A stretch of DNA of 64,000 bases from positions 1 through 64,000 of the forward strand of contig JAHCAM010000011.1 in the NCBI GenBank assembly GCA_019634895.1. Reading direction: 5' to 3'. A program made the translations under genes and the position numbers. The notes below the pieces were generated by a model, which was not told where the DNA came from, ran no database searches, and was given only the letters and a program-made list of their open reading frames with translations. Source of the stretch: Steroidobacteraceae bacterium (GTDB lineage Bacteria; Pseudomonadota; Gammaproteobacteria; Steroidobacterales; Steroidobacteraceae). Shown here one piece after another: positions 1 through 64,000 of the stretch (position 1 is its first letter; every line of letters starts with the position of its first letter).

Positions 1-2072
1 GCAGGCGACTCGATCAGCAGCTGCGCGCGGTGCCGGCCGGCGCGCCGCTCCATCGCCGCCGGCGCCGGGCCGAGGATGCGCAGCCCCGGCGGGCGCGGCG
101 CCGGCGCGGCGGCGAGCGCCGCCTGCAGGAAGGCGCGGACCTCGCCGCGCGCCGGCGCATCCGCCCGCAGCAGCGCAAGGTGCGAGTACGGCGGCCATCC
201 CGCGGCGCGCCGCTCCTCGAGGCCCCGCGCCGCGAACCCGTCGTAGCCCTCGCGGATCAGGCACTGCAGCAACGGGTGCTCGGGGTAGCTGGTCTGGATC
301 AGCACCTCGCCGGGACGGTCGCCGCGGCCCGCGCGCCCGGCGACCTGCACGATCTGCTGCGCGAGCCGCTCGCTGGCGCGGAAGTCGGCGCCGAACAGTC
401 CCTGGTCGGCGGCGAGCACGACCACCAGCGTCACGTCGGGGAAGTCGTGGCCCTTGGTCAGCATCTGCGTGCCGAGCAGGATGCGTGCGCGCCCGTCCGC
501 GGCCGCAGCCAGCGCCTGCTCCATCTCGCCGCGCCGGCGGATCACGTCGCGGTCCACGCGCACCAGGGGCGCGCCGGGGAAGCGCGCGGCGAGCGCGGAC
601 TCGACGCGCTCGGTGCCCTCGCCGACCGGCGCGAGCTCGTTGCCGCAGCGCGGGCAGCCGTAGGGCATCGGCTCGTCGGCGCCACAGTGGTGGCAGACGA
701 GCCGCGCGCGGCCCATGTGCACCGTGAGCCTGGCGTCGCAGGAACGGCAGGGCGCGGTGTAGCCGCAGCCCGGGCAGAACAGCGTCGGCGCCCAGCCGCG
801 GCGGTTGAGGAAAACCAGCACCTGCCCGCCGTCGCCGAGGTGGCGTTCGATCGCGGCGGCGGCCTGCGGCGAGAGCCCGTCGCGGGCGGGATTGACGCGC
901 AGGTCCACGACCGCGACGCGCGGCTTGCCGGCGCGGCCGGTGCGCTCGGGCAACGACAGCCTGGCATAGCGGCCGGCGGCGACGTTCGCGAGCGACTCGA
1001 ACGAGGGCGTGGCGGAACCCAGCACGACCGGGACGCCCGCGAGCGAGGCGCGCAGCACCGCGAGGTCGCGCGCCGAATAGCGGAAGCCCTCCTGCTGCTT
1101 GTAGGAGGCGTCGTGCTCCTCGTCCACGACCACGATGCCGGGCGCGGGCATCGGCGTGAACACCGCCGAACGCGTGCCGATGACGACCGGCGCGCGTCCG
1201 GCGGCCGCGGCACGGAAGGCCGCGGCCCGCGCGCCGTCCGCGAGCGAGGAATGCAGCGCGACGATCGGCACGGCGAGCCGCTCGCGGAAGCGTGCGACCA
1301 GCTGCGGCGTGAGCGCGATCTCGGGCACCAGCACCAGCGCGCCGCGGCCGGCCGCGAGCGCGCGCGCGATGAGCTGCAGGTACACCTCGGTCTTGCCGCT
1401 GCCGGTGACGCCGTGCAGCAGGAACGCGCCATAGCCCCCGAGCGCGGAGCCGACGGCCGCGCAGGCGGCGGACTGGTCCGGCGTGAGCGCGGGACCCGCA
1501 AGGCCGAGGCCGGACGGCGGCGGCGCTTCCGGCCGCTCGAACGACTCGGCCCAGCCGCGGCGCACGAAAGACTTCAGCGCGTCGCGCAGGCCGGCCGTGG
1601 CGATCGCATCCGCGTCCGCGCCGGCGCTGCCGATCAGGCCGGCCAGCTCCTGCTGCCGCGCGCCGAGCCGGGCGGCGGGCAACTCGGCCTGCCCGCGCTG
1701 CGACAGCCGCCACACGGTCTCGTCCATGCGCGATGGCGCGCCGCCGCGCAGCATCTTCGGCATCGCGGCGAACAGGACCTCGCCGAGCGGATGGTGGTAG
1801 TAGTCGGCCGCCCACAGCAGCAGCCCGAAGGCCGTCTCGTCCCACAGGGGTTCATCGTCGAGCGCCGCCAGCGCGCGCTTCAGTTGCGCGCGCGGCAGCG
1901 CGCTCTGCTGCGCGACGGCCGCGACCACCCCGATCGCGCGCTGCCGGCCGAGCGGTACGCGCACGCGCATGCCCGCGCGAGGCTGCGGCTCGCCCGCGGG
2001 AGGCAGGTAGTCGAAGCGCCGCCTGAGCGGCGTGTCGAAGACCACCTGCAGTATCTGCGAATCGGTGCCCAA
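1..2072 (-). CDS. priA: Primosomal protein N' (PriA replication-restart helicase), C-terminus cut by window edge
   Basis: PriA is the 3'-5' DNA helicase that recognises stalled forks and reloads the replisome in the cytoplasm. About 690 residues are present. An N-terminal DNA-binding region (residues 1-110) is followed by Walker A GVTGSGKTE near residue 221, a DEEHD Walker B motif, and a zinc-binding insertion with paired CxxC motifs (CPGCG, CRSC, CHHCG, CPRCG). The helicase C lobe contains GRAGRG. The last visible residues (RAQLLIES) match the PriA tail, so roughly 40 residues lie beyond base 1. The start is TTG at 2072, because an in-frame TAA directly precedes it; an AAGGA lies only 3 bases upstream. 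It is divergent from the sigma-factor operon. Confidence 0.95.
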   Translation of the reverse strand, partial: MGTDSQILQVVFDTPLRRRFDYLPPAGEPQPRAGMRVRVPLGRQRAIGVVAAVAQQSALPRAQLKRALAALDDEPLWDETAFGLLLWAADYYHHPLGEVLFAAMPKMLRGGAPSRMDETVWRLSQRGQAELPAARLGARQQELAGLIGSAGADADAIATAGLRDALKSFVRRGWAESFERPEAPPPSGLGLAGPALTPDQSAACAAVGSALGGYGAFLLHGVTGSGKTEVYLQLIARALAAGRGALVLVPEIALTPQLVARFRERLAVPIVALHSSLADGARAAAFRAAAAGRAPVVIGTRSAVFTPMPAPGIVVVDEEHDASYKQQEGFRYSARDLAVLRASLAGVPVVLGSATPSFESLANVAAGRYARLSLPERTGRAGKPRVAVVDLRVNPARDGLSPQAAAAIERHLGDGGQVLVFLNRRGWAPTLFCPGCGYTAPCRSCDARLTVHMGRARLVCHHCGADEPMPYGCPRCGNELAPVGEGTERVESALAARFPGAPLVRVDRDVIRRRGEMEQALAAAADGRARILLGTQMLTKGHDFPDVTLVVVLAADQGLFGADFRASERLAQQIVQVAGRAGRGDRPGEVLIQTSYPEHPLLQCLIREGYDGFAARGLEERRAAGWPPYSHLALLRADAPARGEVRAFLQAALAAAPAPRPPGLRILGPAPAAMERRAGRHRAQLLIESP

Positions 2073-2107
2073 TTATCCTTGTAAATCAATGAGTTGAGAA
2101 ACGCGAG

Positions 2108-2127
2108 GGCGGGCGTCAACGCCCGCC
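2108..2127. other. Perfect 8-bp hairpin between priA and the sigma-factor operon
   Basis: GGCGGGCG and CGCCCGCC flank a TCAA loop. The hairpin sits in the 103-bp divergent intergenic region. No U-tract follows on either strand, so it is not an obvious intrinsic terminator. It could be a leader structure or an operator; nothing visible decides. Confidence 0.4.
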
Positions 2128-2175
2128 GCGGAAGCGACGTTATATCACCGAGGCGGGGCCTGGAGTCGCGCGCCG

Positions 2176-2802
2176 ATGCCGGAGGAGCCGTTGACCCGCT
2201 CTGCTACGCTTCCCGCGCCCGCGGCGCGCTGCGCCGGACGGAGCGCAATTCGGGAGGCGGCCCTGGACACGGAACGCGCACTGGAGCGCTTCCTCGCCGG
2301 CATCGAGCGGCGTGCGTTCGGCATCGCGAGGCTTGCGCTCGGCGATCACGCGGAGGCCGAGGATGCGGTGCAGGACGCGATGATCCGCCTGGTGCGGAAC
2401 TACGCGGGCCGTCCGGCGGAGCAGTGGCGGCCGTTGTTCTACCGGATCCTGCGCAACCGCATCACCGACAGCCAGCGCCGGCGGAAGGTGCGCCGCGCGG
2501 TGATCGCCTGGTGGCCCGGCGGCGATGGGGACGGCGATGCGCCTGACCCGGTGGACTCCGCGGCAGACCCGGGCGGCGGGCCCGACGCCGCGCTCGAGGG
2601 CGAGGAATTCCTCGCGCGCATCCAGCGGGTGCTCGCCGGGCTTTCCAGCCGGCAGCGCGAGGCGTTCATGCTCAGGAACTTCGAGGGCATGGACGTGGCG
2701 CAGACGGCGATCGCGATGGGATGTTCCGAAGGCAGCGTGAAGACGCATTACTTCCGCGCGCTGCAGGCATTGCAGGAGGTGCTTGGGGAATGGAAGACAT
2801 GA
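2176..2802 (+). CDS. RNA polymerase sigma factor, ECF/sigma-70 family
   Basis: An alternative sigma factor that should direct RNA polymerase to a small regulon. Sigma region 2 (HAEAEDAVQDAMIRLVRN, about residues 56-73) and region 4 (LSSRQREAFMLRNFEGM, then the helix-turn-helix AQTAIAMGCSEGSVKTH) are clear. An acidic linker of about 40 residues joins them. The start is uncertain. ATG at 2176 has no Shine-Dalgarno, TTG at 2191 follows GGAGGAG, and CTG at 2263 follows GGGAGG with good spacing and would remove a 29-residue tail lacking domain similarity. It heads an operon whose next gene is a single-pass membrane protein, the usual position for an anti-sigma factor. Confidence 0.9.
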   Translation: MPEEPLTRSATLPAPAARCAGRSAIREAALDTERALERFLAGIERRAFGIARLALGDHAEAEDAVQDAMIRLVRNYAGRPAEQWRPLFYRILRNRITDSQRRRKVRRAVIAWWPGGDGDGDAPDPVDSAADPGGGPDAALEGEEFLARIQRVLAGLSSRQREAFMLRNFEGMDVAQTAIAMGCSEGSVKTHYFRALQALQEVLGEWKT

Positions 2803-3158
2803 ACGAGCGGATGCGGGAACTGGAGCGGCGCAGCCGTGCCGCCTTCGACGAGGGCGTCGCTGGGCTACCTGTCGCCACGCGCACGCGCCTGGCGCGCGCC
2901 CGCGCGACCGCACTCGGCGAACTGCGGCGCCGGCGCCTGCGCGGCTTCCCGGCGTGGATTCCTGCCGGTGCAGTTGCCGCCGCCGCGATCGCCGGCGTGA
3001 TGCTGTGGCAGGACGAGCGGGCGCCGCCGGGGGAAACCGCGCTCGCGCAGTTCGAGGACCTGGACCTGGTCGCCGGTGCGGAGGATTTCGACATGTTCGC
3101 GGAGGATGGCGACTTCTATGCCTGGGCGACCGACGAGGCGGCCAGGGACATGGGTTGA
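2790..3158 (+). CDS. Single-pass membrane protein, candidate anti-sigma factor
   Basis: A protein of about 122 residues with a charged N-terminal half, one transmembrane helix (WIPAGAVAAAAIAGVML, around residues 53-69) and an acidic C-terminus rich in Asp and Glu (EDLDLVAGAEDFDMFAEDGD). It overlaps the sigma-factor stop by 13 bp; an alternative ATG at 2799 would give a 4-bp overlap. Position, topology and overlap suggest it holds the sigma factor at the membrane. I see no zinc-binding anti-sigma motif (HxxxCxxC), so the role is inferred from context only. Confidence 0.75.
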   Translation: MEDMNERMRELERRSRAAFDEGVAGLPVATRTRLARARATALGELRRRRLRGFPAWIPAGAVAAAAIAGVMLWQDERAPPGETALAQFEDLDLVAGAEDFDMFAEDGDFYAWATDEAARDMG

Positions 3159-3162
3159 GGCG

Positions 3163-3375
3163 ATGCGGCGCGCCTGGATTGCGGCCTGCCTGATGGCCTT
3201 GCCGGCCACGGCGTCCGAGCCGCCGCGGCCGCCGCCGGACCCCGAGTTCCTGGAGTTCCTCGCGGAACTCGGCGGCGAGGACGAGGAGTTCCAGGAGTAC
3301 ATCGAGTCGCGCAAGGGCGAGAGAGAGCTGAAGCGCGCGGAGAAGAAGGCTTCGAAGGATGACGACCATGAATAG
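3163..3375 (+). CDS. Short exported acidic protein of the sigma-factor operon
   Basis: A 70-residue ORF starting MRRAWIAACLMALPATASE, a plausible signal peptide with cleavage after ATA or TAS. A Pro-rich stretch follows, then an acidic/basic helical tail (ELGGEDEEFQEYIESRKGERELKRAEKKASK). It begins 4 bp after the preceding stop, and its 3' end overlaps the DUF3106 gene. I do not recognise a family; operon position suggests a co-regulated periplasmic partner of the DUF3106 protein. Confidence 0.7.
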   Translation: MRRAWIAACLMALPATASEPPRPPPDPEFLEFLAELGGEDEEFQEYIESRKGERELKRAEKKASKDDDHE

Positions 3376-3919
3376 ACTCACATGGATTCTCGCAGCGTGG
3401 CTCGTGCTGGCGATGGCGCCTGGGCTGGCGCAGGCACAGGACCCGGCGCGGCCCGCGGCGCCCGACACGACGCCCGGCATCGCCTGGGACCAGCTCGACG
3501 CCGAGCAGCAGCGGATCCTCGCCGGGCAGCGCGCGGCCTGGGACTCGCTGCCGCCGGGCCGCCAGCAGGCGATGGCGCAGGGCGCCGGGCGCTGGGCATC
3601 CATGACGCCCGAGCAGCGCGCGAAGGCCGAAGAGCGCTGGCGCAAGTGGCGTACGCTGCCGCCGGATGAGCGCGCGAAGCTCCGCGAGCGCTGGCGGCGC
3701 TACCACCAGCTCCCGCCGGAGCAGAAAGAACTGCTGCGCGACGATTTCCGCCGCTACCAGCAGCTCTCGGAGGAACAGCGGGAACGCCTGCGCGAGCGCT
3801 GGCGCCAGATGACGCCCGAGGAGCGCCAGCGCGCCGTCGAGCGCCGCCAGCAGCGGCCCGCGCAGCAGCCGATGCAGCGGCCGGCGCCCGCGCCGCCGGC
3901 CCGCCGCCCGGCGGGCTGA
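3368..3919 (+). CDS. DUF3106 domain protein, exported, Arg/Trp-rich helical repeats
   Basis: A secreted or periplasmic protein of about 183 residues. The signal peptide (LTWILAAWLVLAMAPGLAQAQ) is followed by repeated units of the form LPPEQRxxLRERWRRYxxL, about every 18-20 residues, as in DUF3106. The tail is rich in Pro, Gln and Arg. ATG at 3368 is preferred because AAGGA lies 8 bases upstream; an in-frame ATG at 3359 is possible. It overlaps the preceding gene by 8 bp. The family is commonly found downstream of this type of sigma factor, and its function is unknown. Confidence 0.85.
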   Translation: MNRLTWILAAWLVLAMAPGLAQAQDPARPAAPDTTPGIAWDQLDAEQQRILAGQRAAWDSLPPGRQQAMAQGAGRWASMTPEQRAKAEERWRKWRTLPPDERAKLRERWRRYHQLPPEQKELLRDDFRRYQQLSEEQRERLRERWRQMTPEERQRAVERRQQRPAQQPMQRPAPAPPARRPAG

Positions 3920-3991
3920 GGCGCCACTCGCATCCGTCGCCGCATCGTGGGAGGATGGTCCGCAGCCGTCCTGCCCGCCGCGGAGGCCGCG

Positions 3992-4180
3992 ATGTCCGAG
4001 AGGAAACTCAAGCGATCGAAGGACCGCATGATCGCCGGCGTGTGCGGCGGGATCGCGGAATGGTACGGCTGGAAGCCGGACCGCGTGCGGATCGCCTACG
4101 TGATCCTGTCGCTGCTTTCCGCCGCCTTCCCCGGCATCATCGTCTACCTGCTGCTCTGGCTGGTGATGCCCGACGAATGA
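3992..4180 (+). CDS. PspC-domain small membrane protein
   Basis: A 62-residue PspC-type protein: the N-terminal motif KDRMIAGVCGGIAEWYG is followed by a hydrophobic helix (VILSLLSAAFPGIIVYLLLWLVM). PspC domains associate with envelope stress responses at the inner membrane. The start ATG at 3992 has GGAGG 6 bases upstream. Its stop overlaps the next gene's start (ATGA). The stand-alone domain without pspA/pspB nearby is common, and no specific partner is visible. Confidence 0.88.
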   Translation: MSERKLKRSKDRMIAGVCGGIAEWYGWKPDRVRIAYVILSLLSAAFPGIIVYLLLWLVMPDE

Positions 4181-5043
4181 TGGACCGCCGCTGCATCGCG
4201 CTCTACGACGAGTTCACCCACGGCGTCATGCCGCGGCGCGATTTCCTCGCGCGCCTCGCCCGCATCGCGGGCAGCGCGGCCGCGGCCGCCACGCTGCTGC
4301 CGCTGCTGGAGAACCGCTACGCGGACGCGGCGACGGTGGCGCCGGACGACCCGGCGCTCGCCGCCGGCCGCGAGAGCTTCGAGGGCCCGGCGGGTGCGGT
4401 GTCCTGCTACGTGGCGCGGCAGCGGTCGGCGCCGGAACGCCGGCCCGCGGTCATCGTGATCCACGAGAACCGCGGCCTCAACCCGCACATCGAGGACGTC
4501 GCGCGGCGCGCGGCGCTGGCGGGCTTCCTCGCCGTCGCGCCCGATGCGCTCTCGGGCACGGGAGGCACGCCCGCGGACGAGGACGAGGCGCGCAGGCAGA
4601 TCGGCGCGCTCGATCGCGAGACCGCGCTCGGCATCTATCTCGCGGCAGTCCGCTTCGCCGCGGGGCATGCGCATTCGACCGGCAAGGTCGGCTGCGTCGG
4701 CTTCTGCTGGGGCGGGGGGATGTCGGGCCGGCTCGCGGCGAATTCCCCGGAGCTGAATGCAGCGGTCGTTTACTACGGCAGCCCGCCGTCGGCGGAGGAG
4801 GCGGCGCGTGTCCGCGTCCCCGTCATGATGCACTACGCCGGCCGCGACGAGCGCATCAACAACGCGGTGCCGGCCTTCGACGCAGCTCTGCGCTCGATCG
4901 GCGTGCGCTACGAGATGCACTTCTACGCCGACACCGACCACGCCTTCCACAACGACACCAACGCCGCCCGCTACGACGAGACTGCCGCAAGATTGTCCTG
5001 GCGCCGCACCGTCGAATTCCTCGCGCGCGAACTCGGCGCCTGA
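4177..5043 (+). CDS. Dienelactone hydrolase family protein, Tat-exported
   Basis: An alpha/beta hydrolase of 288 residues. The N-terminus contains a twin-arginine signal (PRRDFL followed by an Ala/Leu helix), so export in folded form is likely. The DLH catalytic triad is visible: nucleophilic Cys in GFCWGG, Asp in GRDERI and His in DHAFHND. The IHENRGLNPHIEDVARR stretch is typical of carboxymethylenebutenolidase-like enzymes that open cyclic esters or lactones. The substrate is not predictable. It starts at an ATGATG overlapping the PspC stop. Confidence 0.9.
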   Translation: MMDRRCIALYDEFTHGVMPRRDFLARLARIAGSAAAAATLLPLLENRYADAATVAPDDPALAAGRESFEGPAGAVSCYVARQRSAPERRPAVIVIHENRGLNPHIEDVARRAALAGFLAVAPDALSGTGGTPADEDEARRQIGALDRETALGIYLAAVRFAAGHAHSTGKVGCVGFCWGGGMSGRLAANSPELNAAVVYYGSPPSAEEAARVRVPVMMHYAGRDERINNAVPAFDAALRSIGVRYEMHFYADTDHAFHNDTNAARYDETAARLSWRRTVEFLARELGA

Positions 5044-5049
5044 TGCATG

Positions 5050-5145
5050 CGCTGCGCGTTGCGGGAGCGCGCGGCGCTCCCTCGTTCGCGCCGCCGGAAC
5101 TTACGCGCTCGCTCGGGTCGCCGCACGCTCCCGCAACGCGCAGCG
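5050..5145. repeat. Stem-loop repeat, family 2 copy A (perfect 20-bp stem, conserved 40-bp core)
   Basis: A perfect 20-bp inverted repeat (5050-5069 and 5126-5145, starting CGCTGCGCGTTGCGGG) encloses a 40-bp core at 5078-5117. The reverse complement of the core matches 5289-5328 with a single mismatch. The stem sequence is unrelated to that of the second copy. It lies in the 319-bp gene-free gap between the hydrolase and pntB, which otherwise shows nothing recognisable. Confidence 0.75.
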
Positions 5146-5274
5146 ATGCGGCCGGCGCCGGGTCACGCGGACGAATGCGCGGAGATGGCTGGAGGCGAGG
5201 GGCAGTCCGTCTGCGGTCCGTGGTTGAGTCGCGCGCAGCGGGTCTTGCGGCATGCCGCGCCGGTACCGCGCGCA

Positions 5275-5343
5275 CTGGCCGGGCGGGGCCCGAGCGAGCG
5301 CGTAAGTTCCGGCGGCGCGAGCGAGGGAACCCCGCCCGGCCAG
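5275..5343. repeat. Stem-loop repeat, family 2 copy B (perfect 14-bp stem, conserved 40-bp core)
   Basis: A perfect 14-bp inverted repeat (CTGGCCGGGCGGGG at 5275-5288 and its complement at 5330-5343) encloses a 40-bp core (5289-5328). The core is the inverse of copy A's core, 39 of 40 identical. It ends about 20 bp from the pntB stop, so it could also influence 3' ends of the pnt transcript. The same core in different stems suggests that the core, not the stem sequence, is conserved. Confidence 0.75.
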
Positions 5344-5362
5344 CAGGCGCGGAACGGATGCG

Positions 5363-6784
5363 CTACCCCGCAGCCTTGACCGCGTGGATCAACTCGGCGG
5401 CGACCTTCTGCGCGTCGCCGTACACCATGCGCGTGTTGTCGAGGTAGAACAGGTGGTTCTCGATGCCCGAGAATCCCGCGCCCTTGCCGCGCTTGATCAC
5501 CAGCACGTTCTTCGCCTTGTCCGCGTTCAGGATCGGCATGCCGTAGATCGGGCTCGACTTGTCGGTGCGCGCGACCGGGTTGACCACGTCGTTGGCGCCG
5601 ATCACCAGCGCCACGTCGGTGGTGTCGAACTCCGCGTTGATCTCGTCGAGGTCGGAGATCAGGTCGTAGGGCACGCCGGCCTCGGCCAGCAGCACGTTCA
5701 TGTGCCCCGGCATGCGGCCCGCGACCGGGTGGATCGCGAAGCGCACCATCACGCCCTTGTCGATCAGCAGCTGGCACAGCTCCCAGACCTTGTGCTGCGC
5801 CTGCGCGACCGCCATGCCGTAGCCCGGGATCACGATCACCCTCTGCGCGAACGCCATCATGATCCCGGCATCCGACGGCTCGATCGGCTTGAGCGAGCCG
5901 GTCACTCCCTCGGCTGCCGCGGCCGGCCCCTCGCCGAAGCCCGAGAACAGCACGTTGCCGAGCGAACGGTTCATCGCCTTCGCCATCAGCTGGGTGAGCA
6001 GCGTGCCCGCCGAGCCCACCACGATGCCGGCGATGATCATCGCCGCGTTCTCGAGCACGAAACCCTCGAAGGCGACCGCGAGGCCGGTCAGCGCGTTGTA
6101 CAGCGAGATCACGACCGGCATGTCGGCGCCGCCGATCGGCAGCGTCATGGTGATGCCGAGCAGCAGCGCCAGCGCGAAGAACGCGATGACCATGCCGAGC
6201 GTCGGATGGCCGGAGATCACGATCCAGGCGCCGATCGCGACCGTGGCCGCCGTGATCACGAGGTTCACGAGCTGCTGGCCCTTGAAGCGGAAGCTGCGCT
6301 TGATCAGGTCCTGCAGCTTGCCGAAGGCGATCAGCGAGCCCGAGAAGCTGACCGAGCCGATGAAGGCGCCGGCCGCCGCCAGCGTGGTGACCACCGGGCC
6401 GTGGTGCGCGTCGCCGGCGGGATCCGTGGTGGTCATGCGCAGCAGCTCGACCGCGGCGATCGCCGCCGCCGCGCCGCCGCCCATGCCGTTGTAGAGCGCG
6501 ATCATCTGCGGCATGTCGGTCATCGCGACGATGCGGCCGGACCACCAGGCGAGCCCGCCGCCGATCGCGATCGCCGCGAGCATCAGCGCGAAGTTGCCCA
6601 TCCCGGGGTAGAGGAAGCTCATCAGCGTGCCGATCAGCATGCCGACGCCGGCGACCACGATGCCGCGGCGCGCCGTGACCGGCGAGCTCATGGCCTTCAG
6701 GCCCATGATGAACAGGAACGCGACCAGCAGGTAGGAGAGGTCGATCGCGAGCATCGCGACGTTCTCCGGCAGGAGTCCGGACAT
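5363..6784 (-). CDS. pntB: NAD(P) transhydrogenase subunit beta
   Basis: The beta subunit of proton-translocating nicotinamide nucleotide transhydrogenase, which uses proton motive force to reduce NADP+ with NADH. It has 473 residues: an N-terminal membrane domain with about eight helices, then the NADP-binding domain III with VIVIPGYGMAVAQAQ, IHPVAGRMPGHMNVLLAEA and GANDVVNPVA motifs. The start ATG overlaps the pntA2 stop (ATGA). Length and motifs are standard; it completes a three-gene operon. Confidence 0.97.
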   Translation of the reverse strand: MSGLLPENVAMLAIDLSYLLVAFLFIMGLKAMSSPVTARRGIVVAGVGMLIGTLMSFLYPGMGNFALMLAAIAIGGGLAWWSGRIVAMTDMPQMIALYNGMGGGAAAAIAAVELLRMTTTDPAGDAHHGPVVTTLAAAGAFIGSVSFSGSLIAFGKLQDLIKRSFRFKGQQLVNLVITAATVAIGAWIVISGHPTLGMVIAFFALALLLGITMTLPIGGADMPVVISLYNALTGLAVAFEGFVLENAAMIIAGIVVGSAGTLLTQLMAKAMNRSLGNVLFSGFGEGPAAAAEGVTGSLKPIEPSDAGIMMAFAQRVIVIPGYGMAVAQAQHKVWELCQLLIDKGVMVRFAIHPVAGRMPGHMNVLLAEAGVPYDLISDLDEINAEFDTTDVALVIGANDVVNPVARTDKSSPIYGMPILNADKAKNVLVIKRGKGAGFSGIENHLFYLDNTRMVYGDAQKVAAELIHAVKAAG

Positions 6785-7083
6785 CAGGCGGGCTCCTTCT
6801 TCTTCTGGCCGCTCGACTTGAACATCTCCAGCATGCGCTCGGTGACCACGTAGCCGCCGACCGCGTTGCCGGCGCCGAGCACCACGCCGATGAAGCCGAT
6901 GACCTGCTCGGCGAAGGTGTCGGCGCGGCCGAGCGCGACCATGGCGCCGACCAGCACGATACCGTGCACGAAATTGCTGCCGGACATCAGCGGCGTGTGC
7001 AGGATCACCGGCACGCGCGCGATCACCTCGTAGCCGGTGAACGCCGCGAGCATCACGATATAGAGCGCGATGACGCCTTCCAT
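6784..7083 (-). CDS. pntA2: NAD(P) transhydrogenase subunit alpha, membrane part (alpha-2)
   Basis: A 99-residue membrane subunit, the separate second half of the alpha polypeptide in organisms where PntA is split. Three hydrophobic helices are visible, with the motif PLMSGSNFVHGIVLVGAM typical of domain II. It ends in a short charged tail (SSGQKKKEPA). It lies immediately downstream of the soluble alpha-1 gene and overlaps pntB by 1-4 bp, consistent with stoichiometric translation. Confidence 0.95.
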   Translation of the reverse strand: MEGVIALYIVMLAAFTGYEVIARVPVILHTPLMSGSNFVHGIVLVGAMVALGRADTFAEQVIGFIGVVLGAGNAVGGYVVTERMLEMFKSSGQKKKEPA

Positions 7084-8211
7084 TTACGCGGCCTCCACGG
7101 TCTTGCGGGTCGGTTCGTGGCGGATCGCGCCCTCGTGCGTGACGCAGGACGCCGCGAACACCTCGTCGTTCCAGTCGATGCGGATGGCACCGTCCTGCAG
7201 CGCCGGCTTCAGGAAATTGAGCAGGTTCTTGGCGTACATCTCGCTGGCGTGGTGCGCGACGGTCGCCGGCAGGTTCACCGGGCCGATGACGCGCACGCCG
7301 CCGTGCTCGACCGTCTCGCCGGCCTTCGCCAGCTCGCAGTTGCCGCCGTTCTCGGCGAGCAGGTCCACGACCACCGCGCCGGCCTTCATGCGCTCGACCG
7401 CGGCACGGGAGATGATGCGCGGCGCCGGCCTGCCGGGGACGCCGGCGGTGGTGATCACGCAATCCGCCGCGGCGATGCGCCCGTCCAGCACTTCCTGCTG
7501 CCTGGCCTTCTCTTCCGCCGTCAGTTCGCGCGCATATCCCCCCGCGCCTTCGGCGGTGACGCCGGTCTCGACGAACTTCGCGCCGAGGGACTTCACCTGC
7601 TCGCGCGTCGCCGCGCGCACGTCGTAGGCCTCGACGATGGCGCCCAGGCGCTTCGCGGTCGCGATCGCCTGCAGGCCGGCGACGCCCGCGCCGATCACCA
7701 GCACGGTCGCCGGACGGATGGTGCCGGCGGCGGTGGTCAGCATCGGGAAGAACTTGTCGAGCGCCTCGGCGCCGATCAGCACGGCCTTGTAGCCGGCGAC
7801 GGCCGCCTGCGAGGACAGCGCGTCCATGGACTGCGCGCGGGAGATGCGTGGCACCAGTTCCATGGCGAAACTGGTGATGCGGCGCTCGCTGAGCGCGCGC
7901 ACCAGCGCCGCCTGCGCGTGCGGCGCGAGGAATCCGGCCACGACGGCGCCGGGCTTCAGGCGCGACGCGACCGCGGGGTCCGGCGGCTGGACGGTCAGCA
8001 GCACGTCCGCCTCCGTGATCACCGCGTCCGCGGAATCGGCGAAGGACACGTCCCCGTAGGCGGCGTCCGGGAAGCGGGCCGCGGCGCCGGCCCCGCGCTC
8101 GAGCAGGATCCGGGCGCCCTGGGCGGCCAGGCGGGTGGCGACTTCGGGAACGACCGCCACGCGGTTTTCGCCCCGCACGGTCTCCCGGAGCACGCCGATC
8201 GTGACTGGCAT
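7084..8211 (-). CDS. pntA1: NAD(P) transhydrogenase subunit alpha, NAD-binding part (alpha-1)
   Basis: The cytoplasmic NAD(H)-binding domain I of transhydrogenase, 375 residues from ATG 8211. The start has GGGAGG 6 bases upstream; an upstream GTG extension is less likely. The alanine dehydrogenase/PNT fold is clear: N-terminal IGVLRETVRGENRVAVVPE, Rossmann motif VLVIGAGVAGLQAIATAKRLG and the mobile-loop region near VGGYARELT. It is the first gene of the pntA1-pntA2-pntB operon and is divergent from an HNH nuclease gene. It supplies NADPH together with the two membrane subunits. Confidence 0.95.
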   Translation of the reverse strand: MPVTIGVLRETVRGENRVAVVPEVATRLAAQGARILLERGAGAAARFPDAAYGDVSFADSADAVITEADVLLTVQPPDPAVASRLKPGAVVAGFLAPHAQAALVRALSERRITSFAMELVPRISRAQSMDALSSQAAVAGYKAVLIGAEALDKFFPMLTTAAGTIRPATVLVIGAGVAGLQAIATAKRLGAIVEAYDVRAATREQVKSLGAKFVETGVTAEGAGGYARELTAEEKARQQEVLDGRIAAADCVITTAGVPGRPAPRIISRAAVERMKAGAVVVDLLAENGGNCELAKAGETVEHGGVRVIGPVNLPATVAHHASEMYAKNLLNFLKPALQDGAIRIDWNDEVFAASCVTHEGAIRHEPTRKTVEAA

Positions 8212-8258
8212 CCGATTCCTCCCTGGATTCGCCGGCCGGTAGGGCCGGTGCATTGAAA

Positions 8259-8287
8259 ATTATAACAATCGTGGCTTATTGTTTCAG
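8259..8287 (-). promoter_or_regulatory. Probable sigma-70 promoter of the pnt operon
   Basis: On the minus strand CTGAAA (8287-8282) and TATAAT (8264-8259) are separated by 17 bp. The perfect -10 in an AT-rich island within GC-rich sequence supports this, and transcription would start about 55 bases before the pntA1 ATG. No operator was recognised. Confidence 0.65.
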
Positions 8288-8331
8288 GGTTTCGGCCTGG
8301 GGTTTGTACGTAGGTGAACGCGGTTTCGGGC

Positions 8332-8967
8332 ATGGCGAAGCAGGTGGTTCCGGCAGGCGGCCAGGAGGCCGCGCTGTCGCAATGGGTGCTGCGCACGGAC
8401 GCCTCCGGCATGCCGCTGGAGTGGATCGACTACAGGGAGGCGGTGCGACTGCACTGCCTGGGCCAGGTCGCCTATGCCTTCGGCAGCCGCCTGTACGCGC
8501 TGCACGGCGGAATCAATGCCAGGAGCGGCCGCCAGACGGTGATCGAGGTCAACTCGATGATGGCGACGCAGGGTTCCTCCGGGAACCCGGGCAGCCTGCG
8601 CGGCGACTACGTGCCGCCGCTCAACAACGAGACGCTGTTCCGCCGCGACGCCAACCTGTGCATGTACTGCGGCATGCGCTTTCCGTCGAGCCAGCTGTCG
8701 CGCGACCACGTGCGGCCGTTCTGCCAGGGCGGCCGGGACGTGTGGAACAACGTGGTCGCCGCCTGCCGGCGCTGCAACAACCAGAAGGCCTCGCGCACGC
8801 CGGAACAGGCGGGCATGCAGCTGCTCGCGGTGCCGTTCACGCCGACCTATGCCGAGTACATCTACCTGAAGGGCCGGCGCGTGCTCGCCGACCAGATGGA
8901 ATACCTGCTCGCGCACTTCCCGCGATCGAGCCCGCTGCACGCCCGCATCCAGCGCTTCCGCCAGTGA
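8332..8967 (+). CDS. HNH endonuclease family protein
   Basis: A 211-residue protein with a C-terminal HNH nuclease domain. It has the zinc-binding pair CMYC with CRRCNNQK, and the catalytic core SRDHVRPFCQGGRDVWNNVVAAC (about residues 124-146). The HNH fold cleaves DNA with a ββα-metal centre. The N-terminal 90 residues contain no recognised domain. ATG at 8332 is chosen; GTG at 8314 is an alternative six codons upstream, and neither has a strong ribosome site. The stop overlaps the GTG of the next gene by 4 bp, implying coupled translation with a 5'-3' exonuclease. Confidence 0.85.
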   Translation: MAKQVVPAGGQEAALSQWVLRTDASGMPLEWIDYREAVRLHCLGQVAYAFGSRLYALHGGINARSGRQTVIEVNSMMATQGSSGNPGSLRGDYVPPLNNETLFRRDANLCMYCGMRFPSSQLSRDHVRPFCQGGRDVWNNVVAACRRCNNQKASRTPEQAGMQLLAVPFTPTYAEYIYLKGRRVLADQMEYLLAHFPRSSPLHARIQRFRQ

Positions 8968-9881
8968 GGCGCGCGGGGACCGGGGCGGTCCACCTGATCG
9001 ACGCCAGCTACTTCGTCTTCCGCGCCTACTACTCGGTCGGCATCGAGATGACGGACGGCGACGGCCAGCCGGTCAATGCGCTGTACGGCTTCGGCCGCTT
9101 CCTCGGCGACCTGCTGGAGGAATCGGGGGCCGCGCATGTCGCGGTGGCCTTCGACGAGAGCCTGTCCAGTTCGTTCCGCAACGAGATCTTCCCGGCCTAC
9201 AAGGCGAACCGCGAGCCGGCGCCGCCCGAGCTCAAGCGCCAGTTCGCGCTCTGCCGCGAGCTGTGCCGGCTGCTGGGCGTCGCCGAGTTCAGCAGTCCCA
9301 CGCACGAGGCCGACGACATCATCGGCACGCTCGCCACGCGCCTGCGCCGGCGCGGGCACCGCTCCGTGCTCGTCACCCGCGACAAGGACCTTGCGCAGCT
9401 GATCCGCGACGGCGATGCCTACTGGGACTACGCCGGCGAGCGCCGCTACGGCTACCACGAGATCGAGGCGCAGTTCGGCGTGCGCCCGGAGCGCATGGCC
9501 GATTACCTCGCGCTGACGGGGGACTCGGTGGACAACATCCCGGGCGTGCCGGGCGTGGGGCCGAAGACGGCCTCCGCGCTGCTGCGGACCTTTGCCTCGC
9601 TGGAGGAGCTCTACGAAGGCCTCGAACGCGTGCCGGGGCTTCCGATCCGCGGCGCCTCGCAGCTGCCGGAGAAGCTGCGCAGGCACCGCGAGGCGGCATT
9701 CTTCGCGCGCCGGCTGACGACGATCGCCTGCGACATGCCGCTGGACGTGGATGCGCACGCGCTCGCACGGCGCAGGCCCGACTTGCCGAAGCTCGAGGCC
9801 TTCTACGATGCGGCGAAGTTCGGCGCCGCCCTGCGCCGCCAGGCCGGCCGCCTCGCAGATAAATGGACCGCGTCCAATTAA
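8964..9881 (+). CDS. 5'-3' exonuclease / flap endonuclease family protein
   Basis: A stand-alone nuclease of 305 residues related to the PolI 5' nuclease domain and Xni. Conserved metal-binding acidic motifs are visible: LIDASYFVFRAYY, VAFDES, THEADDIIGTLA and VTRDKDLAQLI, followed by a helix-hairpin-helix (TGDSVDNIPGVPGVGPKTA). The start GTG at 8964 overlaps the HNH gene stop. The last codons (KWTASN) run into a decayed copy of the GGGGACGCGTCC repeat, so the original C-terminus may have been altered. Likely roles are flap removal or repair. Confidence 0.92.
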   Translation: MRRAGTGAVHLIDASYFVFRAYYSVGIEMTDGDGQPVNALYGFGRFLGDLLEESGAAHVAVAFDESLSSSFRNEIFPAYKANREPAPPELKRQFALCRELCRLLGVAEFSSPTHEADDIIGTLATRLRRRGHRSVLVTRDKDLAQLIRDGDAYWDYAGERRYGYHEIEAQFGVRPERMADYLALTGDSVDNIPGVPGVGPKTASALLRTFASLEELYEGLERVPGLPIRGASQLPEKLRRHREAAFFARRLTTIACDMPLDVDAHALARRRPDLPKLEAFYDAAKFGAALRRQAGRLADKWTASN

Positions 9882-9929
9882 GGAAACAGGGACGCACTCC
9901 GATCAAGGTTCCAGCCGGGATGCGTCCCC
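9861..9929. repeat. Decayed copy of the GGGGACGCGTCC palindrome family
   Basis: AAATGGACCGCGTCCAATTA (9861-9880) matches the family arm with a few changes. It is followed by a degenerate inverted repeat with 13-base arms (9889-9901 and 9916-9928, two mismatches) built on GGGACGCACTCC / GGGATGCGTCCC. It spans the exonuclease 3' end and the first 22 codons of the kinase-like ORF. Confidence 0.6.
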
Positions 9930-10681
9930 ACCTCTTCGTGAAGCGGCTGCCGGCCGGCGAGCGCTGGCGACTGGAGGCGGAAGCGGACGGTCTGGCGCGG
10001 CTCGCGCGGGCGGACGCGATCCGCGTGCCGCAGGTCCATGGAATCGGCGTGAACGGCACCGAGGCCTGGCTCGAGCTGGAGTGGCTTGACCTGCATCCGG
10101 CCGATGCGGCCTCCGACGAACGCATGGGCAAGGCGCTCGCGCGGCTGCATGCCGTGACCTCGCCCGCCTTCGGCCTCGAGCGCGACAACGCGATTGGCGC
10201 GACGCCGCAGCCGAATGCGCCATCGGAAGACTGGGTCGTGTTCTGGCGCGACTGCCGCCTCGCCTTCCAGCTCGATCTCGCGGCGAAGAATGGTTACGGC
10301 GGGCGGCTGCAGGACTGCGGCCGCCGGCTGCTGGAGAAGGTCCCCGCATTCTTCGCGGACCATCGCCCGCAGCCCTCGCTGCTGCACGGCGACCTCTGGG
10401 GCGGCAACCGCGCAATGCTCGCCGGCGGCACGCCGGTCGTCTATGACCCAGCCGTCTACTACGGCGACCGTGAGGCGGACATCGCGATGACGCGGCTGTT
10501 CGGCGGCTTCGGTCCGAGGTTCTACGCCGCCTACGAGCACGCCTGGCCGCTGGACGCGGGCGCCGGCGCGCGCGGCGACCTCTACAATCTCTACCACGTC
10601 CTCAATCACCTGAACCTGTTCGGCGGCGGCTATCGCGCCCAGGTGGAGTCCATGATCGGGCGCCTGCTGTCCGTTACCTAA
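9863..10681 (+). CDS. Fructosamine kinase-like protein with truncated, repeat-derived N-terminus
   Basis: A family member of the fructosamine-3-kinases, which phosphorylate ketosamines to deglycate proteins. The catalytic core is intact: the ATP-binding Lys in LFVKR (residue 27), LLHGDLWGGN and YDPAVYYGDREADIAM. Usual length is about 286-290; here it is 272. The N-terminal glycine-rich loop found before the Lys is missing, and residues 1-22 are encoded by a decayed palindromic repeat. The ORF overlaps the exonuclease end by 19 bp. The TAA stop is the first three bases of the downstream 52-bp palindrome. It may be an inactive remnant or a remodelled kinase. Confidence 0.8.
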   Translation: MDRVQLRKQGRTPIKVPAGMRPHLFVKRLPAGERWRLEAEADGLARLARADAIRVPQVHGIGVNGTEAWLELEWLDLHPADAASDERMGKALARLHAVTSPAFGLERDNAIGATPQPNAPSEDWVVFWRDCRLAFQLDLAAKNGYGGRLQDCGRRLLEKVPAFFADHRPQPSLLHGDLWGGNRAMLAGGTPVVYDPAVYYGDREADIAMTRLFGGFGPRFYAAYEHAWPLDAGAGARGDLYNLYHVLNHLNLFGGGYRAQVESMIGRLLSVT

Positions 10682-10730
10682 AGGGGACGCGTCCAATTAT
10701 CGCCGGCGATAATTGGACGCGTCCCCTTTA
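10679..10730. repeat. GGGGACGCGTCC palindrome copy 1: perfect 52-bp palindrome
   Basis: The left arm (10679-10704) is TAAAGGGGACGCGTCCAATT followed by ATCGCC. The right arm (10705-10730) is its exact reverse complement, with no loop. It lies between convergent genes, and both stop codons (TAA at 10679-10681 plus; TAA at 10730-10728 minus) are its ends. It could act as a bidirectional terminator. Confidence 0.9.
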
Positions 10731-12617
10731 AATGGCGGCGGCGACCACGCGCCGCAGCAGCCGTTCGCGAAGGCTGCGCGGCTGCGCCAGCTGCATGCGC
10801 TCGAACAGCGGCGCCAATGCGGGGTCCCGCGGCAGCGGCCGCAGCATCCGCGCCGCGATCGCGAGTCTCCCGGGCCAGGTCTGCGCCCGCGCCTTGAGCC
10901 GGCGCAGGCCGCGCGCGAGCCGGATCTCCTCTGCCGTGAGGTCCGTGCCGTAGGGCAGCTCGCCGAAGAACCCCGCCGCGCGATGCGGTGCAAGTGCGCG
11001 CTCCAGCGCCGCGGGGAAGTTGTTGCGGTGCTGGTCCGGGATCCGGTACGACGCCGGCAGCTTGCCGGCGCGCTGCGCCTCGGCCAGCAGCGACGGCTGG
11101 AAGCGCGAGTCGGCGATGGCGAGCAGCCGCTGCGCCACCTCGTCGTCGGCCAGGCCGCGGATGTCCGCGATGCCGTACTCGGTCAGCACGACGTCGCGCA
11201 GGTGGCGCGGGATGGTCGTGCTGCCGTAGCTGTAGCGGATGTTCGACTCGACGCTGCCGTGGTTGTCGCGGGTCGCGCGCACCGCGATCAGCGAGCGGCC
11301 GCCGGGCAGCTGGTGCGCCTGGGCGACGAAGTTGTATTGCCCGCCGACGCCACTGACGACGCGCCCGTCCGCGAGCCCGTCGGAGACCAGCGCGCCGCCG
11401 AGCGTCACCATCATGGTCGTGTTCATGAAGCGCGCGTCGCGCCGCTGCGCGAGCTTGCGATCCCAGCCGGGGCCCAGCAGCTCGTTGGTGAAGCTGACCG
11501 GCATCATCGCGAACAGGGCGCGCCGGGCGTCCGGCATCTCGCGCAGCTCGCGGTAGAAGGCCTGCGGCCCCAGCATGAACGCGCCGTGCAGCAGCACGCC
11601 GTCGGGCTCCACGCGCCGCTTGAGGATGCCCTCGTGATAGAGATCGAGGAAGCCGTCCACGAACATCTCGGTGACCGCGTAGAGCCCGTGCTCGAACGGC
11701 CCGTCGCCGCCGAGCGCGGCCTGCACGCCGCCGAAGCGCGGTCCGAGGCCGGTGTCGGCGAGCGCCCGGCGCCAGGCGCCGTTCTCGCGATGACGCAGCG
11801 TCATCGAGTGCACGATGGCGTCGCCGAGCTCGCCGATGCCGATCTGGATCGTGCCGCCGTCCCGGATCAGCATGCTGTTGGCGAGCGCGATGCAGTGGTC
11901 CGCGGTCGAGATCGGCAGGTTCGGCGGGCTGAACAGCTCGTGATGGCCGCGCGGGTCGTCGACGATGAAGTCGAAGGCGGAGGCGGGCACCTCCGCCGCG
12001 CCGAACATGAACGGCATGTAGCCGTTGACCTGGCCGATCGCCGCGACCTTCTCGCCTGCGCGACGGCGCCCGGCGAGCACCGGCAACAGGTCCACGGTGA
12101 CGTCCGGGTTGGTGCCGAGGCTGGCGCTCCCGCCGCCGGGGCCGGGCCTGAGCGCGATCTGCTGCGCAATCACGTTCGCACCCGCGGCCAGCACGGTGCG
12201 CGCGACGTGCGTGTAGTTGATGCTCGCGTACCATTGCTGCGCCTGCGGCGAGTGCAGCCAGGCGCCCGGCTCCAGGAAGAATTCCTGGATGCGGACGTTC
12301 GATGGAACCTTGCCCGCGGCCAGCGGATCGGTCCACTCCGGGTCCGGGCCGCCGGCGAACACGCGCTCGGCCATCGGTTCCACGAGGCGCCGCTCCAGTT
12401 CGCTCCTGCCGCGCGGACGGCGCAGCGTGAGCCCCGTCAGGATCAGGAGCTCGATCGAGGGGTCGGCGACGGCGCGGCGCCAGAACTCGTTCGCCAGCGC
12501 CATCGGCTTGCCGGCGCCGATCGGCAGGCACAGCACGATCCTGCGGCCGACATGCGACAGCACCTGCTCCACGCAGGCGCCGGCGTCGGCAAGGAAGCGG
12601 GGCTCGCGCTCGTCCAT
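10728..12617 (-). CDS. Acetyl-CoA hydrolase/transferase family protein
   Basis: A 629-residue CoA-transferase superfamily protein. The N-terminal half resembles the acetyl-CoA hydrolase N domain (IVLCLPIGAGKPMALANEF). The C-terminal half carries the AcCoA hydrolase C domain with GGQYNFVAQAHQLPGGRSLI and YGIADIRGLADDEVAQRLLAIA. Such enzymes move CoA between acetate or other short acids, or hydrolyse acyl-CoA. It is longer than the typical 430-500 residues because of an insertion near residues 300-390 and a C-terminal extension. The gene is alone on its strand, with a palindrome copy on each side. The exact substrate is unknown. Confidence 0.88.
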   Translation of the reverse strand: MDEREPRFLADAGACVEQVLSHVGRRIVLCLPIGAGKPMALANEFWRRAVADPSIELLILTGLTLRRPRGRSELERRLVEPMAERVFAGGPDPEWTDPLAAGKVPSNVRIQEFFLEPGAWLHSPQAQQWYASINYTHVARTVLAAGANVIAQQIALRPGPGGGSASLGTNPDVTVDLLPVLAGRRRAGEKVAAIGQVNGYMPFMFGAAEVPASAFDFIVDDPRGHHELFSPPNLPISTADHCIALANSMLIRDGGTIQIGIGELGDAIVHSMTLRHRENGAWRRALADTGLGPRFGGVQAALGGDGPFEHGLYAVTEMFVDGFLDLYHEGILKRRVEPDGVLLHGAFMLGPQAFYRELREMPDARRALFAMMPVSFTNELLGPGWDRKLAQRRDARFMNTTMMVTLGGALVSDGLADGRVVSGVGGQYNFVAQAHQLPGGRSLIAVRATRDNHGSVESNIRYSYGSTTIPRHLRDVVLTEYGIADIRGLADDEVAQRLLAIADSRFQPSLLAEAQRAGKLPASYRIPDQHRNNFPAALERALAPHRAAGFFGELPYGTDLTAEEIRLARGLRRLKARAQTWPGRLAIAARMLRPLPRDPALAPLFERMQLAQPRSLRERLLRRVVAAAI

Positions 12618-12640
12618 CGCGGAAACTGTAGCGTATAGTT

Positions 12641-12690
12641 GTTAAAGGGGACGCGTCCCATTACTTGTAATGGGACGCGTCCCCTTTAAC
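12641..12690. repeat. GGGGACGCGTCC palindrome copy 2: 24-bp perfect arms, TT loop
   Basis: Arms 12641-12664 and 12667-12690 are exact reverse complements (GTTAAAGGGGACGCGTCCCA then TTAC). Compared with copy 1, an A becomes C in the first arm and the matching T becomes G in the second, so pairing is preserved. It sits between divergent genes, about 12 bp before the symporter ATG, and so overlaps both leader regions. Confidence 0.9.
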
Positions 12691-12702
12691 GGGCGGGGAG
12701 CC

Positions 12703-14151
12703 ATGATCGAGAACAACACCGGCATCATCGCCAGCCTGGTCGCGTACATGGCGGTCTGCCTGCTGCTCGGCTTCATCGCCTACAGGCGCACCAGCACCCT
12801 CGGCGACTTCATCCTCGGCGGCCGCAGGCTCGGCAGCTGGGTCACGGCGCTGTCGGCGCAGGCCTCCGACATGAGCGGCTGGCTGCTGATGGGGCTGCCG
12901 GGACTCGCCTACCTTGCGGGCTTCGACGCAATCTGGCTGGCGGCGGGCCTCGTGGCCGGGACCTGGGCGAACTGGCGCTTCGTCGCGGCGAAGCTGCGCG
13001 CCCGCACCGAGCAGCTGTCCGATTCGCTGACGCTGCCGGACTATTTCGAGCGGCGCTTCGAGGACCGCTCGCGCCTGCTGCGCACGATCTCGGCCGCCTT
13101 CATCCTGGTGTTCTTCGCCTTCTACGCCAGTTCCGGCTTCGTCGCCTCCGGCAAGCTGTTCGGCACGCTGTTCGGCCTGCCCTACGTCGAAGCGATGTTC
13201 TGGGGCTCGATCGTGATGCTGGCCTACACCTTCTTCGGCGGCTTCCTCGCGGTGAGCTGGTCCGACGTGCTGCAGGGCACGCTCATGTTCCTGGCGCTGG
13301 TGCTGGTCGCGTGGATGGGCGTGCACCTCGCGGGCGGCGTGACGCCCACGCTCGACCAGATCGCCGCGCGCGATCCCGCGCTGCTCGATCCGTTCCTGGG
13401 CGCCGGCGGCGAGGCGCTGGGCTGGATCGGCATCGCCTCGCTGCTCGGCTGGGGGCTCGGCTACGCCGGCCAGCCGCACATCCTCGCGCGCTTCATGGCG
13501 ATCCGGCGCGTGGAGGAGATGGACGTGGCGCGCCGCGTGGCGATGGGCTGGGTGATCGTGGTGCTCGCCGGCGCCATCGTCGTGGGCCTCACCGGCATCC
13601 TCGCGCTCGACCAGCGGCTCGAGGGCGCCGACAGCGAGAAGGTCTTCATCCTGATGGCCACGCAGTTCTTCCACCCGGTGATCGCGGGCGTCTGCCTGTC
13701 GGGCATCCTCGCCGCCGTCATGAGCACGGCCGCGGCGCAGCTGCTGGTCTCGTCCTCCGCGTTCGCGGAGGACTTCTACCGCGGGCTGTTCCGCCCGCAG
13801 GCCGGGCGCGTCGAGCTGTTGTGGGTGGGCCGCGGCGCGGTGCTGGCGATCGCCGCGATCGCTTTCTGGCTCGGCCTCGACCCGGAGAGCAAGGTGCTGA
13901 CGCTGGTGGCCTGGGCCTGGGCCGGTTTCGGCGCGGCCTTCGGCCCCGCCATCATCCTGTCGCTCTACTGGGAGCGCATGACGCGCAACGGCGCGCTGGC
14001 GGGGATCGTGGTGGGCGGCACCACGGTGATCGTCTGGCCGCAGCTGGAGGGCGAGATCTTCGGGCTCTACGAGCTGGTGCCCGGCTTCGTGCTGTCGTGG
14101 CTCGCGATCTGGCTGGTGTCCGTCATGGCGCCTGCGCGCGCGCGAGGCTGA
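12703..14151 (+). CDS. Sodium/proline symporter family protein (PutP-like SSS family)
   Basis: A sodium:solute symporter of 482 residues with about 13 transmembrane helices. Family features are LGDFILGGRRLGSWVTALSAQASDMSGWLLMGLPG near the N-terminus, the LTLPDYFERRF loop, and WGLGYAGQPHILARFMAI in the middle. The high similarity to PutP-type motifs suggests sodium-driven proline uptake, though other solutes are possible. GGGGAG precedes the ATG. The 3' end overlaps the convergent YceI gene by 29 bp. Confidence 0.93.
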   Translation: MIENNTGIIASLVAYMAVCLLLGFIAYRRTSTLGDFILGGRRLGSWVTALSAQASDMSGWLLMGLPGLAYLAGFDAIWLAAGLVAGTWANWRFVAAKLRARTEQLSDSLTLPDYFERRFEDRSRLLRTISAAFILVFFAFYASSGFVASGKLFGTLFGLPYVEAMFWGSIVMLAYTFFGGFLAVSWSDVLQGTLMFLALVLVAWMGVHLAGGVTPTLDQIAARDPALLDPFLGAGGEALGWIGIASLLGWGLGYAGQPHILARFMAIRRVEEMDVARRVAMGWVIVVLAGAIVVGLTGILALDQRLEGADSEKVFILMATQFFHPVIAGVCLSGILAAVMSTAAAQLLVSSSAFAEDFYRGLFRPQAGRVELLWVGRGAVLAIAAIAFWLGLDPESKVLTLVAWAWAGFGAAFGPAIILSLYWERMTRNGALAGIVVGGTTVIVWPQLEGEIFGLYELVPGFVLSWLAIWLVSVMAPARARG

Positions 14152-14695
14152 GCGCGAAGGTGATCGCGACCTCGTCGCCGATCCACTCGGTGGACGCCCA
14201 GTCGCCCTGGCCGACGCCGAACGCAAGGCGCGAGAGCGTGGCGCCGCCTTTCATCGTCAACCGGCCCCTCTCCGGCGCCGCCGTGAAGCGCACGGTGACC
14301 GGCCGCGCCATCCCGCGCAGCGTGAGCTCGCCGCGCGCGCGCCAGCCGTCGCCGTCGCGCTCGAAACCCTCGGCGTGATACACCGCCTGCGGATGCTGCC
14401 CGCTCCAGAAGAAGTCGCGGCTCCTCAGGATGCCGTCGCGGTCGTCGTCCTGGGTGTCCGCGGAAGCGGTCGCGATGGCCACGTGCAGCCGGCCCTGCGC
14501 GGGCGCGGCCGGGTCGAGATCCAGCTCCACCCTGAACTCGGTGAAGCGCCCGGTGAAGCGCGCGCCCGCCTGCACCGCCGTGAACTCGAGCTTGCCGGCG
14601 CGGGCGTCGCCCTGCCAGGCGTCGGCTCCAGCGTCGCCGGCAGCGAGCAGCGCGAGGCCACAGGCCGCGGCCTGCGCGATCAGCGCGCGCGCCAC
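14123..14695 (-). CDS. YceI family periplasmic protein
   Basis: A lipid-binding-like lipocalin-fold YceI protein of about 190 residues. A signal peptide (ALIAQAAACGLALLAAGDAGA) precedes the YceI core with FTGRFTEFRVELDLDPAAP, RDFFWSGQHPQAVYHAE and a final VGQGDWASTEWIGDEVAITF. The GTG start at 14695 overlaps the b561 gene by 16 bp; cytochrome b561 and YceI are also neighbours in E. coli (yceJ-yceI). Such proteins are thought to bind isoprenoid quinones or other polyisoprenoids in the periplasm. The partner cytochrome may exchange electrons with the bound ligand. Confidence 0.88.
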   Translation of the reverse strand: MARALIAQAAACGLALLAAGDAGADAWQGDARAGKLEFTAVQAGARFTGRFTEFRVELDLDPAAPAQGRLHVAIATASADTQDDDRDGILRSRDFFWSGQHPQAVYHAEGFERDGDGWRARGELTLRGMARPVTVRFTAAPERGRLTMKGGATLSRLAFGVGQGDWASTEWIGDEVAITFALSLARAQAP

Positions 14696-15228
14696 GGCAG
14701 CATCCGCCACAGCAGCCCGTCGCGGTCGAGGAAGTGATGCTTGAGCGCGGCGGCGACGTGCAGCAGCGCCAGCGCGATGAGCGCGCCCACGAGCGTCTCG
14801 TGGACTTCCTCCAGGAGATGCTTCAGGTCGCGATCGGGCGCGACCAGGTCCGGCAGCTGCGCCAGGCCGAACCAGCTGACCGGGTAATTGGACGCCGAGC
14901 TCATCATCCAGCCGCTGAGCGGCAGCGCGAACAGCAGCGCATAGAAACCCCAATGGGTCGCGCGCGACGCCAGCAGCTGCCAGCGCGGCATCGGCGGCGG
15001 GGGCGGCGGCCGGTCGATGAGCCGCCAGGCGAGGCGGATGACGGCGAGGGCGAGTATCGTGATGCCGACCGACTTGTGCCGGGCGAGCAGCACCAGCTTG
15101 TCGAACCCGTCCGGCATCCCATCGGCGATCTTGCCGACCGCGACCTGGCCGGTCAGGAGCAGCACGACCAGCCAATGCAGGGCCTGCGCGACCGATCCGT
15201 AGCGTTCGGGGGTATTCCGCAGGCCCAT
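14680..15228 (-). CDS. Cytochrome b561 family membrane protein
   Basis: A 182-residue four-helix di-heme cytochrome b. Haem-ligating His candidates are in QALHWLVVL, LARHKSVGITIL, EVHETLVGALIALALLHVAAALKHHF. An intervening Pro run (RPPPPPPMP) lies in a cytoplasmic or periplasmic loop. The family transfers electrons across the inner membrane, with quinol or superoxide as proposed donor. It is cotranscribed with the downstream YceI gene (16-bp overlap) and divergent from a YceI-like lipoprotein only 21 bp away. Confidence 0.92.
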   Translation of the reverse strand: MGLRNTPERYGSVAQALHWLVVLLLTGQVAVGKIADGMPDGFDKLVLLARHKSVGITILALAVIRLAWRLIDRPPPPPPMPRWQLLASRATHWGFYALLFALPLSGWMMSSASNYPVSWFGLAQLPDLVAPDRDLKHLLEEVHETLVGALIALALLHVAAALKHHFLDRDGLLWRMLPWRAR

Positions 15229-15249
15229 GCGGTCTTGGAGAATAGCGCG

Positions 15250-15927
15250 ATGCGCAAGTTCCTGTGGACGTTCGCGGCGCTCGCCGCCGGCTGCGCGGCG
15301 CCGCCGCCGGCGCCGCTGCCCCCGGCGGCGCCCGCGGCTCCGCCAGCCGCCGCCGCTCACGAATCCTGGGCGGTCACGTCCTCGCGCCTCGAGGTCCGCG
15401 TCTACCGCGACGGGCCCATGGCGCGGCTCGGCCACAACCACCTCATCACCTCGACCGCGCTCGCCGGCCGCCTCGAACTTCGCGAGCCGCGGACCCGGAG
15501 CGGATTGTCGCTGTCGCTGCCGCTCGACTCGCTGGTCGTGGACGATCCCGCTGCGCGCGAGGCGGCCGGGCCCGACTTCGCGGCCCCGGTTCCGGATGCG
15601 GATCGCGCGGGCACGCTGAAGAACCTGCTCGGGCCGAAGGTGCTGGACGCCGGCCGGCAGCCGGTGCTGCGCCTGTCGGCCGACGGACTGGAAGGCGGCC
15701 CGGAGGAGTACCTCGCGCGGCTGCGGATCTCGCTGCGCGGCGAGGAGCGCGTGGTCGCCGTGCCGGTGACCGTGCGCTTCGACGACGGCCTCGCGGTGGT
15801 CCATGCGCGCGCAGTGCTGCGGCACGCCGACTTGGGCCTGGTGCCGTTCACCGTCGCGATGGGCGCGCTCTCGGTTCGCGACGGCATCGCGATCGACTGC
15901 CGCCTCGAGGCGCGGCGCGGCACATGA
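15250..15927 (+). CDS. YceI-like lipoprotein
   Basis: A 225-residue lipoprotein. The signal sequence ends in the lipobox LAAGC (Cys about residue 15), then a Pro/Ala linker leads to a YceI-like beta domain (VYRDGPMARLGHNHLITSTALAGRL, SLPLDSLVVDDP, FTVAMGALSVRDGIAIDCRL). The GHNH and RDGP motifs resemble YceI proteins that bind a hydrophobic ligand. GGAG lies 9 bases before the ATG. It overlaps exoD by 4 bp. The divergent neighbour is a cytochrome b561 with a second, soluble YceI, so the locus contains two YceI-type proteins with different anchoring. Confidence 0.82.
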   Translation: MRKFLWTFAALAAGCAAPPPAPLPPAAPAAPPAAAAHESWAVTSSRLEVRVYRDGPMARLGHNHLITSTALAGRLELREPRTRSGLSLSLPLDSLVVDDPAAREAAGPDFAAPVPDADRAGTLKNLLGPKVLDAGRQPVLRLSADGLEGGPEEYLARLRISLRGEERVVAVPVTVRFDDGLAVVHARAVLRHADLGLVPFTVAMGALSVRDGIAIDCRLEARRGT

Positions 15928-16583
15928 CCGGCATCCGTTTCCGCGATCCCGAAGTCCGCATGTCGCAGGCCCTCGCCGCGGCCGAGGCGCGGGTCACCGG
16001 CGCCGACATCTCGCTGCGCGACCTGCTCGCGCTGCTCGGTGAGCAGGGGCTGCTGGTGTTCTGCGGCGTCCTCGCGGTGCCTTTCCTGCTGCCGGCGACG
16101 ATACCGGGCATGACCACGGTGTTCGGCGTGCCGATGCTGCTGATCGGGTTCGCGGTGATGGCGAGCCGGGTGCCCTGGCTGCCGGAGCGCATGCTCGAGC
16201 GGCGGATCGCGGCGCCCGCCGCGCGCCAGATGCTCGCCAGGGTGCGGGGCTGGGCGCTCAAGTTCGAGCACCTGGTGCGGCCGCGCGCGCTCGCGATGTC
16301 GGGGGGCGTGCTGGTCAACGTCGCCAACGGCGCGCTGCTGATGCTTGCCGTCGGGCTGCTGATGGCGCCGCTGCCGCTGGTGCCGTTCGCCAACACGCTG
16401 CCGGCGATCGCGATCATCCTGCTGTGCTTCGGCATGGCCGAGCGCGACGGCCTGGTCATCGCGCTCGGCTGGCTCGCGACCGCCGTGTCCGCGGTGTACG
16501 TGGGCGGACTGCTGGTGCTGGTCGTCTACTGGGGCATGCACCACGAGTCCGCGCTCGCGGTGCTGCGCCAGTGGTTCCAGTAG
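15924..16583 (+). CDS. Exopolysaccharide synthesis ExoD family membrane protein
   Basis: A 219-residue inner-membrane protein. It has an N-terminal cytoplasmic stretch, then ISLRDLLALLGEQGLLVFCGVLAVPFLLPATIPGMTTVFGVPMLLI and about four more helices with the WLPERMLERRI loop. ExoD is a conserved family originally linked to exopolysaccharide and alkaline tolerance in rhizobia; its biochemical role is unclear. The ATGA overlap with the lipoprotein gene implies cotranscription. Confidence 0.9.
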   Translation: MTGIRFRDPEVRMSQALAAAEARVTGADISLRDLLALLGEQGLLVFCGVLAVPFLLPATIPGMTTVFGVPMLLIGFAVMASRVPWLPERMLERRIAAPAARQMLARVRGWALKFEHLVRPRALAMSGGVLVNVANGALLMLAVGLLMAPLPLVPFANTLPAIAIILLCFGMAERDGLVIALGWLATAVSAVYVGGLLVLVVYWGMHHESALAVLRQWFQ

Positions 16584-16587
16584 CCGC

Positions 16588-18657
16588 TCAGCGGGCGTCG
16601 ATCTCCGCCAGCAGCGCCTTCGCCCCGTACACCTGCTCGAGCGCGGCGCGGATGAAGGCGGGGTGCACGCCGATCGAGCGGTTCATGCGCTCGTCGAACC
16701 AGTAGCTGCCCGAGATCGAGTGGATGTTGCCGTCGAATGCCAGACCGACGATGCGCCCGTCGGCGCCCAGCATCGGGCTGCCGGAGTTGCCGCCGACGAT
16801 GTCGTTGTTGGTGGTGAAGTTGGCGCGCGTCGCCAGGTCGAGCCGGTCCTTCGCCTCCAGCCAGCGCGGCGGAATGCGGAACGGCGGCTCGCCGGTGGCG
16901 CGCTCGTAGGCGCGGGACAGCTCGGTCCAGGGGCGCACGTCCTCGCCTTTCTCCTTCCAGCCGGCCACGGCGCCGTAGGACAGCCTGAGCGTGAAGGTCG
17001 CGTCGGGGTAGATGCGGTTCCCGTACACGGCGAAGCGCGCCTTCGAGATCGCCTCCTGGCCGCGGTTCACCGGGCCTTCCACCTGCTCCTGGTAGCGCTT
17101 GTGCAGCGCCCGTGCCGCCGGGTCCACGGCCACGGCGAGGCGGATCATCGGGTCCTGGCTCGCGTCCACCGCCGTCTGGCCGCCCTCGTAGAGCGCGACG
17201 CGCGCGGCCGGATCGGCCAGCGCGGACTCGCGCACCAGCTTCGAGGCCAGCGCGTCAGGCGACTCGTTGCCGAACACCTGGCGCACGATCGGGTCGTCCG
17301 GGCCCAGCCACTCGCGCATGCGCTCGAGCGCGAAGGACAGCCGGATGGTCTCGAAGTCCGGGTAGATCGGCGACGCGGCCTGCAGGCTCTGCAGGATCGC
17401 GGGCAGGCGGCCGTCGGTGTACTCGGGCAGGCGTACCGCGTTGTCCTTGGTGCGTTCCTCGGCCGCGCGCACGATCGAGCGCGCGTAGCTGAACAGCGTC
17501 GAGTTGAAGCCGGCTCCGCCCTCGATGAAGGTGTAGGGCACCAGCATGTCGCGCCAGACGGCCTGCGCCCGCGCGATGTCGTCCCATGCGGAGGCCGAGC
17601 CCGCAAGCGCCGGATCGGCCGCGACCGCGGCGCGCAGCGCCGATTCCTGCTCCGACTTGGCCGCGAACAGCGCCGGATCGAGCAGCGCGTCGAACTGCTT
17701 GCGCCGCACCTTGATCGAGTTCTCGACCAGGTTCAGGTAACTCTCGGTCGTGCGCCGTGGCTCCTCTCCGCTCTTCGAGTACTGCAGCAGGCGGCCGCGC
17801 AGCTCCGAGAAGCGCAGCAGCCAGAACGGCATGAACGCCGTGCGCTGCGTCTCGAGCTGCGCGACGGTCAGCAGCCGGTCGGTGTTGCCGGGGTGGCCGG
17901 AGACGAACACCGCATCGCCGGGTTCGGCGCCGTCCCAGTCGAAGCGCAGGCGCTCCGGCGTCTTCGCCGGCTTGCCGTTCTCGTAGGCGCGCAGCACCGA
18001 GAAGTCCAGGCACCAGCGCGGGAACTGGAAGTTGTCCGGGTCGCCGCCGAAGGCCGCGATGTCGCGCTCCGGGGCGAACACCAGGCGCACGTCCTCGTAG
18101 CGCTTGTACTGGTAGATCCAGTACTGGCCGCCCTGGTACAGCGACACGCGCTCGCACTTGAACGGGCCGCCGCGCGCCTTCTTCGACGCCTCCTCGCAGG
18201 CCTGCTCGAGACGGGCGAGCTCGGCGCGCCGCGCCGTTCCCGCCGCTTCCGGCGACAGGCCGGCGGTGGCGGCTGCGACCTTTGCAGTCACGTCCTCGGT
18301 GCCGACCAGCACCGACACCGCCTCCTCCTGGCAGCGCAGCTCGCGGTCGCGCGTGCCGGCGTAGAAGCCGTTGCCGATCAGGTCGCTCTCGGGCGTCGAG
18401 TTCTGCGCGATGCATTCCTCGGCGCAGTGGTGGTTGGTGAGGACCAGGCCGTCGGCGGAGACGAAGGATCCGGTGCAGCCGCTCTCCAGCCGCACGGTCG
18501 CGCGCTGCACCCGGTCGAGCCACGCGGCATCCAGCCTGACGCCGTACTTCGAGGCGATGGCCTCGCGGGGCGGATTGTCGAAGGTCCACATGCCTTCGTC
18601 GGCCGCGGCCGACAGGGATGCCAGGGCGGCGAGCGCCGCAACCACAATGCGCTTCAT
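16588..18657 (-). CDS. S46 family dipeptidyl-peptidase (DPP7/DPP11-like)
   Basis: A 689-residue periplasmic serine exopeptidase that removes dipeptides from peptide N-termini. A signal peptide (MKRIVVAALAALASLSAAAD) is followed by the chymotrypsin-fold halves: catalytic His in LTNHHCAEE (residue 77) and Ser625 in GGNSGSP. The residue aligned with the family specificity switch appears to be Gly643 (FDGN), which in DPP7 enzymes favours hydrophobic residues, while DPP11 has Arg; this assignment is by eye. GGGAG lies 6 bases before the ATG. Likely role is peptide nutrition. Confidence 0.93.
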   Translation of the reverse strand: MKRIVVAALAALASLSAAADEGMWTFDNPPREAIASKYGVRLDAAWLDRVQRATVRLESGCTGSFVSADGLVLTNHHCAEECIAQNSTPESDLIGNGFYAGTRDRELRCQEEAVSVLVGTEDVTAKVAAATAGLSPEAAGTARRAELARLEQACEEASKKARGGPFKCERVSLYQGGQYWIYQYKRYEDVRLVFAPERDIAAFGGDPDNFQFPRWCLDFSVLRAYENGKPAKTPERLRFDWDGAEPGDAVFVSGHPGNTDRLLTVAQLETQRTAFMPFWLLRFSELRGRLLQYSKSGEEPRRTTESYLNLVENSIKVRRKQFDALLDPALFAAKSEQESALRAAVAADPALAGSASAWDDIARAQAVWRDMLVPYTFIEGGAGFNSTLFSYARSIVRAAEERTKDNAVRLPEYTDGRLPAILQSLQAASPIYPDFETIRLSFALERMREWLGPDDPIVRQVFGNESPDALASKLVRESALADPAARVALYEGGQTAVDASQDPMIRLAVAVDPAARALHKRYQEQVEGPVNRGQEAISKARFAVYGNRIYPDATFTLRLSYGAVAGWKEKGEDVRPWTELSRAYERATGEPPFRIPPRWLEAKDRLDLATRANFTTNNDIVGGNSGSPMLGADGRIVGLAFDGNIHSISGSYWFDERMNRSIGVHPAFIRAALEQVYGAKALLAEIDAR

Positions 18658-18803
18658 CAGGGACTCCCGTGCATTCGAGGGCCGCAAGGCTGCGGCAGTC
18701 CGCCCATGTTACCCGGCGGCCGGCGCCCGCGGACAGGCCGCGTCACTTCCCGCCGCGCGGGGCAGGCCGTTCGTCGAGCCGCGCGCCGCAGGCAGCCGGC
18801 AGC

Positions 18804-19523
18804 TCATGGTCCCGCGGTCAGGAGGATCTGCGTGCCCTCGGGGGCGACCAGGAGCGCGTTGCGATCCGCGTCGAGCCCGGCCGGCAGGCGCCGCGCGAAC
18901 TCGAGTCCGGCGTCGCGCAATGCCCGGATGCGCCCGGGCATGGCGGCATGGGTGAACACGAGCGCGGGTCCGGCGAGCGTGCCCGGCGGCAGCAGCGCGA
19001 GGCTGACCTCGTCGCTGGTGATCCCCAGGTGCGGAAGCGGCTCCTCCGCTTCCCCGGCCAGCACGAAGCCGAGCCGCTCCCAGTACCGCGCGGCGCCTTC
19101 GGCATCCGCCACCGGCAGCGCGATCTGCTCGAACCAGCCGAGCTTCGACGTCGTGCCCGGCGGCCGGTGCACGGGAGAATAGGTGCGCGCCTCGAGCAGC
19201 CGCAGCTGCAGGCCGCCGGGCGCGCCGATCGCGGCCTGGTTGAACGCGTCGCCGCCGAGCTGGCGGTCCACGATCTCGATTCCCGCGGCCTCGAGCGCGG
19301 CGAGCCGGTGCAGCAGGTCCGGCAGCACGAACGCGAGCAGCGGCGAGGCCGGCAGTTCCTGGCAGTGCAGGCCGATGCCGATGCGGCCGTCGGTGACGAC
19401 GGCGTAAGGGTAGGGCCAGGCCTCGCCGGTGGAGGCCTGCACGAAGCCGAGCCGCTCGTAGAACCCGATGGAGGCGAGCACGTCCGGCGCGTGCACGCTG
19501 AACTCGTGGAAGCGCCCGATCAT
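18804..19523 (-). CDS. VOC/glyoxalase-fold protein, two-domain
   Basis: A 239-residue protein with two vicinal-oxygen-chelate modules. The first (FHEFSVHAPDVLASIGFYERLGF) and second (LGWFEQIALPVADAEGAARYWERLGF) both have the βαβββ spacing. Conserved metal-ligand His/Glu positions are incomplete (one His in the first repeat), so it may bind rather than catalyse. The ATG overlaps the hemH stop, so it probably shares the hemH transcript. Function unknown. Confidence 0.8.
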   Translation of the reverse strand: MIGRFHEFSVHAPDVLASIGFYERLGFVQASTGEAWPYPYAVVTDGRIGIGLHCQELPASPLLAFVLPDLLHRLAALEAAGIEIVDRQLGGDAFNQAAIGAPGGLQLRLLEARTYSPVHRPPGTTSKLGWFEQIALPVADAEGAARYWERLGFVLAGEAEEPLPHLGITSDEVSLALLPPGTLAGPALVFTHAAMPGRIRALRDAGLEFARRLPAGLDADRNALLVAPEGTQILLTAGP

Positions 19524-20506
19524 GCGCGCGCCCCCAGCGCGCGTGCGGCGATGCGCGCGAGGCTCTCGACCTGTCCGGCGCCGTCGTTGAGCGCGGGCAC
19601 GTACTCGAAGGACTCGCCGCCGGCCTCCAGGAAGGTGGCGCGGCCGCGCATCGCGATCTCCTCGAGCGTCTCCAGGCAGTCCACCGCGAAACCCGGGCAG
19701 CAGGCGATCAGCCGGCGCGTGCCCGCGGCCGCGAGTTCCCTGAGGCGCTCCTCCGTGTACGGCATCAGCCAGCGCTCGCGCCCCACGCGCGACTGGTAGG
19801 AGAGCGACCAGGTCCCTGCCGGCAGCGCCAGGCGCTCGGCGACCAGGCGCGCGGTGGCCTCGCATTGCGAGGCATAGGGATCGCCCGCGTCCACGTAGCG
19901 CTGCGGCAGGCCGTGGAACGAGAACAGCAGCCGCGCGCCCGCGTCGATCGCCGGCCGGTGCGGGGCCAGCGAATCCGCGACCGCGGCCAGGTGGCCGGCG
20001 TCGTCGTAGTAGTCGCGGACGTGGACGAGCCCGGGCCGCCAGCCGGACGCCGCGAGAGCCTCCTCCACGCGGTCGAAGACGGACTCGGTCGTGCTCGCGG
20101 AGTATTGCGGATAGAGCGGCAGCACGGCGACGCGGGCCGCGCCGCGCGCGCGCAGGTCCTCGAGCGCGGAAGCGATCGAGGGATTGCCGTAGGTCATGCC
20201 GGTGGCGACGATGGCGGGACTGCCGAGCAGCAGGGCGATGCGCGGTTCGAGCTTGCGCGCCAGCGCCAGCGTGTTGACCAGCAGCGGCGATCCGGCTTCG
20301 GTCCAGATCTCGCGGTAGGCGCGCGCACTGCGCCGCGGGCGGATGTTCAGGATTACGCCGTAGAGGATCGGCAGCCACAGCAGGCGCGGCAGGTCCACGA
20401 CGCGTGGATCGGAGAGGAACTGCGCCAGGAAGCGGCGCACGGCGGGCGCGGTGGGCGCGTCGGGCGTGCCGAGGTTGGCGAGCAGGATGCCGGTCGGGGC
20501 CGTCAT
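19520..20506 (-). CDS. hemH: Ferrochelatase
   Basis: Inserts Fe2+ into protoporphyrin IX, the last step of haem synthesis. It has 328 residues from ATG 20506. The family core is intact: GILLANLGTPDAPT at the N-terminus, LPLYPQYSASTTES, the catalytic His in LLFSFHGLPQRYVDAGDPY, and CCPGFAVDCLETLEEI. No C-terminal Fe-S cysteine cluster is obvious. A strong intrinsic terminator for the upstream outer-membrane gene lies just before it, so hemH probably has its own promoter. The downstream VOC gene overlaps its stop. Confidence 0.96.
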   Translation of the reverse strand: MTAPTGILLANLGTPDAPTAPAVRRFLAQFLSDPRVVDLPRLLWLPILYGVILNIRPRRSARAYREIWTEAGSPLLVNTLALARKLEPRIALLLGSPAIVATGMTYGNPSIASALEDLRARGAARVAVLPLYPQYSASTTESVFDRVEEALAASGWRPGLVHVRDYYDDAGHLAAVADSLAPHRPAIDAGARLLFSFHGLPQRYVDAGDPYASQCEATARLVAERLALPAGTWSLSYQSRVGRERWLMPYTEERLRELAAAGTRRLIACCPGFAVDCLETLEEIAMRGRATFLEAGGESFEYVPALNDGAGQVESLARIAARALGARA

Positions 20507-20521
20507 GCCGCGACGATACCG

Positions 20522-20557
20522 CAAAAGAAACGGCGGCCGGAGAGGCTCCGGCCGCCG
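20522..20557 (-). terminator. Intrinsic terminator of the outer-membrane protein gene
   Basis: On the minus strand a 12-bp perfect stem (CGGCGGCCGGAG / CTCCGGCCGCCG, 3-base loop) is followed by TTTCTTTTG. It sits 21 bases after the outer-membrane gene stop and immediately upstream of hemH, so it should separate the two transcripts. Confidence 0.85.
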
Positions 20558-20577
20558 CATTCAGGGAGCCCGCGGGC

Positions 20578-21144
20578 TCAGAAGCTCAGGCGAACGCCCA
20601 CGAACAGGACGTCGACGTCGTCGCCGATCTCGTACTCGGCACCGACGGCGAAGTTCTTCGTGAAGAAGTAGCGGCCGCCGACTGCAAACGCCGTGTCGTC
20701 CGACCCGGAGCCGTAATCGCGATAGATCACGTGGCCCTCGAGCTCGAAGCTGTCAGCCGGTCGCGCGCGCAGGCCGGCGGAGACCAGGTAGCCGTCGTCA
20801 TCGAGGCTGAAGCCACCCGCCGACGCGTCGGCCTTGGTGTAGCCGGCACGGCCGACCAGGTCCACGTTGCTGCCGATGCCGATCCGGCCGCCGAGGCCGA
20901 CCGAGTACAGGTCGACATCGAGGTTGCCCGGGAAGCCGAACTTCGAGTAGTCGGCGAACACGAAGAAGTTCTCCGCAAAGCCGACCGAACCGCGAAGCGC
21001 GATGCCGTCGCCCTTGGGCGCGCCGCTGATGTCGGCCTCGTTCCAGCCGAGGTCGATGTAGGAGTAGCTCATCTCCTCGGCCTGGGCCGCCAGCGGCAGG
21101 GCCGCCAGCATCATCGCGCCAAGCGCTGCTTTCATGAACTTCAT
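20578..21144 (-). CDS. Outer-membrane beta-barrel family protein
   Basis: A 188-residue protein with a signal peptide (KFMKAALGAMMLAALPLAAQA, cleaved before EEMSY). Alternating hydrophobic/polar beta strands follow (YSYIDLGWNEA, FFVFADYSKFG, VDLYSVGLGGRIGIG, FEIGDD-like ends). It finishes in VLFVGVRLSF, the aromatic C-terminal signature for outer-membrane barrels, predicted as an eight-strand barrel. Function is unknown; it may be a small porin or adhesin-like protein. AGGAA lies 8 bases before ATG 21144. An intrinsic terminator follows and a promoter is visible upstream. Confidence 0.88.
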   Translation of the reverse strand: MKFMKAALGAMMLAALPLAAQAEEMSYSYIDLGWNEADISGAPKGDGIALRGSVGFAENFFVFADYSKFGFPGNLDVDLYSVGLGGRIGIGSNVDLVGRAGYTKADASAGGFSLDDDGYLVSAGLRARPADSFELEGHVIYRDYGSGSDDTAFAVGGRYFFTKNFAVGAEYEIGDDVDVLFVGVRLSF

Positions 21145-21250
21145 GATCAAATTTCCTTTTGACATTGAGGGAGTTGCACACACACCGGCCGACCCTGGGG
21201 AGGGCGCCCGGGCGACCGCGGCAGAGGGGTGGCCGACGGTTGCGGTGCGC

Positions 21251-21278
21251 AGCATACAGACCCGGCCCGCCTTGGCAA
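21251..21278 (-). promoter_or_regulatory. Probable sigma-70 promoter of the outer-membrane gene
   Basis: On the minus strand TTGCCA (21278-21273) and TATGCT (21256-21251) are separated by 16 bp, giving 5/6 and 4/6 matches. The leader would be about 100 bases. No operator is recognised. Confidence 0.55.
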
Positions 21279-21351
21279 GTTCCGTATGTCGCCCAAAGAC
21301 ATAAGATAGTGGCGCGAGCACAACACGTGCCTGACGGGTGGGCGAGGGAAG

Positions 21352-22395
21352 ATGTCGAGGCCGGCATTGCTGTTGCTGGGTGGCGGGCTGATGGCTGTGC
21401 TGGCAGCTGTCGCCGGCGCTGCAGCACCCGCGGCCCAGGACGCTGCCGAGCGCGAATACCAGATGGGCAACCTGCATGCGGCGCGCCAGGACTACGGCAA
21501 GGCCATCGATGCGTACCGCCGTTCGGTCGCGCTCCGGCCGACGGCCGCGGCATACGGTGCGCTCGGCGTGGTCTGCTACTCCAGCGAGCGCCATGCGGAG
21601 GCTGTCGCCGCCTTTCGCGAGGCCTCGCGCCTCGCGCCCGGCGACGCAGGCTGGCGTTTCCAGCTCGGCATGTCGTACGAGGCGCAGGGCCGGCACGAGG
21701 ATGCGGTGCTGGCCTACCGGGAAGCGGCGCGGCTCGATCCGAAGGACGCGGAGGCGCAACAGGCGCTGGGCGATCTGCTGTTCCAGCTGCGGCGCCTGCC
21801 GGAGGCGGTGGAGGCCTACGCGCAGGCGGCGCGACTCGCGCCCGCCGAACCGCTGCATCGCCTGAACCTCGGCATCGCGTGGTACAGCCTCGAACAGCCG
21901 GACAAGGCGATCCCCGAGCTCGAGCATGCGCTGCGGCTGAAGCCCGACCTCGCGGAGGCGCGGCGCATGCTGGGCGATGCGCTGCGCGCCAGGGGCGACG
22001 ATGCCGGGGCGCTGGCGGCCTACGTGGAAGCGCTGCGCCGCAGCCCGCAGGATGCGTCGCTGCATTACAGCCTGGCCGTCGCGCAGGCGGACCTGGGCCG
22101 GTTCGAGGAGGCGGCGGCCGGATTCGAGCAGGCGCTGAAGCTGCAGCCCGGGCACGCCGAGGCCGCCTTCCAGCTCGGACATGCTCTTGCCGCGCTCGGC
22201 CGCGATGGCGATGCGCTGGCGGCATTCGAGCGCGCGAGCCGGCTCGATCCGGGACGGGCGGAATATCTCTACCGGGTGGGCATCGCGCTGGCGAAGCTTG
22301 GCCGTCGCGCCGAGGCCGAAGACGTGGCGCGGCGACTGGAGTCCATCAATGCCGTGACGGCCGCGAAGCTGCGCGAAGCGCTGAATGGTTCCTGA
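21352..22395 (+). CDS. Tetratricopeptide-repeat protein, exported or membrane-anchored
   Basis: A 347-residue protein. A hydrophobic N-terminus (PALLLLGGGLMAVLAAVAGAAAPA) is followed by about nine TPR units of 34 residues. Typical signatures such as YGKAIDAYRRSVALRP, HEDAVLAYREAARLDPKDAEA and FEEAAAGFEQALKLQPGHAEA are visible. TPRs build a superhelix for protein binding, often in the periplasm for envelope assembly. Divergent from the outer-membrane barrel gene and 16 bp from the convergent dehydrogenase gene. A GAGGGAAG stretch precedes the ATG. Partner unknown. Confidence 0.9.
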   Translation: MSRPALLLLGGGLMAVLAAVAGAAAPAAQDAAEREYQMGNLHAARQDYGKAIDAYRRSVALRPTAAAYGALGVVCYSSERHAEAVAAFREASRLAPGDAGWRFQLGMSYEAQGRHEDAVLAYREAARLDPKDAEAQQALGDLLFQLRRLPEAVEAYAQAARLAPAEPLHRLNLGIAWYSLEQPDKAIPELEHALRLKPDLAEARRMLGDALRARGDDAGALAAYVEALRRSPQDASLHYSLAVAQADLGRFEEAAAGFEQALKLQPGHAEAAFQLGHALAALGRDGDALAAFERASRLDPGRAEYLYRVGIALAKLGRRAEAEDVARRLESINAVTAAKLREALNGS

Positions 22396-22411
22396 CCGTC
22401 CGCTCCGGCTC

Positions 22412-23908
22412 TCAGGCGACGCCGCCCACGCACACGTACTTGATCTCGGTGTAATCGAGGATCCCGTACTTCGAGCCCTCGCGGCCGGTGCCCGATTCCT
22501 TGACGCCGCCGAAGGGCGCGACCTCGGTCGAGATCAGGCCGGTGTTGAGCCCGACGATGCCGTACTCGAGCGCTTCCGACACGCGCCAGGAGCGCGCGAG
22601 GTCGCGCGTGTACAGGTAGGCCGCCAGTCCGAACTCGGTGTCGTTGGCCATGGCGATGGCTTCCGCTTCCGACTCGAACCTGAACAGGGGAGCCACCGGG
22701 CCGAAGGTCTCCTCGCGCGCGATCATCATCGCGGTCGTCACGCCGGTCAGCACGGTCGGCTCGTAGAAGGTGCCGCCTAGCGCATGGCGCCGGCCGCCGG
22801 CGGCGACCTTCGCGCCCCTGGCGGTCGCATCCGCGACGTGCTCCTCCACCTTCTTCAAGGCGGCCGCGTCGATCAGCGGCCCCTGTTCGGTCTCGCCGGC
22901 GAGCCCGTCGCCGACGCGGAGCTTCTGCACCGCCGCGACCAGCTTCCGCGCGAACGCGTCGTAGACGCCGGCCTGCACCAGCAGCCGGTTGGCGCAGACG
23001 CAGGTCTGGCCGGTGTTGCGGTACTTGGAGGCGATCGCGCCGGCGACTGCGGCGTCGAGGTCGGCGTCGTCGAACACGATGAACGGCGCATTGCCGCCGA
23101 GCTCCAGCGACACCTTCTTCATGGTCTTCGCGCACTGCGCCATCAGCAGCTTGCCGATCTCGGTCGAGCCGGTGAAGGAGAGCTTGCGCACGCGCGCATC
23201 GCCCGTCAGCACGCCGCCGACCTCGCGCGCCGGCCCGGTGACGACGTTGAGCACGCCCGCCGGGATGCCCGCGCGATGCGCGAGCTCGGCGAGCGCGAGC
23301 GCGGAGAAGGGCGTCTGCGTCGCCGGCTTGCACACGGCGGTGCAGCCGGCGGCGAGCGCGGGCGCGACCTTCCTCGTGATCATCGCGGCGGGGAAGTTCC
23401 AGGGCGTGATCGCGGCGACCACGCCGACCGGCTGGCGCAGCACCAGGATGCGCTTGTCGGCCTGGTGGCCCGGGATCACGTCGCCGTAGACGCGCTTCGC
23501 TTCCTCCGCGAACCACTCGACGAAGGAGGCGGCGTAGGCGATCTCGCCCTTCGACTCGGCCAGCGGCTTGCCCTGCTCGGCGGTCATGAGTTTCGCGAGG
23601 TCGGCGGCGTTCGCCATGATCAGCTCGTACCAGCGGCGCAGGATCACCGCGCGCTCCTTGGCGGTCTTCGCGGCCCAGGCCGGGAACGCGGCGTACGCCG
23701 CGGCGACCGCGGCCTCGGTATCCGCGGCAGCGAAGGCGGGCACGGCGCCCAGCGTGGCGCCGGTCGCCGGATTCGTCACCGGCAGCGTCGCGCCGCCACG
23801 CGCGTTCACCCATGCGCCGTTCACGAAGCATTGCTGCCGCAGCAACGCCGGATCGTCGAGTTTCAGTCCGCCGCCGCTCATGCGGCTGTCGTCCTGTGCA
23901 CGCATCAT
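22412..23908 (-). CDS. gabD: NAD(P)-dependent succinate-semialdehyde dehydrogenase family protein
   Basis: An aldehyde dehydrogenase of 498 residues closest in motif to GabD. NAD-binding and catalytic motifs are visible: [38 protein letters not shown] (Glu general base), the nucleophile Cys in [11 protein letters not shown], and [12 protein letters not shown] near the end. It oxidises succinate semialdehyde or a related semialdehyde to the acid. ATG at 23908 overlaps the hydrolase stop; ATG 23881 has a better ribosome site and would shorten the protein by 9 residues. It is the last gene of the thiolase-dioxygenase-hydrolase cluster. Confidence 0.9.
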
Positions 23909-24885
23909 CAGGCCCTCGCCACCCGCTGGTCGATCGCGCCGAAAATCGGGCGGCCGGCGGCATCGGGCATCTCGATGCGCACGCGATCGCCGAAGGAAAG
24001 GAAAGGAGTCACCGCTTTGCCCTGCTCGAGCGTCTCCAGCATGCGCCGCTCGGCGATGCAGGTCGAGCCCTTGCTGCGGTCGTAGTTCGAGACGGTTCCC
24101 GAACCCACGATCGCGCCCGCGCCCAGCCGCCGCGTCTTCGCGGCGTGCGCGATGAGCTGGCCGAAGTCGAAAGTCATGTCGGTGCCGGCATGCGGCTGCC
24201 CGAAGGGCTGTCCGTTGACGTGCACGACGAGCGGCAGCTGCACCCTGGCGTCCCGCCAGGCCTCGCCCAGCTCGTCGGGCGTGACCGCGACCGGCGAGAA
24301 CGCGGTTGCCGGCTTCGACTGGTAGAAGCCGAAGCCCTTGGCGAGCTCGGCCGGGATCAGGTTCCTGAGCGACCAGTCGTTCACCAGCATCAGCAGCACG
24401 ATGTGCCCGCGCGCGGACGCTGCATCCGTGCCCATCGGCACGTCGTCGGTGATCACGGCGACCTCGCCCTCGAAGTCGATGCCCCAGTCCTCGTCCGCGA
24501 ACGGCGCATCGGCCATGGGCGGCAGGAAGTCGTCCGAGCCGCCCTGGTACACCAGCGGATCGGTCCAGAACGAGGCCGGCATCTCGGCGCCGCGCGCCTT
24601 GCGCACCAGTTCGACGTGATTGACGTAGGCGCTGCCGTCCACCCAGTGGTAGGCGCGCGGCAGCGGCGCGAGTGCCAGCTTCGGGTCGAACGGCGTGGAC
24701 GGCGCACGACCGGCCTCGAGCTCCCGCGCCAGCGCCTCGAGCGCGGGCGCGCTGCGCGCCCAGTCGTCGAGCGCCGCCTGCAGCGTGGGCGCGACCGCCT
24801 GCGCCCTGGCGGCCCGCCGCAGGTCGCGGCTCACGACGACGAGCGCCCCGTCGCGGCCGGGGCCCGCGAGCGAGGCGAGCTTCAC
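23908..24885 (-). CDS. Fumarylacetoacetate hydrolase family protein
   Basis: A 325-residue hydrolase of the FAH superfamily. Metal-binding and catalytic motifs are visible: [16 protein letters not shown] (Glu/Asp ligands), [12 protein letters not shown], and [23 protein letters not shown] in the C-terminal part. In tyrosine breakdown this step splits fumarylacetoacetate into fumarate and acetoacetate. The GTG start (24885) overlaps the dioxygenase stop by 4 bp, so the two are translationally coupled. The bacterial short FAH type is plausible. Other 3-ketoacid or acylpyruvate substrates are possible. Confidence 0.9.
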
Positions 24886-26012
24886 TTCGGCTTTCCCTTC
24901 CAGGAATCCACGTAGCCGGCCCATTCGACGGAAGCGGCCGCGGCGCCGGTCTCGAGCGCGTCGCGCGTGTCCACCATGACCGCGCACTCGTCGGTCGCCG
25001 GCTTGGTCTGCACCAGCATGCGCTCCAGCGCCTTCGGGTGCGGGCCGTGCGTGAAGCCCGCCGGGTGCAGCGTCGCCATGCCCGGGTGGATGTTGTCGCG
25101 GCTGAAGAAGTCGCCGGCGTGGTAGAACAGGAACTCGTCGTAGTCGTCGTTGTTGTGGAAGAACGGCACCTTGAGCGCGCCCGGGTCGGTCTCGAACGGA
25201 CGCGGCACGAAGGTGCAGACCACGAAGCGGTTGCCGACGAAGGTCGTGTGCGCCGACGGCGGCAGGTGGTAACGGTGGCTCATCACCGGGCGGATGTCGC
25301 GCACGTTGATGCGGCACACCGACAGGTCGCCGTGCCAGCCGACGGCGTCCAGCGGGTTGTACGGGAAGGTGACGGTCGAGACCGCGCCGCGGCGCTTCAC
25401 GCGCACGCGCCAGGGCTTGTCGTCCTGCTGCGCGAGGAAGGCCTCGTCCACCGCCGGCGCGTCCAGCAGCGCCGGGTCGAAGATGGCGTGCCCGCCCAGC
25501 AGCCCCTTGTCCGGCAGCAGGTAGGAGGCATTGGTCGCCTCGATCATCAGCAGCGCCGCCGGCTCGGCGCATTCGAGGCGCCACATCGTGCCGCGCGGCA
25601 ACAGGATGTAGTCGCCGGCCTCGAATGCGAGCCGGCCGAAGTCGCTGTACATGTCGCCGCGGCCCTGGTGCACGAACAGCAGGTCGTCGCCGTCGGCGTT
25701 GCGCGCCAGCGAGTCCATCTTCCCGGTCGTGCGCCAGAAGCGGATGCGGCAGCTCGCGTTGTGCAGCAGCTCGGCCGCGGCCCAGGGATCCGCGCCGGCA
25801 GCGGTGAGCTTCGCGAGGTCATAGGCGTGCGGGCGCAGCGGCCCCTCGAACGACGTCCATCCGGTCGGCGGGCGGCGGTGATGGAAGAAGGAAGCGGGAC
25901 CGAAGAAGCCCTCCTTGCTCATCTCGCGCTCGTAGGTGCCGGGCGGCAGGTCGGCATGCGCCTGGCGGCTCGCCTTGCCCTCGACGCGCGTGCGGCCGGG
26001 ATAGCGCTTCAT
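24882..26012 (-). CDS. hmgA: Homogentisate 1,2-dioxygenase family protein
   Basis: A non-haem Fe(II) cupin ring-opening dioxygenase of 376 residues, shorter than the usual 430-450. The iron ligands of the family are visible by comparison with the human enzyme: His286 in [11 protein letters not shown], Glu293 and His322 in FTHGPHP, although the His-Glu spacing is 7 rather than 6. It should convert homogentisate to maleylacetoacetate. Neighbours are an FAH-type hydrolase, a semialdehyde dehydrogenase and a thiolase; no maleylacetoacetate isomerase is adjacent. A homogentisate-like substrate other than tyrosine-derived homogentisate is possible. Confidence 0.88.
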
Positions 26013-26013
26013 C

Positions 26014-27291
26014 TCACCGCTCCATGATCGCGGTCACGCCCATGCCGCCCGCGGTGCAGACGGAAATGAGCCCGCGGCCCCCGCCGCGCTCGGCCAGCAG
26101 CTTGGCGAGCGCGGAGACGATGCGCGCGCCGGTCGCCGCGAACGGGTGACCGACCGCGACCGAGCCGCCCTTGACGTTCAGTTTCGCGCGGTCGATGGCG
26201 CCGAGCGCCTTCGGCAGGCCGAGCTTCTCGCGGCAGAACTTGTCCGACTCCCAGGCCTTGAGCGTGCACAGCACCTGCGCGGCGAAGGCCTCGTGGATCT
26301 CGTAGAAATCGAAGTCCTGCAGCGCGAGCCCGGCGTCGGCCAGCATGCGCGGCACGGCCCAGGCGGGCGCCATCAGCAGCCCCTCGCCGCCGACGAAGTC
26401 CACGGCGGCCACCTTGCCGAAGCTCAGGTACGCCTGCACCGGCAGGCCGCGGCTGCGCGCCCAGTCCTCGCTCGCGAGCAGCACGGCGGCCGAGCCGTCG
26501 GTCATCGGCGTGCTGTTGCCGGCCGTCAGCGTGCCGTCGGCGGCGAACGAGGGCTTGAGCTTCGCCAGTTTCTCGAGGCTGGTGTCGGCGCGCACGTTGT
26601 TGTCGCGCTCGAGACCGAGGTAGGGCACCACCAGGTCCGCCATGAAGCCTTCCGCCCAGGCCCGGCTCGCGCGCTGGTGCGAGGCGAACGCGAGCTCGTC
26701 CTGCGCCTCGCGGGTGATCTGCCATTCGCGCGCCATCCTCTCGGCGTGCTGCCCCATGGACAGCCCGGTGCGCGGCTCGCCGGTGCCGGGATAATGGGGC
26801 TTGAAGTGCCGCGGGCGCAGGCCGAGGAAGGCCTTGATGCGCCCGCCCGCGGACTTCGCCCGGAACGCCCGCAGCATGAGCTGCTGGTAGGCCTTGCCGA
26901 ACACGATCGGCGGGTCGCTGACCGTGTCCACGCCGGCGGCGATGCCGGCGTCGATCTGCCCGAGCGCGATCTTGTTGGCGATCGCGATCGCCGCCTCGAG
27001 GCTGGTGCCGCAGGCGCGCTGCACGTCGAGCCCGGGCGTCTCGGGGGAGAGGCCCGAGTCGAGCATGGCCTCGCGCGCCAGGTTCCACTGGCTCGAGTGC
27101 TTCATGACCGCGCCCGCGATCACGTCGCCGAGCCGCGCGCCCTTGAGGCCGTAGCGGTCCACCACCGCCCTGATCGAGGCGGTCAGCATCTCCTGGTTGC
27201 CGACGCTGGCGTAGGCGCCGTGGGCCCGCGCGAACGGGATGCGGGCGCCGCCGACGACGGCGACGCGCCTGGGATGTGATCCGACCAGCAT
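26014..27291 (-). CDS. Thiolase family acetyl-CoA C-acyltransferase
   Basis: A 425-residue thiolase that cleaves 3-ketoacyl-CoA or condenses acetyl-CoA. The acylated Cys sits in VQRACGTSLEAAIAIANK (near residue 93). The second half contains the catalytic His in YEIHEAFAAQVL, the loop VGHPFAATGARI and the Cys in SVCTAGGMGVTA. Sequence resembles the FadI/MmgA type rather than biosynthetic AtoB. It ends 1 bp upstream of hmgA and is likely the first gene of that operon. It could recycle acetoacetyl-CoA formed downstream. It starts at ATG 27291. Confidence 0.92.
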   Translation of the reverse strand: MLVGSHPRRVAVVGGARIPFARAHGAYASVGNQEMLTASIRAVVDRYGLKGARLGDVIAGAVMKHSSQWNLAREAMLDSGLSPETPGLDVQRACGTSLEAAIAIANKIALGQIDAGIAAGVDTVSDPPIVFGKAYQQLMLRAFRAKSAGGRIKAFLGLRPRHFKPHYPGTGEPRTGLSMGQHAERMAREWQITREAQDELAFASHQRASRAWAEGFMADLVVPYLGLERDNNVRADTSLEKLAKLKPSFAADGTLTAGNSTPMTDGSAAVLLASEDWARSRGLPVQAYLSFGKVAAVDFVGGEGLLMAPAWAVPRMLADAGLALQDFDFYEIHEAFAAQVLCTLKAWESDKFCREKLGLPKALGAIDRAKLNVKGGSVAVGHPFAATGARIVSALAKLLAERGGGRGLISVCTAGGMGVTAIMER

Positions 27292-27380
27292 GGCGCTGCT
27301 CCGGTGAAGTTCACGCTCGAAAGGTTCCGCTAGAATGCCAGCATCCACCGGCGCCCGCCACGGCGCGCCCGCCGTGCGCC

Positions 27381-28736
27381 ATGAACCCACAAGCCCGCTT
27401 CAAGGACACGTTTCCGCGCGATGCGCGCGCGATCCTTGCGCTCGCCGGGCCGCTGGCCGTCAACAACCTGGTGCTGGCCGGCATGATGCTGACCAACACG
27501 GTCATGGCCGGGCGCCTGGGGCCGGGGCCGCTGGCCGGCGTCGCGGTCGGCAACAGCTATTACCAGGCGTTCTGGCTGTTCGGCCTCGGCGTGCTGATGT
27601 CCATCTCGCCGCTGGTCGCGCACGCCTACGGCGCCGGGCGCGACGAGGAGGTCGGGCGCCGCTTCCGCCAGGGCGTCTGGCTCGCGCTGATGCTCGCCGT
27701 GCCGCTGGTGGGCCTGCTCGCCTGCGTCGAGCCCGTGCTGCGCTGGTTCGGCACCGACCCGCGTGCGATCCCGCATGCCGCCGGCTACGTCTACGCGATG
27801 TGCTTCGGCATGCCGGCGATGCTCGTGTTCCTCGCGCACCGCTACGCCAGCGAGGGCATCGGCTGGACGCGCCCGGTCATGTACACGGCGCTGGTCGGCC
27901 TCGCGGTCAACGTCGCGGGCAACCTGCTGTTCACGCGCGGCAGCTTCGGCCTGCCGTCGCTCGGCGCGCAGGGTTGCGGCATCGCCACCGCGCTCGCCTG
28001 CTGGGCGATGCTCGCGACCATGCACCTCTACCAGCGCCGCCACGCGGTCTACCGCCGCTTCGGCCTGTTCGCGCGTTTCGAGCGGCCGGACCGCGCGTCG
28101 CTGCGCGAGATCCTCGCGCTCGGCCTGCCGATCTCCGGCTCGGTCGTCTCCGAGGGCGCGCTGTTCGTGGTCGCGGCGCTCCTGATGAGCACGCTCGGCA
28201 CCGTGCAGGTCGCCGCGCACCAGGTCGCGATCGCCTACGCCGCGCTCATGTTCATGATCCCGCTGTCGCTGCACTCGGCGACCACAATCCACGTCGGCCA
28301 CCAGCTCGGCCGCGGCGACCCGGTTGCCGGGCGCAATGCCGGCTGGGCCGGCATCGCGATGTGCGGTCTGGTGATGGCCGCTTCCTCGCTGGTGCTGCTC
28401 GCGGCGCGCGCCGGCATCGCGGCGACGTTCACGGCGGACCCGGCCGTGATCGCGCTCGCGACCTCATTGCTGCTGTTCGTGGCCGTGTTCCAGATCCCGG
28501 ACGGGCTGCAGGTCGGCGCGGCGGGCGCGCTGCGCGGCTTCAAGGACGCGCGCGTGCCGATGCTGCTGAACTTCACCGCCTACTGGCTGGTCGGCTTCCC
28601 GCTGGCCTGGTGGCTGGGCATCCGCATGGGCGCCGGCCCGGACGGCATCTGGACCGGGCTGATCGCGGGACTGTTCACCTGCGCAGTGCTCCTGATCTGG
28701 CGCTACCGGCGGATATCCGGAAGCTCCAGCAGGTAG
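27381..28736 (+). CDS. MATE family multidrug efflux transporter (NorM-like)
   Basis: A 451-residue 12-helix transporter that exports cationic drugs in exchange for Na+ or H+. MatE features are visible: LAGPLAVNNLVLAGMMLTNTVMAG in helix 1, LGVLMSISPLVAHAYGAGRDEEVG, and the second repeat beginning EILALGLPISGSVVSEGALF. The ATG at 27381 lacks a strong Shine-Dalgarno. Divergent from the thiolase operon; its 3' end overlaps the convergent acetyltransferase gene by 34 bp. Confidence 0.92.
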   Translation: MNPQARFKDTFPRDARAILALAGPLAVNNLVLAGMMLTNTVMAGRLGPGPLAGVAVGNSYYQAFWLFGLGVLMSISPLVAHAYGAGRDEEVGRRFRQGVWLALMLAVPLVGLLACVEPVLRWFGTDPRAIPHAAGYVYAMCFGMPAMLVFLAHRYASEGIGWTRPVMYTALVGLAVNVAGNLLFTRGSFGLPSLGAQGCGIATALACWAMLATMHLYQRRHAVYRRFGLFARFERPDRASLREILALGLPISGSVVSEGALFVVAALLMSTLGTVQVAAHQVAIAYAALMFMIPLSLHSATTIHVGHQLGRGDPVAGRNAGWAGIAMCGLVMAASSLVLLAARAGIAATFTADPAVIALATSLLLFVAVFQIPDGLQVGAAGALRGFKDARVPMLLNFTAYWLVGFPLAWWLGIRMGAGPDGIWTGLIAGLFTCAVLLIWRYRRISGSSSR

Positions 28737-29215
28737 TGGCGGTTGCAGCCGCTGTGGCCGGTGGCGCCGAGCGGCGCAGCCAGCCTGCGGAATCCCGCCT
28801 TGAGGTAGAGCGCCTGCGCGGCGTCCATGGCGGCGAGCGTTTCCAGGTAGCAGCGGCGATAGCCGCGCCCGCGCGCCGCGGCCAGGCAGCGGTCCAGCAT
28901 CCGTTGCCCGAGGCCGCGTCCGCGCGCCGCCGGAAGCAGGTACATCTTGCGCAGCTCGCAGGTATCCGGGTCCGCGCCCGCGAGCGGCGCGATCCCGCCG
29001 CAGCCGGTCACGCGGCCGTCCTCCTCGATCACGAAGTACGCCGCGCGCGCGCCGTCGTAGGCCGCGGACATCGCTTCCACTTCCGGGTCGCTGCTCGAGT
29101 AGCCGGGGCCGGTGGCGCCGAAGCTTGCCATCACGTCGCGGATGATCGCCGCGACCGCGGCATCGTCCTCCGGGCGGATCGGCCGGATCAGGGCGTCGCC
29201 GGTTTCAGTCGTCAC
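28703..29215 (-). CDS. GNAT family N-acetyltransferase
   Basis: A 170-residue acetyltransferase with the acetyl-CoA pyrophosphate-binding signature ELRKMYLLPAARGRGLGQRMLDRCL and the C-terminal ALYLKAGFRRL. The N-terminus IRPIRPEDDAAVAAIIRDVM is characteristic of the family. Substrate unknown. GTG start at 29215 overlaps the DUF2845 gene by 11 bp. The 3' end overlaps the MATE gene on the other strand by 34 bp. Confidence 0.88.
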   Translation of the reverse strand: MTTETGDALIRPIRPEDDAAVAAIIRDVMASFGATGPGYSSSDPEVEAMSAAYDGARAAYFVIEEDGRVTGCGGIAPLAGADPDTCELRKMYLLPAARGRGLGQRMLDRCLAAARGRGYRRCYLETLAAMDAAQALYLKAGFRRLAAPLGATGHSGCNRHYLLELPDIRR

Positions 29216-29567
29216 GGGGTTCGTGGTAGCCGTGGCCGAGCGTCTCGACGTCCACCAGCAGGCCGTCCTCGAACCTGAGCCGGCGCATCAGCTTGGTCGG
29301 CCCGAGGTTGTAGGTCCAGTATTCGACCGGGATCGGCACCGGATCGTACGACGTGTAGTAGGGGCGGCCGCGGAACCAGCGGATCGGGCGGCGCAGTATT
29401 TCCCGGCGCTGGACGCTGGACGGCGGGCCGCACAATGCCTCGACCTTGTCCATGCTGTCGCCGTCGGTGACGAGGCGCGAGCCGCAGCGGAACGAGTCCG
29501 CCCCCGCCGTGCCCGCCCATGCCAGGGCCGCGGCCAGCGCGAGGATGGTGATGTGGGGGCGGTTCAT
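29205..29567 (-). CDS. DUF2845 domain protein, exported
   Basis: A 120-residue protein with a signal peptide (PHITILALAAALAWAGTAGA) and the DUF2845 core: DSFRCGSRLVTDGDSMDKVEALCGPP (two Cys, possibly disulphide-bonded), then PVEYWTYNLGPTKLMRRLRFEDGLLVDVETLGHGY. The family resembles SmpA/OmlA-fold small periplasmic proteins. Its function is unknown. It is divergent from gshA and overlaps the downstream acetyltransferase. Confidence 0.88.
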   Translation of the reverse strand: MNRPHITILALAAALAWAGTAGADSFRCGSRLVTDGDSMDKVEALCGPPSSVQRREILRRPIRWFRGRPYYTSYDPVPIPVEYWTYNLGPTKLMRRLRFEDGLLVDVETLGHGYHEPRDD

Positions 29568-29651
29568 GCCAGCAGCCTGTCCCGGCCCGCATGAACGGCG
29601 TCTGAAGGCCGGTTCATGCGCCTGAATCTACGCCGGCCCCGGCCCGGATAC

Positions 29652-29674
29652 CAAGGCATGGTTCCCATGCCTTG
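29652..29674. promoter_or_regulatory. Perfect 10-bp inverted repeat just upstream of gshA
   Basis: CAAGGCATGG and CCATGCCTTG flank a TTC spacer, ending 14 bases before the gshA ATG. It could be an operator for a dimeric regulator or an mRNA hairpin close to the ribosome site. No U-tract follows, so it is not a terminator. Confidence 0.5.
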
Positions 29675-29688
29675 CGGCGGGCCGCAGA

Positions 29689-31299
29689 ATGGCGCGACCG
29701 ATGCCCGAGCGCCGCCTCGACCGCCAGTTCGAACGCCGGCTCGCAGGCCTGGTCAATGCCCGTGAGCCCGGCGTGCTCTCGGGCGGGCTCAAGGGCGTCG
29801 AGCGCGAGGCGCTGCGCGTCACGCCCGCCGGGCGCATCTCGCAGGCGCCGCATCCCCCGGCCCTCGGCTCGGCGCTGACGCACCCGCACATCACCACCGA
29901 CTATTCCGAGGCGCTGCTCGAGCTGGTCACGCCGCCCTTCGCCGAGACCTGGGAACTGACCCAGTACCTGTGCGACATCCACCAGTTCGTCTACCGCCAC
30001 CTCGGCGACGAGCTGCTGTGGGTCACCAGCATGCCCTGCGTGCTGGGCGGCGACGGCGAGATCCCGCTGGCGCGCTACGGCAGCTCCAACATCGGGCGCA
30101 TGAAGCACGTCTACCGGATCGGCCTCGGCCTGCGCTACGGGCGCATGATGCAGGCGATCTCCGGCGTGCACTTCAACTACTCGTTCCCGGAGAAGTTCTG
30201 GCCGGTGTTCCAGGCCGTCGCCGGGTCGAGGCAGGGCGGCCAGCCGATGCTGGACGACGCCTACTTCGCGCTGCTGCGCAACTACCGCCGCTTCGGCTGG
30301 CTGATCCTGTACCTGTTCGGCATCTCGCCGGCGGTCTGCCGGTCGTTCTTCGCCGGACGCGACATACCGGCCGGGCTCGAGCCCCTTGGAAAGGGCACGC
30401 TCATCGCGCCCTTCGCGACCTCGCTGCGCATGAGCGACCTCGGCTACCGCAACAAGAGCCAGGCCGGCGTGCACGTGTCGGTGAACTCGCTGCCGGAGTA
30501 CGTGCGCGACCTGTCGCGCCTGATCACGACGCCGCACCCGGAGTACCAGGTGCACGGCGTCGAGGTGGACGGCGAATGGCGGCAGCTGAACGCCAACCTG
30601 CTGCAGATCGAGAACGAGTACTACAGCTTCATCCGCCCGAAGCGGGTCGCGCATTCGGGCGAGCGGCCCACCAAGGCGCTGCTGCGCGCGGGCGTGCAGT
30701 ACGTCGAGATGCGCTCGCTCGACGTCGGCGCTTACGATCCGGTCGGCGTCAACCGCAACAAGCTGTGCTTCCTCGAGGCCTTCGCCGCGCTGTGCCTGCT
30801 GCGCGGCAGCGATCCGCTGTCCGCCGCGCAGTCCGCGGCCTACGAGGAGAATCACGTGCAGGTCGCGAGCCGCGGCCGTGAGCCGGGCCTGGTGCTGTGG
30901 AACGAGCCCGAACCGCTGCCGCTCGCGCACTGGGCGGCGCAGCTGCTCGACGAGATGCAGGGTATCTGCGAACTGCTGGACGCAGCCGATGCGGCGAAGC
31001 CCTACACGACGGCGCTTGCGCTGCAGCGCGCCAAGCTCGACGATCCCGCGCGCCTGCCGTCGTCGCGCCTGCTTGCGGAACTGGAACGCGAACGAGACTC
31101 GTTCTTCGGTCTGGCGCTTGCCATGTCGCGCATGCACCGCGACTATTTCCGCGACCTGTACCCGCCGAACGAGGCGCGCCTCGCCGAGTTCGCGACGGAA
31201 GCCGTTGATTCAATTGAGAAACAGCGCGAGGTCGAAGCCGCCGACACACTGCCGTTCGGCGCCTTCGTGGCCCGCTACTTCGACGAGGCGACGGTTTGA
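29689..31299 (+). CDS. gshA: Glutamate-cysteine ligase (gamma-glutamylcysteine synthetase)
   Basis: ATP-dependent first step of glutathione synthesis. It has 536 residues, close to the E. coli-type GshA (518). Family features: GGLKGVEREALRV at the N-terminus (ligand-binding Glu), LTHPHITTDYSEALLELVTPP, MQAISGVHFNYSFP and VEYVEMRSLDVGAYDPVGV-like substrate region (VQYVEMRSLDVGAYDPVGV). The ATG at 29689 follows a 10-bp hairpin. gshB is not nearby. It is the first of several plus-strand genes; the next ORF starts 120 bp later behind its own likely promoter. Confidence 0.96.
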   Translation: MARPMPERRLDRQFERRLAGLVNAREPGVLSGGLKGVEREALRVTPAGRISQAPHPPALGSALTHPHITTDYSEALLELVTPPFAETWELTQYLCDIHQFVYRHLGDELLWVTSMPCVLGGDGEIPLARYGSSNIGRMKHVYRIGLGLRYGRMMQAISGVHFNYSFPEKFWPVFQAVAGSRQGGQPMLDDAYFALLRNYRRFGWLILYLFGISPAVCRSFFAGRDIPAGLEPLGKGTLIAPFATSLRMSDLGYRNKSQAGVHVSVNSLPEYVRDLSRLITTPHPEYQVHGVEVDGEWRQLNANLLQIENEYYSFIRPKRVAHSGERPTKALLRAGVQYVEMRSLDVGAYDPVGVNRNKLCFLEAFAALCLLRGSDPLSAAQSAAYEENHVQVASRGREPGLVLWNEPEPLPLAHWAAQLLDEMQGICELLDAADAAKPYTTALALQRAKLDDPARLPSSRLLAELERERDSFFGLALAMSRMHRDYFRDLYPPNEARLAEFATEAVDSIEKQREVEAADTLPFGAFVARYFDEATV

Positions 31300-31371
31300 C
31301 ATATTGGCGTCAGAACAGGCACTTACGGAAATCAGTCGCGCAACGGCCTCACCTTCCTCCGGGCATCTCCC

Positions 31372-31419
31372 TATAATCGGGCCGCATGCACGGCGGCCCT
31401 CTTTCGCCGTGCGGCGGGG
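31372..31419 (+). promoter_or_regulatory. Promoter -10 and structured leader of the small-ORF/diguanylate cyclase pair
   Basis: TATAAT at 31372-31377 has no convincing -35. The leader of about 35 bases can form either of two overlapping hairpins: GGGCCGC with GCGGCCC (31379-31385/31393-31399), or GCACGGCG with CGCCGTGC (31388-31395/31405-31412). They share bases, so they exclude each other. GGGG directly precedes the ATG. Confidence 0.45.
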
Positions 31420-31623
31420 ATGCGACAAGAGATCATGGATAGAGCTCAGGACGGCTTTGAAGCACGCCTGCTGGAAGGCAAGACCCTGAACGCAGCGAAT
31501 GAGCCAGTGATCGCCGGCGCCGGCCCGCACAAGGGTTGGGACCCGGTCGAGATCTGGCGCACGCGCGTCCGGTCGATGCGGCGGTCTGCTCCCAGGGACG
31601 GCAAGGACTCCGCGGACCGATGA
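31420..31623 (+). CDS. Small hypothetical protein upstream of a diguanylate cyclase
   Basis: A 67-residue ORF; an internal ATG gives a 62-residue form. It contains no membrane segment, is rich in Arg in the C-terminal part and includes GWDPVEIWRTRVR. Its stop overlaps the diguanylate cyclase start (ATGA), which implies coupled translation and is the best reason to believe it is expressed. I do not recognise a family. It may be a leader peptide or a small regulator of the cyclase. Confidence 0.55.
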   Translation: MRQEIMDRAQDGFEARLLEGKTLNAANEPVIAGAGPHKGWDPVEIWRTRVRSMRRSAPRDGKDSADR

Positions 31624-32873
31624 CTCCCGCTGGCTCCGTGAGCCAGGACGCGGGCTCGCCGCCTGCGTCCACGCCTTCGGAGCAGCTCGAGCAGGGCTTT
31701 CGCTGGCTGCGCTTCAGCCCCGGCCTGGAGGCGGCCTACCGCACCGAGCAGTTCCGTGACCTCCTCGGTTACCTGCGGGTGAGCCTGGCGCTGCTCGCGG
31801 CGCTGATTCTCGCCGTCAACCAGATTGACCGCGCCGTGCTGCCGGCGATCAGCAGCGTCGCGCCGCGCCTGGCGGGCATCGGCGTGATGCCGCCGCTGCT
31901 GCTGCTGGGTCTGGCGCTGACCTTCGCGCCCAATGCCGCCGTCTGGTACCCGCGCGTGATGGCCGTCGCGATGGCCGTGGCGCTCGTCGTGATCGGCTGG
32001 GTCGTGCTCCTCACCCTGGAGCTGGGGGAGAGCCGCGTGTTCGTGCGCCTGATCATCGCGACCATCGCGATCTACTTCGTGCTGGGCCTGCCGGTTCGCG
32101 CCGCCGTCACCGCCAACGTCGCGGGCGCCGCGTCCTTCGTCGCCGTAGCCTCCTCGACGGGCCTGCCGGCGGTGGAGATGCAGCACTACGTTTCGATGCT
32201 GCTGATGGCGGGCGTAATCTGCGCGGTCGGCGCCTACGCGCTCGAGCACGCGAGCCGCACCGCCTGGCTGGAGGCGCGCATGCTCGCGGAGCATGCCCTG
32301 CACGACGGCCTCACCGGCCTGTGCAACCGCCGCCGCTTCGACGACCACCTGGAACGCGCCTGGCAGCAGGGCACGCGCGACCGCCGCGCGATCGCGCTGC
32401 TGTTCGGCGACCTCGATTTCTTCAAGAAGTACAACGACCGCTATGGGCACCAGGCCGGGGACGAGGCGCTGAAGGCGGTCGCCGGCGTGCTCGCGCGCCA
32501 CGCGCGCCGGCCATTCGACATGGCTGCGCGCTTCGGCGGCGAGGAGTTCGCGGTGCTGCTGTACGACGCCAGCGGCAAGCACGCCGCGCAGGTCGCGGAG
32601 AACATCCTGCGCGAGGTCCGCGGGCTCGGTATCGTGCACGAGGATTCGGTCGCGGGCGGGGTGCTGACCATCAGCATCGGCATCGCCTGCGTGCAGCCGG
32701 AGCAGGGCAGGAGCGCCGCCGGCCTGCTGCAGCTCGCGGACCAGGCGCTGTACGCGGCCAAGGACGGCGGGCGCGACCAGGCGCGCGTCGCGGGCCCCGA
32801 GTACGAGCAGATGCAGACCGGCTACTTCCACCGCCGCATGTTCGAGGGCGGCGCCGGCGCCGACGGTCAGTAG
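31620..32873 (+). CDS. Membrane-bound diguanylate cyclase (GGDEF domain)
   Basis: Makes cyclic di-GMP from two GTP. It has 417 residues: a soluble N-terminus of about 50, then a six-helix membrane region (residues 50-208), then a GGDEF domain starting at HDGLTGLCNRRRF. The active site is GGEEF (306-310). The product-inhibition I-site RPFD (297-300) lies exactly five residues upstream, so activity is probably feedback-controlled. The membrane part resembles no named sensor. It is coupled to the 67-residue upstream ORF and overlaps the convergent peptidase gene by 7 bp. Confidence 0.94.
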   Translation: MTPAGSVSQDAGSPPASTPSEQLEQGFRWLRFSPGLEAAYRTEQFRDLLGYLRVSLALLAALILAVNQIDRAVLPAISSVAPRLAGIGVMPPLLLLGLALTFAPNAAVWYPRVMAVAMAVALVVIGWVVLLTLELGESRVFVRLIIATIAIYFVLGLPVRAAVTANVAGAASFVAVASSTGLPAVEMQHYVSMLLMAGVICAVGAYALEHASRTAWLEARMLAEHALHDGLTGLCNRRRFDDHLERAWQQGTRDRRAIALLFGDLDFFKKYNDRYGHQAGDEALKAVAGVLARHARRPFDMAARFGGEEFAVLLYDASGKHAAQVAENILREVRGLGIVHEDSVAGGVLTISIGIACVQPEQGRSAAGLLQLADQALYAAKDGGRDQARVAGPEYEQMQTGYFHRRMFEGGAGADGQ

Positions 32874-33862
32874 ATCGCGACCTCGCGCCGGCCGCGCGAA
32901 TCGCGCGCCGCCCTGAACATGCCCTCGGTGTTGAACTCGAGCGCCAGCGCGCCGTCCCGGTCCACGACGATCACGCCGCCGTCGCCGCCGATCTCCTTCA
33001 GGCGGCCGTGCACGACGTCCCTGGCCGCCGCCGCGGCCGAAACCCCGGACAGTCGCACGCGCGCGCAGATCTCGTGCGCGACCACGGCGCGGATGAAGTA
33101 CTCGCCGCTGCCGGTCGCCGACACCGCGCAGGTCGCGTTGTCGGCATAGGTGCCGGCGCCGATGATCGGCGAGTCGCCGATGCGGCCCCAGCGCTTGTTG
33201 GTCATGCCGCCGGTCGAGGTCGCCGCGGCCAGGTTGCCGTGGCGGTCGCGCGCGACCGCGCCGACCGTTCCGAAGTAGTCGGTGTCGCGCGTGGCGTCGG
33301 CGACCCGGTCCTGGCGCTGCGCCTCCTCGAGCTGCTTCCAGCGCCGCTCGGTGTGGAAGTAGCTGCCGGGCACCAGCGTGACGCCCTGCTCGAGCGCGAA
33401 TTCCTCCGCCCCCTCGCCGGCGAGCAGCACGTGCGGCGTGCGCTCCATGACCATGCGCGCGAGCTCGATGGGATTCCTCACGTGCTTCACGCCCGCGACC
33501 GCGCCGGCCTTCTGCGTCGCGCCGTCCATGATGGCCGCGTCCAGCTCGTTGATGCCGGAGTGGCTGAACACCGCGCCCTTGCCGGCGTTGAAGTAGGGCG
33601 AGTCCTCGAGGATCTTCACCGCGGTGACGATCGCGTCGAGGCTGCTGCCGCCCTGCTCGAGGATGCCGTAGCCGGCGTCCAGCGCGCGCTCGAGGTCGGC
33701 GCGGTAGGCGCGCTCGTTCTCGGGTGACATCGAGGCGCGGCTGATCACGCCGGCGCCGCCGTGGATGGCGATCGCGATCATCGGTTCGTCTCCGTCGGAG
33801 GCGATGGCGGCCGGCGCCGCAGCCAGCAGCGTCCAGAGTACCGGCAGGAATGCGGCCCGCAT
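32867..33862 (-). CDS. Isoaspartyl peptidase/L-asparaginase, Ntn-hydrolase, exported
   Basis: A 331-residue enzyme that cleaves isoaspartyl dipeptides or asparagine. The N-terminus has a signal peptide (AAFLPVLWTLLAAAPAAIA). The plant-type asparaginase core includes IAIHGGAGVISRA, GSSLDAIVTAVKILEDSPYFNAGKGAVF, and the autoprocessing site DYFGTVGAVARD. The Thr of GTVGAVA should be the nucleophile after self-cleavage. GGMTNKRWGRIGDSPIIGAGTYAD completes the site. It is divergent from the efflux operon. Confidence 0.93.
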   Translation of the reverse strand: MRAAFLPVLWTLLAAAPAAIASDGDEPMIAIAIHGGAGVISRASMSPENERAYRADLERALDAGYGILEQGGSSLDAIVTAVKILEDSPYFNAGKGAVFSHSGINELDAAIMDGATQKAGAVAGVKHVRNPIELARMVMERTPHVLLAGEGAEEFALEQGVTLVPGSYFHTERRWKQLEEAQRQDRVADATRDTDYFGTVGAVARDRHGNLAAATSTGGMTNKRWGRIGDSPIIGAGTYADNATCAVSATGSGEYFIRAVVAHEICARVRLSGVSAAAAARDVVHGRLKEIGGDGGVIVVDRDGALALEFNTEGMFRAARDSRGRREVAIY

Positions 33863-33934
33863 CGTTCGGCTATTATCCCCGAATCCGCCTGCCGCGGGGG
33901 AACGCGGCTTCAGGCCGGGCCGGAGAGCTGCGGA

Positions 33935-34894
33935 ATGACCATTGGCGTGCGTGCGGCGGTCGCGATCGTGGCGCTCACGCTGGCGGCCTGCGGCGACGAC
34001 GCCCAGGTGCTGCTCGGGACGCTCGAGCGCGACCGGGTGGAACTGGTCGCCGAGGCCCGGGAACCGATCGTCGAGGTCGCGGTGCGCGAGGGCGAGGCGG
34101 TCGAGGCGGGGCAGCTGCTGCTGCGCCTCGACCCTGCCGCCGTGACGGCGCGCCTGGCGCAGGCGCAGGGCAACGCCCTGCAGGCCGAGCGCCGCCACGC
34201 CGAGCTGCTGGCCGGCGCGCGCATCGAGGCGGTGCGCGAAGCGCGCGCGGTTCGTGACGGGGCCGCGGCGCGCGCCGCGGCCGAAGCGAGGGAATTCACC
34301 CGCATCGAGAAGCTGGTCGCGGAGGGCATGCTGCCGGCGTCCGCGCTCGATCGGCAGCGCGCGCTTGCCGACGGCGCCGCCGCGGACCTTGCAGCCGCGC
34401 GCGAGCGCCTCGCGGAGCTCGAACGCGGCACGCGCGCCGAGGTCGTCGCCCAGGCCGCCGCGGCGCTCGAGGCTGCGCGCGCGCAGGTCGCGGAGCTCGA
34501 GCTCTCGCTCGAGCGCCACGCCGTGCGCGCACCGCGGGCGGGCACGGTGGATGCCCTGCCCTACGAGCTCGGCGAGCGGCCGCCGCCGGGCGCCCCGGTC
34601 GCGGTGCTGCTGGCCGCCGGGCGCACCTGGGCGCGCGTCTTCATTCCCGAGCCGCAGCGCGCGCAGGTCGGGCCGGGCACCGCCGCGACCGTGCGACTCG
34701 ACGGCTCGGATCGCGAGTGGCAGGCGGAAGTGCGTTTCATCTCGTCGGAAGCGGCCTTCACGCCGTACTACGCCCTCAGCGAGCGCGAGCGCGGCCGCCT
34801 GTCGTTCCTGGCCGAGGTCGTGCTCACGGAGGCCGGGGCCGATGCGCTGCCGGCGGGCATGCCGGTCGAGGTGCGCCTCGCGGCAGGGCCGTGA
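33935..34894 (+). CDS. HlyD-type efflux periplasmic adaptor, predicted lipoprotein
   Basis: A 319-residue membrane-fusion protein for the following ABC transporter. The signal peptide ends in LTLAAC, a lipobox, so it is probably lipid-anchored. A lipoyl half-motif (EPIVEVAVREGEAVEAGQLLLRLDP) is followed by a long Ala/Glu/Arg coiled coil (about residues 75-195), a second lipoyl half (HAVRAPRAGTVDALPYELGE) and a beta-barrel domain. The stop overlaps the ATPase GTG by 4 bp. A TolC-type outer-membrane partner is not encoded nearby. Confidence 0.9.
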   Translation: MTIGVRAAVAIVALTLAACGDDAQVLLGTLERDRVELVAEAREPIVEVAVREGEAVEAGQLLLRLDPAAVTARLAQAQGNALQAERRHAELLAGARIEAVREARAVRDGAAARAAAEAREFTRIEKLVAEGMLPASALDRQRALADGAAADLAAARERLAELERGTRAEVVAQAAAALEAARAQVAELELSLERHAVRAPRAGTVDALPYELGERPPPGAPVAVLLAAGRTWARVFIPEPQRAQVGPGTAATVRLDGSDREWQAEVRFISSEAAFTPYYALSERERGRLSFLAEVVLTEAGADALPAGMPVEVRLAAGP

Positions 34895-35838
34895 GCGCCG
34901 CGATCACGGCGCGGGGGCTCGCGCGGCGCTTCGGTCCGGTGGTGGCGGTCGCCGGCATCGACCTCGACGTGCCGCGCGCGCAGATCTACGGCTTCCTCGG
35001 CCCGAACGGTTCCGGCAAGTCCACCACCATCCGCATGCTCTGCGGGCTGCTGGTGCCGACGCGCGGCACGGTGAGCGTGCTCGGCCACCCGGTGCCGCGC
35101 GATGCGGAGGTCGTGCGCCGCAAGCTCGGCTACATGACCCAGCGCTTCTCGCTGTGGGACGACCTGACCGTCGCCGAGAACCTGGACTTCATGGCGCGCG
35201 TGTACGGGCTCGACCGCGGGCTGCGGTGCGAGCGCGTCGCGGCGCGCATCGCCGGGTACGCGCTCGGCGCGGCCGCCGGCCAGCGCGCCGGCACGCTGTC
35301 GGGCGGCGAGCGCCAGCGGCTCGCGCTCGCCGCGGCGACGCTGCACGAGCCGGAGCTGCTGCTGCTCGACGAGCCGACCAGCGCGGTGGATCCGCAGAGC
35401 CGTCGCGATTTCTGGGAGAGCCTGTTCGCGCTGGTCGCCCGCGGCACGACGATCCTGGTCTCGACGCACTACATGGACGAGGCCGAGCGCTGCCACCGGC
35501 TCGCGATCCTGGACCGTGGCCGGATCTCGGCGGAGGGCACGCCGCGCGAGCTCGCGCGCGACATCGATGCGGTGGTGATCGAGATCGAGGCGGAGGACCT
35601 GCTCGCGGCGCGGCGCGCGCTGGCGGCGCTGCCCGAAGTGAGGAGCGTCGCCCAGCTCGGCCACCGCCTGCACGTGCTGCTGTCCCGCGACGCCGCCGAG
35701 CCCGGGCGCCGGGTCGCCGCGGCGCTGGCCGGCCACTGCCCGGACGCACGGATCGAGCGCGTCGGCGCGACGCTCGAGGACGTGTTCGTCGCCGCGACGC
35801 GCCTGAAGGACGGCCCGGCCACGGAGCGGGTCGCGTGA
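34891..35838 (+). CDS. ABC-2 type transporter ATP-binding protein
   Basis: A 315-residue ATPase. Walker A is FLGPNGSGKSTT, the ABC signature is GTLSGGERQRLALAAA, Walker B is LLLLDEPTSAVDP, and a His switch sits in VSTHYMDEAERC. A regulatory C-terminal domain of about 90 residues follows, as in the YbhF/drug-export class. GTG start; both ends overlap neighbours by 4 bp. It powers the single permease downstream together with the HlyD adaptor. Confidence 0.95.
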   Translation: MSAAITARGLARRFGPVVAVAGIDLDVPRAQIYGFLGPNGSGKSTTIRMLCGLLVPTRGTVSVLGHPVPRDAEVVRRKLGYMTQRFSLWDDLTVAENLDFMARVYGLDRGLRCERVAARIAGYALGAAAGQRAGTLSGGERQRLALAAATLHEPELLLLDEPTSAVDPQSRRDFWESLFALVARGTTILVSTHYMDEAERCHRLAILDRGRISAEGTPRELARDIDAVVIEIEAEDLLAARRALAALPEVRSVAQLGHRLHVLLSRDAAEPGRRVAAALAGHCPDARIERVGATLEDVFVAATRLKDGPATERVA

Positions 35839-36929
35839 GCTGGCTGGAGCGGCTCGCGGCGATCGCCATCAAGGAGACGCGCCAGCTGGCGCGCGACCGC
35901 ATCACGGTGGGGCTGATCGTCGGCATCCCGACGATCCAGCTGCTGCTGTTCGGCTACGCGATCAACTACGACGTGCGTGACGTCTCGACCGTGGTGCTGG
36001 ACCAGGCGCGCACCTCGCTGTCCCGCCGCCTGGTCGGCGACCTCGGCGCCACGCAGGTGCTGGGCGGGATCCGCCAGGCCGGCAGCGAGGCCGGGCTGCG
36101 CCGGGCGATGCAGCGCGGCGAGGCCAACGTCGGCATCGTGATTCCCGCCGACCTCGAGCGGCGCATCGCCGAGGGGCGGCGTCCCGCACTGCAGATCCTG
36201 GTGGACGGCAGCCAGCCCGCGCTCGAGAACGTCGCCCAGGGCCTGGGCGCGATGCCGCTGCTGCGCCGCGCGGGCGAGCTGCCGGCCCCGAAGCCGGTCG
36301 AGATCCTGGTCGCCTACAATCCGGAGCGGCGCACCGCCGTGCAGATCGTCCCGGCGCTGTGCGGCGTGATCCTGACCATGACCATGGTCGTGTTCACGGC
36401 GAGCGCGATCGTGCGCGAGCGCGAGCGCGGCAACCTCGAGCTGCTGATCACGACGCCGGTCACGCGCGGGCAGCTCATGGCCGGGAAGCTGCTGCCCTAT
36501 GTCGCGATCGGGCTGATCCAGACCACGCTGATCCTGCTGCTCGGCTGGTGGCTGTTCGACGTGCCGGTGGCCGGCAGCCTCGTGGACCTCTACCTCGGGG
36601 CGCTGCTGTTCATCGCCGCCTCGCTGTCGCTGGGGCTGTTCATCTCGACGCTGGCGCAGACCCAGTTCCAGGCCATGCAGATGGCGATCGTGACCATGCT
36701 GCCGTCCATCCTGATGTCGGGGTTCATGTTCCCGTTCGAGGGCATGCCGGCCATCGCCCAGGCCATTGCCCAGGTGCTGCCGCTGACCCACTTCAACGAG
36801 ATCATCCGCGGCATCGTCCTGCGCGGCGCCCGGCTCACCGACATGCAGCCGGAGCTCGCCAAGCTCGCGGTGTTCCTGGTGGTGATGCTCGCACTCTCGG
36901 TCGCCCGCTTCCGCAAGCGGCTGGATTAG
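35835..36929 (+). CDS. ABC-2 type transporter permease
   Basis: A 364-residue permease with an N-terminal helix, a large periplasmic domain (about residues 45-175) and about five more helices. Family motifs include IVRERERGNLELLITTPVTRGQLMAGKLLPYV and MLPSILMSGFMFPFEGMPAIAQAIAQVLPLTHFNEIIRGI, as in YhhJ/YbhS. Probably exports a hydrophobic compound or antibiotic with the adaptor and ATPase. GTG start overlapping the ATPase stop. Only one permease gene is present, so it should act as a homodimer. Confidence 0.94.
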   Translation: MSWLERLAAIAIKETRQLARDRITVGLIVGIPTIQLLLFGYAINYDVRDVSTVVLDQARTSLSRRLVGDLGATQVLGGIRQAGSEAGLRRAMQRGEANVGIVIPADLERRIAEGRRPALQILVDGSQPALENVAQGLGAMPLLRRAGELPAPKPVEILVAYNPERRTAVQIVPALCGVILTMTMVVFTASAIVRERERGNLELLITTPVTRGQLMAGKLLPYVAIGLIQTTLILLLGWWLFDVPVAGSLVDLYLGALLFIAASLSLGLFISTLAQTQFQAMQMAIVTMLPSILMSGFMFPFEGMPAIAQAIAQVLPLTHFNEIIRGIVLRGARLTDMQPELAKLAVFLVVMLALSVARFRKRLD

Positions 36930-37174
36930 TGCTATCCTGCCCGCCGGCCGTTGCATGATTTCCTGCAATATCAAGCGCTTATGGCGCGCGAGGGCAGGGA
37001 AATCAGCACCGGCCAGGTGACAGGACCGCTGTTCGAAGATTCGACCTAGCCGAGCTTTTGCCCGCCAGACGATCCCGACCGTGATTCCTGCCGTGTAGTG
37101 AATGGCCAATGGCCGCCCTCGTCATGAAGGCGGTGCATGGCCGTGTACCCAATCGAGAGTGAGAGCCTGAATTT
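36930..37174 (+). other. Gene-free 245-bp leader region of the RNA-binding protein gene
   Basis: No ORF or clear promoter. Short inverted repeats occur, including TTGCA/TGCAA (36950-36967 region) and ATGGCC/GGCCAT-type repeats before the ATG. A long structured leader is common for cold-inducible RRM and cold-shock proteins; that role is an inference from gene type and leader length. Confidence 0.4.
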
Positions 37175-37519
37175 ATGAAGATCTATGTTGGAAACCTGCC
37201 TTTCTCGGCGACCGAGGCCCAGGTGCGCGACCTGTTCGCGCAGCACGGCACGGTCGAGTCCGTGGCGCTGCCGGCCGACCGTGAGACCGGTCGTCCGCGC
37301 GGTTTCGGCTTCGTCGAGATGCCGCAGGCGGAGGCCACCAAGGCCATCGAGGCGCTGAACGGCTTTTCTATGGGCGGCCGTCAGCTGCGCGTGAATGAAG
37401 CTCAGGATCGTCCGCGCGGCCCGCGTCCGGGTGGCGGCGGCGGCTTCCGCTCCGGTGGCGGTGGCGGCGGCGGCTTCCGTTCCGGCGGCGGCGGCGGCGG
37501 TGGCGGCGGACGCTGGTAA
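37175..37519 (+). CDS. RNA recognition motif (RRM) protein with glycine-rich tail
   Basis: A 114-residue single-stranded RNA-binding protein. The RRM spans residues 1-78 with RNP2 KIYVGNL and RNP1 RGFGFVEM. The tail from residue 84 is Gly/Arg-rich, with two GGGGFRS blocks and a run of nine Gly. Bacterial members are often cold-inducible, similar to cyanobacterial Rbp proteins. The long upstream leader and strong terminator make it a single-gene unit. Confidence 0.93.
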   Translation: MKIYVGNLPFSATEAQVRDLFAQHGTVESVALPADRETGRPRGFGFVEMPQAEATKAIEALNGFSMGGRQLRVNEAQDRPRGPRPGGGGGFRSGGGGGGGFRSGGGGGGGGGRW

Positions 37520-37540
37520 GCATCCCCCGCAACGCATGTG

Positions 37541-37569
37541 AAAGGCCCGCTTCGGCGGGCCTTTCTTTT
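37541..37569 (+). terminator. Intrinsic terminator of the RRM gene
   Basis: AAAGGCCCGC and GCGGGCCTTT flank a TTCG tetraloop, followed by CTTTT. A 10-bp stem and UUCG loop make this the strongest terminator seen in the window. The family 3 inverted repeat begins at the next base. Confidence 0.93.
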
Positions 37570-37660
37570 GGTGCCGGGTCGTAGATTCGTAGATTTGACG
37601 CGCGCACCATCTTGCCTGGGTGACATGGCCGTCAAACCTACGAATCTACGACCCGGCACC
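37570..37660. repeat. Long inverted repeat, family 3 (30-bp arms)
   Basis: Arms 37570-37599 and 37631-37660 begin GGTGCCGGGTCGTAGATTCG and pair with one mismatch. The 31-base loop (37600-37630) contains the likely start codon of the downstream glycosylase, ATG at 37625. The right arm encodes its residues 3-12. The left arm abuts the upstream terminator. Confidence 0.8.
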
Positions 37661-38155
37661 ATTCGAGGCTTTGCGCCGATAGCGCGCACGACTGCGCGCA
37701 TCCTCGTGCTCGGCAGCATGCCGAGTGTCGCCTCGCTCCGGGCCGGCGAGTACTACGCGCATCCGCACAACCGCTTCTGGCCGATCATGGGCGAGATCCT
37801 CGGCTTCGACGCGAGCGCGCCCTACGCGAAGCGCAGGGCGGCGCTGATGAATGCCGGCATCGCGCTGTGGGACGTCATCGGCAGCTGCGAGCGCGAGGGC
37901 AGCCTCGATTCCGCCATCGCCGCGCATTCCATCGTGGCGAACGACTTCACCGCCTTCCTGGCCCGCCACCGCCGCATCGGGCGCGTCTGCTTCAACGGCC
38001 GCCGGGCCGAGGCGGCGTGGCGCCGCCACGTGCTGCCGCAATGGGCCGTGCCGCCTGCCCTCGATTACCGGCTGCTGCCCTCGACGAGCCCCGCGCATGC
38101 CGGGATGGGTTATCGTTCCAAGCTCCGCATCTGGCGCAGCGCAATCGGGCCATGA
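37625..38155 (+). CDS. DNA-deoxyinosine / uracil-DNA glycosylase superfamily protein
   Basis: A 176-residue base-excision glycosylase of the Mug/UDG-fold group. The core begins at GFAPIARTTARILVLGSMPSVASLRAGEYYAHPHNRFWP (catalytic GSMPSVAS and the NRFWP motif) and ends with LLPSTSPAHAGM. It should remove deaminated bases such as hypoxanthine or uracil from DNA. The first dozen residues come from the inverted-repeat loop and arm, and no other good start exists; a longer in-frame form from 37538 is possible. The stop overlaps the amine oxidase ATG. Confidence 0.88.
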   Translation: MAVKPTNLRPGTIRGFAPIARTTARILVLGSMPSVASLRAGEYYAHPHNRFWPIMGEILGFDASAPYAKRRAALMNAGIALWDVIGSCEREGSLDSAIAAHSIVANDFTAFLARHRRIGRVCFNGRRAEAAWRRHVLPQWAVPPALDYRLLPSTSPAHAGMGYRSKLRIWRSAIGP

Positions 38156-39483
38156 ATCGCAGGCAACTGTTGCAGGGCATGGTGGCGGCCGCATTGAGCG
38201 GCGGCTACGCCGCGCGCCTGGCCGCGCAGGCCGCGACGCCGGACGTCGTCGTGATCGGCGCCGGCGGCGCGGGACTCACGGCCGCGAAGGAGCTGCTGCG
38301 GTCCGGCCGCACGGTGCTGGTGCTCGAGGCGCGCGACCGCATCGGCGGGCGCGCCTTCACCGACACCAGCCTCGGCGCGCCCTGGGACCGCGGCTGCTCC
38401 TGGCTGCATGCCTCCGAGGTGAATCCCCTGGTCCGCTACGCGCGCGAGCAGGGCTTCGAGCCCTACGTGGACCGGTATCCGCGCCACATGTACCGCGGCA
38501 CCGAGCGGATGGGCGGCGCCGAGACCGCGGGTTACCGCGCGCTGAACGAGCGCATCGAGCGCGAGCTCGCCGATGCCGGCCGTCGCGGGCTCGACATTCC
38601 CGCCGAGTCCGCGCTCACCCAGGCGACGCTCGCCGATCCCTGGTACCCGATGGCGATGGCGGGACTCACGGCCTGGGAGGGCATCGAGCCCGCGAACTTC
38701 TCCGCGCTCGACCAGTTCCACTTCGTGGAGCAGGGCGAGGACATGCTGGTCGCGCGAGGATACGGCGCGCTGCTCGCGCACTACGCGAAGGACGTGCCCG
38801 TGCGCCTGCGCACGCCGGTCGGCCGCATCCGCTGGAACGCCCGCGGCGTCGCCGTGGAGACGCCCTCGGGCACGCTGAACGCGCGCGTCGCGATCGTCGC
38901 GCTGCCGTCTTCCGTCATTGCCGCCGGCGCCGTGGTGTTCGCGCCGCACCTTCCCGCCCACGTGCTGCAGGCGCACCACGACCTGCCGCTCGGCCTGATG
39001 AACAAGGTGGCGCTGCGCTTCCGCCGCAACGTCTTCCCCTCCGAGCGCGCCGAGTTCTGGCGCCTGCGCCGCGACGACGGCCGTGGCATGAACTACCTGA
39101 CCCGGCTGGCCGGCAGCAACGTCTGCGTCGGCGCGGCGGCCGGGGCGCTCGCTCACGAACTGGAGGCCGCCGGCGAGGCGGCCATGATCGAGCACGCGCT
39201 CGGCGAGCTCGCCTCGATGCTGGGGGGCGAGGTCCGCCGTCATTTCGACCGCGGCGCGGCCACCGCCTGGTCCGCGGACCCGTTCGCGCGCGGCTCCTAT
39301 TCGCACTGCCTGCCCGGCCGCTTCGGCGCGCGCGCCGTGCTCACCCGGCCGGTCGGCGGCCGGCTCGTGTTCGCGGGCGAGCACACCGAGCAGTCCGCCT
39401 ACGGCACGCTGCATGGCGCGCACCTCTCCGGCCTGCGCGCCGCCGCCGAGGCGCGGCGCCTGCTCGCGGGGGCCTTCGCTTGA
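38152..39483 (+). CDS. FAD-dependent amine oxidase family protein, Tat-type signal
   Basis: A 443-residue flavoprotein. The N-terminus NRRQLLQGMVAAALSGGYAA has a twin-arginine export motif. The dinucleotide-binding site VVVIGAGGAGLTAAKELLRSG and EARDRIGGRAFTD are followed by a C-terminal FAD contact (GRLVFAGEHTEQSAYGTLHGAHLSG). These amine oxidases usually oxidise primary or secondary amines with O2. ATGA overlap with the glycosylase gene and TTGA overlap with the GST gene place it in an operon. Substrate unknown. Confidence 0.92.
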   Translation: MNRRQLLQGMVAAALSGGYAARLAAQAATPDVVVIGAGGAGLTAAKELLRSGRTVLVLEARDRIGGRAFTDTSLGAPWDRGCSWLHASEVNPLVRYAREQGFEPYVDRYPRHMYRGTERMGGAETAGYRALNERIERELADAGRRGLDIPAESALTQATLADPWYPMAMAGLTAWEGIEPANFSALDQFHFVEQGEDMLVARGYGALLAHYAKDVPVRLRTPVGRIRWNARGVAVETPSGTLNARVAIVALPSSVIAAGAVVFAPHLPAHVLQAHHDLPLGLMNKVALRFRRNVFPSERAEFWRLRRDDGRGMNYLTRLAGSNVCVGAAAGALAHELEAAGEAAMIEHALGELASMLGGEVRRHFDRGAATAWSADPFARGSYSHCLPGRFGARAVLTRPVGGRLVFAGEHTEQSAYGTLHGAHLSGLRAAAEARRLLAGAFA

Positions 39484-40091
39484 GCCTGGTGCTGTACGAC
39501 TACCTGTCCTCTGGCAACGGCTACAAGTGCCGGCTGGTGCTGAAGGCGCTGGCGATGCCTTATGAGCTCCGCATCGTGGACATCGTCGCCGGCGCGACGC
39601 GCACGCCGGAGTTCCTCGCCATCAACCCGAACGGCAAGATCCCGGTGCTGGTGGTGCCGGGCCGCGGACCGATCGCCGAGAGCCACGCGATCATCAGCTA
39701 CCTCGCCGAGGGCTCGAAGCTGGTGCCGCCGGATCCTTACGAGCGCGCGCTGATGTGGCAATGGATGTGCTTCGAGCAGTACCAGCTCGAGCCGGGCGTG
39801 GGCACCGTGCGCTACTGGCTGAAGAGCCTGCGCAGGACGCCGGAGGAGCTCGGCGAGCGCTACACCGATCGCTTCCAGCGCGGCGCGGACGCGCTCGCCG
39901 TGCTCGAGCGCGGCCTCGCAGGGCGCGACTGGCTGGTGGGAGGCGCGGTGACGCTCGCCGACGTCGCGCTCTACGCCTACACGCACGTCGCGGACGAGGC
40001 GGGCTACCGCCTCGCGGATTTCCCGGCGGTAGCCGCCTGGATCGCGCGTTTCAAGCAGCTGCCCTGGTACGCGCCGATCACCGAACCCTGA
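39480..40091 (+). CDS. Glutathione S-transferase family protein
   Basis: A 203-residue GST. The thioredoxin-like N domain includes LVLYDYLSSGNGYKCRLVLKAL (possible catalytic Ser/Tyr) and the NPNGKIPVLVV cis-Pro loop. The all-helical C domain contains LVGGAVTLADVALYAYTHV. It conjugates glutathione or serves as a peroxidase. TTG start at 39480 is favoured because SLVLYDY begins immediately and the TTGA overlaps the previous stop. Not obviously a maleylacetoacetate isomerase. Confidence 0.88.
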   Translation: MSLVLYDYLSSGNGYKCRLVLKALAMPYELRIVDIVAGATRTPEFLAINPNGKIPVLVVPGRGPIAESHAIISYLAEGSKLVPPDPYERALMWQWMCFEQYQLEPGVGTVRYWLKSLRRTPEELGERYTDRFQRGADALAVLERGLAGRDWLVGGAVTLADVALYAYTHVADEAGYRLADFPAVAAWIARFKQLPWYAPITEP

Positions 40092-41314
40092 TGCCGCCGA
40101 CCCGTCGCGAGGCGTTCCGCTTCTGGCTCAAGCTCGGGTTCATCTCCTTCGGCGGCCCGGCGGGGCAGATCGCGATCATGCACCGCGAGGTGGTCGAGCG
40201 GCGCGGCTGGCTCGACGACCGCGCGTTCATGCATGCGCTCAACTTCTGCATGCTGCTGCCGGGACCGGAGGCGCTGCAGCTCGCGATCTGGCTCGGCTGG
40301 CGGCTGCACGGCACGGCGGGCGGCATCGTCGCCGGCATCTGCTTCATCGTGCCGGCGATGCTGCTGCTGCTCGGCCTGTCGTTCGTCTATGCGCTGCACG
40401 GCGAGGTGCCGGCCGTCGCGGCCGTGCTGCTCGGCCTCAAGGCGACCGTGATCGCGCTGATCGCACAGGCATTGCTGCGCCTCGCGCGGCGCGCGCTCGC
40501 GCATCCGCTGCACTGGCTGCTGGCGGGCGCGGCCTTCGTGCTGATGGTCGGGGGACTCGCGCCATTCCCGCTGATCCTCGCGGCCGCCGCGCTCGCGGGA
40601 CTGCTGGCGCATCGCGGTGCGGCGGCGCCGGCCGCGACTGCGCCCGCGGCGTTTCCATGGCGGAGCCTCGCGGCCGGCGTCGCGCTCTGGACGCTGCCGG
40701 CGGTCGGGATCGTCGTGCTCGCCGGACCGGACTCGTTCTTCGCGCAGCTTTACCGCTTCTTCACGACCGCGGCGCTGGTCACCTTCGGCGGCGCCTATGC
40801 GGTGCTCGCCTGGGTGACCGAGCAGGCGGTGCAGGTGCACGCCTGGCTGACGCAGGCGGAAGCGGTGGCGGGCCTGGCGCTCGCGGAAACGACGCCGGGG
40901 CCGCTCGTCATCGTGCTGCAGTTCATCGGCTTCATGGCCGGCTGGAACCAGTCCGGTGCGGCCGGTCCGGCCGCGACCGCGACGCTGGCGGCGCTGCTCA
41001 CGTCGTGGGCAACGTTCCTGCCGTCCTTCGTCTTCATCCTGGCCGGCGCGCCGTACGTGCAGCGGCTGGCGGCGAGCGTGCGCCTCGCCGGCGCGCTCGC
41101 GGGCATCACCGCGGCGGTAGTGGGCGTCATCGGCAGCCTCGCGGTCGCCTTCGGGCGCAGCGTGCTGTTCCCCGCCGGCCTTTCGGCGCCGGACTGGGGC
41201 GCGGTCGCGATCGCGGTCGCCGCGCTCGTGCTGCTCGAGCGCACCCGGCTCGACGTGCTCTGGGTGATCGCGGCGGGCGCCGTCGCCGGGCTTGCGCTGG
41301 GCTTCCTGGCATGA
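40091..41314 (+). CDS. chrA: Chromate efflux transporter (CHR family)
   Basis: A 407-residue bidomain ChrA that exports chromate using proton motive force. Both CHR halves are present: FRFWLKLGFISFGGPAGQIAIMHREVVERRGWLDDRAFMHALNFCMLLPGPEALQLA in the first and the matching TFGGAYAVLAWVTEQAVQ...LAETTPGPLVIVLQFIGF in the second. About ten to twelve helices. The start overlaps the GST stop (TGATG). It ends 35 bp before a palindrome copy. Confidence 0.94.
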   Translation: MPPTRREAFRFWLKLGFISFGGPAGQIAIMHREVVERRGWLDDRAFMHALNFCMLLPGPEALQLAIWLGWRLHGTAGGIVAGICFIVPAMLLLLGLSFVYALHGEVPAVAAVLLGLKATVIALIAQALLRLARRALAHPLHWLLAGAAFVLMVGGLAPFPLILAAAALAGLLAHRGAAAPAATAPAAFPWRSLAAGVALWTLPAVGIVVLAGPDSFFAQLYRFFTTAALVTFGGAYAVLAWVTEQAVQVHAWLTQAEAVAGLALAETTPGPLVIVLQFIGFMAGWNQSGAAGPAATATLAALLTSWATFLPSFVFILAGAPYVQRLAASVRLAGALAGITAAVVGVIGSLAVAFGRSVLFPAGLSAPDWGAVAIAVAALVLLERTRLDVLWVIAAGAVAGLALGFLA

Positions 41315-41348
41315 AGTACCCGCACACGATGGTGCGGGAGATAAAGAA

Positions 41349-41427
41349 TAAAGGGGACGCGTCCAATTAAATCCAGCGGCCGCCGGCGGATCCGGATGGC
41401 CGGATCTAATTGGACGCGTCCCCTTTA
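41349..41427. repeat. GGGGACGCGTCC palindrome copy 3: 21-bp perfect arms, 37-base loop
   Basis: Arms 41349-41369 and 41407-41427 are exact complements (TAAAGGGGACGCGTCCAATT then A). The loop 41370-41406 is itself structured and GC-rich, with GGCCGCCGGCGG and CCGGAT/ATGGCCGG pairings. It lies between convergent chrA and CBS genes; the CBS stop is 3 bases outside the arm. Confidence 0.9.
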
Positions 41428-41429
41428 CT

Positions 41430-41858
41430 TCAGCCGGCGATGTAGCGGCGCAGGTCCTCGATCTCGTGCTTCTGCTCGTCGATGACGGCCTTGACGCAGT
41501 CGCCGATCGAGATCACGCCGACGAGCTTGCCGTCCTCGACCACCGGCAAATGGCGGATGCGCTTGTCGGTCATGATCTGCATGCAGTCCTTGACCGTCTG
41601 CTGCGGGCCGACGCTGATGACGGGCGCGCTCATGATCATGCCGCAGCTGGTCTCGAGCGAGTTGCGCCCCATCAGCACGACCTTGCGCGCGTAATCGCGC
41701 TCGGAAACGATGCCGGCCAGCCGGCCGTTCTCGAGCACCGGCAGCGCACCGATGAAATGCTCGGCCATGCGCTGGATGGCGGTGCGCACCGGCTCGCCGG
41801 TGTCGACGGTGATGACGCCCGCGGGCTTGGCCGCGAGCAGCTGCCGTACGGTTCTCAT
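41430..41858 (-). CDS. CBS domain-pair protein
   Basis: A 142-residue stand-alone pair of CBS domains. The first covers residues 10-65 (VRTAIQRMAEHFIGALPVLENGRLAGIVSERD). The second covers 75-130 (VSVGPQQTVKDCMQIMTDKRIRHLPVVEDGKLVGVISIGD). CBS pairs bind adenosine nucleotides such as ATP or AMP and sense energy state. No enzyme domain is attached. A palindrome copy lies on each side (41349-41427 and 41915-41962). Target unknown. Confidence 0.92.
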   Translation of the reverse strand: MRTVRQLLAAKPAGVITVDTGEPVRTAIQRMAEHFIGALPVLENGRLAGIVSERDYARKVVLMGRNSLETSCGMIMSAPVISVGPQQTVKDCMQIMTDKRIRHLPVVEDGKLVGVISIGDCVKAVIDEQKHEIEDLRRYIAG

Positions 41859-41914
41859 GTCTCCCCCCGGTGCGCGGTGCTTCCCGCCATCTTACGCCCG
41901 GCGCCGCAAGGGTA

Positions 41915-41962
41915 AAGGGGACGCGTCCAATTACCAGCACGGGTAATTGGACGCGTCCCCTT
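41915..41962. repeat. GGGGACGCGTCC palindrome copy 4: 21-bp arms, 6-base loop
   Basis: Arms 41915-41935 and 41942-41962 (AAGGGGACGCGTCCAATTAC then C) pair perfectly around AGCACG. It sits between two minus-strand genes, in the CBS promoter region and just after the epimerase stop, which is 19 bases away. Confidence 0.9.
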
Positions 41963-41980
41963 CGGGCAGATGCGTGCCCT

Positions 41981-43078
41981 TCAGGCTGGCTCGCGCGCGC
42001 GCCAGGCCGCGAGCAGCTCGGCCTCGCGCTCGGCCGAAAGCCCCGAGCGCAGCGCGGCCTTGCGCTCGGCCGGGCGCGTCTCGTGCCAGGCGAGCGTGTC
42101 GCGAACGGTCTCGTCGAGCGGCCGTGCGCGCAGCCCTTCCGCGAGCGAGCGCTTGATGCCGGTCAGCGAGCCGCCGGCCTCCTCGCCGCGCACCGGGTTC
42201 CACGGCGCAAAGCGCATCTCCTCCGGCTTGAGGAACTGCTGCAGCCAGTCCTCGTCGATCCAGGTGAACTTCGTGTCGGCGCCGGAGACGCGCCTGCAGC
42301 TCTCGACCACCTTGCCCTGCGTCAGCTCGCCGGGCGGCGTCACCGCGTTGAAGTCCCCGGAAACGCGCCGCTCGACGAGCCCGAGCATGAAGGCGGCGAG
42401 GTCGCGCACGTCCACGATCTGCACCGGATCGTCCGGCGTGCCCGGCACCGCCATCTCGCCCCCGCGCGCCACGCGCACCGGGTAGTACGTGAACCGGTCG
42501 GTCGGGTCGAGCGGCCCCACGATGTAGCCGGGGCGCACGATCGAGCAGCGCGCGCCCCAGGCATCGCGCGTGTACTGCTCGCACAGCGCCTTCATCGGCC
42601 CGTAGGTCTCGTTGGTGATCTCCTCCTGCTCGGGGTTCTCGAGCACGCCGGTCGGCGAATCCTCGTCGTTCGGCGTGGCGAAGCTCGCGTAAGCCGAGAT
42701 GCTGGAGATGAACAGGGCGTAGCCCGTGTTCGGCGCCAGCAGCTCCGCCGACATCTTCACGAACTTCGGGATGTAGCCGGTGTTGTCCACCACCGCGTCC
42801 CACCGCCGGCCCTTGAGCGCATCGAGCTGGCCCTTGCGGTCGCCGATCAGCGTCTCGACGTCCGCCACGCCGTCGGGGTCGCGCCGGCCGCGGTTGAAGT
42901 GGGTGACCTTCCAGCCGCGCGCGAGCGCCTGCTCGGTCAGGTGCGGGCCGATGAAGCCGGTGCCGCCGAGGATCAGCAGCGTGCGGCCATGGCCGGCATG
43001 CGCGGCGAGGCGACCGGCGGCGAGGGCGAGCGCGGTGCCTGCGCCTGCCCGGATGAGGTTGCGGCGGGTCATGTTCAT
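41981..43078 (-). CDS. NAD-dependent epimerase/dehydratase family protein with Tat-type signal
   Basis: An extended short-chain dehydrogenase of 365 residues. Rossmann motif TLLILGGTGFIGPHL begins at about residue 33, after MNMTRRNLIRAGAGTALALAAGRLAA, which reads as a twin-arginine signal. The catalytic Tyr sits in NETYGPMKALCEQ (YxxxK). Most family members act on nucleotide sugars in the cytoplasm; a signal peptide is unusual. The gene ends 16 bases before the S9 peptidase stop. Substrate unknown. Confidence 0.85.
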   Translation of the reverse strand: MNMTRRNLIRAGAGTALALAAGRLAAHAGHGRTLLILGGTGFIGPHLTEQALARGWKVTHFNRGRRDPDGVADVETLIGDRKGQLDALKGRRWDAVVDNTGYIPKFVKMSAELLAPNTGYALFISSISAYASFATPNDEDSPTGVLENPEQEEITNETYGPMKALCEQYTRDAWGARCSIVRPGYIVGPLDPTDRFTYYPVRVARGGEMAVPGTPDDPVQIVDVRDLAAFMLGLVERRVSGDFNAVTPPGELTQGKVVESCRRVSGADTKFTWIDEDWLQQFLKPEEMRFAPWNPVRGEEAGGSLTGIKRSLAEGLRARPLDETVRDTLAWHETRPAERKAALRSGLSAEREAELLAAWRAREPA

Positions 43079-43094
43079 GTCTTGCTCCGTGGTT

Positions 43095-45128
43095 TCAGCG
43101 GCCGCCGGCGGGCGCGTACTTCTCCAGCCAGTCGCGTGTCTCGCGGTACCAGAACAGCGAGTTCTGGCGCTTCAGGATCCAGTGGTTCTCGTCGGGAAAA
43201 TAGACCAGCCGGCTCGGCACGCCGCGGTTCTGCAGCGTGTGGAACAGCTCGACGCCGTTGTTGAACGGCACGCGCTGGTCGAGCTGGCCATGCAGCACCA
43301 GCGTGGGCGTGTTGAAATTGCCGGCGCTGGAATGCGGCGAGTAGCGCGCGAACTCCTCCGGCCGCTCCCAGTGCTCGAAGAACCGGCGCTGGCTGGCGCC
43401 GTAGTCCGCGCCGTACTGCGTCAGGTCGTTGTAGACCGCGGCGTGCGCGATCAGCGTCCTGAACGGGTGCTCGCGCCCGAGCAGCGTGGCCGCCAGGAAT
43501 CCGCCGTAGCTGCCGCCGCCCGCCGCCATGCGCGCGCGGTCGATCCACGGCTGCTCTGCGAACCACGCGGCCGCGGCCACGGTGTCCTGGTAGGGCCTGG
43601 TGATCCGGTCGGGGTTGATCGAGTCGGTGAATGCCTGGCCGAAGCCGCTGGAGCCGTGGAAGTTGTGCCAGGCGGTGACGTAGCCCCAGCCCGCGAACAC
43701 CTGCGCGTTCCAGCGGAAGGTCCAGGCGTCGGTGACGCCGTTGTGCGGGCCGCCGTGCAGCAGCAGGTACAGCGGGTACTTCCTCGCCGGATCGAAGCCC
43801 GGGGGATAGATCACCCACATCTGGATGTCGGCGCCGTCGGCGCCCTTGTAGCTGACGCTCTCGACCTTGCCGAAGGCCACGTTCGCGAGCAGCGCGTCGT
43901 TGTGGTCCGAGAGCTTCACGGCCGCGCCGTCGCGCGGGTTGACCTTCACCAGCGTCGGCGGTTCGCTGAACGATTGGCGCACGGCGACGAGCGTCGCCGG
44001 CCGGCCCGCCATCTGCAGGCCCGAGAAGCTGGATGCGCCGGTCACCGCCTGGTGCCGGCCGCTGGCGACGTCGAGCCGGTAGATGCGCTCGGTGCCGGCG
44101 TCGTCGATGGCCGCGTACAGCGACTTCGAGTCCGGCGACCACAGGAAGCCGTCGAGCGAGCGGTCCCATTCCGCCGCCAGCCTGCGGCGCGAGCCGTCGC
44201 GCCGGTCGATGAGCCAGGCCTGGCGCGAGTCCGCGTAGAAGCCCTTGATCTCCTGCCGCGCGTACAGCAGCCAGCGCCCGTCCGGGCTGTACTTCGGCCC
44301 GGTGTCGTTGGCGGGGTTGTCGGCCGTCAGGTTCCTCGCCGCGCCCCCGGAAGCCGGCACCAGGATCACGTCGAGGTTGGTGTCCGTGCCGGTCGGATCG
44401 ACGTCGGCGACGAAGGCGATCTCGGCGCCGTCGGGCGAGATGTCGTAGGACGAGGTTCCGGTCTCGCGGCGCGACAGCTCGAAGCCGGTGCCGGGCGTGA
44501 TCGCCGTGGGCGTGCCGCCCTCGCGCGCGATCGAGAACAGGTGCGCCTGCCGGTCGTCGATGAAGTGGTCCCAGTAGGTGACCGGCACGCGGTCCCAGCT
44601 CATCGCCTTCATCTTCGACTTCTCGCGCTCCTCGAGCCGCTCCTTCGCCCGCTGCCAGTCCGCGAGGTCCGGCCACACGCGCGAGATGAAGGCGATGCGC
44701 GAGGAGTCCGGGAACCACTTCGGCGCGGACACGCCGGTCGGGACGTCGCCGACGCGCAGCGCCTCGCCGCCGTCGGTCGGGATCACGTAGAGCTGCGACT
44801 GCTTGTCGTCGCCGCGCTTGGCGACGAAAACGATCCAGCGCCCGTCCGGGCTCCAGGCCGGGTCGGACTCGTTGCCCGCCATGCTGGTGAGCCGGCGCGG
44901 CTCGCCGCCCGAGGTGGACACCAGGTACAGGTCGGATTCGCCCTTGTCCTTCTCGTCATCGAAGGTGGTAACCGCATAAACGGCCTGCGCGCCGTCCGGC
45001 GACAGCGCGGGATTGCCCACGCGCGCGAACTGCCACATGGCCTCGGCCGAGAGCGGCACGGACTGGGCGAAGGCGGCGGCGGGCGCGAGCAGGACGGCGG
45101 CCGTGAGCCAGCGGAACGATGCATTCAT
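43095..45128 (-). CDS. S9 family prolyl oligopeptidase-like serine peptidase, exported
   Basis: A 677-residue peptidase. The signal peptide (FRWLTAAVLLAPAAAFAQS) is followed by a WD40-like beta-propeller (repeats such as SPDGRWIVFVAKRGDDKQSQLYVIP) and a C-terminal alpha/beta hydrolase domain. The Ser nucleophile lies in AGGGSYGGFLAA, Asp in VLHGQLDQRVPF, and His in PDENHWIL. It should release dipeptides or cleave short peptides in the periplasm, together with the S46 enzyme, as a peptide-feeding system. GGGAG precedes the ATG. Confidence 0.93.
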   Translation of the reverse strand: MNASFRWLTAAVLLAPAAAFAQSVPLSAEAMWQFARVGNPALSPDGAQAVYAVTTFDDEKDKGESDLYLVSTSGGEPRRLTSMAGNESDPAWSPDGRWIVFVAKRGDDKQSQLYVIPTDGGEALRVGDVPTGVSAPKWFPDSSRIAFISRVWPDLADWQRAKERLEEREKSKMKAMSWDRVPVTYWDHFIDDRQAHLFSIAREGGTPTAITPGTGFELSRRETGTSSYDISPDGAEIAFVADVDPTGTDTNLDVILVPASGGAARNLTADNPANDTGPKYSPDGRWLLYARQEIKGFYADSRQAWLIDRRDGSRRRLAAEWDRSLDGFLWSPDSKSLYAAIDDAGTERIYRLDVASGRHQAVTGASSFSGLQMAGRPATLVAVRQSFSEPPTLVKVNPRDGAAVKLSDHNDALLANVAFGKVESVSYKGADGADIQMWVIYPPGFDPARKYPLYLLLHGGPHNGVTDAWTFRWNAQVFAGWGYVTAWHNFHGSSGFGQAFTDSINPDRITRPYQDTVAAAAWFAEQPWIDRARMAAGGGSYGGFLAATLLGREHPFRTLIAHAAVYNDLTQYGADYGASQRRFFEHWERPEEFARYSPHSSAGNFNTPTLVLHGQLDQRVPFNNGVELFHTLQNRGVPSRLVYFPDENHWILKRQNSLFWYRETRDWLEKYAPAGGR

Positions 45129-45266
45129 CGGGAACTCCCTGCTGCCGCCGGGGGCGGCCTTGCGGCGTGCCGCAGATTCTGCCGGTCGCGGGCGCGTGCT
45201 GGCAAACCCGTTTGGGCGCGTAATCCGACCGTTGCGCCGCAGGAGCGGATCGCGGACAGTGTCGGC

Positions 45267-45614
45267 ATGCGCGATCTCGAGGAACTGAAGCAGCGGCAGC
45301 GCGCCTTCGTCGCCGAGCGCGACTGGGAGCAGTTCCACAGCCCGAAGAACCTCGCGATGGCGCTCGCGGTGGAGGCCGCGGAACTGGTCGAGCTGTTCCA
45401 GTGGCTCACGGAGCAGCAGAGCGCGGCGCCGGACGAGGCGCTGCGCCGCCGCGCCGCCGAAGAGCTTGCCGACGTGCTCTGGTTCCTGGTGCGCATCGCG
45501 GACCGCCTCGACATCGACCTGCTGGCGGCGGCCGGGGAGAAGTTCGCGGAGAACGAGCGCAAGTACCCGGCCGCGCGCGTGCGCGGCCAGTCGCGCAAGT
45601 ACGACGAGTACTGA
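45267..45614 (+). CDS. MazG-like nucleotide pyrophosphohydrolase (dCTPase/XTP3-like)
   Basis: A 115-residue all-alpha NTP pyrophosphohydrolase. The metal-binding EExxE motif is visible in AVEAAELVELFQWL (residues about 34-47) with the partner helix AAEELADVLWFLVRIADRL (ExxD). Such proteins hydrolyse non-canonical or excess dNTPs such as dCTP to dNMP and PPi. Divergent from the S9 peptidase; the Shine-Dalgarno is weak. Ends 18 bp before a convergent gene. Confidence 0.9.
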   Translation: MRDLEELKQRQRAFVAERDWEQFHSPKNLAMALAVEAAELVELFQWLTEQQSAAPDEALRRRAAEELADVLWFLVRIADRLDIDLLAAAGEKFAENERKYPAARVRGQSRKYDEY

Positions 45615-45632
45615 GCCGCGCCGGCGGCGCGG

Positions 45633-46235
45633 TCAGCGGGATGCGGGCGCGGCGGGCTCCGGCGGTTTCTCGGCCGCGGGCGCGGCCGCCGGTGCCGGCG
45701 CGGCGGGCGCCGTCGCCGGCTTGACGCGGTCCAGGAACCAGTGCGTCACGCCCTGTTGCCGGGTCCCGACGTAGTGGAACCAGCGCTCCTCGATGCGGTC
45801 CGGCGCGACGAAGCGGATCTCGCCGCGGCGCACGTGGCCGTCGCGGCCGCTGTCGAATCCGGTGCCGCCGTCGAGCTCGAACTGCAGCAGGTCCGCGGCC
45901 GAATCCTTGTCGAGCCGATAACCCGGCTGGTTGCCGGCGCCGCTGTAGAGCGTCGCGCGCAGCTTGCCGCCGGCGAGGAAATAGACCACCACCGATTCGA
46001 AGCTCTGCCCGGCGTTCTGCCATGCGACGATGGCCCGGCCGCCGCTCGCGAGTTCGTAGCGCACGGTTGCCGGCGGGCCCGCCAGCGGGTCCTCCATGCG
46101 CCCGGCCCAGTCGCCGGCGAGCGACCTGAGCCGTTCGAAGGCCGCCGCATGGTCCGCTCCGTCCGCCAGGGCGGGCAGGGCGCAGGCGGCCGACAGCAGG
46201 GCAATGGCGAGGATCGTGCGCGGGGACTTGGGCAT
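45633..46235 (-). CDS. Hypothetical exported protein with lipocalin-like region
   Basis: A 200-residue protein with signal peptide (ILAIALLSAACALPALADG) and a beta-rich body: LAGDWAGRMEDPLAGPPATVRYELASGGRAIV, then VYFLAGGKLRATLYSGAGNQP and ERWFHYVGTRQQGVTHWF. This resembles small lipocalin-like or DUF1579-type periplasmic proteins. A Pro/Ala-rich tail follows. AAGGAG precedes the ATG at good spacing. Function unknown. Divergent from the hydrolase-like gene by 52 bp. Confidence 0.8.
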   Translation of the reverse strand: MPKSPRTILAIALLSAACALPALADGADHAAAFERLRSLAGDWAGRMEDPLAGPPATVRYELASGGRAIVAWQNAGQSFESVVVYFLAGGKLRATLYSGAGNQPGYRLDKDSAADLLQFELDGGTGFDSGRDGHVRRGEIRFVAPDRIEERWFHYVGTRQQGVTHWFLDRVKPATAPAAPAPAAAPAAEKPPEPAAPASR

Positions 46236-46287
46236 GAACCGCTCCTTGATGCACCATGATAACGGCAGCAACCGGCGCGGGGCAGGC

Positions 46288-46824
46288 ATGAAGGGCAGGA
46301 AGACGCGCGAGCAGGCGGATGCGGTGCACTTGCGCCGCCTGTACGTCGACAGCCGCTTCGGCCAGCTGCACCTGACCGCGGCGTATCCGCAGAGCGGCGG
46401 CTTCGACGAGCGCACGCCGCTCCTGATGCTGCACGCGGAGGACGGCCTCGGCGCGGACTTCCGCGCCCCGGCGGCTCTGCTCGGCGCCGACCGCTCGGTT
46501 TATGCGCCGGACCTGCCCGGCAGCGGCAACTCCGACGGTCCCGCCCGCCCGACCGTCGCCAACCAGGCCGAGGCGCTCGCGGACCTGCTCGACGCGCTGC
46601 GCCTGCGGGACGTGGACGTCCTGGGCTCGGGCCGCGGCGCGCAGGTCGCGCTCGCACTCACCGCGCTGCGGCCGCATCAGGTCCGCAGGCTCGTGGTCTG
46701 CGGGCCGGGACCGGCGAACGGCATCGCGCGGCCGCTGCTGCAGCTGCGCGCGGACCCGGCGCGCAGCGCGGGCGACGGCGCGGCTGCGGTCGTCGCCGAG
46801 ATCCGCGCCTTCCTCGATCGCTAG
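46288..46824 (+). CDS. Truncated alpha/beta-hydrolase-like protein lacking the nucleophile
   Basis: A 178-residue protein with the N-terminal half of an alpha/beta hydrolase: YVDSRFGQLHLTAAYPQSGG, the oxyanion-strand HAEDGLGADFR, and PDLPGSGNSDGP. The nucleophile elbow is LGSGRGAQ, with Gly where GxSxG would have Ser. The relatives I know of this type usually have GYHTG here. The C-terminal third, where Asp and His would lie, is missing. It may be a non-catalytic remnant or binding protein. The 4-bp overlap with the convergent MFS gene stop is tight. Confidence 0.65.
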   Translation: MKGRKTREQADAVHLRRLYVDSRFGQLHLTAAYPQSGGFDERTPLLMLHAEDGLGADFRAPAALLGADRSVYAPDLPGSGNSDGPARPTVANQAEALADLLDALRLRDVDVLGSGRGAQVALALTALRPHQVRRLVVCGPGPANGIARPLLQLRADPARSAGDGAAAVVAEIRAFLDR

Positions 46825-48008
46825 TCTGCAGCCGGCGCGCGCCGGCGGCCCGGGCCGGCGAGGGCGAGCGCGGCCAGCACCGCCGCGACCGCCGGCAACG
46901 TCGCCAGGTTCAGCCATCGCCAGCCGATGGTCGCGAGCGCCGCGCCGGCCGCGAGCGATGCCGCCGCCTGCGCGCCGAACACCAGGAAGTCGTTCAGCGT
47001 TTGCGCCTGGATGCGTTCATGGATCCGGTAGGTGCGCGTGAGCAGCGTGGTCCCGGCGATGAACATGAAGTTCCAGCCGACGCCCAGCAGCACCAGCGCC
47101 CAGAAGTAATGCATCGCGCCGTGGCCGGCGAAGGCCGCGATGGCGACGCAGGCGGCCATCAGCACCGCGCCCGCGGCGATCACCGGGCGGTCGCCGAAGC
47201 GCGCGATGATCCAGCCGGAGGCGAGCGACGGCAGGTACATCGCCAGCAGGTGCGACTGGATCACGCGGGCGGTGGCGACCTCGCCGTGGCCGTCCACCAC
47301 GTGCATGCTGATCGGCGTCGCCGTCATGATGAAGCTCATGACCGCGTAGGAGACCAGCGCCGCCAGCACGGCGATCCGGAAGTCCGGCTGCGCGGCGATC
47401 ACGGCGAGCGGGCGCGGCGCCTCGACCGGCGCCTGCAGCGACACGGCCGACGGCGCGAGGCGCGTCAGCAGCACTGCGGCCACGAGATAGAGCCCGCTGC
47501 CCGCGAAGAACGATCCCGCGTAATCGGCGCCGGCGACCAGCTTCGCCGCGCGCACCGCGATCTCCGGGCCGAGCCAGGCGGCCGCCAGCGCGCCGCTCAT
47601 GACGATCGCGATGGCGCGGCTGGCGCGCGTCGATTCGACATATTCGATGGCGGCGAAGCGGTACTGCATGACGACCGCGTTGTTGGCGCCCAGCAGGAAG
47701 GCGGCGGCGCAGAAGCCGGCAAAGTCGGCGGCCTGGATCGAGAGGCCCGCGACCGCGCAGCCGATGGCCGCCAGCAGCGCGCTCGCGGCGAACACGGCGC
47801 GCCGCCCGTAGCGGCGGATCAGCGCGCCGGCCGGCAGCACCGACGCGGCGAGCCCGAGGATCAGCACGGAGACCGGCAGCGTTGCCAGCGCCGGAGAAGG
47901 CGCCAGGCCGGAGCCGATGATCCCGCCCAGCAGCACGAACAGGAAGCTCCCGGACATGCACAGCGCCTGCGTCGCCGACAGCATCCACACCGTGCGCATG
48001 GGCGCCAT
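46821..48008 (-). CDS. MFS transporter
   Basis: A 12-helix major facilitator of 395 residues. The family loop between helices 2 and 3 (GALIRRYGRRAVFAASALLAAIG) and FGDRPVIAAGAVLMA in the second half are clear. FIAGTTLLTRTYRIHERIQAQTLND is a conserved cytoplasmic stretch. Substrate unknown. ATG at 48008 or 47999. Divergent from the FHA-domain gene. Confidence 0.9.
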   Translation of the reverse strand: MAPMRTVWMLSATQALCMSGSFLFVLLGGIIGSGLAPSPALATLPVSVLILGLAASVLPAGALIRRYGRRAVFAASALLAAIGCAVAGLSIQAADFAGFCAAAFLLGANNAVVMQYRFAAIEYVESTRASRAIAIVMSGALAAAWLGPEIAVRAAKLVAGADYAGSFFAGSGLYLVAAVLLTRLAPSAVSLQAPVEAPRPLAVIAAQPDFRIAVLAALVSYAVMSFIMTATPISMHVVDGHGEVATARVIQSHLLAMYLPSLASGWIIARFGDRPVIAAGAVLMAACVAIAAFAGHGAMHYFWALVLLGVGWNFMFIAGTTLLTRTYRIHERIQAQTLNDFLVFGAQAAASLAAGAALATIGWRWLNLATLPAVAAVLAALALAGPGRRRAPAAD

Positions 48009-48073
48009 GGTACGACATAATCAATCGGATCAATGCCTTGTGTGGGATTAATCAGGTCGTGGATAATGCCTGC

Positions 48074-49090
48074 ATGGACAAGAAGGGGGATGCAGGCGCC
48101 GACGACGGCATCGTCGCCGAGGATCTCACGCAGCTGGTCGAGCACATCGAGCTGACCGGCCCGCAGCGGCTCATCGACGCGCCGGAGTGGGAGATGGCGA
48201 CCCCCGTGGCCGACCTCGACGACGCGCCCATCCTGATCGACGACGGCGGCGCTTCGCTGCCCGGATTCGAGGTCGCGCCGGCTCCCGAAGGCGACGACCT
48301 CGAGCTCTTCACCGAGACGCATTTCGACCTCACCCGGCACCTCGGCAACGAGCGCGCCTCCGAGGCGGCCGAGCTCGCGGCCGAGCGCCTGCGCTGGCAG
48401 AAGCGCGTCGAGAGCCTGCTCATGAGCCTGGCCGAGCGCGACGAGCTGCTCGCCGAGCGCGAGCAGAAGATCGAGGAGCTGAGCGCGCGGCTCGCGACCA
48501 TGACGCTCGAGCGCGCGAGCCTAGCCGAGGAACTGCAGGACGTCGGCGAGGCCGCGAACGTGGCGGCGCCGGAGGCCGCTGCGCCGCCGGTCGTCGTGGA
48601 GACACGCCCGGAACCTGCGCCTGCCGCGGAAACCGCGCCGGTCATCGAAGCCGCGCCGGTCGCAGAGGCCGCGCCCGTGGAGCAGGCGGCTGCGCCGGTC
48701 GCAGAGCCTGCGCCGGACTCCACCGTAGAATTGCCGGTGATCCGCGTGGCGCGCAAGGCGCGGGACGCTCAGGGCGCGCCGGCGGTGCGCCGCTACCTGA
48801 TCGGCCTCGACCTGGTGGGCGTCGCGCACGAGATCGCGCGCCCGCGCATCAACATCGGCCGCACGCACGACAACGACCTGCGCATCCTCGAGCCGACTGT
48901 CAGCCGCCTGCACGCGATGCTGACGCTGCGCAACGGCGAGGCCACGATCGTGGACGCCAACAGCAGGAACGGCGTGTTCGTCAACGGCATCCAGGTGCGC
49001 TACGCGAAGCTGGAGGACGGCGACGTCGTCACCTTCGGCACCGTTCGCTTCCGCTATCGCGTCGGCGGCAGCGCCACCGGCGCCGCCTGA
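48074..49090 (+). CDS. FHA domain protein with coiled coil
   Basis: A 338-residue protein. An acidic N-terminus is followed by a coiled-coil (about residues 100-165: RWQKRVESLLMSLAERDELLAEREQKIEELSARL), then an Ala/Pro/Glu low-complexity linker (AAPVAEAAPVEQAAAP) and a C-terminal FHA domain. The FHA core is INIGRTHDNDLRI with SRLH and NSRNGVFVNG, which binds phosphothreonine peptides. It may dock a Ser/Thr kinase target or a cell-division partner. Ends 6 bp before a palindrome copy. Confidence 0.92.
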   Translation: MDKKGDAGADDGIVAEDLTQLVEHIELTGPQRLIDAPEWEMATPVADLDDAPILIDDGGASLPGFEVAPAPEGDDLELFTETHFDLTRHLGNERASEAAELAAERLRWQKRVESLLMSLAERDELLAEREQKIEELSARLATMTLERASLAEELQDVGEAANVAAPEAAAPPVVVETRPEPAPAAETAPVIEAAPVAEAAPVEQAAAPVAEPAPDSTVELPVIRVARKARDAQGAPAVRRYLIGLDLVGVAHEIARPRINIGRTHDNDLRILEPTVSRLHAMLTLRNGEATIVDANSRNGVFVNGIQVRYAKLEDGDVVTFGTVRFRYRVGGSATGAA

Positions 49091-49095
49091 ATAGT

Positions 49096-49166
49096 TAAAG
49101 GGGACGCGTCCAATTATCGCTGGGCCGATAATTGGACGCGTCCCCTTTATCTCGTCCCCTTTATCT
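49096..49166. repeat. GGGGACGCGTCC palindrome copy 5 with 14-bp tandem duplication of its end
   Basis: Arms 49096-49119 and 49126-49149 pair perfectly over 24 bp around CTGGGC. The end of the right arm, CGTCCCCTTTATCT (49139-49152), is repeated exactly at 49153-49166. It lies between convergent genes. The duplicated 14-mer encodes the last residues of the minus-strand MFS protein, whose TAA stop lies inside the palindrome. Confidence 0.9.
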
Positions 49167-50337
49167 TTCCGATCGGCCGCAGCGCGAGCAGCGCGACCAG
49201 GCACAACACCAGCAGCACGATCGCGAGCGGCACCGGCGTGTGCGGCGTGAAGGCCGCGACCAGCTGCGTCGCCGCCGCCGCCGTCACCAGCTGAAGGAAT
49301 CCGAGCAGCCCGGAGGCGGCGCCCGCGATCGCGGGATCGCGCGAGATCGCGCCGATGGTCGAGGAGGGCGCGGCGATCGCATTGGCAAAGCCGATCAGCA
49401 TGCCCGGCACGAACAGCGCCACCGGGTGCCAGATGCCGGCCAGCGACAGCGCCGCGAGCGAGGCCGCGCCCGCAAACCCCACGGCGGCGCCCGCCTTCAT
49501 CATCCGCCAGCCGCCGACCCGGTTCGTCACCCGTGCCGCAAGGATGAACCCGGCGAACGAGGCGACCGCCGGGAAGAAGAGCAGCAGCCCGAACCGTGCG
49601 GGCGTGACGCCCAGCGTCTCGATCGCGACGTAGGGCGCGCCGGTCACGAAGGTGTAGATCATGCTGACCATGCACGAGCCGAACACCAGGTAGCTGAGGT
49701 ACTCGCGCGAGCCGAGCAGCCGGCGGTAGTTGCCCCAGAACCGCAGCGACGGCCCGGCCGCCGGCTCCGGCGGGCGCGTCTCGCGCAGGTTGCGCGCCGC
49801 GAACCACAGCACCCCGGCGCCCAGCAGCCCCGAGAGCGCGAACGGCGCGCGCCAGTCCAGCCACTCGATCGCGAGGCCCCCGAGCGAGGGCGCGATCATC
49901 GGCGCCAGCAGGATCGCGGTCGCCGTGGCCGCGAGCGCGCCCGCCGCCTTCGCCGGGCCGAAATGGTCGAGCAGCGTCGCGCGCATGACCGACATCGCCG
50001 CGCCGCCGCCGAAGGCCTGCACGATGCGCGCGGCGACCAGCCACTCCAGCGACGGCGCCGCCATCGCCGCGACGCTGCCGGCGACGAACACCGCGAGCGA
50101 CGCCAGCACGACCCGGCGCCGGCCATAGCGGTCGGAGAGGGGAGCGATCACCAGGTTGCCGGTCGCGATCGCGACGATGGACAGGCTGATCAGCAGCTGC
50201 GCCGCGGCCGCCGGCACCTGCATGGCGGTCGCGATCGCCGGCATCGCGGGCAGCAGCACGTGCAGCCCGAAGGTGCCGATCGAGCCGATGATGGCGGAGC
50301 CGGCGATCAGCCGGCGGGAAGCGTCGCGCGTGGCCAA
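49147..50337 (-). CDS. Bcr/CflA-type multidrug efflux MFS transporter
   Basis: A 396-residue 12-helix drug:proton antiporter. Motif A is LSDRYGRRRVVLASLAVFVAG, and SLEWLVAARIVQAFGGGAAMSVMRATLLDHF is typical of the Bcr/CflA group. TTG at 50337 is chosen because GAGGA lies 6 bases upstream; the longer in-frame extension has no membrane segment. The last six residues (KIKGTR) are encoded by a duplicated fragment of the palindrome element, indicating that the original C-terminus was overwritten. Divergent from arsR. Confidence 0.91.
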   Translation of the reverse strand: MATRDASRRLIAGSAIIGSIGTFGLHVLLPAMPAIATAMQVPAAAAQLLISLSIVAIATGNLVIAPLSDRYGRRRVVLASLAVFVAGSVAAMAAPSLEWLVAARIVQAFGGGAAMSVMRATLLDHFGPAKAAGALAATATAILLAPMIAPSLGGLAIEWLDWRAPFALSGLLGAGVLWFAARNLRETRPPEPAAGPSLRFWGNYRRLLGSREYLSYLVFGSCMVSMIYTFVTGAPYVAIETLGVTPARFGLLLFFPAVASFAGFILAARVTNRVGGWRMMKAGAAVGFAGAASLAALSLAGIWHPVALFVPGMLIGFANAIAAPSSTIGAISRDPAIAGAASGLLGFLQLVTAAAATQLVAAFTPHTPVPLAIVLLVLCLVALLALRPIGKIKGTR

Positions 50338-50404
50338 GCAGGGTCCTCGGCGGCATCTTGCGTTGCGGCCCGGGGCGCCGCAACCGACCGGTTCACGGAT
50401 CGGC

Positions 50405-50433
50405 TTGACAAACAATTAAACATTTATTTAACT
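50405..50433 (+). promoter_or_regulatory. arsR promoter and overlapping operator
   Basis: TTGACA (50405-50410), 17-bp spacer, TTAACT (50428-50433). The spacer holds an AT-rich inverted repeat TTAAA-N6-TTTAA (50416-50431), a plausible ArsR dimer site. The expected transcription start is within a few bases of the arsR ATG (50442), and no Shine-Dalgarno is visible, so arsR may be translated from a leaderless mRNA. Confidence 0.7.
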
Positions 50434-50441
50434 ATTGAACC

Positions 50442-50783
50442 ATGAACCGGGACCGCGCCGTCACCTCGCTCGCCGCGCTCGCGCAGGCCAGCCGCCTCGA
50501 CGCGTTCCGCCACCTGGTGCAGGCGGGCCCGGGCGGGCTCGCCGCGGGAGAGCTGGCCGGGAAGCTCGGCATCTCCCCGCCCGCGCTCTCCTTCCACCTG
50601 CGCGGCCTGGCGCAGGCCGGGCTGGTCCGCTCGCGCCAGCAGGGCCGGTTCGTCTATTACTCGGCGGCCTACGACGCGATGCAGTCGCTCGTCGACTTCC
50701 TCACCGAAAACTGCTGCGGCGGCAGCGCCTGCGCGCCCGCGCGGGCCCCGGCGCGCAAGTCCACCACCAGGAGAACCGCATGA
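50442..50783 (+). CDS. arsR: ArsR/SmtB family transcriptional repressor
   Basis: A 113-residue winged-helix repressor. The recognition helix region is AGELAGKLGISPPALSFHLRGLAQAGLVRSRQQGRFVYYSA. Cysteines are near the C-terminus (ENCCGGSAC), rather than in the classical ELCVCDL of helix 3, so metalloid sensing probably uses the C-terminal CC. It should repress its own operon and be released by arsenite. First gene of arsR-arsI/cadI-arsC-acr3, with the next gene overlapping its stop (ATGA). Confidence 0.92.
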   Translation: MNRDRAVTSLAALAQASRLDAFRHLVQAGPGGLAAGELAGKLGISPPALSFHLRGLAQAGLVRSRQQGRFVYYSAAYDAMQSLVDFLTENCCGGSACAPARAPARKSTTRRTA

Positions 50784-51217
50784 AACGCTTCCACGTGCAC
50801 GTGTCCGTGCAGGACCTCGAGGGCAGCAAGGCCTTCTACTCGCGCCTGCTCGGCGCCGAGCCCGTCGTCGTGAAGCACGACTACGCCAAATGGATGATCG
50901 AGGACCCGCGCATCAACTTCGCGATCTCGACCGGCCGTGACCGCGGCGGAATCGAGCACCTGGGCCTGCAGGCCGATTCCGCGGCGGAGCTCGCCGAGAT
51001 CCGCGGCCGTCTCGAGGCCGCCGGCGCCGCGATCGCGGACGAGCCCGGCGCGAACTGCTGCTACGCGCATTCCGACAAGCACTGGACCGTGGACCCCCAG
51101 GGCATTCCCTGGGAGTCGTTCCACACGCTGGGCGCGGTGGAGTACTACGGCGACGACCACGGCCCGGCGCCGAAGCAGGCGAGCGCCTGCGGCGAAGGCG
51201 CCTGCTGCTCGCGCTGA
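50780..51217 (+). CDS. ArsI/CadI family VOC metalloenzyme (C-As lyase-like)
   Basis: A 145-residue single-VOC-domain protein. Predicted Fe(II) ligands are His5 or His7, His60 in IEHLGLQ and Glu112 in PWESF. A vicinal Cys pair (Cys93-Cys94, GANCCYAH) would bind trivalent organoarsenicals. ArsI cleaves the C-As bond of methylarsenite, while CadI proteins are cadmium-induced. The C-terminus has an extra CGEGACC cluster that could bind metal. In an arsenic operon between arsR and arsC. Confidence 0.9.
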
Positions 51218-51227
51218 GACGCCGCGC

Positions 51228-51686
51228 ATGGGCGGGGAGGCTGCGCGCGCGGTCAACGTGCTGTTCCTGTGCACGGGGAACAGCGCGCGCAGCATCCTCG
51301 CCGAGGCGCTGCTGAACCACCTGGGCGGCGGCCGCTTCCGCGCATACAGCGCGGGCAGCTTCCCCAGCGGGCGCGTCAACCCGCTCGCGCTCGGGCTGCT
51401 CAGGCAGATGAACATCGACGCCGCCGGCGCGCGCAGCAAGAGCTGGGACGAGTTCGCGCAGCCGGGCGCACCGGCGTTCGACTTGATCATCACGGTCTGC
51501 GACCAGGCGGCGGCCGAGGTCTGCCCGGTCTGGCCCGGCCGGCCCCTGACCGCGCACTGGGGCGTGCCGGACCCGGCCGCCGTCACCGGCAGCGATGCGC
51601 AGAAGATGCAGGCATTCCGCGACGCCTTCCGCACGCTCGAACAGCGGATCCGCGCGCTGGTGAGCCAGCCGCCGGCTGCGCCATGA
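51228..51686 (+). CDS. arsC: Arsenate reductase, LMW-phosphatase (thioredoxin-coupled) type
   Basis: A 152-residue enzyme that reduces arsenate to arsenite. The phosphatase-like loop CTGNSARS (Cys15 ... Arg21) matches the catalytic signature. Cys91 and Cys99 ([10 protein letters not shown]) would relay the disulphide to thioredoxin, and VPDP carries the catalytic Asp. This is the S. aureus pI258-like class. ATG at 51228, 10 bp after the lyase stop; ends with a 4-bp overlap into acr3. Confidence 0.93.
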
Positions 51687-52750
51687 ACCGGCCCCGGCCC
51701 GGACTCGGCTGCTTCGAGCGCTGGCTGACGCTCTGGGTGCTGGCCTGCATCGCGGCCGGCATCGCGCTCGGCCAGTTCGCGCCCGCGGTGGCCGCGACGG
51801 TCGCGGGCCTCGAGATCGCGCGCGTCAACCTCGTGGTCGGCGCGCTGATCTGGGTGATGATCATCCCGATGCTGGTGAAGGTGGACTTCGGCAGCCTGCA
51901 CGAAGTCCGCCGCCACGGGCGCGGCATCGGCGTGACGCTGCTCGTCAACTGGGCGATCAAGCCGTTCTCGATGGCGCTGCTCGCCTGGATCTTCATCCGC
52001 CACCTGTTCGCGGACTGGCTGCCGGCGGACCAGCAGGACGGCTACGTCGCGGGGCTGATCCTGCTGGCGGCGGCGCCCTGCACCGCGATGGTCTTCGTCT
52101 GGAGCAACCTCGCCGACGGCGAACCGAACTTCACGCTGACGCAGGTCGCGCTCAACGACTTCATCATGGTGTTCGCCTTCGCGCCCATCGTCGCGCTGCT
52201 GCTCGGCGTCGCCTCCATCACCGTGCCCTGGGAGACGCTGCTGCTGTCCGTGCTCCTCTACATCGTCGTACCGCTGGCGATCGCGCAGGCCTGGCGGCGG
52301 CGCCTGCTGCGCCGGGGCCGCGACGCCTGCGACGCCGCGATCCGCAGCATTGCGCCCTGGTCGATCGCCGCGCTGCTGGCGACCATCGTGCTGCTGTTCG
52401 CGTTCCAGGGCCGGCGCATCCTCGCCGAGCCGCTGGTGATCCTGCTGCTCGCGGTGCCGATCCTGCTCCAGGTGCTGCTGAACTCCTCCGCGGCCTACCT
52501 GCTGAACCGGCGCTTCGGCGTCGCGCACTGCGTCGCCGGGCCGTCGGCGCTGATCGGCGCCTCGAATTTCTTCGAGCTCGCGGTCGCGGTCGCGATCAGC
52601 CTGTTCGGGCTCGATTCCGGCGCTGCGCTGGCGACCGTGGTCGGCGTGCTGATCGAGGTGCCGCTGATGCTGGCCGTGGTGCGGGCCGTGAACACCTCGA
52701 AAGGCTGGTACGAGGCCGGTTCCGGCGCGCGCCGTGCCTTTGGGGCGTAG
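51683..52750 (+). CDS. acr3: Arsenite efflux transporter, ACR3 family
   Basis: A 355-residue, 10-helix arsenite permease. The essential Cys in TM4 is Cys133 ([11 protein letters not shown]), and the TM9 Glu is in [18 protein letters not shown]. It extrudes arsenite produced by ArsC. ATGA overlap with arsC. The operon ends here; no ArsA ATPase is present, so transport is driven by membrane potential. Symbol arsB is sometimes used for this family. Confidence 0.95.
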
Positions 52751-52787
52751 CTGCTAAAATAGGCCGGGCCGGCGCTCCCGGCGCACG

Positions 52788-54086
52788 ATGCTGGTCTATT
52801 TCCTGATCCTGCTGGCGCTGATCCTCGTCAACGGCCTGTTCGCGATGGCCGAGCTGGCGGTGTTCTCCTCGCGCGGCACCCGCCTCAAGCAGCTCGCATT
52901 GGCGGGCAGCGGCGGCGCGCGCGCGGCGCTGCGGCTGCTCGACGAGCCGACGCGCTTCCTGTCGACCGTGCAGTTCTACATCACGCTGATCGGCATCGCG
53001 ATGGGCGTGTACAGCGGCGTGCACTTCGCCGAGCCGCTGGCGGCCTGGCTTGCGGGCATCGGCCTGCTGGCGCCCGTCGCCGCCTACCTGGACACGGCCT
53101 CCTACTTCCTGGTCGTGGTCCTGGTCACCTACCTCTCGCTGGTGATCGGCGAGCTGGTGCCGAAGCGCTGGGCGCTCACCAACCCGGAGGCGATGGCCTC
53201 GGCGCTGGCGCGGCCGATGGAGGTGCTGGCCTGGATCTCGACGCCGTTCGTCTGGGTGCTGCAGGGCTCGACCGATTTCGTCGCGCGCATTCTCGGCCTG
53301 CGCAAGTCCACCACGCGCGGCGTCAGCGAGGAGGAGATCCGCTCGATGATCGCCGAGGCCACGCAGACCGGCGTGTTCCAGGTGGCCGAGCACCAGATGA
53401 TCGAGGGCGTGCTGCGCCTGCCGGACCGCACCGTGCGCAGCATCATGGTCCCGCGCGGCGACGTGGTCTGGCTGGACGCCGCCGACAGCCGCGAGACCGT
53501 GTGGGACGCGGTGCGCACCAGCGGCCACTCGCGCTACCCGGTGTGCCGCGGTCAGCTCGACGAGCTCGTCGGCATCGTGCAGGCCGGCGAGCTGGCGGAG
53601 TGGCTGGGCAACCGCGAGGCGGGCGATCTCGCCGGGCGCGTGCGCGCGCCGCTGATCGTGCACGAGTCCACGCGCATCCTGCGCCTGCTCGACCTGTTCC
53701 GCGAATCCAAGATGCACTTTGCCGTGATCGTGGACGAGCACGGCTCGATCGAGGGCGTGGTGACGCCGGTCGACGTGCTGACCGCGATCGCGGGCGAGCT
53801 GCCGGAGGCCGCCAGCGAGGAGGTGCCGGAAGCGGTCGTGCGCGACGAGAAGTCGTGGCTGATCGACGGCATGATGCCGATCGACGACGTCGAGCGGCTG
53901 CTGGGCGCCGGCAACATGCGCTCGGGCGACGACTACACCACGCTCGCCGGCTTCGTGCTGGCGCAGCTCGGCCACCTGCCGGCGACCGGCGAGCACTTCC
54001 GCTGGCGCGGCCTGCGCTTCGAGGTCGTGGACCTGGACGGCCGCCGCGTGGACAAGCTGCTGGTGCAGCGGCTGGCCTCGCCGTGA
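52788..54086 (+). CDS. CNNM/CorC-family membrane protein (hemolysin-type, CBS-CorC)
   Basis: A 432-residue membrane protein of the DUF21-CBS-CorC group. The N-terminal DUF21 has four helices with NGLFAMAELAVFSSRGTRLKQLA. A CBS pair follows (VRSIMVPRGDVVWLDA; HFAVIVDEHGSIEGVVTPVDVLTAI) and a CorC domain (DEKSWLIDGMMPIDDVERLL, HLPATGEHFRWRGLRFEVVDLDGRRVDKLLV). Such proteins are linked to Mg2+/Co2+ efflux. TAAAAT 30 bp upstream may be the -10. It overlaps the hydrolase gene (GTGA). Confidence 0.92.
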   Translation: MLVYFLILLALILVNGLFAMAELAVFSSRGTRLKQLALAGSGGARAALRLLDEPTRFLSTVQFYITLIGIAMGVYSGVHFAEPLAAWLAGIGLLAPVAAYLDTASYFLVVVLVTYLSLVIGELVPKRWALTNPEAMASALARPMEVLAWISTPFVWVLQGSTDFVARILGLRKSTTRGVSEEEIRSMIAEATQTGVFQVAEHQMIEGVLRLPDRTVRSIMVPRGDVVWLDAADSRETVWDAVRTSGHSRYPVCRGQLDELVGIVQAGELAEWLGNREAGDLAGRVRAPLIVHESTRILRLLDLFRESKMHFAVIVDEHGSIEGVVTPVDVLTAIAGELPEAASEEVPEAVVRDEKSWLIDGMMPIDDVERLLGAGNMRSGDDYTTLAGFVLAQLGHLPATGEHFRWRGLRFEVVDLDGRRVDKLLVQRLASP

Positions 54087-54970
54087 CGGCGTACGCGCCG
54101 CGCCGCCCGCCCCGGCACGAGACGCGCGGGTTCCGCGGCCTGCCGCACCACCTGCTGCGCTGGGGCCCGGAGTCGGACGACCCGCTGCTGTTCCTGCACG
54201 GCTACGCCGACGCCGCGGCGACCTTCCAGTTCGTCGCCGACGAGCTGCCGGAGGACCTGCCCGTGGCCGCCATCGACTGGCGCGGCTTCGGGCATTCCGC
54301 CCGCGCGCCCGGCGGCTGCTACTGGTTTCCCGAGTACTACGCCGATCTCGAGTGCTTCATCGAGGCGCTGTGCCCGCGCCGGCCCGCGCGGCTCGTCGGC
54401 CACAGCATGGGCGCCAACGTCGCCATGATCTACGCCGGCGTGCGCCCGTCGCGCGTGCGCGCGCTGGTGAACCTCGAGGGCTTCGGACTGCCGCGCGTCA
54501 CGCCCGACCAGGCGCCCGCGCGCATCGAGAAGTGGCTCGACCAGCTGCGCGAGAATGCGGAATTCGGCGACTACGACGACCTGGCCCAGCTCGCGGCCCG
54601 CATCGTGAAGCGCAACCCGCGCCTGCCGCGCGAGCGCGCCGGGTACGTGGCCGCCTGCTGGAGCGCGCCGAAGGAGGGCGGCGGCGTGCGCCTGCTCGCC
54701 GACCCGGCGCACCGCCTCGTGAATCCCTATCTCTACCGGCGCGAGGAGATGGAGGCCTGCTGGCGGCGCATCGAGGCGCCGGTGCTGCTGGTGCTCGGCG
54801 ACCGCTCGGAACTGGTCGCGCGGCTCGGGCTGGAGGGCGGGATCGAGACTTTCCGGCCGCTGGTCGCGAAACTGCGCATCGAGCACGTGGCCGGCGCGGG
54901 CCACATGCTGCATCACGAGGAGCCGCGCGCCGTGGCGCGGCTGATCGAGTCCTTCCTGGGGAACGCCTGA
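54083..54970 (+). CDS. Alpha/beta hydrolase
   Basis: A 295-residue alpha/beta hydrolase. The oxyanion strand is LLFLHGYADAAATF, the nucleophile elbow LVGHSMGANVAM (Ser in GHSMG), an acidic residue lies in LVLGDRSELVA, and the catalytic His is in HVAGAGHMLHHEEP. Substrate unknown. GTG start overlapping the CorC gene stop; it ends overlapping the DUF2238 gene by 1 bp, so the four genes from CorC to PGPGW form a tight operon. Confidence 0.92.
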   Translation: MTAYAPRRPPRHETRGFRGLPHHLLRWGPESDDPLLFLHGYADAAATFQFVADELPEDLPVAAIDWRGFGHSARAPGGCYWFPEYYADLECFIEALCPRRPARLVGHSMGANVAMIYAGVRPSRVRALVNLEGFGLPRVTPDQAPARIEKWLDQLRENAEFGDYDDLAQLAARIVKRNPRLPRERAGYVAACWSAPKEGGGVRLLADPAHRLVNPYLYRREEMEACWRRIEAPVLLVLGDRSELVARLGLEGGIETFRPLVAKLRIEHVAGAGHMLHHEEPRAVARLIESFLGNA

Positions 54971-55596
54971 TGCCGGGGACCTTGCCGTGGCCGCGGCACC
55001 TGCTGTGGATGACGCTGGTCGTGATCCCGGCGCTCGCGCTGTCCGGCATCGGACCCTACGATCGGCTCACCTGGTACCTCGAGATCTTCCCGGTGGCGAT
55101 CGCGCTGCCGGTGCTGTACCTGAGCGCGCGGCGCTTCCCGCTGACGCCCATGCTCTACTGGCTGATCGGTTTCCACTGCCTGGTGCTGATCCTCGGTTCG
55201 CACTACAGCTACGCGCGCGTGCCGATCGGCTTCTGGGTGCAGGACCTGTTCGATTTCTCGCGCAATCACTATGACCGCTTCGGCCACTTCCTGCAGGGTT
55301 TCGTGCCCGCGATCGCGGTGCGCGAGATCCTGAAGCGGCTGTCGCCGCTCAAGGGCGGCGGCTGGCTCGGGTTCATTACGGTGATGACCTGCCTCGCGAT
55401 CAGCGCGATGTACGAGTTCCTCGAGTGGTGGATCGCGGTCGCCGCCGGCATCGCGGCGGATTCCTTCCTCGCGACGCAGGGCGACGTCTGGGACACGCAG
55501 TGGGACATGTTCCTGGCGCTGGTCGGCGCGACGATTGCGGTGCTCACGCTGTCGCGCGTCCATGACCGGGCGCTGGCGCGGGCGGGATTCGCATGA
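54970..55596 (+). CDS. DUF2238 domain inner-membrane protein
   Basis: A 208-residue protein with six helices. DUF2238 features are HYSYARVPIGFWVQDLFDFSRNHYDRFGHFLQGF and MYEFLEWWIAVAAG...TQGDVWDTQWDMFLALVG. The conserved His/Asp residues could be catalytic or metal-binding. Function is unknown. It starts on TGATG and overlaps the next gene by 4 bp. Confidence 0.93.
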   Translation: MPGTLPWPRHLLWMTLVVIPALALSGIGPYDRLTWYLEIFPVAIALPVLYLSARRFPLTPMLYWLIGFHCLVLILGSHYSYARVPIGFWVQDLFDFSRNHYDRFGHFLQGFVPAIAVREILKRLSPLKGGGWLGFITVMTCLAISAMYEFLEWWIAVAAGIAADSFLATQGDVWDTQWDMFLALVGATIAVLTLSRVHDRALARAGFA

Positions 55597-55871
55597 GGGG
55601 ACGGATGCGCGCCTGGCTCCGGCACCACATCACCTACCGCTGGGCGCGGCGCATCGTCGTGGCCGTGATCGGCGGCACCATACTGCTGATCGGCGTGGTG
55701 ATGGTCGTGTTGCCGGGACCGGCGATCCTGGTGATTCCGATCGGACTCGGCGTGCTGGGCCTCGAGTTCGCCTTCGCGCGCCACTGGCTGCGCAAGCTGC
55801 GCACTACCGCGACCAGCGTCGTCAACCGCGTGCGCGGCCGGCCGAAGGCGCCGCCCGAACCGCCGCCGTAG
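55593..55871 (+). CDS. PGPGW-type small membrane protein
   Basis: A 92-residue protein with two helices and the signature loop MVVLPGPAILVIPIGLGVLGLEFAFARHWL (TMEM-like PGPGW family), then a basic Pro-rich tail. Function unknown. Last gene of the CorC-hydrolase-DUF2238 operon; ends 6 bp before the convergent FTCD gene. Confidence 0.85.
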   Translation: MRGRMRAWLRHHITYRWARRIVVAVIGGTILLIGVVMVVLPGPAILVIPIGLGVLGLEFAFARHWLRKLRTTATSVVNRVRGRPKAPPEPPP

Positions 55872-55877
55872 CGCCGT

Positions 55878-57551
55878 TCAGGCCTTCAGGCTTGCGTCCA
55901 CCGCCGCGAGCGCCCGCGACAGCGGGCCAGCGGATTTCGCCTGCAGTTCGGCGACCTCGGCAAGCGTCGCCGTCCTGAAACTGCCCTCGCGCACGGACGG
56001 CAGGTTGATGCGCACGTTCATGACGGCTGCGTCGAGCCCGGCCTTGGCGAGCAGCGCGCCGACGCCCGCATCGGAGGCCGAGTTCCGGTTTCCGCTCACG
56101 GCGGCCTGCTCGGCGAGCTCCAGCGCCTGCAGGCACAGCCGCGCCGTCGCCAGCGGAACCGCGGTCGCCGTCTCGTACGCAGCGGCGATGGCCGCTGCGC
56201 GCGCGCCTTTCTCTTCCTCGGTGCCCTTCGGCAGGCGCATGGCGGCCAGAACGCCGTCGAAGGACTTCGTGTCCTCGTCGACCGCGGCGAGCAGCGCCGC
56301 CTTCAGCGCCTGCGCGCGTTCGGCGAGCGCCGAAGAGGATGCCCATGCGGATTCATAGCCGGCCTTGCCGACCGTCAGGTTGGCGACCATCGCCGCCAGC
56401 GCCGCGCCGAGGCTGCCGGCCAGCGCCGCGACCGAGCCGCCGCCCGGGGCCGGCGAGTTGCTCGAGACTTCGTCGACGAAGCGCTCGACCGTCATGGATG
56501 CCAGCGGTGCCGCCACGCGGACAGCGTACTCGATAATCCGCTTGTCGGGATCGAAGGGGGAAAGCTGGGCGAGTCCCAGCGACTGGATCGCGAGCTCCAC
56601 CAGCTCGCGCTCCGGCAGGCCGGTCGACCGCCCCTGCCTGCGCAGGTAGTAGCGGCCCGCCTCGACCAGCGGTTCGAGCGGCGTGAGACCGACGAGCTCG
56701 GATCCGGTCACGACCAGGCCCAGCTTCGCGGCTTCCTCGCGCGTGGTCTCGAACACCGCGTGCAGCGGCGTCGTGCGGTAGGAGAGCAGGTTGATCGAGA
56801 CCTGGGCCTGGCGGTACTGCTCGATGGTCCAGCCGATCGCCTTCACCGCCTTGAGGCGTCCCGGCACGCGCAGCTCCCTGCCGTCCGCGCCGGTCACGAC
56901 CTGGCCCTTCGCATCGCGCTTCAGGCGCCCCGCCTCGCGGATGTTGAGCGCCACTTCGTTCGCCAGCTTCTGCTCGCGCGTGTTGAGGTTGACGTTGTAG
57001 GCGATGAGGAACTCGCGCGCGCCGACCACCGTCGCGCCGAGCCGGGCATTGAAGGTCGCCGGGCCCGCATCCGGCGCCCAGGCCGGGTCGGCCAGCTTCT
57101 TCTGCAGTCCTTCGTATTCCCCGGCGCGGATGTCGGCGAGGTTGCGCCGTTCGGGCCGCGTCGCCGCGTATTCGTAGAAGTAGACCGGCAGTGCGAAAGC
57201 CTCGGCCATGCGGCGGCCGAGGGCCCGCGCCAGCTCGACGCACTGGTCCATCGTCACGCCGGAGACCGGCACGATCGGGCAGACGTCGAGCGCGCCCATG
57301 CGCGGATGGGCGCCGTGCTGCTTCGACATGTCGATGAGCCGGCTGGCGGCGGCCGCGCCCTGGAAAGCCGCCTCGGCGACCGCGTCGGGTGCGCCCACGA
57401 AGGTGTAGACCGTCCGGTTGGTGTCGGCGCCGGCATCCACGTCCAGCAGCCTGACGCCGCTGACGCCGGATATGGCGCGGGCGATCGCGTCGATCACCGA
57501 GCGGTCACGTCCCTCGGAAAAGTTCGGGACGCATTCGACGAGTGCGGACAT
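55878..57551 (-). CDS. Bifunctional glutamate formiminotransferase / formimidoyl-THF cyclodeaminase
   Basis: A 557-residue fusion of the last steps of one histidine-degradation route. The N-terminal formiminotransferase (residues 1-330, VECVPNFSEGRD, KQHGAHPRMGALDVCPIVPVSG) moves the formimino group to tetrahydrofolate. The C-terminal cyclodeaminase (about 345-545: SSNSPAPGGGSVAALAGSLGAALAAMVANLTVGK) converts it to 5,10-methenyl-THF. The same fusion occurs in animal FTCD and some bacteria. No other hut gene lies nearby. The VOC gene 14 bp upstream shares the strand. Confidence 0.94.
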   Translation of the reverse strand: MSALVECVPNFSEGRDRSVIDAIARAISGVSGVRLLDVDAGADTNRTVYTFVGAPDAVAEAAFQGAAAASRLIDMSKQHGAHPRMGALDVCPIVPVSGVTMDQCVELARALGRRMAEAFALPVYFYEYAATRPERRNLADIRAGEYEGLQKKLADPAWAPDAGPATFNARLGATVVGAREFLIAYNVNLNTREQKLANEVALNIREAGRLKRDAKGQVVTGADGRELRVPGRLKAVKAIGWTIEQYRQAQVSINLLSYRTTPLHAVFETTREEAAKLGLVVTGSELVGLTPLEPLVEAGRYYLRRQGRSTGLPERELVELAIQSLGLAQLSPFDPDKRIIEYAVRVAAPLASMTVERFVDEVSSNSPAPGGGSVAALAGSLGAALAAMVANLTVGKAGYESAWASSSALAERAQALKAALLAAVDEDTKSFDGVLAAMRLPKGTEEEKGARAAAIAAAYETATAVPLATARLCLQALELAEQAAVSGNRNSASDAGVGALLAKAGLDAAVMNVRINLPSVREGSFRTATLAEVAELQAKSAGPLSRALAAVDASLKA

Positions 57552-57565
57552 CGAATCTCCTTGGG

Positions 57566-57997
57566 TTACCTTGCGAACAGCTGCCCGGCGATGTCGCGGA
57601 ACGCCTTGAACTCGAGCGCGTTGCCGCTGGGGTCCAGCAGGAACATGGTCGCCTGCTCGCCGGGCTGGCCGGGGAAGCGGACGTGCGGCTCGATGATGAA
57701 GGCGACGCCCGCGGCGCGCAGCCGCGCGGCCAGCGCCTCCCAGTCGCGCATCTCGAGCACCATGCCGAAGTGCGGCACCGGCACGTCGTGCCCGTCCACC
57801 GGGTTCACCGCGCGTGGCTCCCTGCGCCGGTCGCGGAGATCGGCCAGGTGGCAGACGAGCTGGTGGCCGAAGAAGTCGAAGTCCACCCAGCTGTCCGCGC
57901 TCCGGCCCTCCGGACAGCCGAGCAGCCCGCCGTAGAACGCGCGCGCCGCCGCGAGGTCCGCGACGGGAACCGCGAGATGGAACGGCGTCAGCGTCAC
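57566..57997 (-). CDS. VOC/glyoxalase family protein
   Basis: A 143-residue single-domain VOC protein. [26 protein letters not shown] opens the fold, HFGMVLEM and the end [12 protein letters not shown] supply metal-binding His and Glu. Similar to ring-cleavage or glyoxalase relatives; substrate unknown. GTG start overlaps the OsmC stop by 4 bp, so the two are translationally coupled. Confidence 0.88.
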
Positions 57998-58419
57998 GCC
58001 GCCAGCTTCGCGTCCATGGTGATCTCGGCGCGCAGCACCTTGCTGAGCGGGCAGCCGGCCTTGGCCTTCTGCGCGGCTTCCTCGAACTTCACGCGCTCGG
58101 CGCCGGCGGCGCGCACCGCGACGTCGAGGTGCACCCTGGTGATCGTGAAGCCCGTGTCCAGCTTCTCGAGCGTGACGGTCGCGGTCGTGTCGATGCGCTC
58201 CGGCCGGATGCCGGCCTCGCCGAGCATCAGCGACAGCGCCATCGAGAAGCAGCCGGCGTGCGCCGCGGCCAGCAGCTCCTCCGGATTCGTGCCCGGGGCG
58301 CTCTCGAAGCGCGTGCCGAACGAATACGGCGTGGAGACGAGCACCCGGCTCTCCGTGGAGATCGTGCCCTTGCCGTCCCTGATGCCGCCTTCCCAGGCGG
58401 CCGAAGCCTTGCGTTGCAT
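57994..58419 (-). CDS. OsmC family peroxiredoxin
   Basis: A 141-residue OsmC/OhrA-like thiol peroxidase. Two Cys are placed as in Osm[15 protein letters not shown] and [10 protein letters not shown]. Residues [22 protein letters not shown] are signature. It reduces organic hydroperoxides. GGGAGGT lies 4 bases before the ATG. It overlaps the downstream VOC gene and starts 2 bp from the glycosylase stop. Confidence 0.95.
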
Positions 58420-58421
58420 GA

Positions 58422-59057
58422 TTACCTCCCGAGGTAGTGCTGCCATAGTAACCGCGCGGCGACCGAACGCCACGGCGCCCAGGATGCGGCGATCGCCCGC
58501 TGGCGGTCGTGGTCCGGGCGGCGCCGCAGCCGTTTCACCTCCGCGAGCGCGGTCGCGAGCGCGAGGTCGCCGCGCGGCCAGACGTCCGGCCGGCGCAGCG
58601 CCATCAGGTAGTAGACGTCCACGCTCCAGGGCCCGATGCCGCGCAGCGCGAGCAGCGTGCGGCGGCCGGCATCGTCATCGCCGCGGCCGACCGCGGCGAG
58701 GTCGAGCTCGCCGTCCAGGACGGCGCGCGCGAGACCGTGGCAATAGGAGGCCTTCTGGCGCGTCAAGCCGAGGCGGTGCAGGCGGCGCGGGCCCTGCGCG
58801 GCGACGTTCCCGGGCGTCATGCCGCCGATCGCCGCGCCGATGCGCCGGAACAGCGTCGCGGCCGCCGCGATCGAGACCTGCTGCTCCAGCACGATGTGCA
58901 CCAGCGTCGCGAAACCGGGCCGGCGGCTCCACATCGGCGGCGGCCCGTGGCGCGCGAGGATGGCGGCGAGGTCGGCGTCGCGGCGCGCGAGTTCGCGCGC
59001 GGCCGCGTCGATCGCGGGGCGGGTCAGGACGCGGGGTGCCGCGGTCGGCGAGGTCAC
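58422..59057 (-). CDS. DNA-3-methyladenine glycosylase (HhH-GPD, AlkA-like)
   Basis: A 211-residue base-excision repair enzyme. The helix-hairpin-helix [20 protein letters not shown] is followed by the catalytic Asp in [10 protein letters not shown]. The HhH-GPD core starts near [21 protein letters not shown]. It should excise alkylated purines from DNA. GTG start at 59057. It lies in a run of minus-strand genes; 12 bp from the acetyltransferase gene. Confidence 0.92.
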
Positions 59058-59069
59058 GGCAGTTCCGGA

Positions 59070-59495
59070 TCAGGGCGCGCGAAAGCGCGTGCTGAAATGA
59101 TAGCTCGAGAGTTCCAGGCCCTCGCGCAGGTAGAACTGGTGCGCGCGCTTGCGCTGCACGCCGGAGTCGAGGTGGAAGGCGTCGCAGCCTTCGTCCCGCG
59201 CGAGCTGCTTCAGCCAGTCGAGCAGCGCCTTGCCATGGCCCCTGGAGCGCCCGGATTCCGCCGTCACCAGGTCGTCCACGTACAGCGCGCGCCCGTAGAA
59301 CAGGCTGGTCGAGATCCGGTAGCCCGCGACCGCCACCACGCGGCCGCCCTCGCGGATGCAGGCGAGGCGGTAGCCGCCTGCGCGCATGGACTTCACCAGC
59401 GGCAGGAAGCGCTCGCGCGGCACGTGCGGGCGCAGTTCCGCCATCACCTCGTAGCAGTCGGCGATCTCGGCGTCGGTGGCGGCGTGCTCGGGCAC
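59070..59495 (-). CDS. GNAT family N-acetyltransferase
   Basis: A 141-residue acetyltransferase. The CoA-binding loop SGRSRGHGKALLDWLKQLARDEG and the C-terminal FYLREGLELSSYHFSTRF are typical. YVDDLVTAESGR precedes the loop. Substrate unknown. GTG at 59495 begins four bases after the SIMPL gene stop; the reading frame upstream of it has no homology. Confidence 0.85.
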   Translation of the reverse strand: MPEHAATDAEIADCYEVMAELRPHVPRERFLPLVKSMRAGGYRLACIREGGRVVAVAGYRISTSLFYGRALYVDDLVTAESGRSRGHGKALLDWLKQLARDEGCDAFHLDSGVQRKRAHQFYLREGLELSSYHFSTRFRAP

Positions 59496-59499
59496 GGGC

Positions 59500-60219
59500 T
59501 CAGTCCGCGAGGTAGTACTCGACGGTCGAGACCACGCGCACCTTCTTGATGTGCGGCGTGGTGCTGTCGCGGTTCTCGATCGAGAACTGTCCCTGCGAGG
59601 CGCTCCGGATCCTGCCGAGCCGGCTGTTGGAGTCGGCCGCGAACTTCTCGGCCACCGCGCGCGCATTCTTGGTCGCTTCCTCGATCATCGCCGGCTTGAG
59701 GTCCGACAGTCCGGAGAACACGAACTGCGTCTGGTTCTGGTACTCCTCGCCGGAGAGCGCCACGCCGTTCTTGCCGAGCGAGATGACGTCCTTCATCGCG
59801 TTGCGCACCGCCTCGACGTCATTGGAGTACACGGTGACGGTGGAGCCGCCGGTGTAGCGGTAGAGGATGCTGCGCGTGTCGCCGTAGGCCTGCGCGTGCC
59901 GGTCGGTGACCGAGGGCGGCGAGATCGTGATGGAGGCCGCAGCGATGCCGTGGCCCTCCAGGAACCCGGCGATCAGCGCATTCTTGCGCTGGATGGTCTC
60001 GAACAGCGCGTTGAGGTCGTTGCTGGCCTCGCGGAAGGTCAGCGGCCAGATGGCGATGTCCGCGGGGACCTCGCGCTCGGACAGGCCCTTCACGACGACG
60101 GTGCGCTCCAGCGACTTGACGCGCATGGCGGCGTTGCCGAGCAGCAGGCCGAGCGCGACGAAGCCGGCGAACAGCAGGCCGCCGAGGATGAGCATGCCCT
60201 TCGAGTCCGGTGTGTTCAT
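59500..60219 (-). CDS. SIMPL (DUF541) domain exported/membrane protein
   Basis: A 239-residue protein with one N-terminal helix (GMLILGGLLFAGFVALGLLLG) and a SIMPL domain: TVVVKGLSEREVPADIAIWPLTFREASNDL, then VTVYSNDVEAVRNAMKDVI and SIENRDSTTPHIKKVRVVSTVEYYL. Family members occur in bacterial surface and signalling contexts, with unknown biochemistry. Overlaps the acetyltransferase upstream gene (ATGA). Confidence 0.9.
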   Translation of the reverse strand: MNTPDSKGMLILGGLLFAGFVALGLLLGNAAMRVKSLERTVVVKGLSEREVPADIAIWPLTFREASNDLNALFETIQRKNALIAGFLEGHGIAAASITISPPSVTDRHAQAYGDTRSILYRYTGGSTVTVYSNDVEAVRNAMKDVISLGKNGVALSGEEYQNQTQFVFSGLSDLKPAMIEEATKNARAVAEKFAADSNSRLGRIRSASQGQFSIENRDSTTPHIKKVRVVSTVEYYLAD

Positions 60220-60704
60220 GCGAGTGCCAGCTCCCAGTAGCCCACGTCCACCCAGCGGCCGAACTTGAACCCGACCTCGCGGAATCGGCCGATCGGGACG
60301 AAGCCCAGTTTCTCATGCAACGCGATGCTTGCGGGATTCGGCAGCGAGATGCCGCCGATGGCGCAGTGCAGGCCGGCCGCGCGCATGCGGGCGATCAGGG
60401 CCGGGTAGAGCTGCGAGCCGATGCCCCGGCCTGTGGCCCCCGGGGCGGCGTAGATCGTGCTTTCGGCCGCGAAGCGGTAGGCCGAGCGCCGCTTCCAGGA
60501 CGAGGCATGGGCGTAGGCGGCGACCGTCCCGCCGTCCTCCCAGACCAGCCAGGGGTAGGCCGCCGTGGTCTCGGCGATGCGCCGCGCCATCCCGGCGTCC
60601 GTGACCGGCTCCTCCTCGAAGGTGACGATCGTTTCGCGCACGTAGTGGTTGTAGATCGCGGCGATGCGCGGCGCGTCGGCGGCGCACACGTCCCGGACCG
60701 GCAT
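60216..60704 (-). CDS. GNAT acetyltransferase, phosphinothricin/methionine sulfoximine type
   Basis: A 162-residue acetyltransferase. RIAAIYNHYVRETIVTFEEEPVT, AYAHASSWKRRSAYRFAAESTIYAAPGATGRGIGSQLYPALI and NPASIALHEKLGFVPIGRFREVGFKFGRWVDVGYWEL match the PAT/YncA-like class. It may detoxify amino-acid analogues such as methionine sulfoximine. ATG at 60704; its stop overlaps the SIMPL start. Confidence 0.92.
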   Translation of the reverse strand: MPVRDVCAADAPRIAAIYNHYVRETIVTFEEEPVTDAGMARRIAETTAAYPWLVWEDGGTVAAYAHASSWKRRSAYRFAAESTIYAAPGATGRGIGSQLYPALIARMRAAGLHCAIGGISLPNPASIALHEKLGFVPIGRFREVGFKFGRWVDVGYWELALA

Positions 60705-60705
60705 C

Positions 60706-61209
60706 TCAGCCCCTGGCGGCGCCGAGCTTGGCGAGCAGCGCTTCGCGCCGCGCCAGCGATGCCTTCGGCCAGTGCTGCTCGCGGTCATAGTAGGCCGGCA
60801 CCGCCGGGACGCCTTCCGGCAGCAGGACCCAGGGCTGCTTCGAGGCCGTGAAGATGTGGATGTCGGGCGGCAGGTGGTCGGGCTGGTCGAGGGTGCCGAC
60901 GCGCACGAAGCACACCGCACGGCCGGCGCCGGCGTAATGGCTCCACACCGCGATGCGGCATTTCGGGCAGCGCGCGATGAGCTGGCCGCGGCCGCTTGCG
61001 GAGGGCGTGTCCACGAGTTCCGGCTCGCCGCCCAGCAGCGTCACGCGGTCGGCCTCGATCATCGCGTTCAGCGCAAACGAGGAGCCGGTCTCCCGCTGGC
61101 ACCAGCGGCAGTGGCAGCAATGCACGAACAGCGGGCGCGTCTCCATGCGGTAGCGCAGGGCGCGGCAGTCACAGCCGCCCGCGAGGGGAAATGCTCCGTC
61201 GGCAACCAT
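60706..61209 (-). CDS. GFA family protein (glutathione-dependent formaldehyde-activating fold)
   Basis: A 167-residue zinc protein. The Cys clusters of the GFA fold are present: GGCDCRALRYR, FVHCCHCRWCQRETGSSF and IARCPKCRIAVWSHY. Members bind zinc and are often of unknown substrate; a role in S-hydroxymethylglutathione formation has been proposed for Gfa itself. ATG at 61209 overlaps the stop of the decayed acetyltransferase upstream. Confidence 0.92.
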   Translation of the reverse strand: MVADGAFPLAGGCDCRALRYRMETRPLFVHCCHCRWCQRETGSSFALNAMIEADRVTLLGGEPELVDTPSASGRGQLIARCPKCRIAVWSHYAGAGRAVCFVRVGTLDQPDHLPPDIHIFTASKQPWVLLPEGVPAVPAYYDREQHWPKASLARREALLAKLGAARG

Positions 61210-61460
61210 CAGTCCTTTACCTTTGCGTACAGCATGCAGTCGGTCAGCTGGCCGTCCTTCCACATGCGCCTGCGCATTGCATGGCCCGACAAGCGCCTCA
61301 CCGCGGCCGTCATGATGCCACGGCCCCAGCGGGGCTCGCCGAGCCAGTAGCCGATGTGCGCAGTCCTTGCATGCACGTCCTGGCCCGGTACCAGGCCGAT
61401 GCCGCCGGCCGCCATGCCGCCCGGTCGCGCACGACGCAGGCGCCGCAGTCGAGCCGCATG
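61209..61460 (-). pseudogene. GNAT acetyltransferase remnant (5' deletion, frameshift, internal deletion)
   Basis: The readable stretch from ATG 61415 (68 residues) carries HIGYWLGEPRWGRGIMTAAVRRL, which is the middle of a RimJ/RimL-type acetyltransferase, followed directly by MWKDGQLTDCMLYAKV, the family's C-terminal end. The usual 35-40 residues between them are absent. Upstream, CVVRDR in another frame matches the preceding strand, indicating a frameshift near 61415-61425. The N-terminal half is missing because the neighbouring monooxygenase gene stops at 61461. Confidence 0.75.
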
Positions 61461-61775
61461 TCAGCCGCTCAGGCCGCCGAACTCGCCGAGCGGCGCCTCG
61501 CGCTCGGTGAGTCCCTGGCACTCCCGATCGAGCGCGGCGTACTCCGCCGCATGGCTTGCGTGGAACGCGCGGAATGCCTCGGCGTCCGTCCAGCGGTCGA
61601 GCGTCACGTAGCGCAGCCCGTTCTCGCGATCCTGCAGGAGCTCGAGACCGATGAATCCCGGCGCGCCGCGGAACAGCCGCGCCCAGTCGCCTTCGGGCCC
61701 GTAGCGGCGCTCGAACTCGCGCTGCCTGTCCGCCCGCACGTGGAACTCCCAGATCGCGCAGAAGCCTTCGCTCAC
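61461..61775 (-). CDS. Antibiotic biosynthesis monooxygenase (ABM) domain protein
   Basis: A 104-residue dimeric α+β-barrel protein. GFCAIWEFHVRADRQREFERRYGPEGDWARLFRGAPGFIGLELLQD is characteristic of ABM-fold quinol or haem-type monooxygenases. Function unknown. GTG at 61775 follows AAGGG at 7 bases and overlaps the stop of a 50-residue upstream ORF by 4 bp. Confidence 0.85.
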   Translation of the reverse strand: MSEGFCAIWEFHVRADRQREFERRYGPEGDWARLFRGAPGFIGLELLQDRENGLRYVTLDRWTDAEAFRAFHASHAAEYAALDRECQGLTEREAPLGEFGGLSG

Positions 61776-61924
61776 GGTCGCACCCTTGCGGTGAGCCAGG
61801 CCTCGGCCTCGGCGATCCGGCACACGTCCCGCAGGTGGCCGGTGACGCTTTCCACCGCGCTGGGCCCGGTCACGGCGACGTGGAGGCAGCCGGGCTTCCC
61901 GCTGGCGGTGAGCTGGAATGACAT
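61772..61924 (-). CDS. 50-residue ORF, truncated STAS-like protein remnant
   Basis: ATG 61924, MSFQLTASGKPGCLHVAVTG, followed by about 30 residues ending CRIAEAEAWLTARVRP. The N-terminus resembles a short conserved STAS-like protein (about 110-130 residues), but the rest of that domain is absent. The stop overlaps the ABM gene start (GTGA), so it may now mainly serve as a translational leader. Probably a deletion product. Confidence 0.6.
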   Translation of the reverse strand: MSFQLTASGKPGCLHVAVTGPSAVESVTGHLRDVCRIAEAEAWLTARVRP

Positions 61925-61934
61925 GGCGGCAGCC

Positions 61935-62402
61935 TCAATCGCTGGCGGCGCCCGCCCCGCGCGCGGAGAGCAGCATCAGGCCCAGCGCGACGATCGCCGG
62001 CAGCGCCTGCATGAAGAAGATCGAGGGCTTCGCGGTCGCCGCGCCGAAGATGCCCGCGACGATCACGCAGCCGAGGAAGAACAGCTTCAGGTCGCGGCGG
62101 TCGGCCACCAGTCCCCAGGCCAGGCCCGCCGCGAGGAAGCCGTTGTAGAGCCCCTGGTTCATCGCCAGCACGGCAGAGGAGGCGGCGACTTCGGGCGTCA
62201 TCGCGAAGATGCGGTGGCCGGTCGGCGTGTCCCAGAGGAACATCTCGAGCACCAGGAAGCCGAGGTGCAGCAGGGCGACGAGGGCGACGAGGAGATCTGC
62301 GGCGCGCGTCTGGAAGGCGCCGAGGTTGCGGCGCTTGCCGGTCCCCGGGTCCTTGGACCTCGAATAGAGGCGGTACCTTCCGGACGGCAGCTTGCGGATC
62401 AT
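61935..62402 (-). CDS. Fusion of a short basic protein and a DUF1304-type membrane protein
   Basis: A 155-residue ORF. Residues 1-34 (MIRKLPSGRYRLYSRSKDP, then TGKRRNLGAF) are the start of a widespread free-standing short basic protein of about 50 residues. From residue 35 (ADLLVALVALLHLGFLVLEMFLWDTP) it becomes a DUF1304 membrane protein with four helices. DUF1304 proteins normally start with their own Met just before LVALVALLHL. The joint suggests an in-frame deletion between two formerly separate genes. The basic arm would be cytoplasmic. Confidence 0.75.
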   Translation of the reverse strand: MIRKLPSGRYRLYSRSKDPGTGKRRNLGAFQTRAADLLVALVALLHLGFLVLEMFLWDTPTGHRIFAMTPEVAASSAVLAMNQGLYNGFLAAGLAWGLVADRRDLKLFFLGCVIVAGIFGAATAKPSIFFMQALPAIVALGLMLLSARGAGAASD

Positions 62403-62417
62403 GGCGGAGCAGTGATT

Positions 62418-62519
62418 CTACAGGTGGCGGAAGAACTCGGGGGCGTCCTGCCGTTTGACGCCGCAGCGCGGGCAGATCGGGCAATTGCAGCGGCAGGTGC
62501 TCTGCGTCCGCTCATGCAC
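62418..62519 (-). CDS. Cysteine-rich mini-protein (33 residues), putative
   Basis: The reading frame from GTG 62519 contains STCRCNCPICPRCGVKRQDA and ends EFFRHL; five Cys in a CxCxCxxCxxC pattern in 11 residues could bind zinc or iron. It starts overlapping the stop of the upstream membrane gene and ends 15 bp before the DUF1304 fusion start. No Shine-Dalgarno is evident, and it could be the C-terminal end of a lost larger gene. Confidence 0.4.
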   Translation of the reverse strand: MHERTQSTCRCNCPICPRCGVKRQDAPEFFRHL

Positions 62520-62931
62520 GGCGGCTGCGCCGCCACGCCAGCGCCAGGGAGACGGCCAGCGGCAGGAACATCAGCGCGCCGAACAGCCGGGGCCAGAAGA
62601 ATGAACCGAGCAGCGTGCCATTGATGACCTGCCGGGTCGTCGAGCCACCATAAAGCCACAGGTATTCGACGAGCGCGAGCACGAAAGGCAGTGCCAGGCC
62701 GGCAGCGAACAGCCTGTGCCTCGCCGCCCACGGCCACGCCAGGACCCAGCAGTTGGCGGCCAGCATCCCGGGGACGATGAATATCAGCCCGAGGCCGAGA
62801 AGAATGCCATCCCAGCTCCCGGTGCCGCTCAGCGATTCGAGCAATGCCATCTGGTAGAGGACGAGGACCGCGACGGGCAGCACCACGCCATAGGAGAACT
62901 TGGGCCAGCCGCGGATCAGCGGGGTGCTCAT
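62512..62931 (-). CDS. Hypothetical four-helix inner-membrane protein
   Basis: A 139-residue protein with four hydrophobic segments (YGVVLPVAVLVLYQMALL; ILLGLGLIFIVPGMLAANCWVLA; LFAAGLALPFVLALVEYLWLY; LFGALMFLPLAVSLALAWRR). I do not recognise a family. ATG 62931 overlaps the previous gene's stop (ATGA). Its neighbours are another small membrane protein and a SnoaL-type protein. Confidence 0.7.
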   Translation of the reverse strand: MSTPLIRGWPKFSYGVVLPVAVLVLYQMALLESLSGTGSWDGILLGLGLIFIVPGMLAANCWVLAWPWAARHRLFAAGLALPFVLALVEYLWLYGGSTTRQVINGTLLGSFFWPRLFGALMFLPLAVSLALAWRRSRRA

Positions 62932-63134
62932 GACCGTCTCCCATGGCCGAGCACGCGCGCTGGCAGCATCAGCACCGCCCTCAGGAATGCGAAAAGCGCC
63001 TCGAACGTGATGCCGATGAGGCGGAATGGCAGCGACAGCAGCCACACGAACGGCCACAGGACCAGGGCGAGCAGGGCGAGCGGCCAGCACAATACGAACA
63101 GGACCAGCCAGCCGATCAGCGTGAGCAGCTTCAT
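62928..63134 (-). CDS. Small two-helix membrane protein
   Basis: A 68-residue protein: LLTLIGWLVLFVLCWPLALLALVLWPFVWLLSLPFRLIGI forms one long or two short helices, followed by EALFAFLRAVLMLPARVLG. Family not recognised. Overlaps both neighbours by 4 bp, so it is cotranslated with the SnoaL-like gene and the four-helix protein. Confidence 0.7.
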   Translation of the reverse strand: MKLLTLIGWLVLFVLCWPLALLALVLWPFVWLLSLPFRLIGITFEALFAFLRAVLMLPARVLGHGRRS

Positions 63135-63517
63135 GGCGCGGCCTGCAGCATCGCCGCCATCTTCTGGTGGATCAGGTGGATCGCCTTCAGCGGCCTGAGC
63201 ATGACCTTGAACTCGACGATCCGGCCGGCCTCGTTCCACTTGATGATGTCGACGCCGTTGACGACGATGCCGTCGAGCCCGGTCTCGAACTCGAGCATGG
63301 CGTCCGAGTCGCCGACGATCTCGCGCACGTAGCGGAACTCCGCGCCCGAGAACACCTTGAATGCGGCGCCCAGGTACGCGGCGACGAGCGTCCTGCCGCG
63401 CTGCGGGGCGTGGACGACCGGCGAGTGGAACACCGCGTCCTCCGCGAGCAGGGCGTTCAATCCGGAAGCGTCGCGGGTCCGGACCAGTTCGTGCCAGGCG
63501 TCGAGCGGCTGTGTCAC
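63131..63517 (-). CDS. Nuclear transport factor 2 / SnoaL-like family protein
   Basis: A 128-residue α+β cone-fold protein: LDAWHELVRTRDASGLNALLAEDAVFHSPVVHAPQRGR (helix-turn typical of SnoaL), then VFSGAEFRYVREIVG and VEFKVMLRPLKAIH. Function unknown. GTG 63517 lies 7 bp after the MerR gene stop, so it is likely in the regulator's operon. Confidence 0.85.
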   Translation of the reverse strand: MTQPLDAWHELVRTRDASGLNALLAEDAVFHSPVVHAPQRGRTLVAAYLGAAFKVFSGAEFRYVREIVGDSDAMLEFETGLDGIVVNGVDIIKWNEAGRIVEFKVMLRPLKAIHLIHQKMAAMLQAAP

Positions 63518-63524
63518 GTCGAAC

Positions 63525-64000
63525 CTATCGTGAGGTGATCCGGCGCGCGCCGACCGCGCGCGTGCGCCCGGCCGACGCGATCGGGCGTTGACGCCGCGCC
63601 AGGGCTTTCGCCATCCGCCCGCCGATGACGCCGGATTCGGTCGCTCGCAGGAGGCGCCGGAACGTCGGGCATTCCATGTGGCTGGGTGCAGGGCAGGCCG
63701 CAGCATGCCGCAGGCCGTTGCGCATGGCGCTCATCCTGCGGATCGTCCCGTCCAGCGCCTCGGCCTTTGCCGCCAGCATCCGGCGGTCGATGCTCGGCCG
63801 CCCGTCGGGTCCGAACATCTGCGCAATCTCCGCGAGCGAGAAGCCGGCGGTGCTCCCGAGCGAGATGAGGGCCAGCCGCTCCAGCACGCCGGCGTCGAAG
63901 AGGCGCCGCAAGCCGCGGCGGCCGATCGACGCGATCAGACCCTGCCGCTCGTAGTACCGAAGCGTCGAGGCGGGGATGCCCGAGCGCCGGGCGACCTCGG
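63525..64000 (-). CDS. MerR family transcriptional regulator, N-terminus beyond window edge
   Basis: The visible part opens at EVARRSGIPASTLRYYERQGLI (MerR winged helix, recognition helix and wing), continues with RRLFDAGVLERLALISLGSTAGFSLAEIAQMF and a helical dimerisation region ending ITSR. A single His/Cys pair near HAAACPAPSHMEC might bind an effector. The first few residues lie past base 64000. It likely regulates the adjacent SnoaL/membrane-protein genes. Confidence 0.93.
   Translation of the reverse strand, partial: EVARRSGIPASTLRYYERQGLIASIGRRGLRRLFDAGVLERLALISLGSTAGFSLAEIAQMFGPDGRPSIDRRMLAAKAEALDGTIRRMSAMRNGLRHAAACPAPSHMECPTFRRLLRATESGVIGGRMAKALARRQRPIASAGRTRAVGARRITSR

Follow-up and report, generated by a model that had tools for sequence, protein, structure and literature searches.

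A probably mobile family of palindromic hairpins with a constant loop and copy-specific stems in a genus of Steroidobacteraceae

How can two neighboring hairpins share a nearly identical core and yet stand on stems of unrelated sequence? The question is raised by an intergenic gap in the window, by which we mean the whole stretch of 64,000 nucleotides analyzed here (Steroidobacteraceae bacterium, assembly GCA_019634895.1, contig JAHCAM010000011.1, positions 1 to 64,000). The gap of 319 bp lies between a dienelactone hydrolase gene (plus strand, ending at 5043) and pntB, the gene of the transhydrogenase subunit PntB (minus strand, ending at 5363). Its features are as follows.

5044..5362, no strand: convergent intergenic gap with a divergent doublet (A minus, B plus)
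5047..5053, plus strand: ATGCGCT, left copy of a 7-bp direct repeat around the doublet
5050..5145, minus strand: hairpin A, 27-nt arms around the conserved core, beta-like subfamily (covariance model E=6e-10)
5078..5117, minus strand: conserved core A, 13-nt loop on an upper stem that has two tandem G.A/A.G motifs
5092..5104, minus strand: 13-nt apical loop GTAAGTTCCGGCG of hairpin A
5275..5343, plus strand: hairpin B, 14-bp perfect outer stem around the conserved core (covariance model E=2e-10)
5289..5328, plus strand: conserved core B
5302..5314, plus strand: 13-nt apical loop GTAAGTTCCGGCG of hairpin B
5358..5364, plus strand: ATGCGCT, right copy of the 7-bp direct repeat, overlapping the pntB stop codon

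An earlier note on this DNA had described cores that are alike at 39 of 40 positions on opposite strands, perfect outer stems of 20 bp (A, 5050-5069/5126-5145) and 14 bp (B, 5275-5288/5330-5343) that are unrelated in sequence, and a gene-free setting for both, and our recomputation gave the same picture. The 20 perfect pairs of A proved to be the outer part of a full stem of 27 nt with one mismatch (26 of 27 positions complementary). Nor is the 40-bp core the open loop that had been supposed: only the central 13 nt are unpaired, and the remainder forms an upper stem with tandem G.A pairs. The folding energies of the two hairpins lie 3.8 to 8.5 standard deviations below those of dinucleotide shuffles. 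Paired with their own partners, the outer arms form duplexes of -41.4 (A) and -36.4 (B) kcal/mol, whereas arms swapped between A and B reach only -15.9 and -17.1. The ATGCGCT pair may or may not mark a target duplication. A third window match of the covariance model (14552-14611) was weak and did not fold into the element.

The match between A and B is not due to chance. A core-derived 20-mer searched with at most 2 mismatches gave 17 genome matches (0 for a reversed-pattern control), and a 15-mer with at most 1 mismatch gave 41 (1 for the control); the genome of the window thus holds about 41 copies. As the earlier note had proposed might be found, the other copies of the core each have their own flanking inverted repeats. 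The single hairpin measures about 70-100 nt. Its 13-nt loop, GTNAGTTCNGNCG, sits atop a 12-pair upper stem that retains tandem G.A/A.G mismatches, and below this stands a copy-specific, self-complementary outer stem of 14 to about 40 bp. Across 70 copies, loop positions 1, 5-8, and 10 do not vary, upper-stem pairs 1-4 and 8 are always paired, and pair 7 is paired in 69; pairs 5-6 and 9-10 are nearly always either tandem G.A/A.G (5'-CGAG in both arms) or Watson-Crick, other states being rare. Of the two strands, the one that carries the GTAAGTTC loop is more likely to fold, because its complement would have T.C mismatches. A covariation test found double-sided changes in 12 of 14 pairs, with 116 such cells compared to 36 in shuffles, and the signal vanished when the partner was offset by one to three columns. 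In 72 copies, the mean duplex energy of the outer 20-nt arms is -34.4 kcal/mol with their own partners, compared to -19.4 for the arms of dissimilar copies or shuffles. The conserved loop and varying stem that were noted for A and B are therefore real, except that the constant part includes a paired upper stem.

The copies fall into subfamilies that are told apart by their outer stems. In the gamma type, for example, the inner part reads AAACTC/GAGTTT and is followed further out by an internal loop, GGATCC/ACCT; the delta type is marked by GGGATCCTGCGAG. Alignment revealed element-specific sequence common to copies well outside the core, and thus whole hairpins, not cores alone, have spread. 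Genome G004 has its own gamma variant (loci L291, L292, and L293) with the loop TNNAGTTCCGGCA, the inner stem CGAACCC/GGGTTCG, and the same outer GGATCC/ACCT internal loop; since the latter is kept, loop and inner stem changed together in G004. A compact doublet that is unique among the copies, with a nested pair of cores 31 bp apart and the common arm sequence GGGCCCGCAAGCGGGC, was seen at L042:1452-1543.

Nearly all copies are confined to one genus, whose other species have up to about 24 each. With a covariance model made from 66 copies, and with up to 27 candidates scored in each genome, 7 of 200 family genomes were matched, namely six of the seven of the genus and G029. The sister records with the hairpin are labeled as Gammaproteobacteria or Steroidobacteraceae MAGs, and one more true hairpin was found in a record labeled Betaproteobacteria (L167). 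Other matches from the out-of-lineage scan (a Klebsiella-labeled MAG, Thermoguttaceae, Aureimonas, Verrucomicrobia, and Caballeronia) did not fold into the hairpin and were taken as chance. The hairpin was not found in plasmid sequences, and a phage origin was rejected, as four IMG/VR matches lacked the hairpin and all lay in one unrelated sequence context. Rfam 15 gave no match at the gathering threshold; its subthreshold miRNA-like matches are generic hairpins.

The usual layout is that of the window, a divergent doublet of about 215-290 bp with the left core on the minus strand and the right core on the plus strand; the sole exception has a flipped loop. Doublets follow immediately after stop codons; with genes called by a simple codon model, convergent gaps have 9 of them, tandem gaps 15, and divergent gaps none. 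Kissing between the two loops of a doublet, which the complementarity of inverted loops would permit, was rejected, as doublet partners in G002 bear different loop variants. Behind pntB in related genomes, G004 has one decayed hairpin that matches hairpin B, G005 has two, whose loops read AATAAAGATCGG and AATAAGTTCGG, and G006, G001, and G002 have other neighbors or no hairpin. No further true copies of its decayed variant were found in G005. These decayed hairpins suggest that cores decay where the family is inactive.

Empty sites show where the element inserts. In G003, a 132-bp stretch with one hairpin is absent from the matching place in G006. The composite at L008 lies exactly where two genes overlap by TTGA or GTGA in G006 and G002, and seven further junctions are filled in G000, the species of the window: rsmH/ftsL, murD/ftsW, murG/murC, pepP/ubiH, L016, L025, and L045, those at murG/murC and L045 by single hairpins (gene names here were read from translated ends and not from a database scan). 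In all, eight operon junctions thus have a doublet or single hairpin exactly in a stop/start (RTGA) overlap, and these are empty in nearly all sister species. For the seven junctions and L007, 31 of 37 sister-species junctions are empty RTGA/TTGA overlaps; among the other six, three at L007 consist of a stop codon and a short gap, two at pepP/ubiH have no overlap, and one is independently filled. At the empty junctions examined, no prior palindrome was seen. The same ATGA junction as that of L016 holds a hairpin of a different subfamily in G004, with the 9-bp GCCGCATGA on both sides, and this site was therefore hit twice. Three of the insertions in G000 fall within one 10-kb cell-division cluster (contig C90, 2054-12133; murG/murC, murD/ftsW, and rsmH/ftsL), where sister species have overlapping genes at the same junctions.

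Both reading frames remain intact at the filled junctions of G000, gene 1 ending in RTGA and gene 2 starting with RTGA or TTGA, and GGAG or GAGG precedes the start by about 7-8 nt in 9 of the 10 right-hand ends. Ten tandem copies have RTGA(GC) at both ends. Permutation tests found no duplication longer than this; a long target-site duplication including the Shine-Dalgarno sequence, plausible by eye, was not supported by them, and convergent sites had no consistent target-site duplication. It is conceivable, if somewhat doubtful, that insertion is directed to the RTGA overlap, with the loop and the tandem G.A upper stem as the recognition signal. The element would then duplicate the overlap, leave both proteins intact, bring a Shine-Dalgarno-like GGAG/GAGG for the downstream gene, and unhook translational coupling in core operons such as the cell-division cluster.

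In-frame insertion into a coding sequence was found for one gene only, polA, which has one hairpin in G000, G001, G004, and G006, in the linker that joins the 5'-nuclease domain of DNA polymerase I to its 3'-5' exonuclease domain. This hairpin is absent from G002, whose linker lacks hairpin sequence, and from the remaining family genomes in the alignment. In G000, a central segment of the palindrome of about 50 bp has the opposite orientation to that in G001, G004, and G006. When this segment is flipped back, its loop and upper stem agree with those of G006 base for base and with those of G001 almost so. In the encoded peptide, ASERVSSGGASEP becomes GSLAPPELTRSLAG, and the reading frame is preserved.

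The loop of L009 is likewise flipped relative to other gamma copies. In addition, perfect pairing has taken the place of the tandem G.A motif, in one direction (GCTCGC/GCGAGC) in L009, L017, and L069 and in the other (GCGAGC/GCTCGC) in L039, and outer arms change together. In published work, a polymerase that switches template between inverted repeats leaves homogenized arms and inverted spacers behind (PMC8604942, PMC8794818). Therefore, the loop flips, the two-way G.A replacement, and the joint arm change indicate template switching between the arms; the footprints are observed here, and the mechanism is drawn from the published work. Selection for the folded strand may add to this. That most copies still have G.A is in keeping with such selection but also with simple descent. 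The suggestion that arms are template dependent is consistent with these footprints, but the further idea that the core alone is copied into different hairpins disagrees with the outer-stem subfamilies, the sequence shared beyond the core, and the palindrome-free empty sites.

We therefore regard it as likely that these hairpins form a REP/RPE-like family of mobile palindromes, genus specific and noncoding, whose members spread as whole hairpins and whose arms stay matched through template switching, perhaps aided by selection. The mobile unit would be the whole hairpin, mostly two in divergent orientation. It would probably move as folded single-stranded DNA by means of an enzyme that recognizes the loop and the G.A upper stem. 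Insertions survive where genes are unharmed, as the empty sites show: behind stop codons, exactly in stop/start overlaps, or in a flexible protein linker. After insertion, the outer arms would drift, and template switching during replication would then copy arm onto arm and sometimes flip the loop, giving a well-matched private stem. The loop and upper stem would stay constant because they are needed for mobilization or by a bound partner. Two results count against this reading: no mobilizing enzyme could be tied to the family among the Y1/RAYT genes of the genus, and convergent sites gave no consistent target-site duplication. In addition, part of the covariation could reflect selection on RNA structure and not a mutational mechanism.

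A rival explanation holds that the hairpins are functional structures at RNA 3' ends (terminators, mRNA 3' stabilizers, or processing sites) kept by selection for RNA folding, with a loop that binds a protein or RNA. A placement some 40-60 nt past stop codons, in gaps that are convergent or tandem and almost never divergent, would fit, as would the strong covariation and the invariant loop positions in 70 copies. However, the window copies have no T-run and no intrinsic-terminator match, and in most cases the RNA made from the adjacent gene contains the complementary strand of the core, which would have U.C in place of G.A mismatches. In addition, one copy lies within polA, and the cores in G005 decay while the genes remain. 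We consider this explanation unlikely. A near-identical core beneath which the arms of A, L011, L024, and others appear unrelated might also suggest that the core alone moves, homing into preexisting palindromes such as terminator hairpins, with each copy retaining the stem of its host. This is highly improbable, given that outer arms, internal loops, and spacer are shared within subfamilies, that the empty junctions have no palindrome, and that the polA linker of G002 has no hairpin sequence.

The fixed layout of the composite, the presence or absence of copies between genomes, the RTGA(GC) ends of tandem copies, and the 9-bp repeat around the G004 copy would be expected if the family were a MITE of a classical transposon and the draft genomes happened to lack the autonomous copy. 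We nevertheless give this little credence, as the elements have no common terminal inverted repeat outside the hairpins, permutation finds no target duplication past RTGA, and lone single hairpins also occur.

No mobilizing enzyme could be linked to the family among the Y1/RAYT genes of the genus examined in draft genomes. A RAYT/Y1 transposase was rejected as the cognate enzyme: none of the six genes of the genus, two of them in the genome of the window, is flanked by the hairpin repeat, the best covariance-model match at the six loci had E=0.18, and the loci examined bear other repeats. G001 and G006, both incomplete genomes, have hairpins, and no Y1 gene was found in them. One of these other repeats, the GGGGACGCGTCC family, forms inverted pairs in the window (10683-10726, 12647-12684, 41353-41423, 41917-41960, and 49100-49145), with 14 window sites at up to 1 mismatch compared to 1.8 expected. 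In L127, copies of it bracket the gene of the Y1/RAYT-type transposase, and it is thus probably the cognate repeat of that transposase. The second Y1 gene of the same genome (L128) lies between two copies of another repeat, whose translation reads NLRIYDPAP. Inverted repeats also flank the Y1 genes of G003 (GGGGACGCTACCC) and G004 (GCACTTATCGCACTTATT); they differ between the two genomes and are located as follows.

L306:1160-1195 and 1979-2045: inverted repeats at a sister Y1 gene
L308:950-980 and 1985-2015: inverted repeats at a sister Y1 gene

What share of the "compensatory evolution" of hairpins is due to selection and what share to template switching is a live question. With its copies, empty sites, loop flips, and corrected arms, the genus offers a natural series in which the two can be weighed. 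In addition, the eight tolerated insertions at overlapping stop/start codons of essential operons in one species make the survival of operons without translational coupling testable.

Among known systems, REP, BIME, and REPIN elements with a GTAG tag are short intergenic palindromes, often in inverted pairs and restricted to a genus, and in Escherichia coli the conserved irregular stem of REP is required for recognition by TnpA-REP (PMC3116915, PMC3733652, PMC8266576). The family described here is like REP in its dispersed intergenic copies, mostly in tandem or convergent gaps, its inverted pairs, and its genus restriction. It is built inversely to known REPs, with the tip constant and the stem changing: REP stems measure 5-13 bp in units of 20-40 bp, whereas the stems here run from 14 to about 40 bp and differ from copy to copy beneath a constant loop. 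The terminal GTAG is absent, the bases of the hairpins share no sequence, conservation is seen instead in the apical loop and upper stem, and a RAYT gene flanked by the hairpin repeat was not found at the six Y1 loci of the draft genomes. CGTC-tagged repeats and Rickettsia palindromic elements (RPE) have no known dedicated transposase and insert in frame into genes (PMC3733652, PMC10969869), and DNA polymerase I genes with REP-type insertions have been described (PMC3733652). The in-frame insertion in polA and the lack of a known dedicated transposase are shared with these elements; unlike them, the present family lacks the CGTC terminus, conserves the apical loop and upper stem, and shows a loop flip inside polA between species. 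Arm homogenization and inversion of the spacer or loop (L009, L039, and polA) are as in inverted repeats maintained by template switching (PMC8604942, PMC8794818), but those are single loci, and here a dispersed repeat family has a conserved 13-nt loop. Like intrinsic transcription terminators, the hairpins are GC rich and lie right behind stop codons; unlike terminators, they have a 13-nt loop, a very long stem, and, in the window copies, no T-run. Taken together, these sequence features suggest that the family resembles REP, RPE, and other small palindromic mobile repeats and stands outside the GTAG and CGTC classes, because terminal tag and stem length differ from both and the RAYT association differs from that of the GTAG class.
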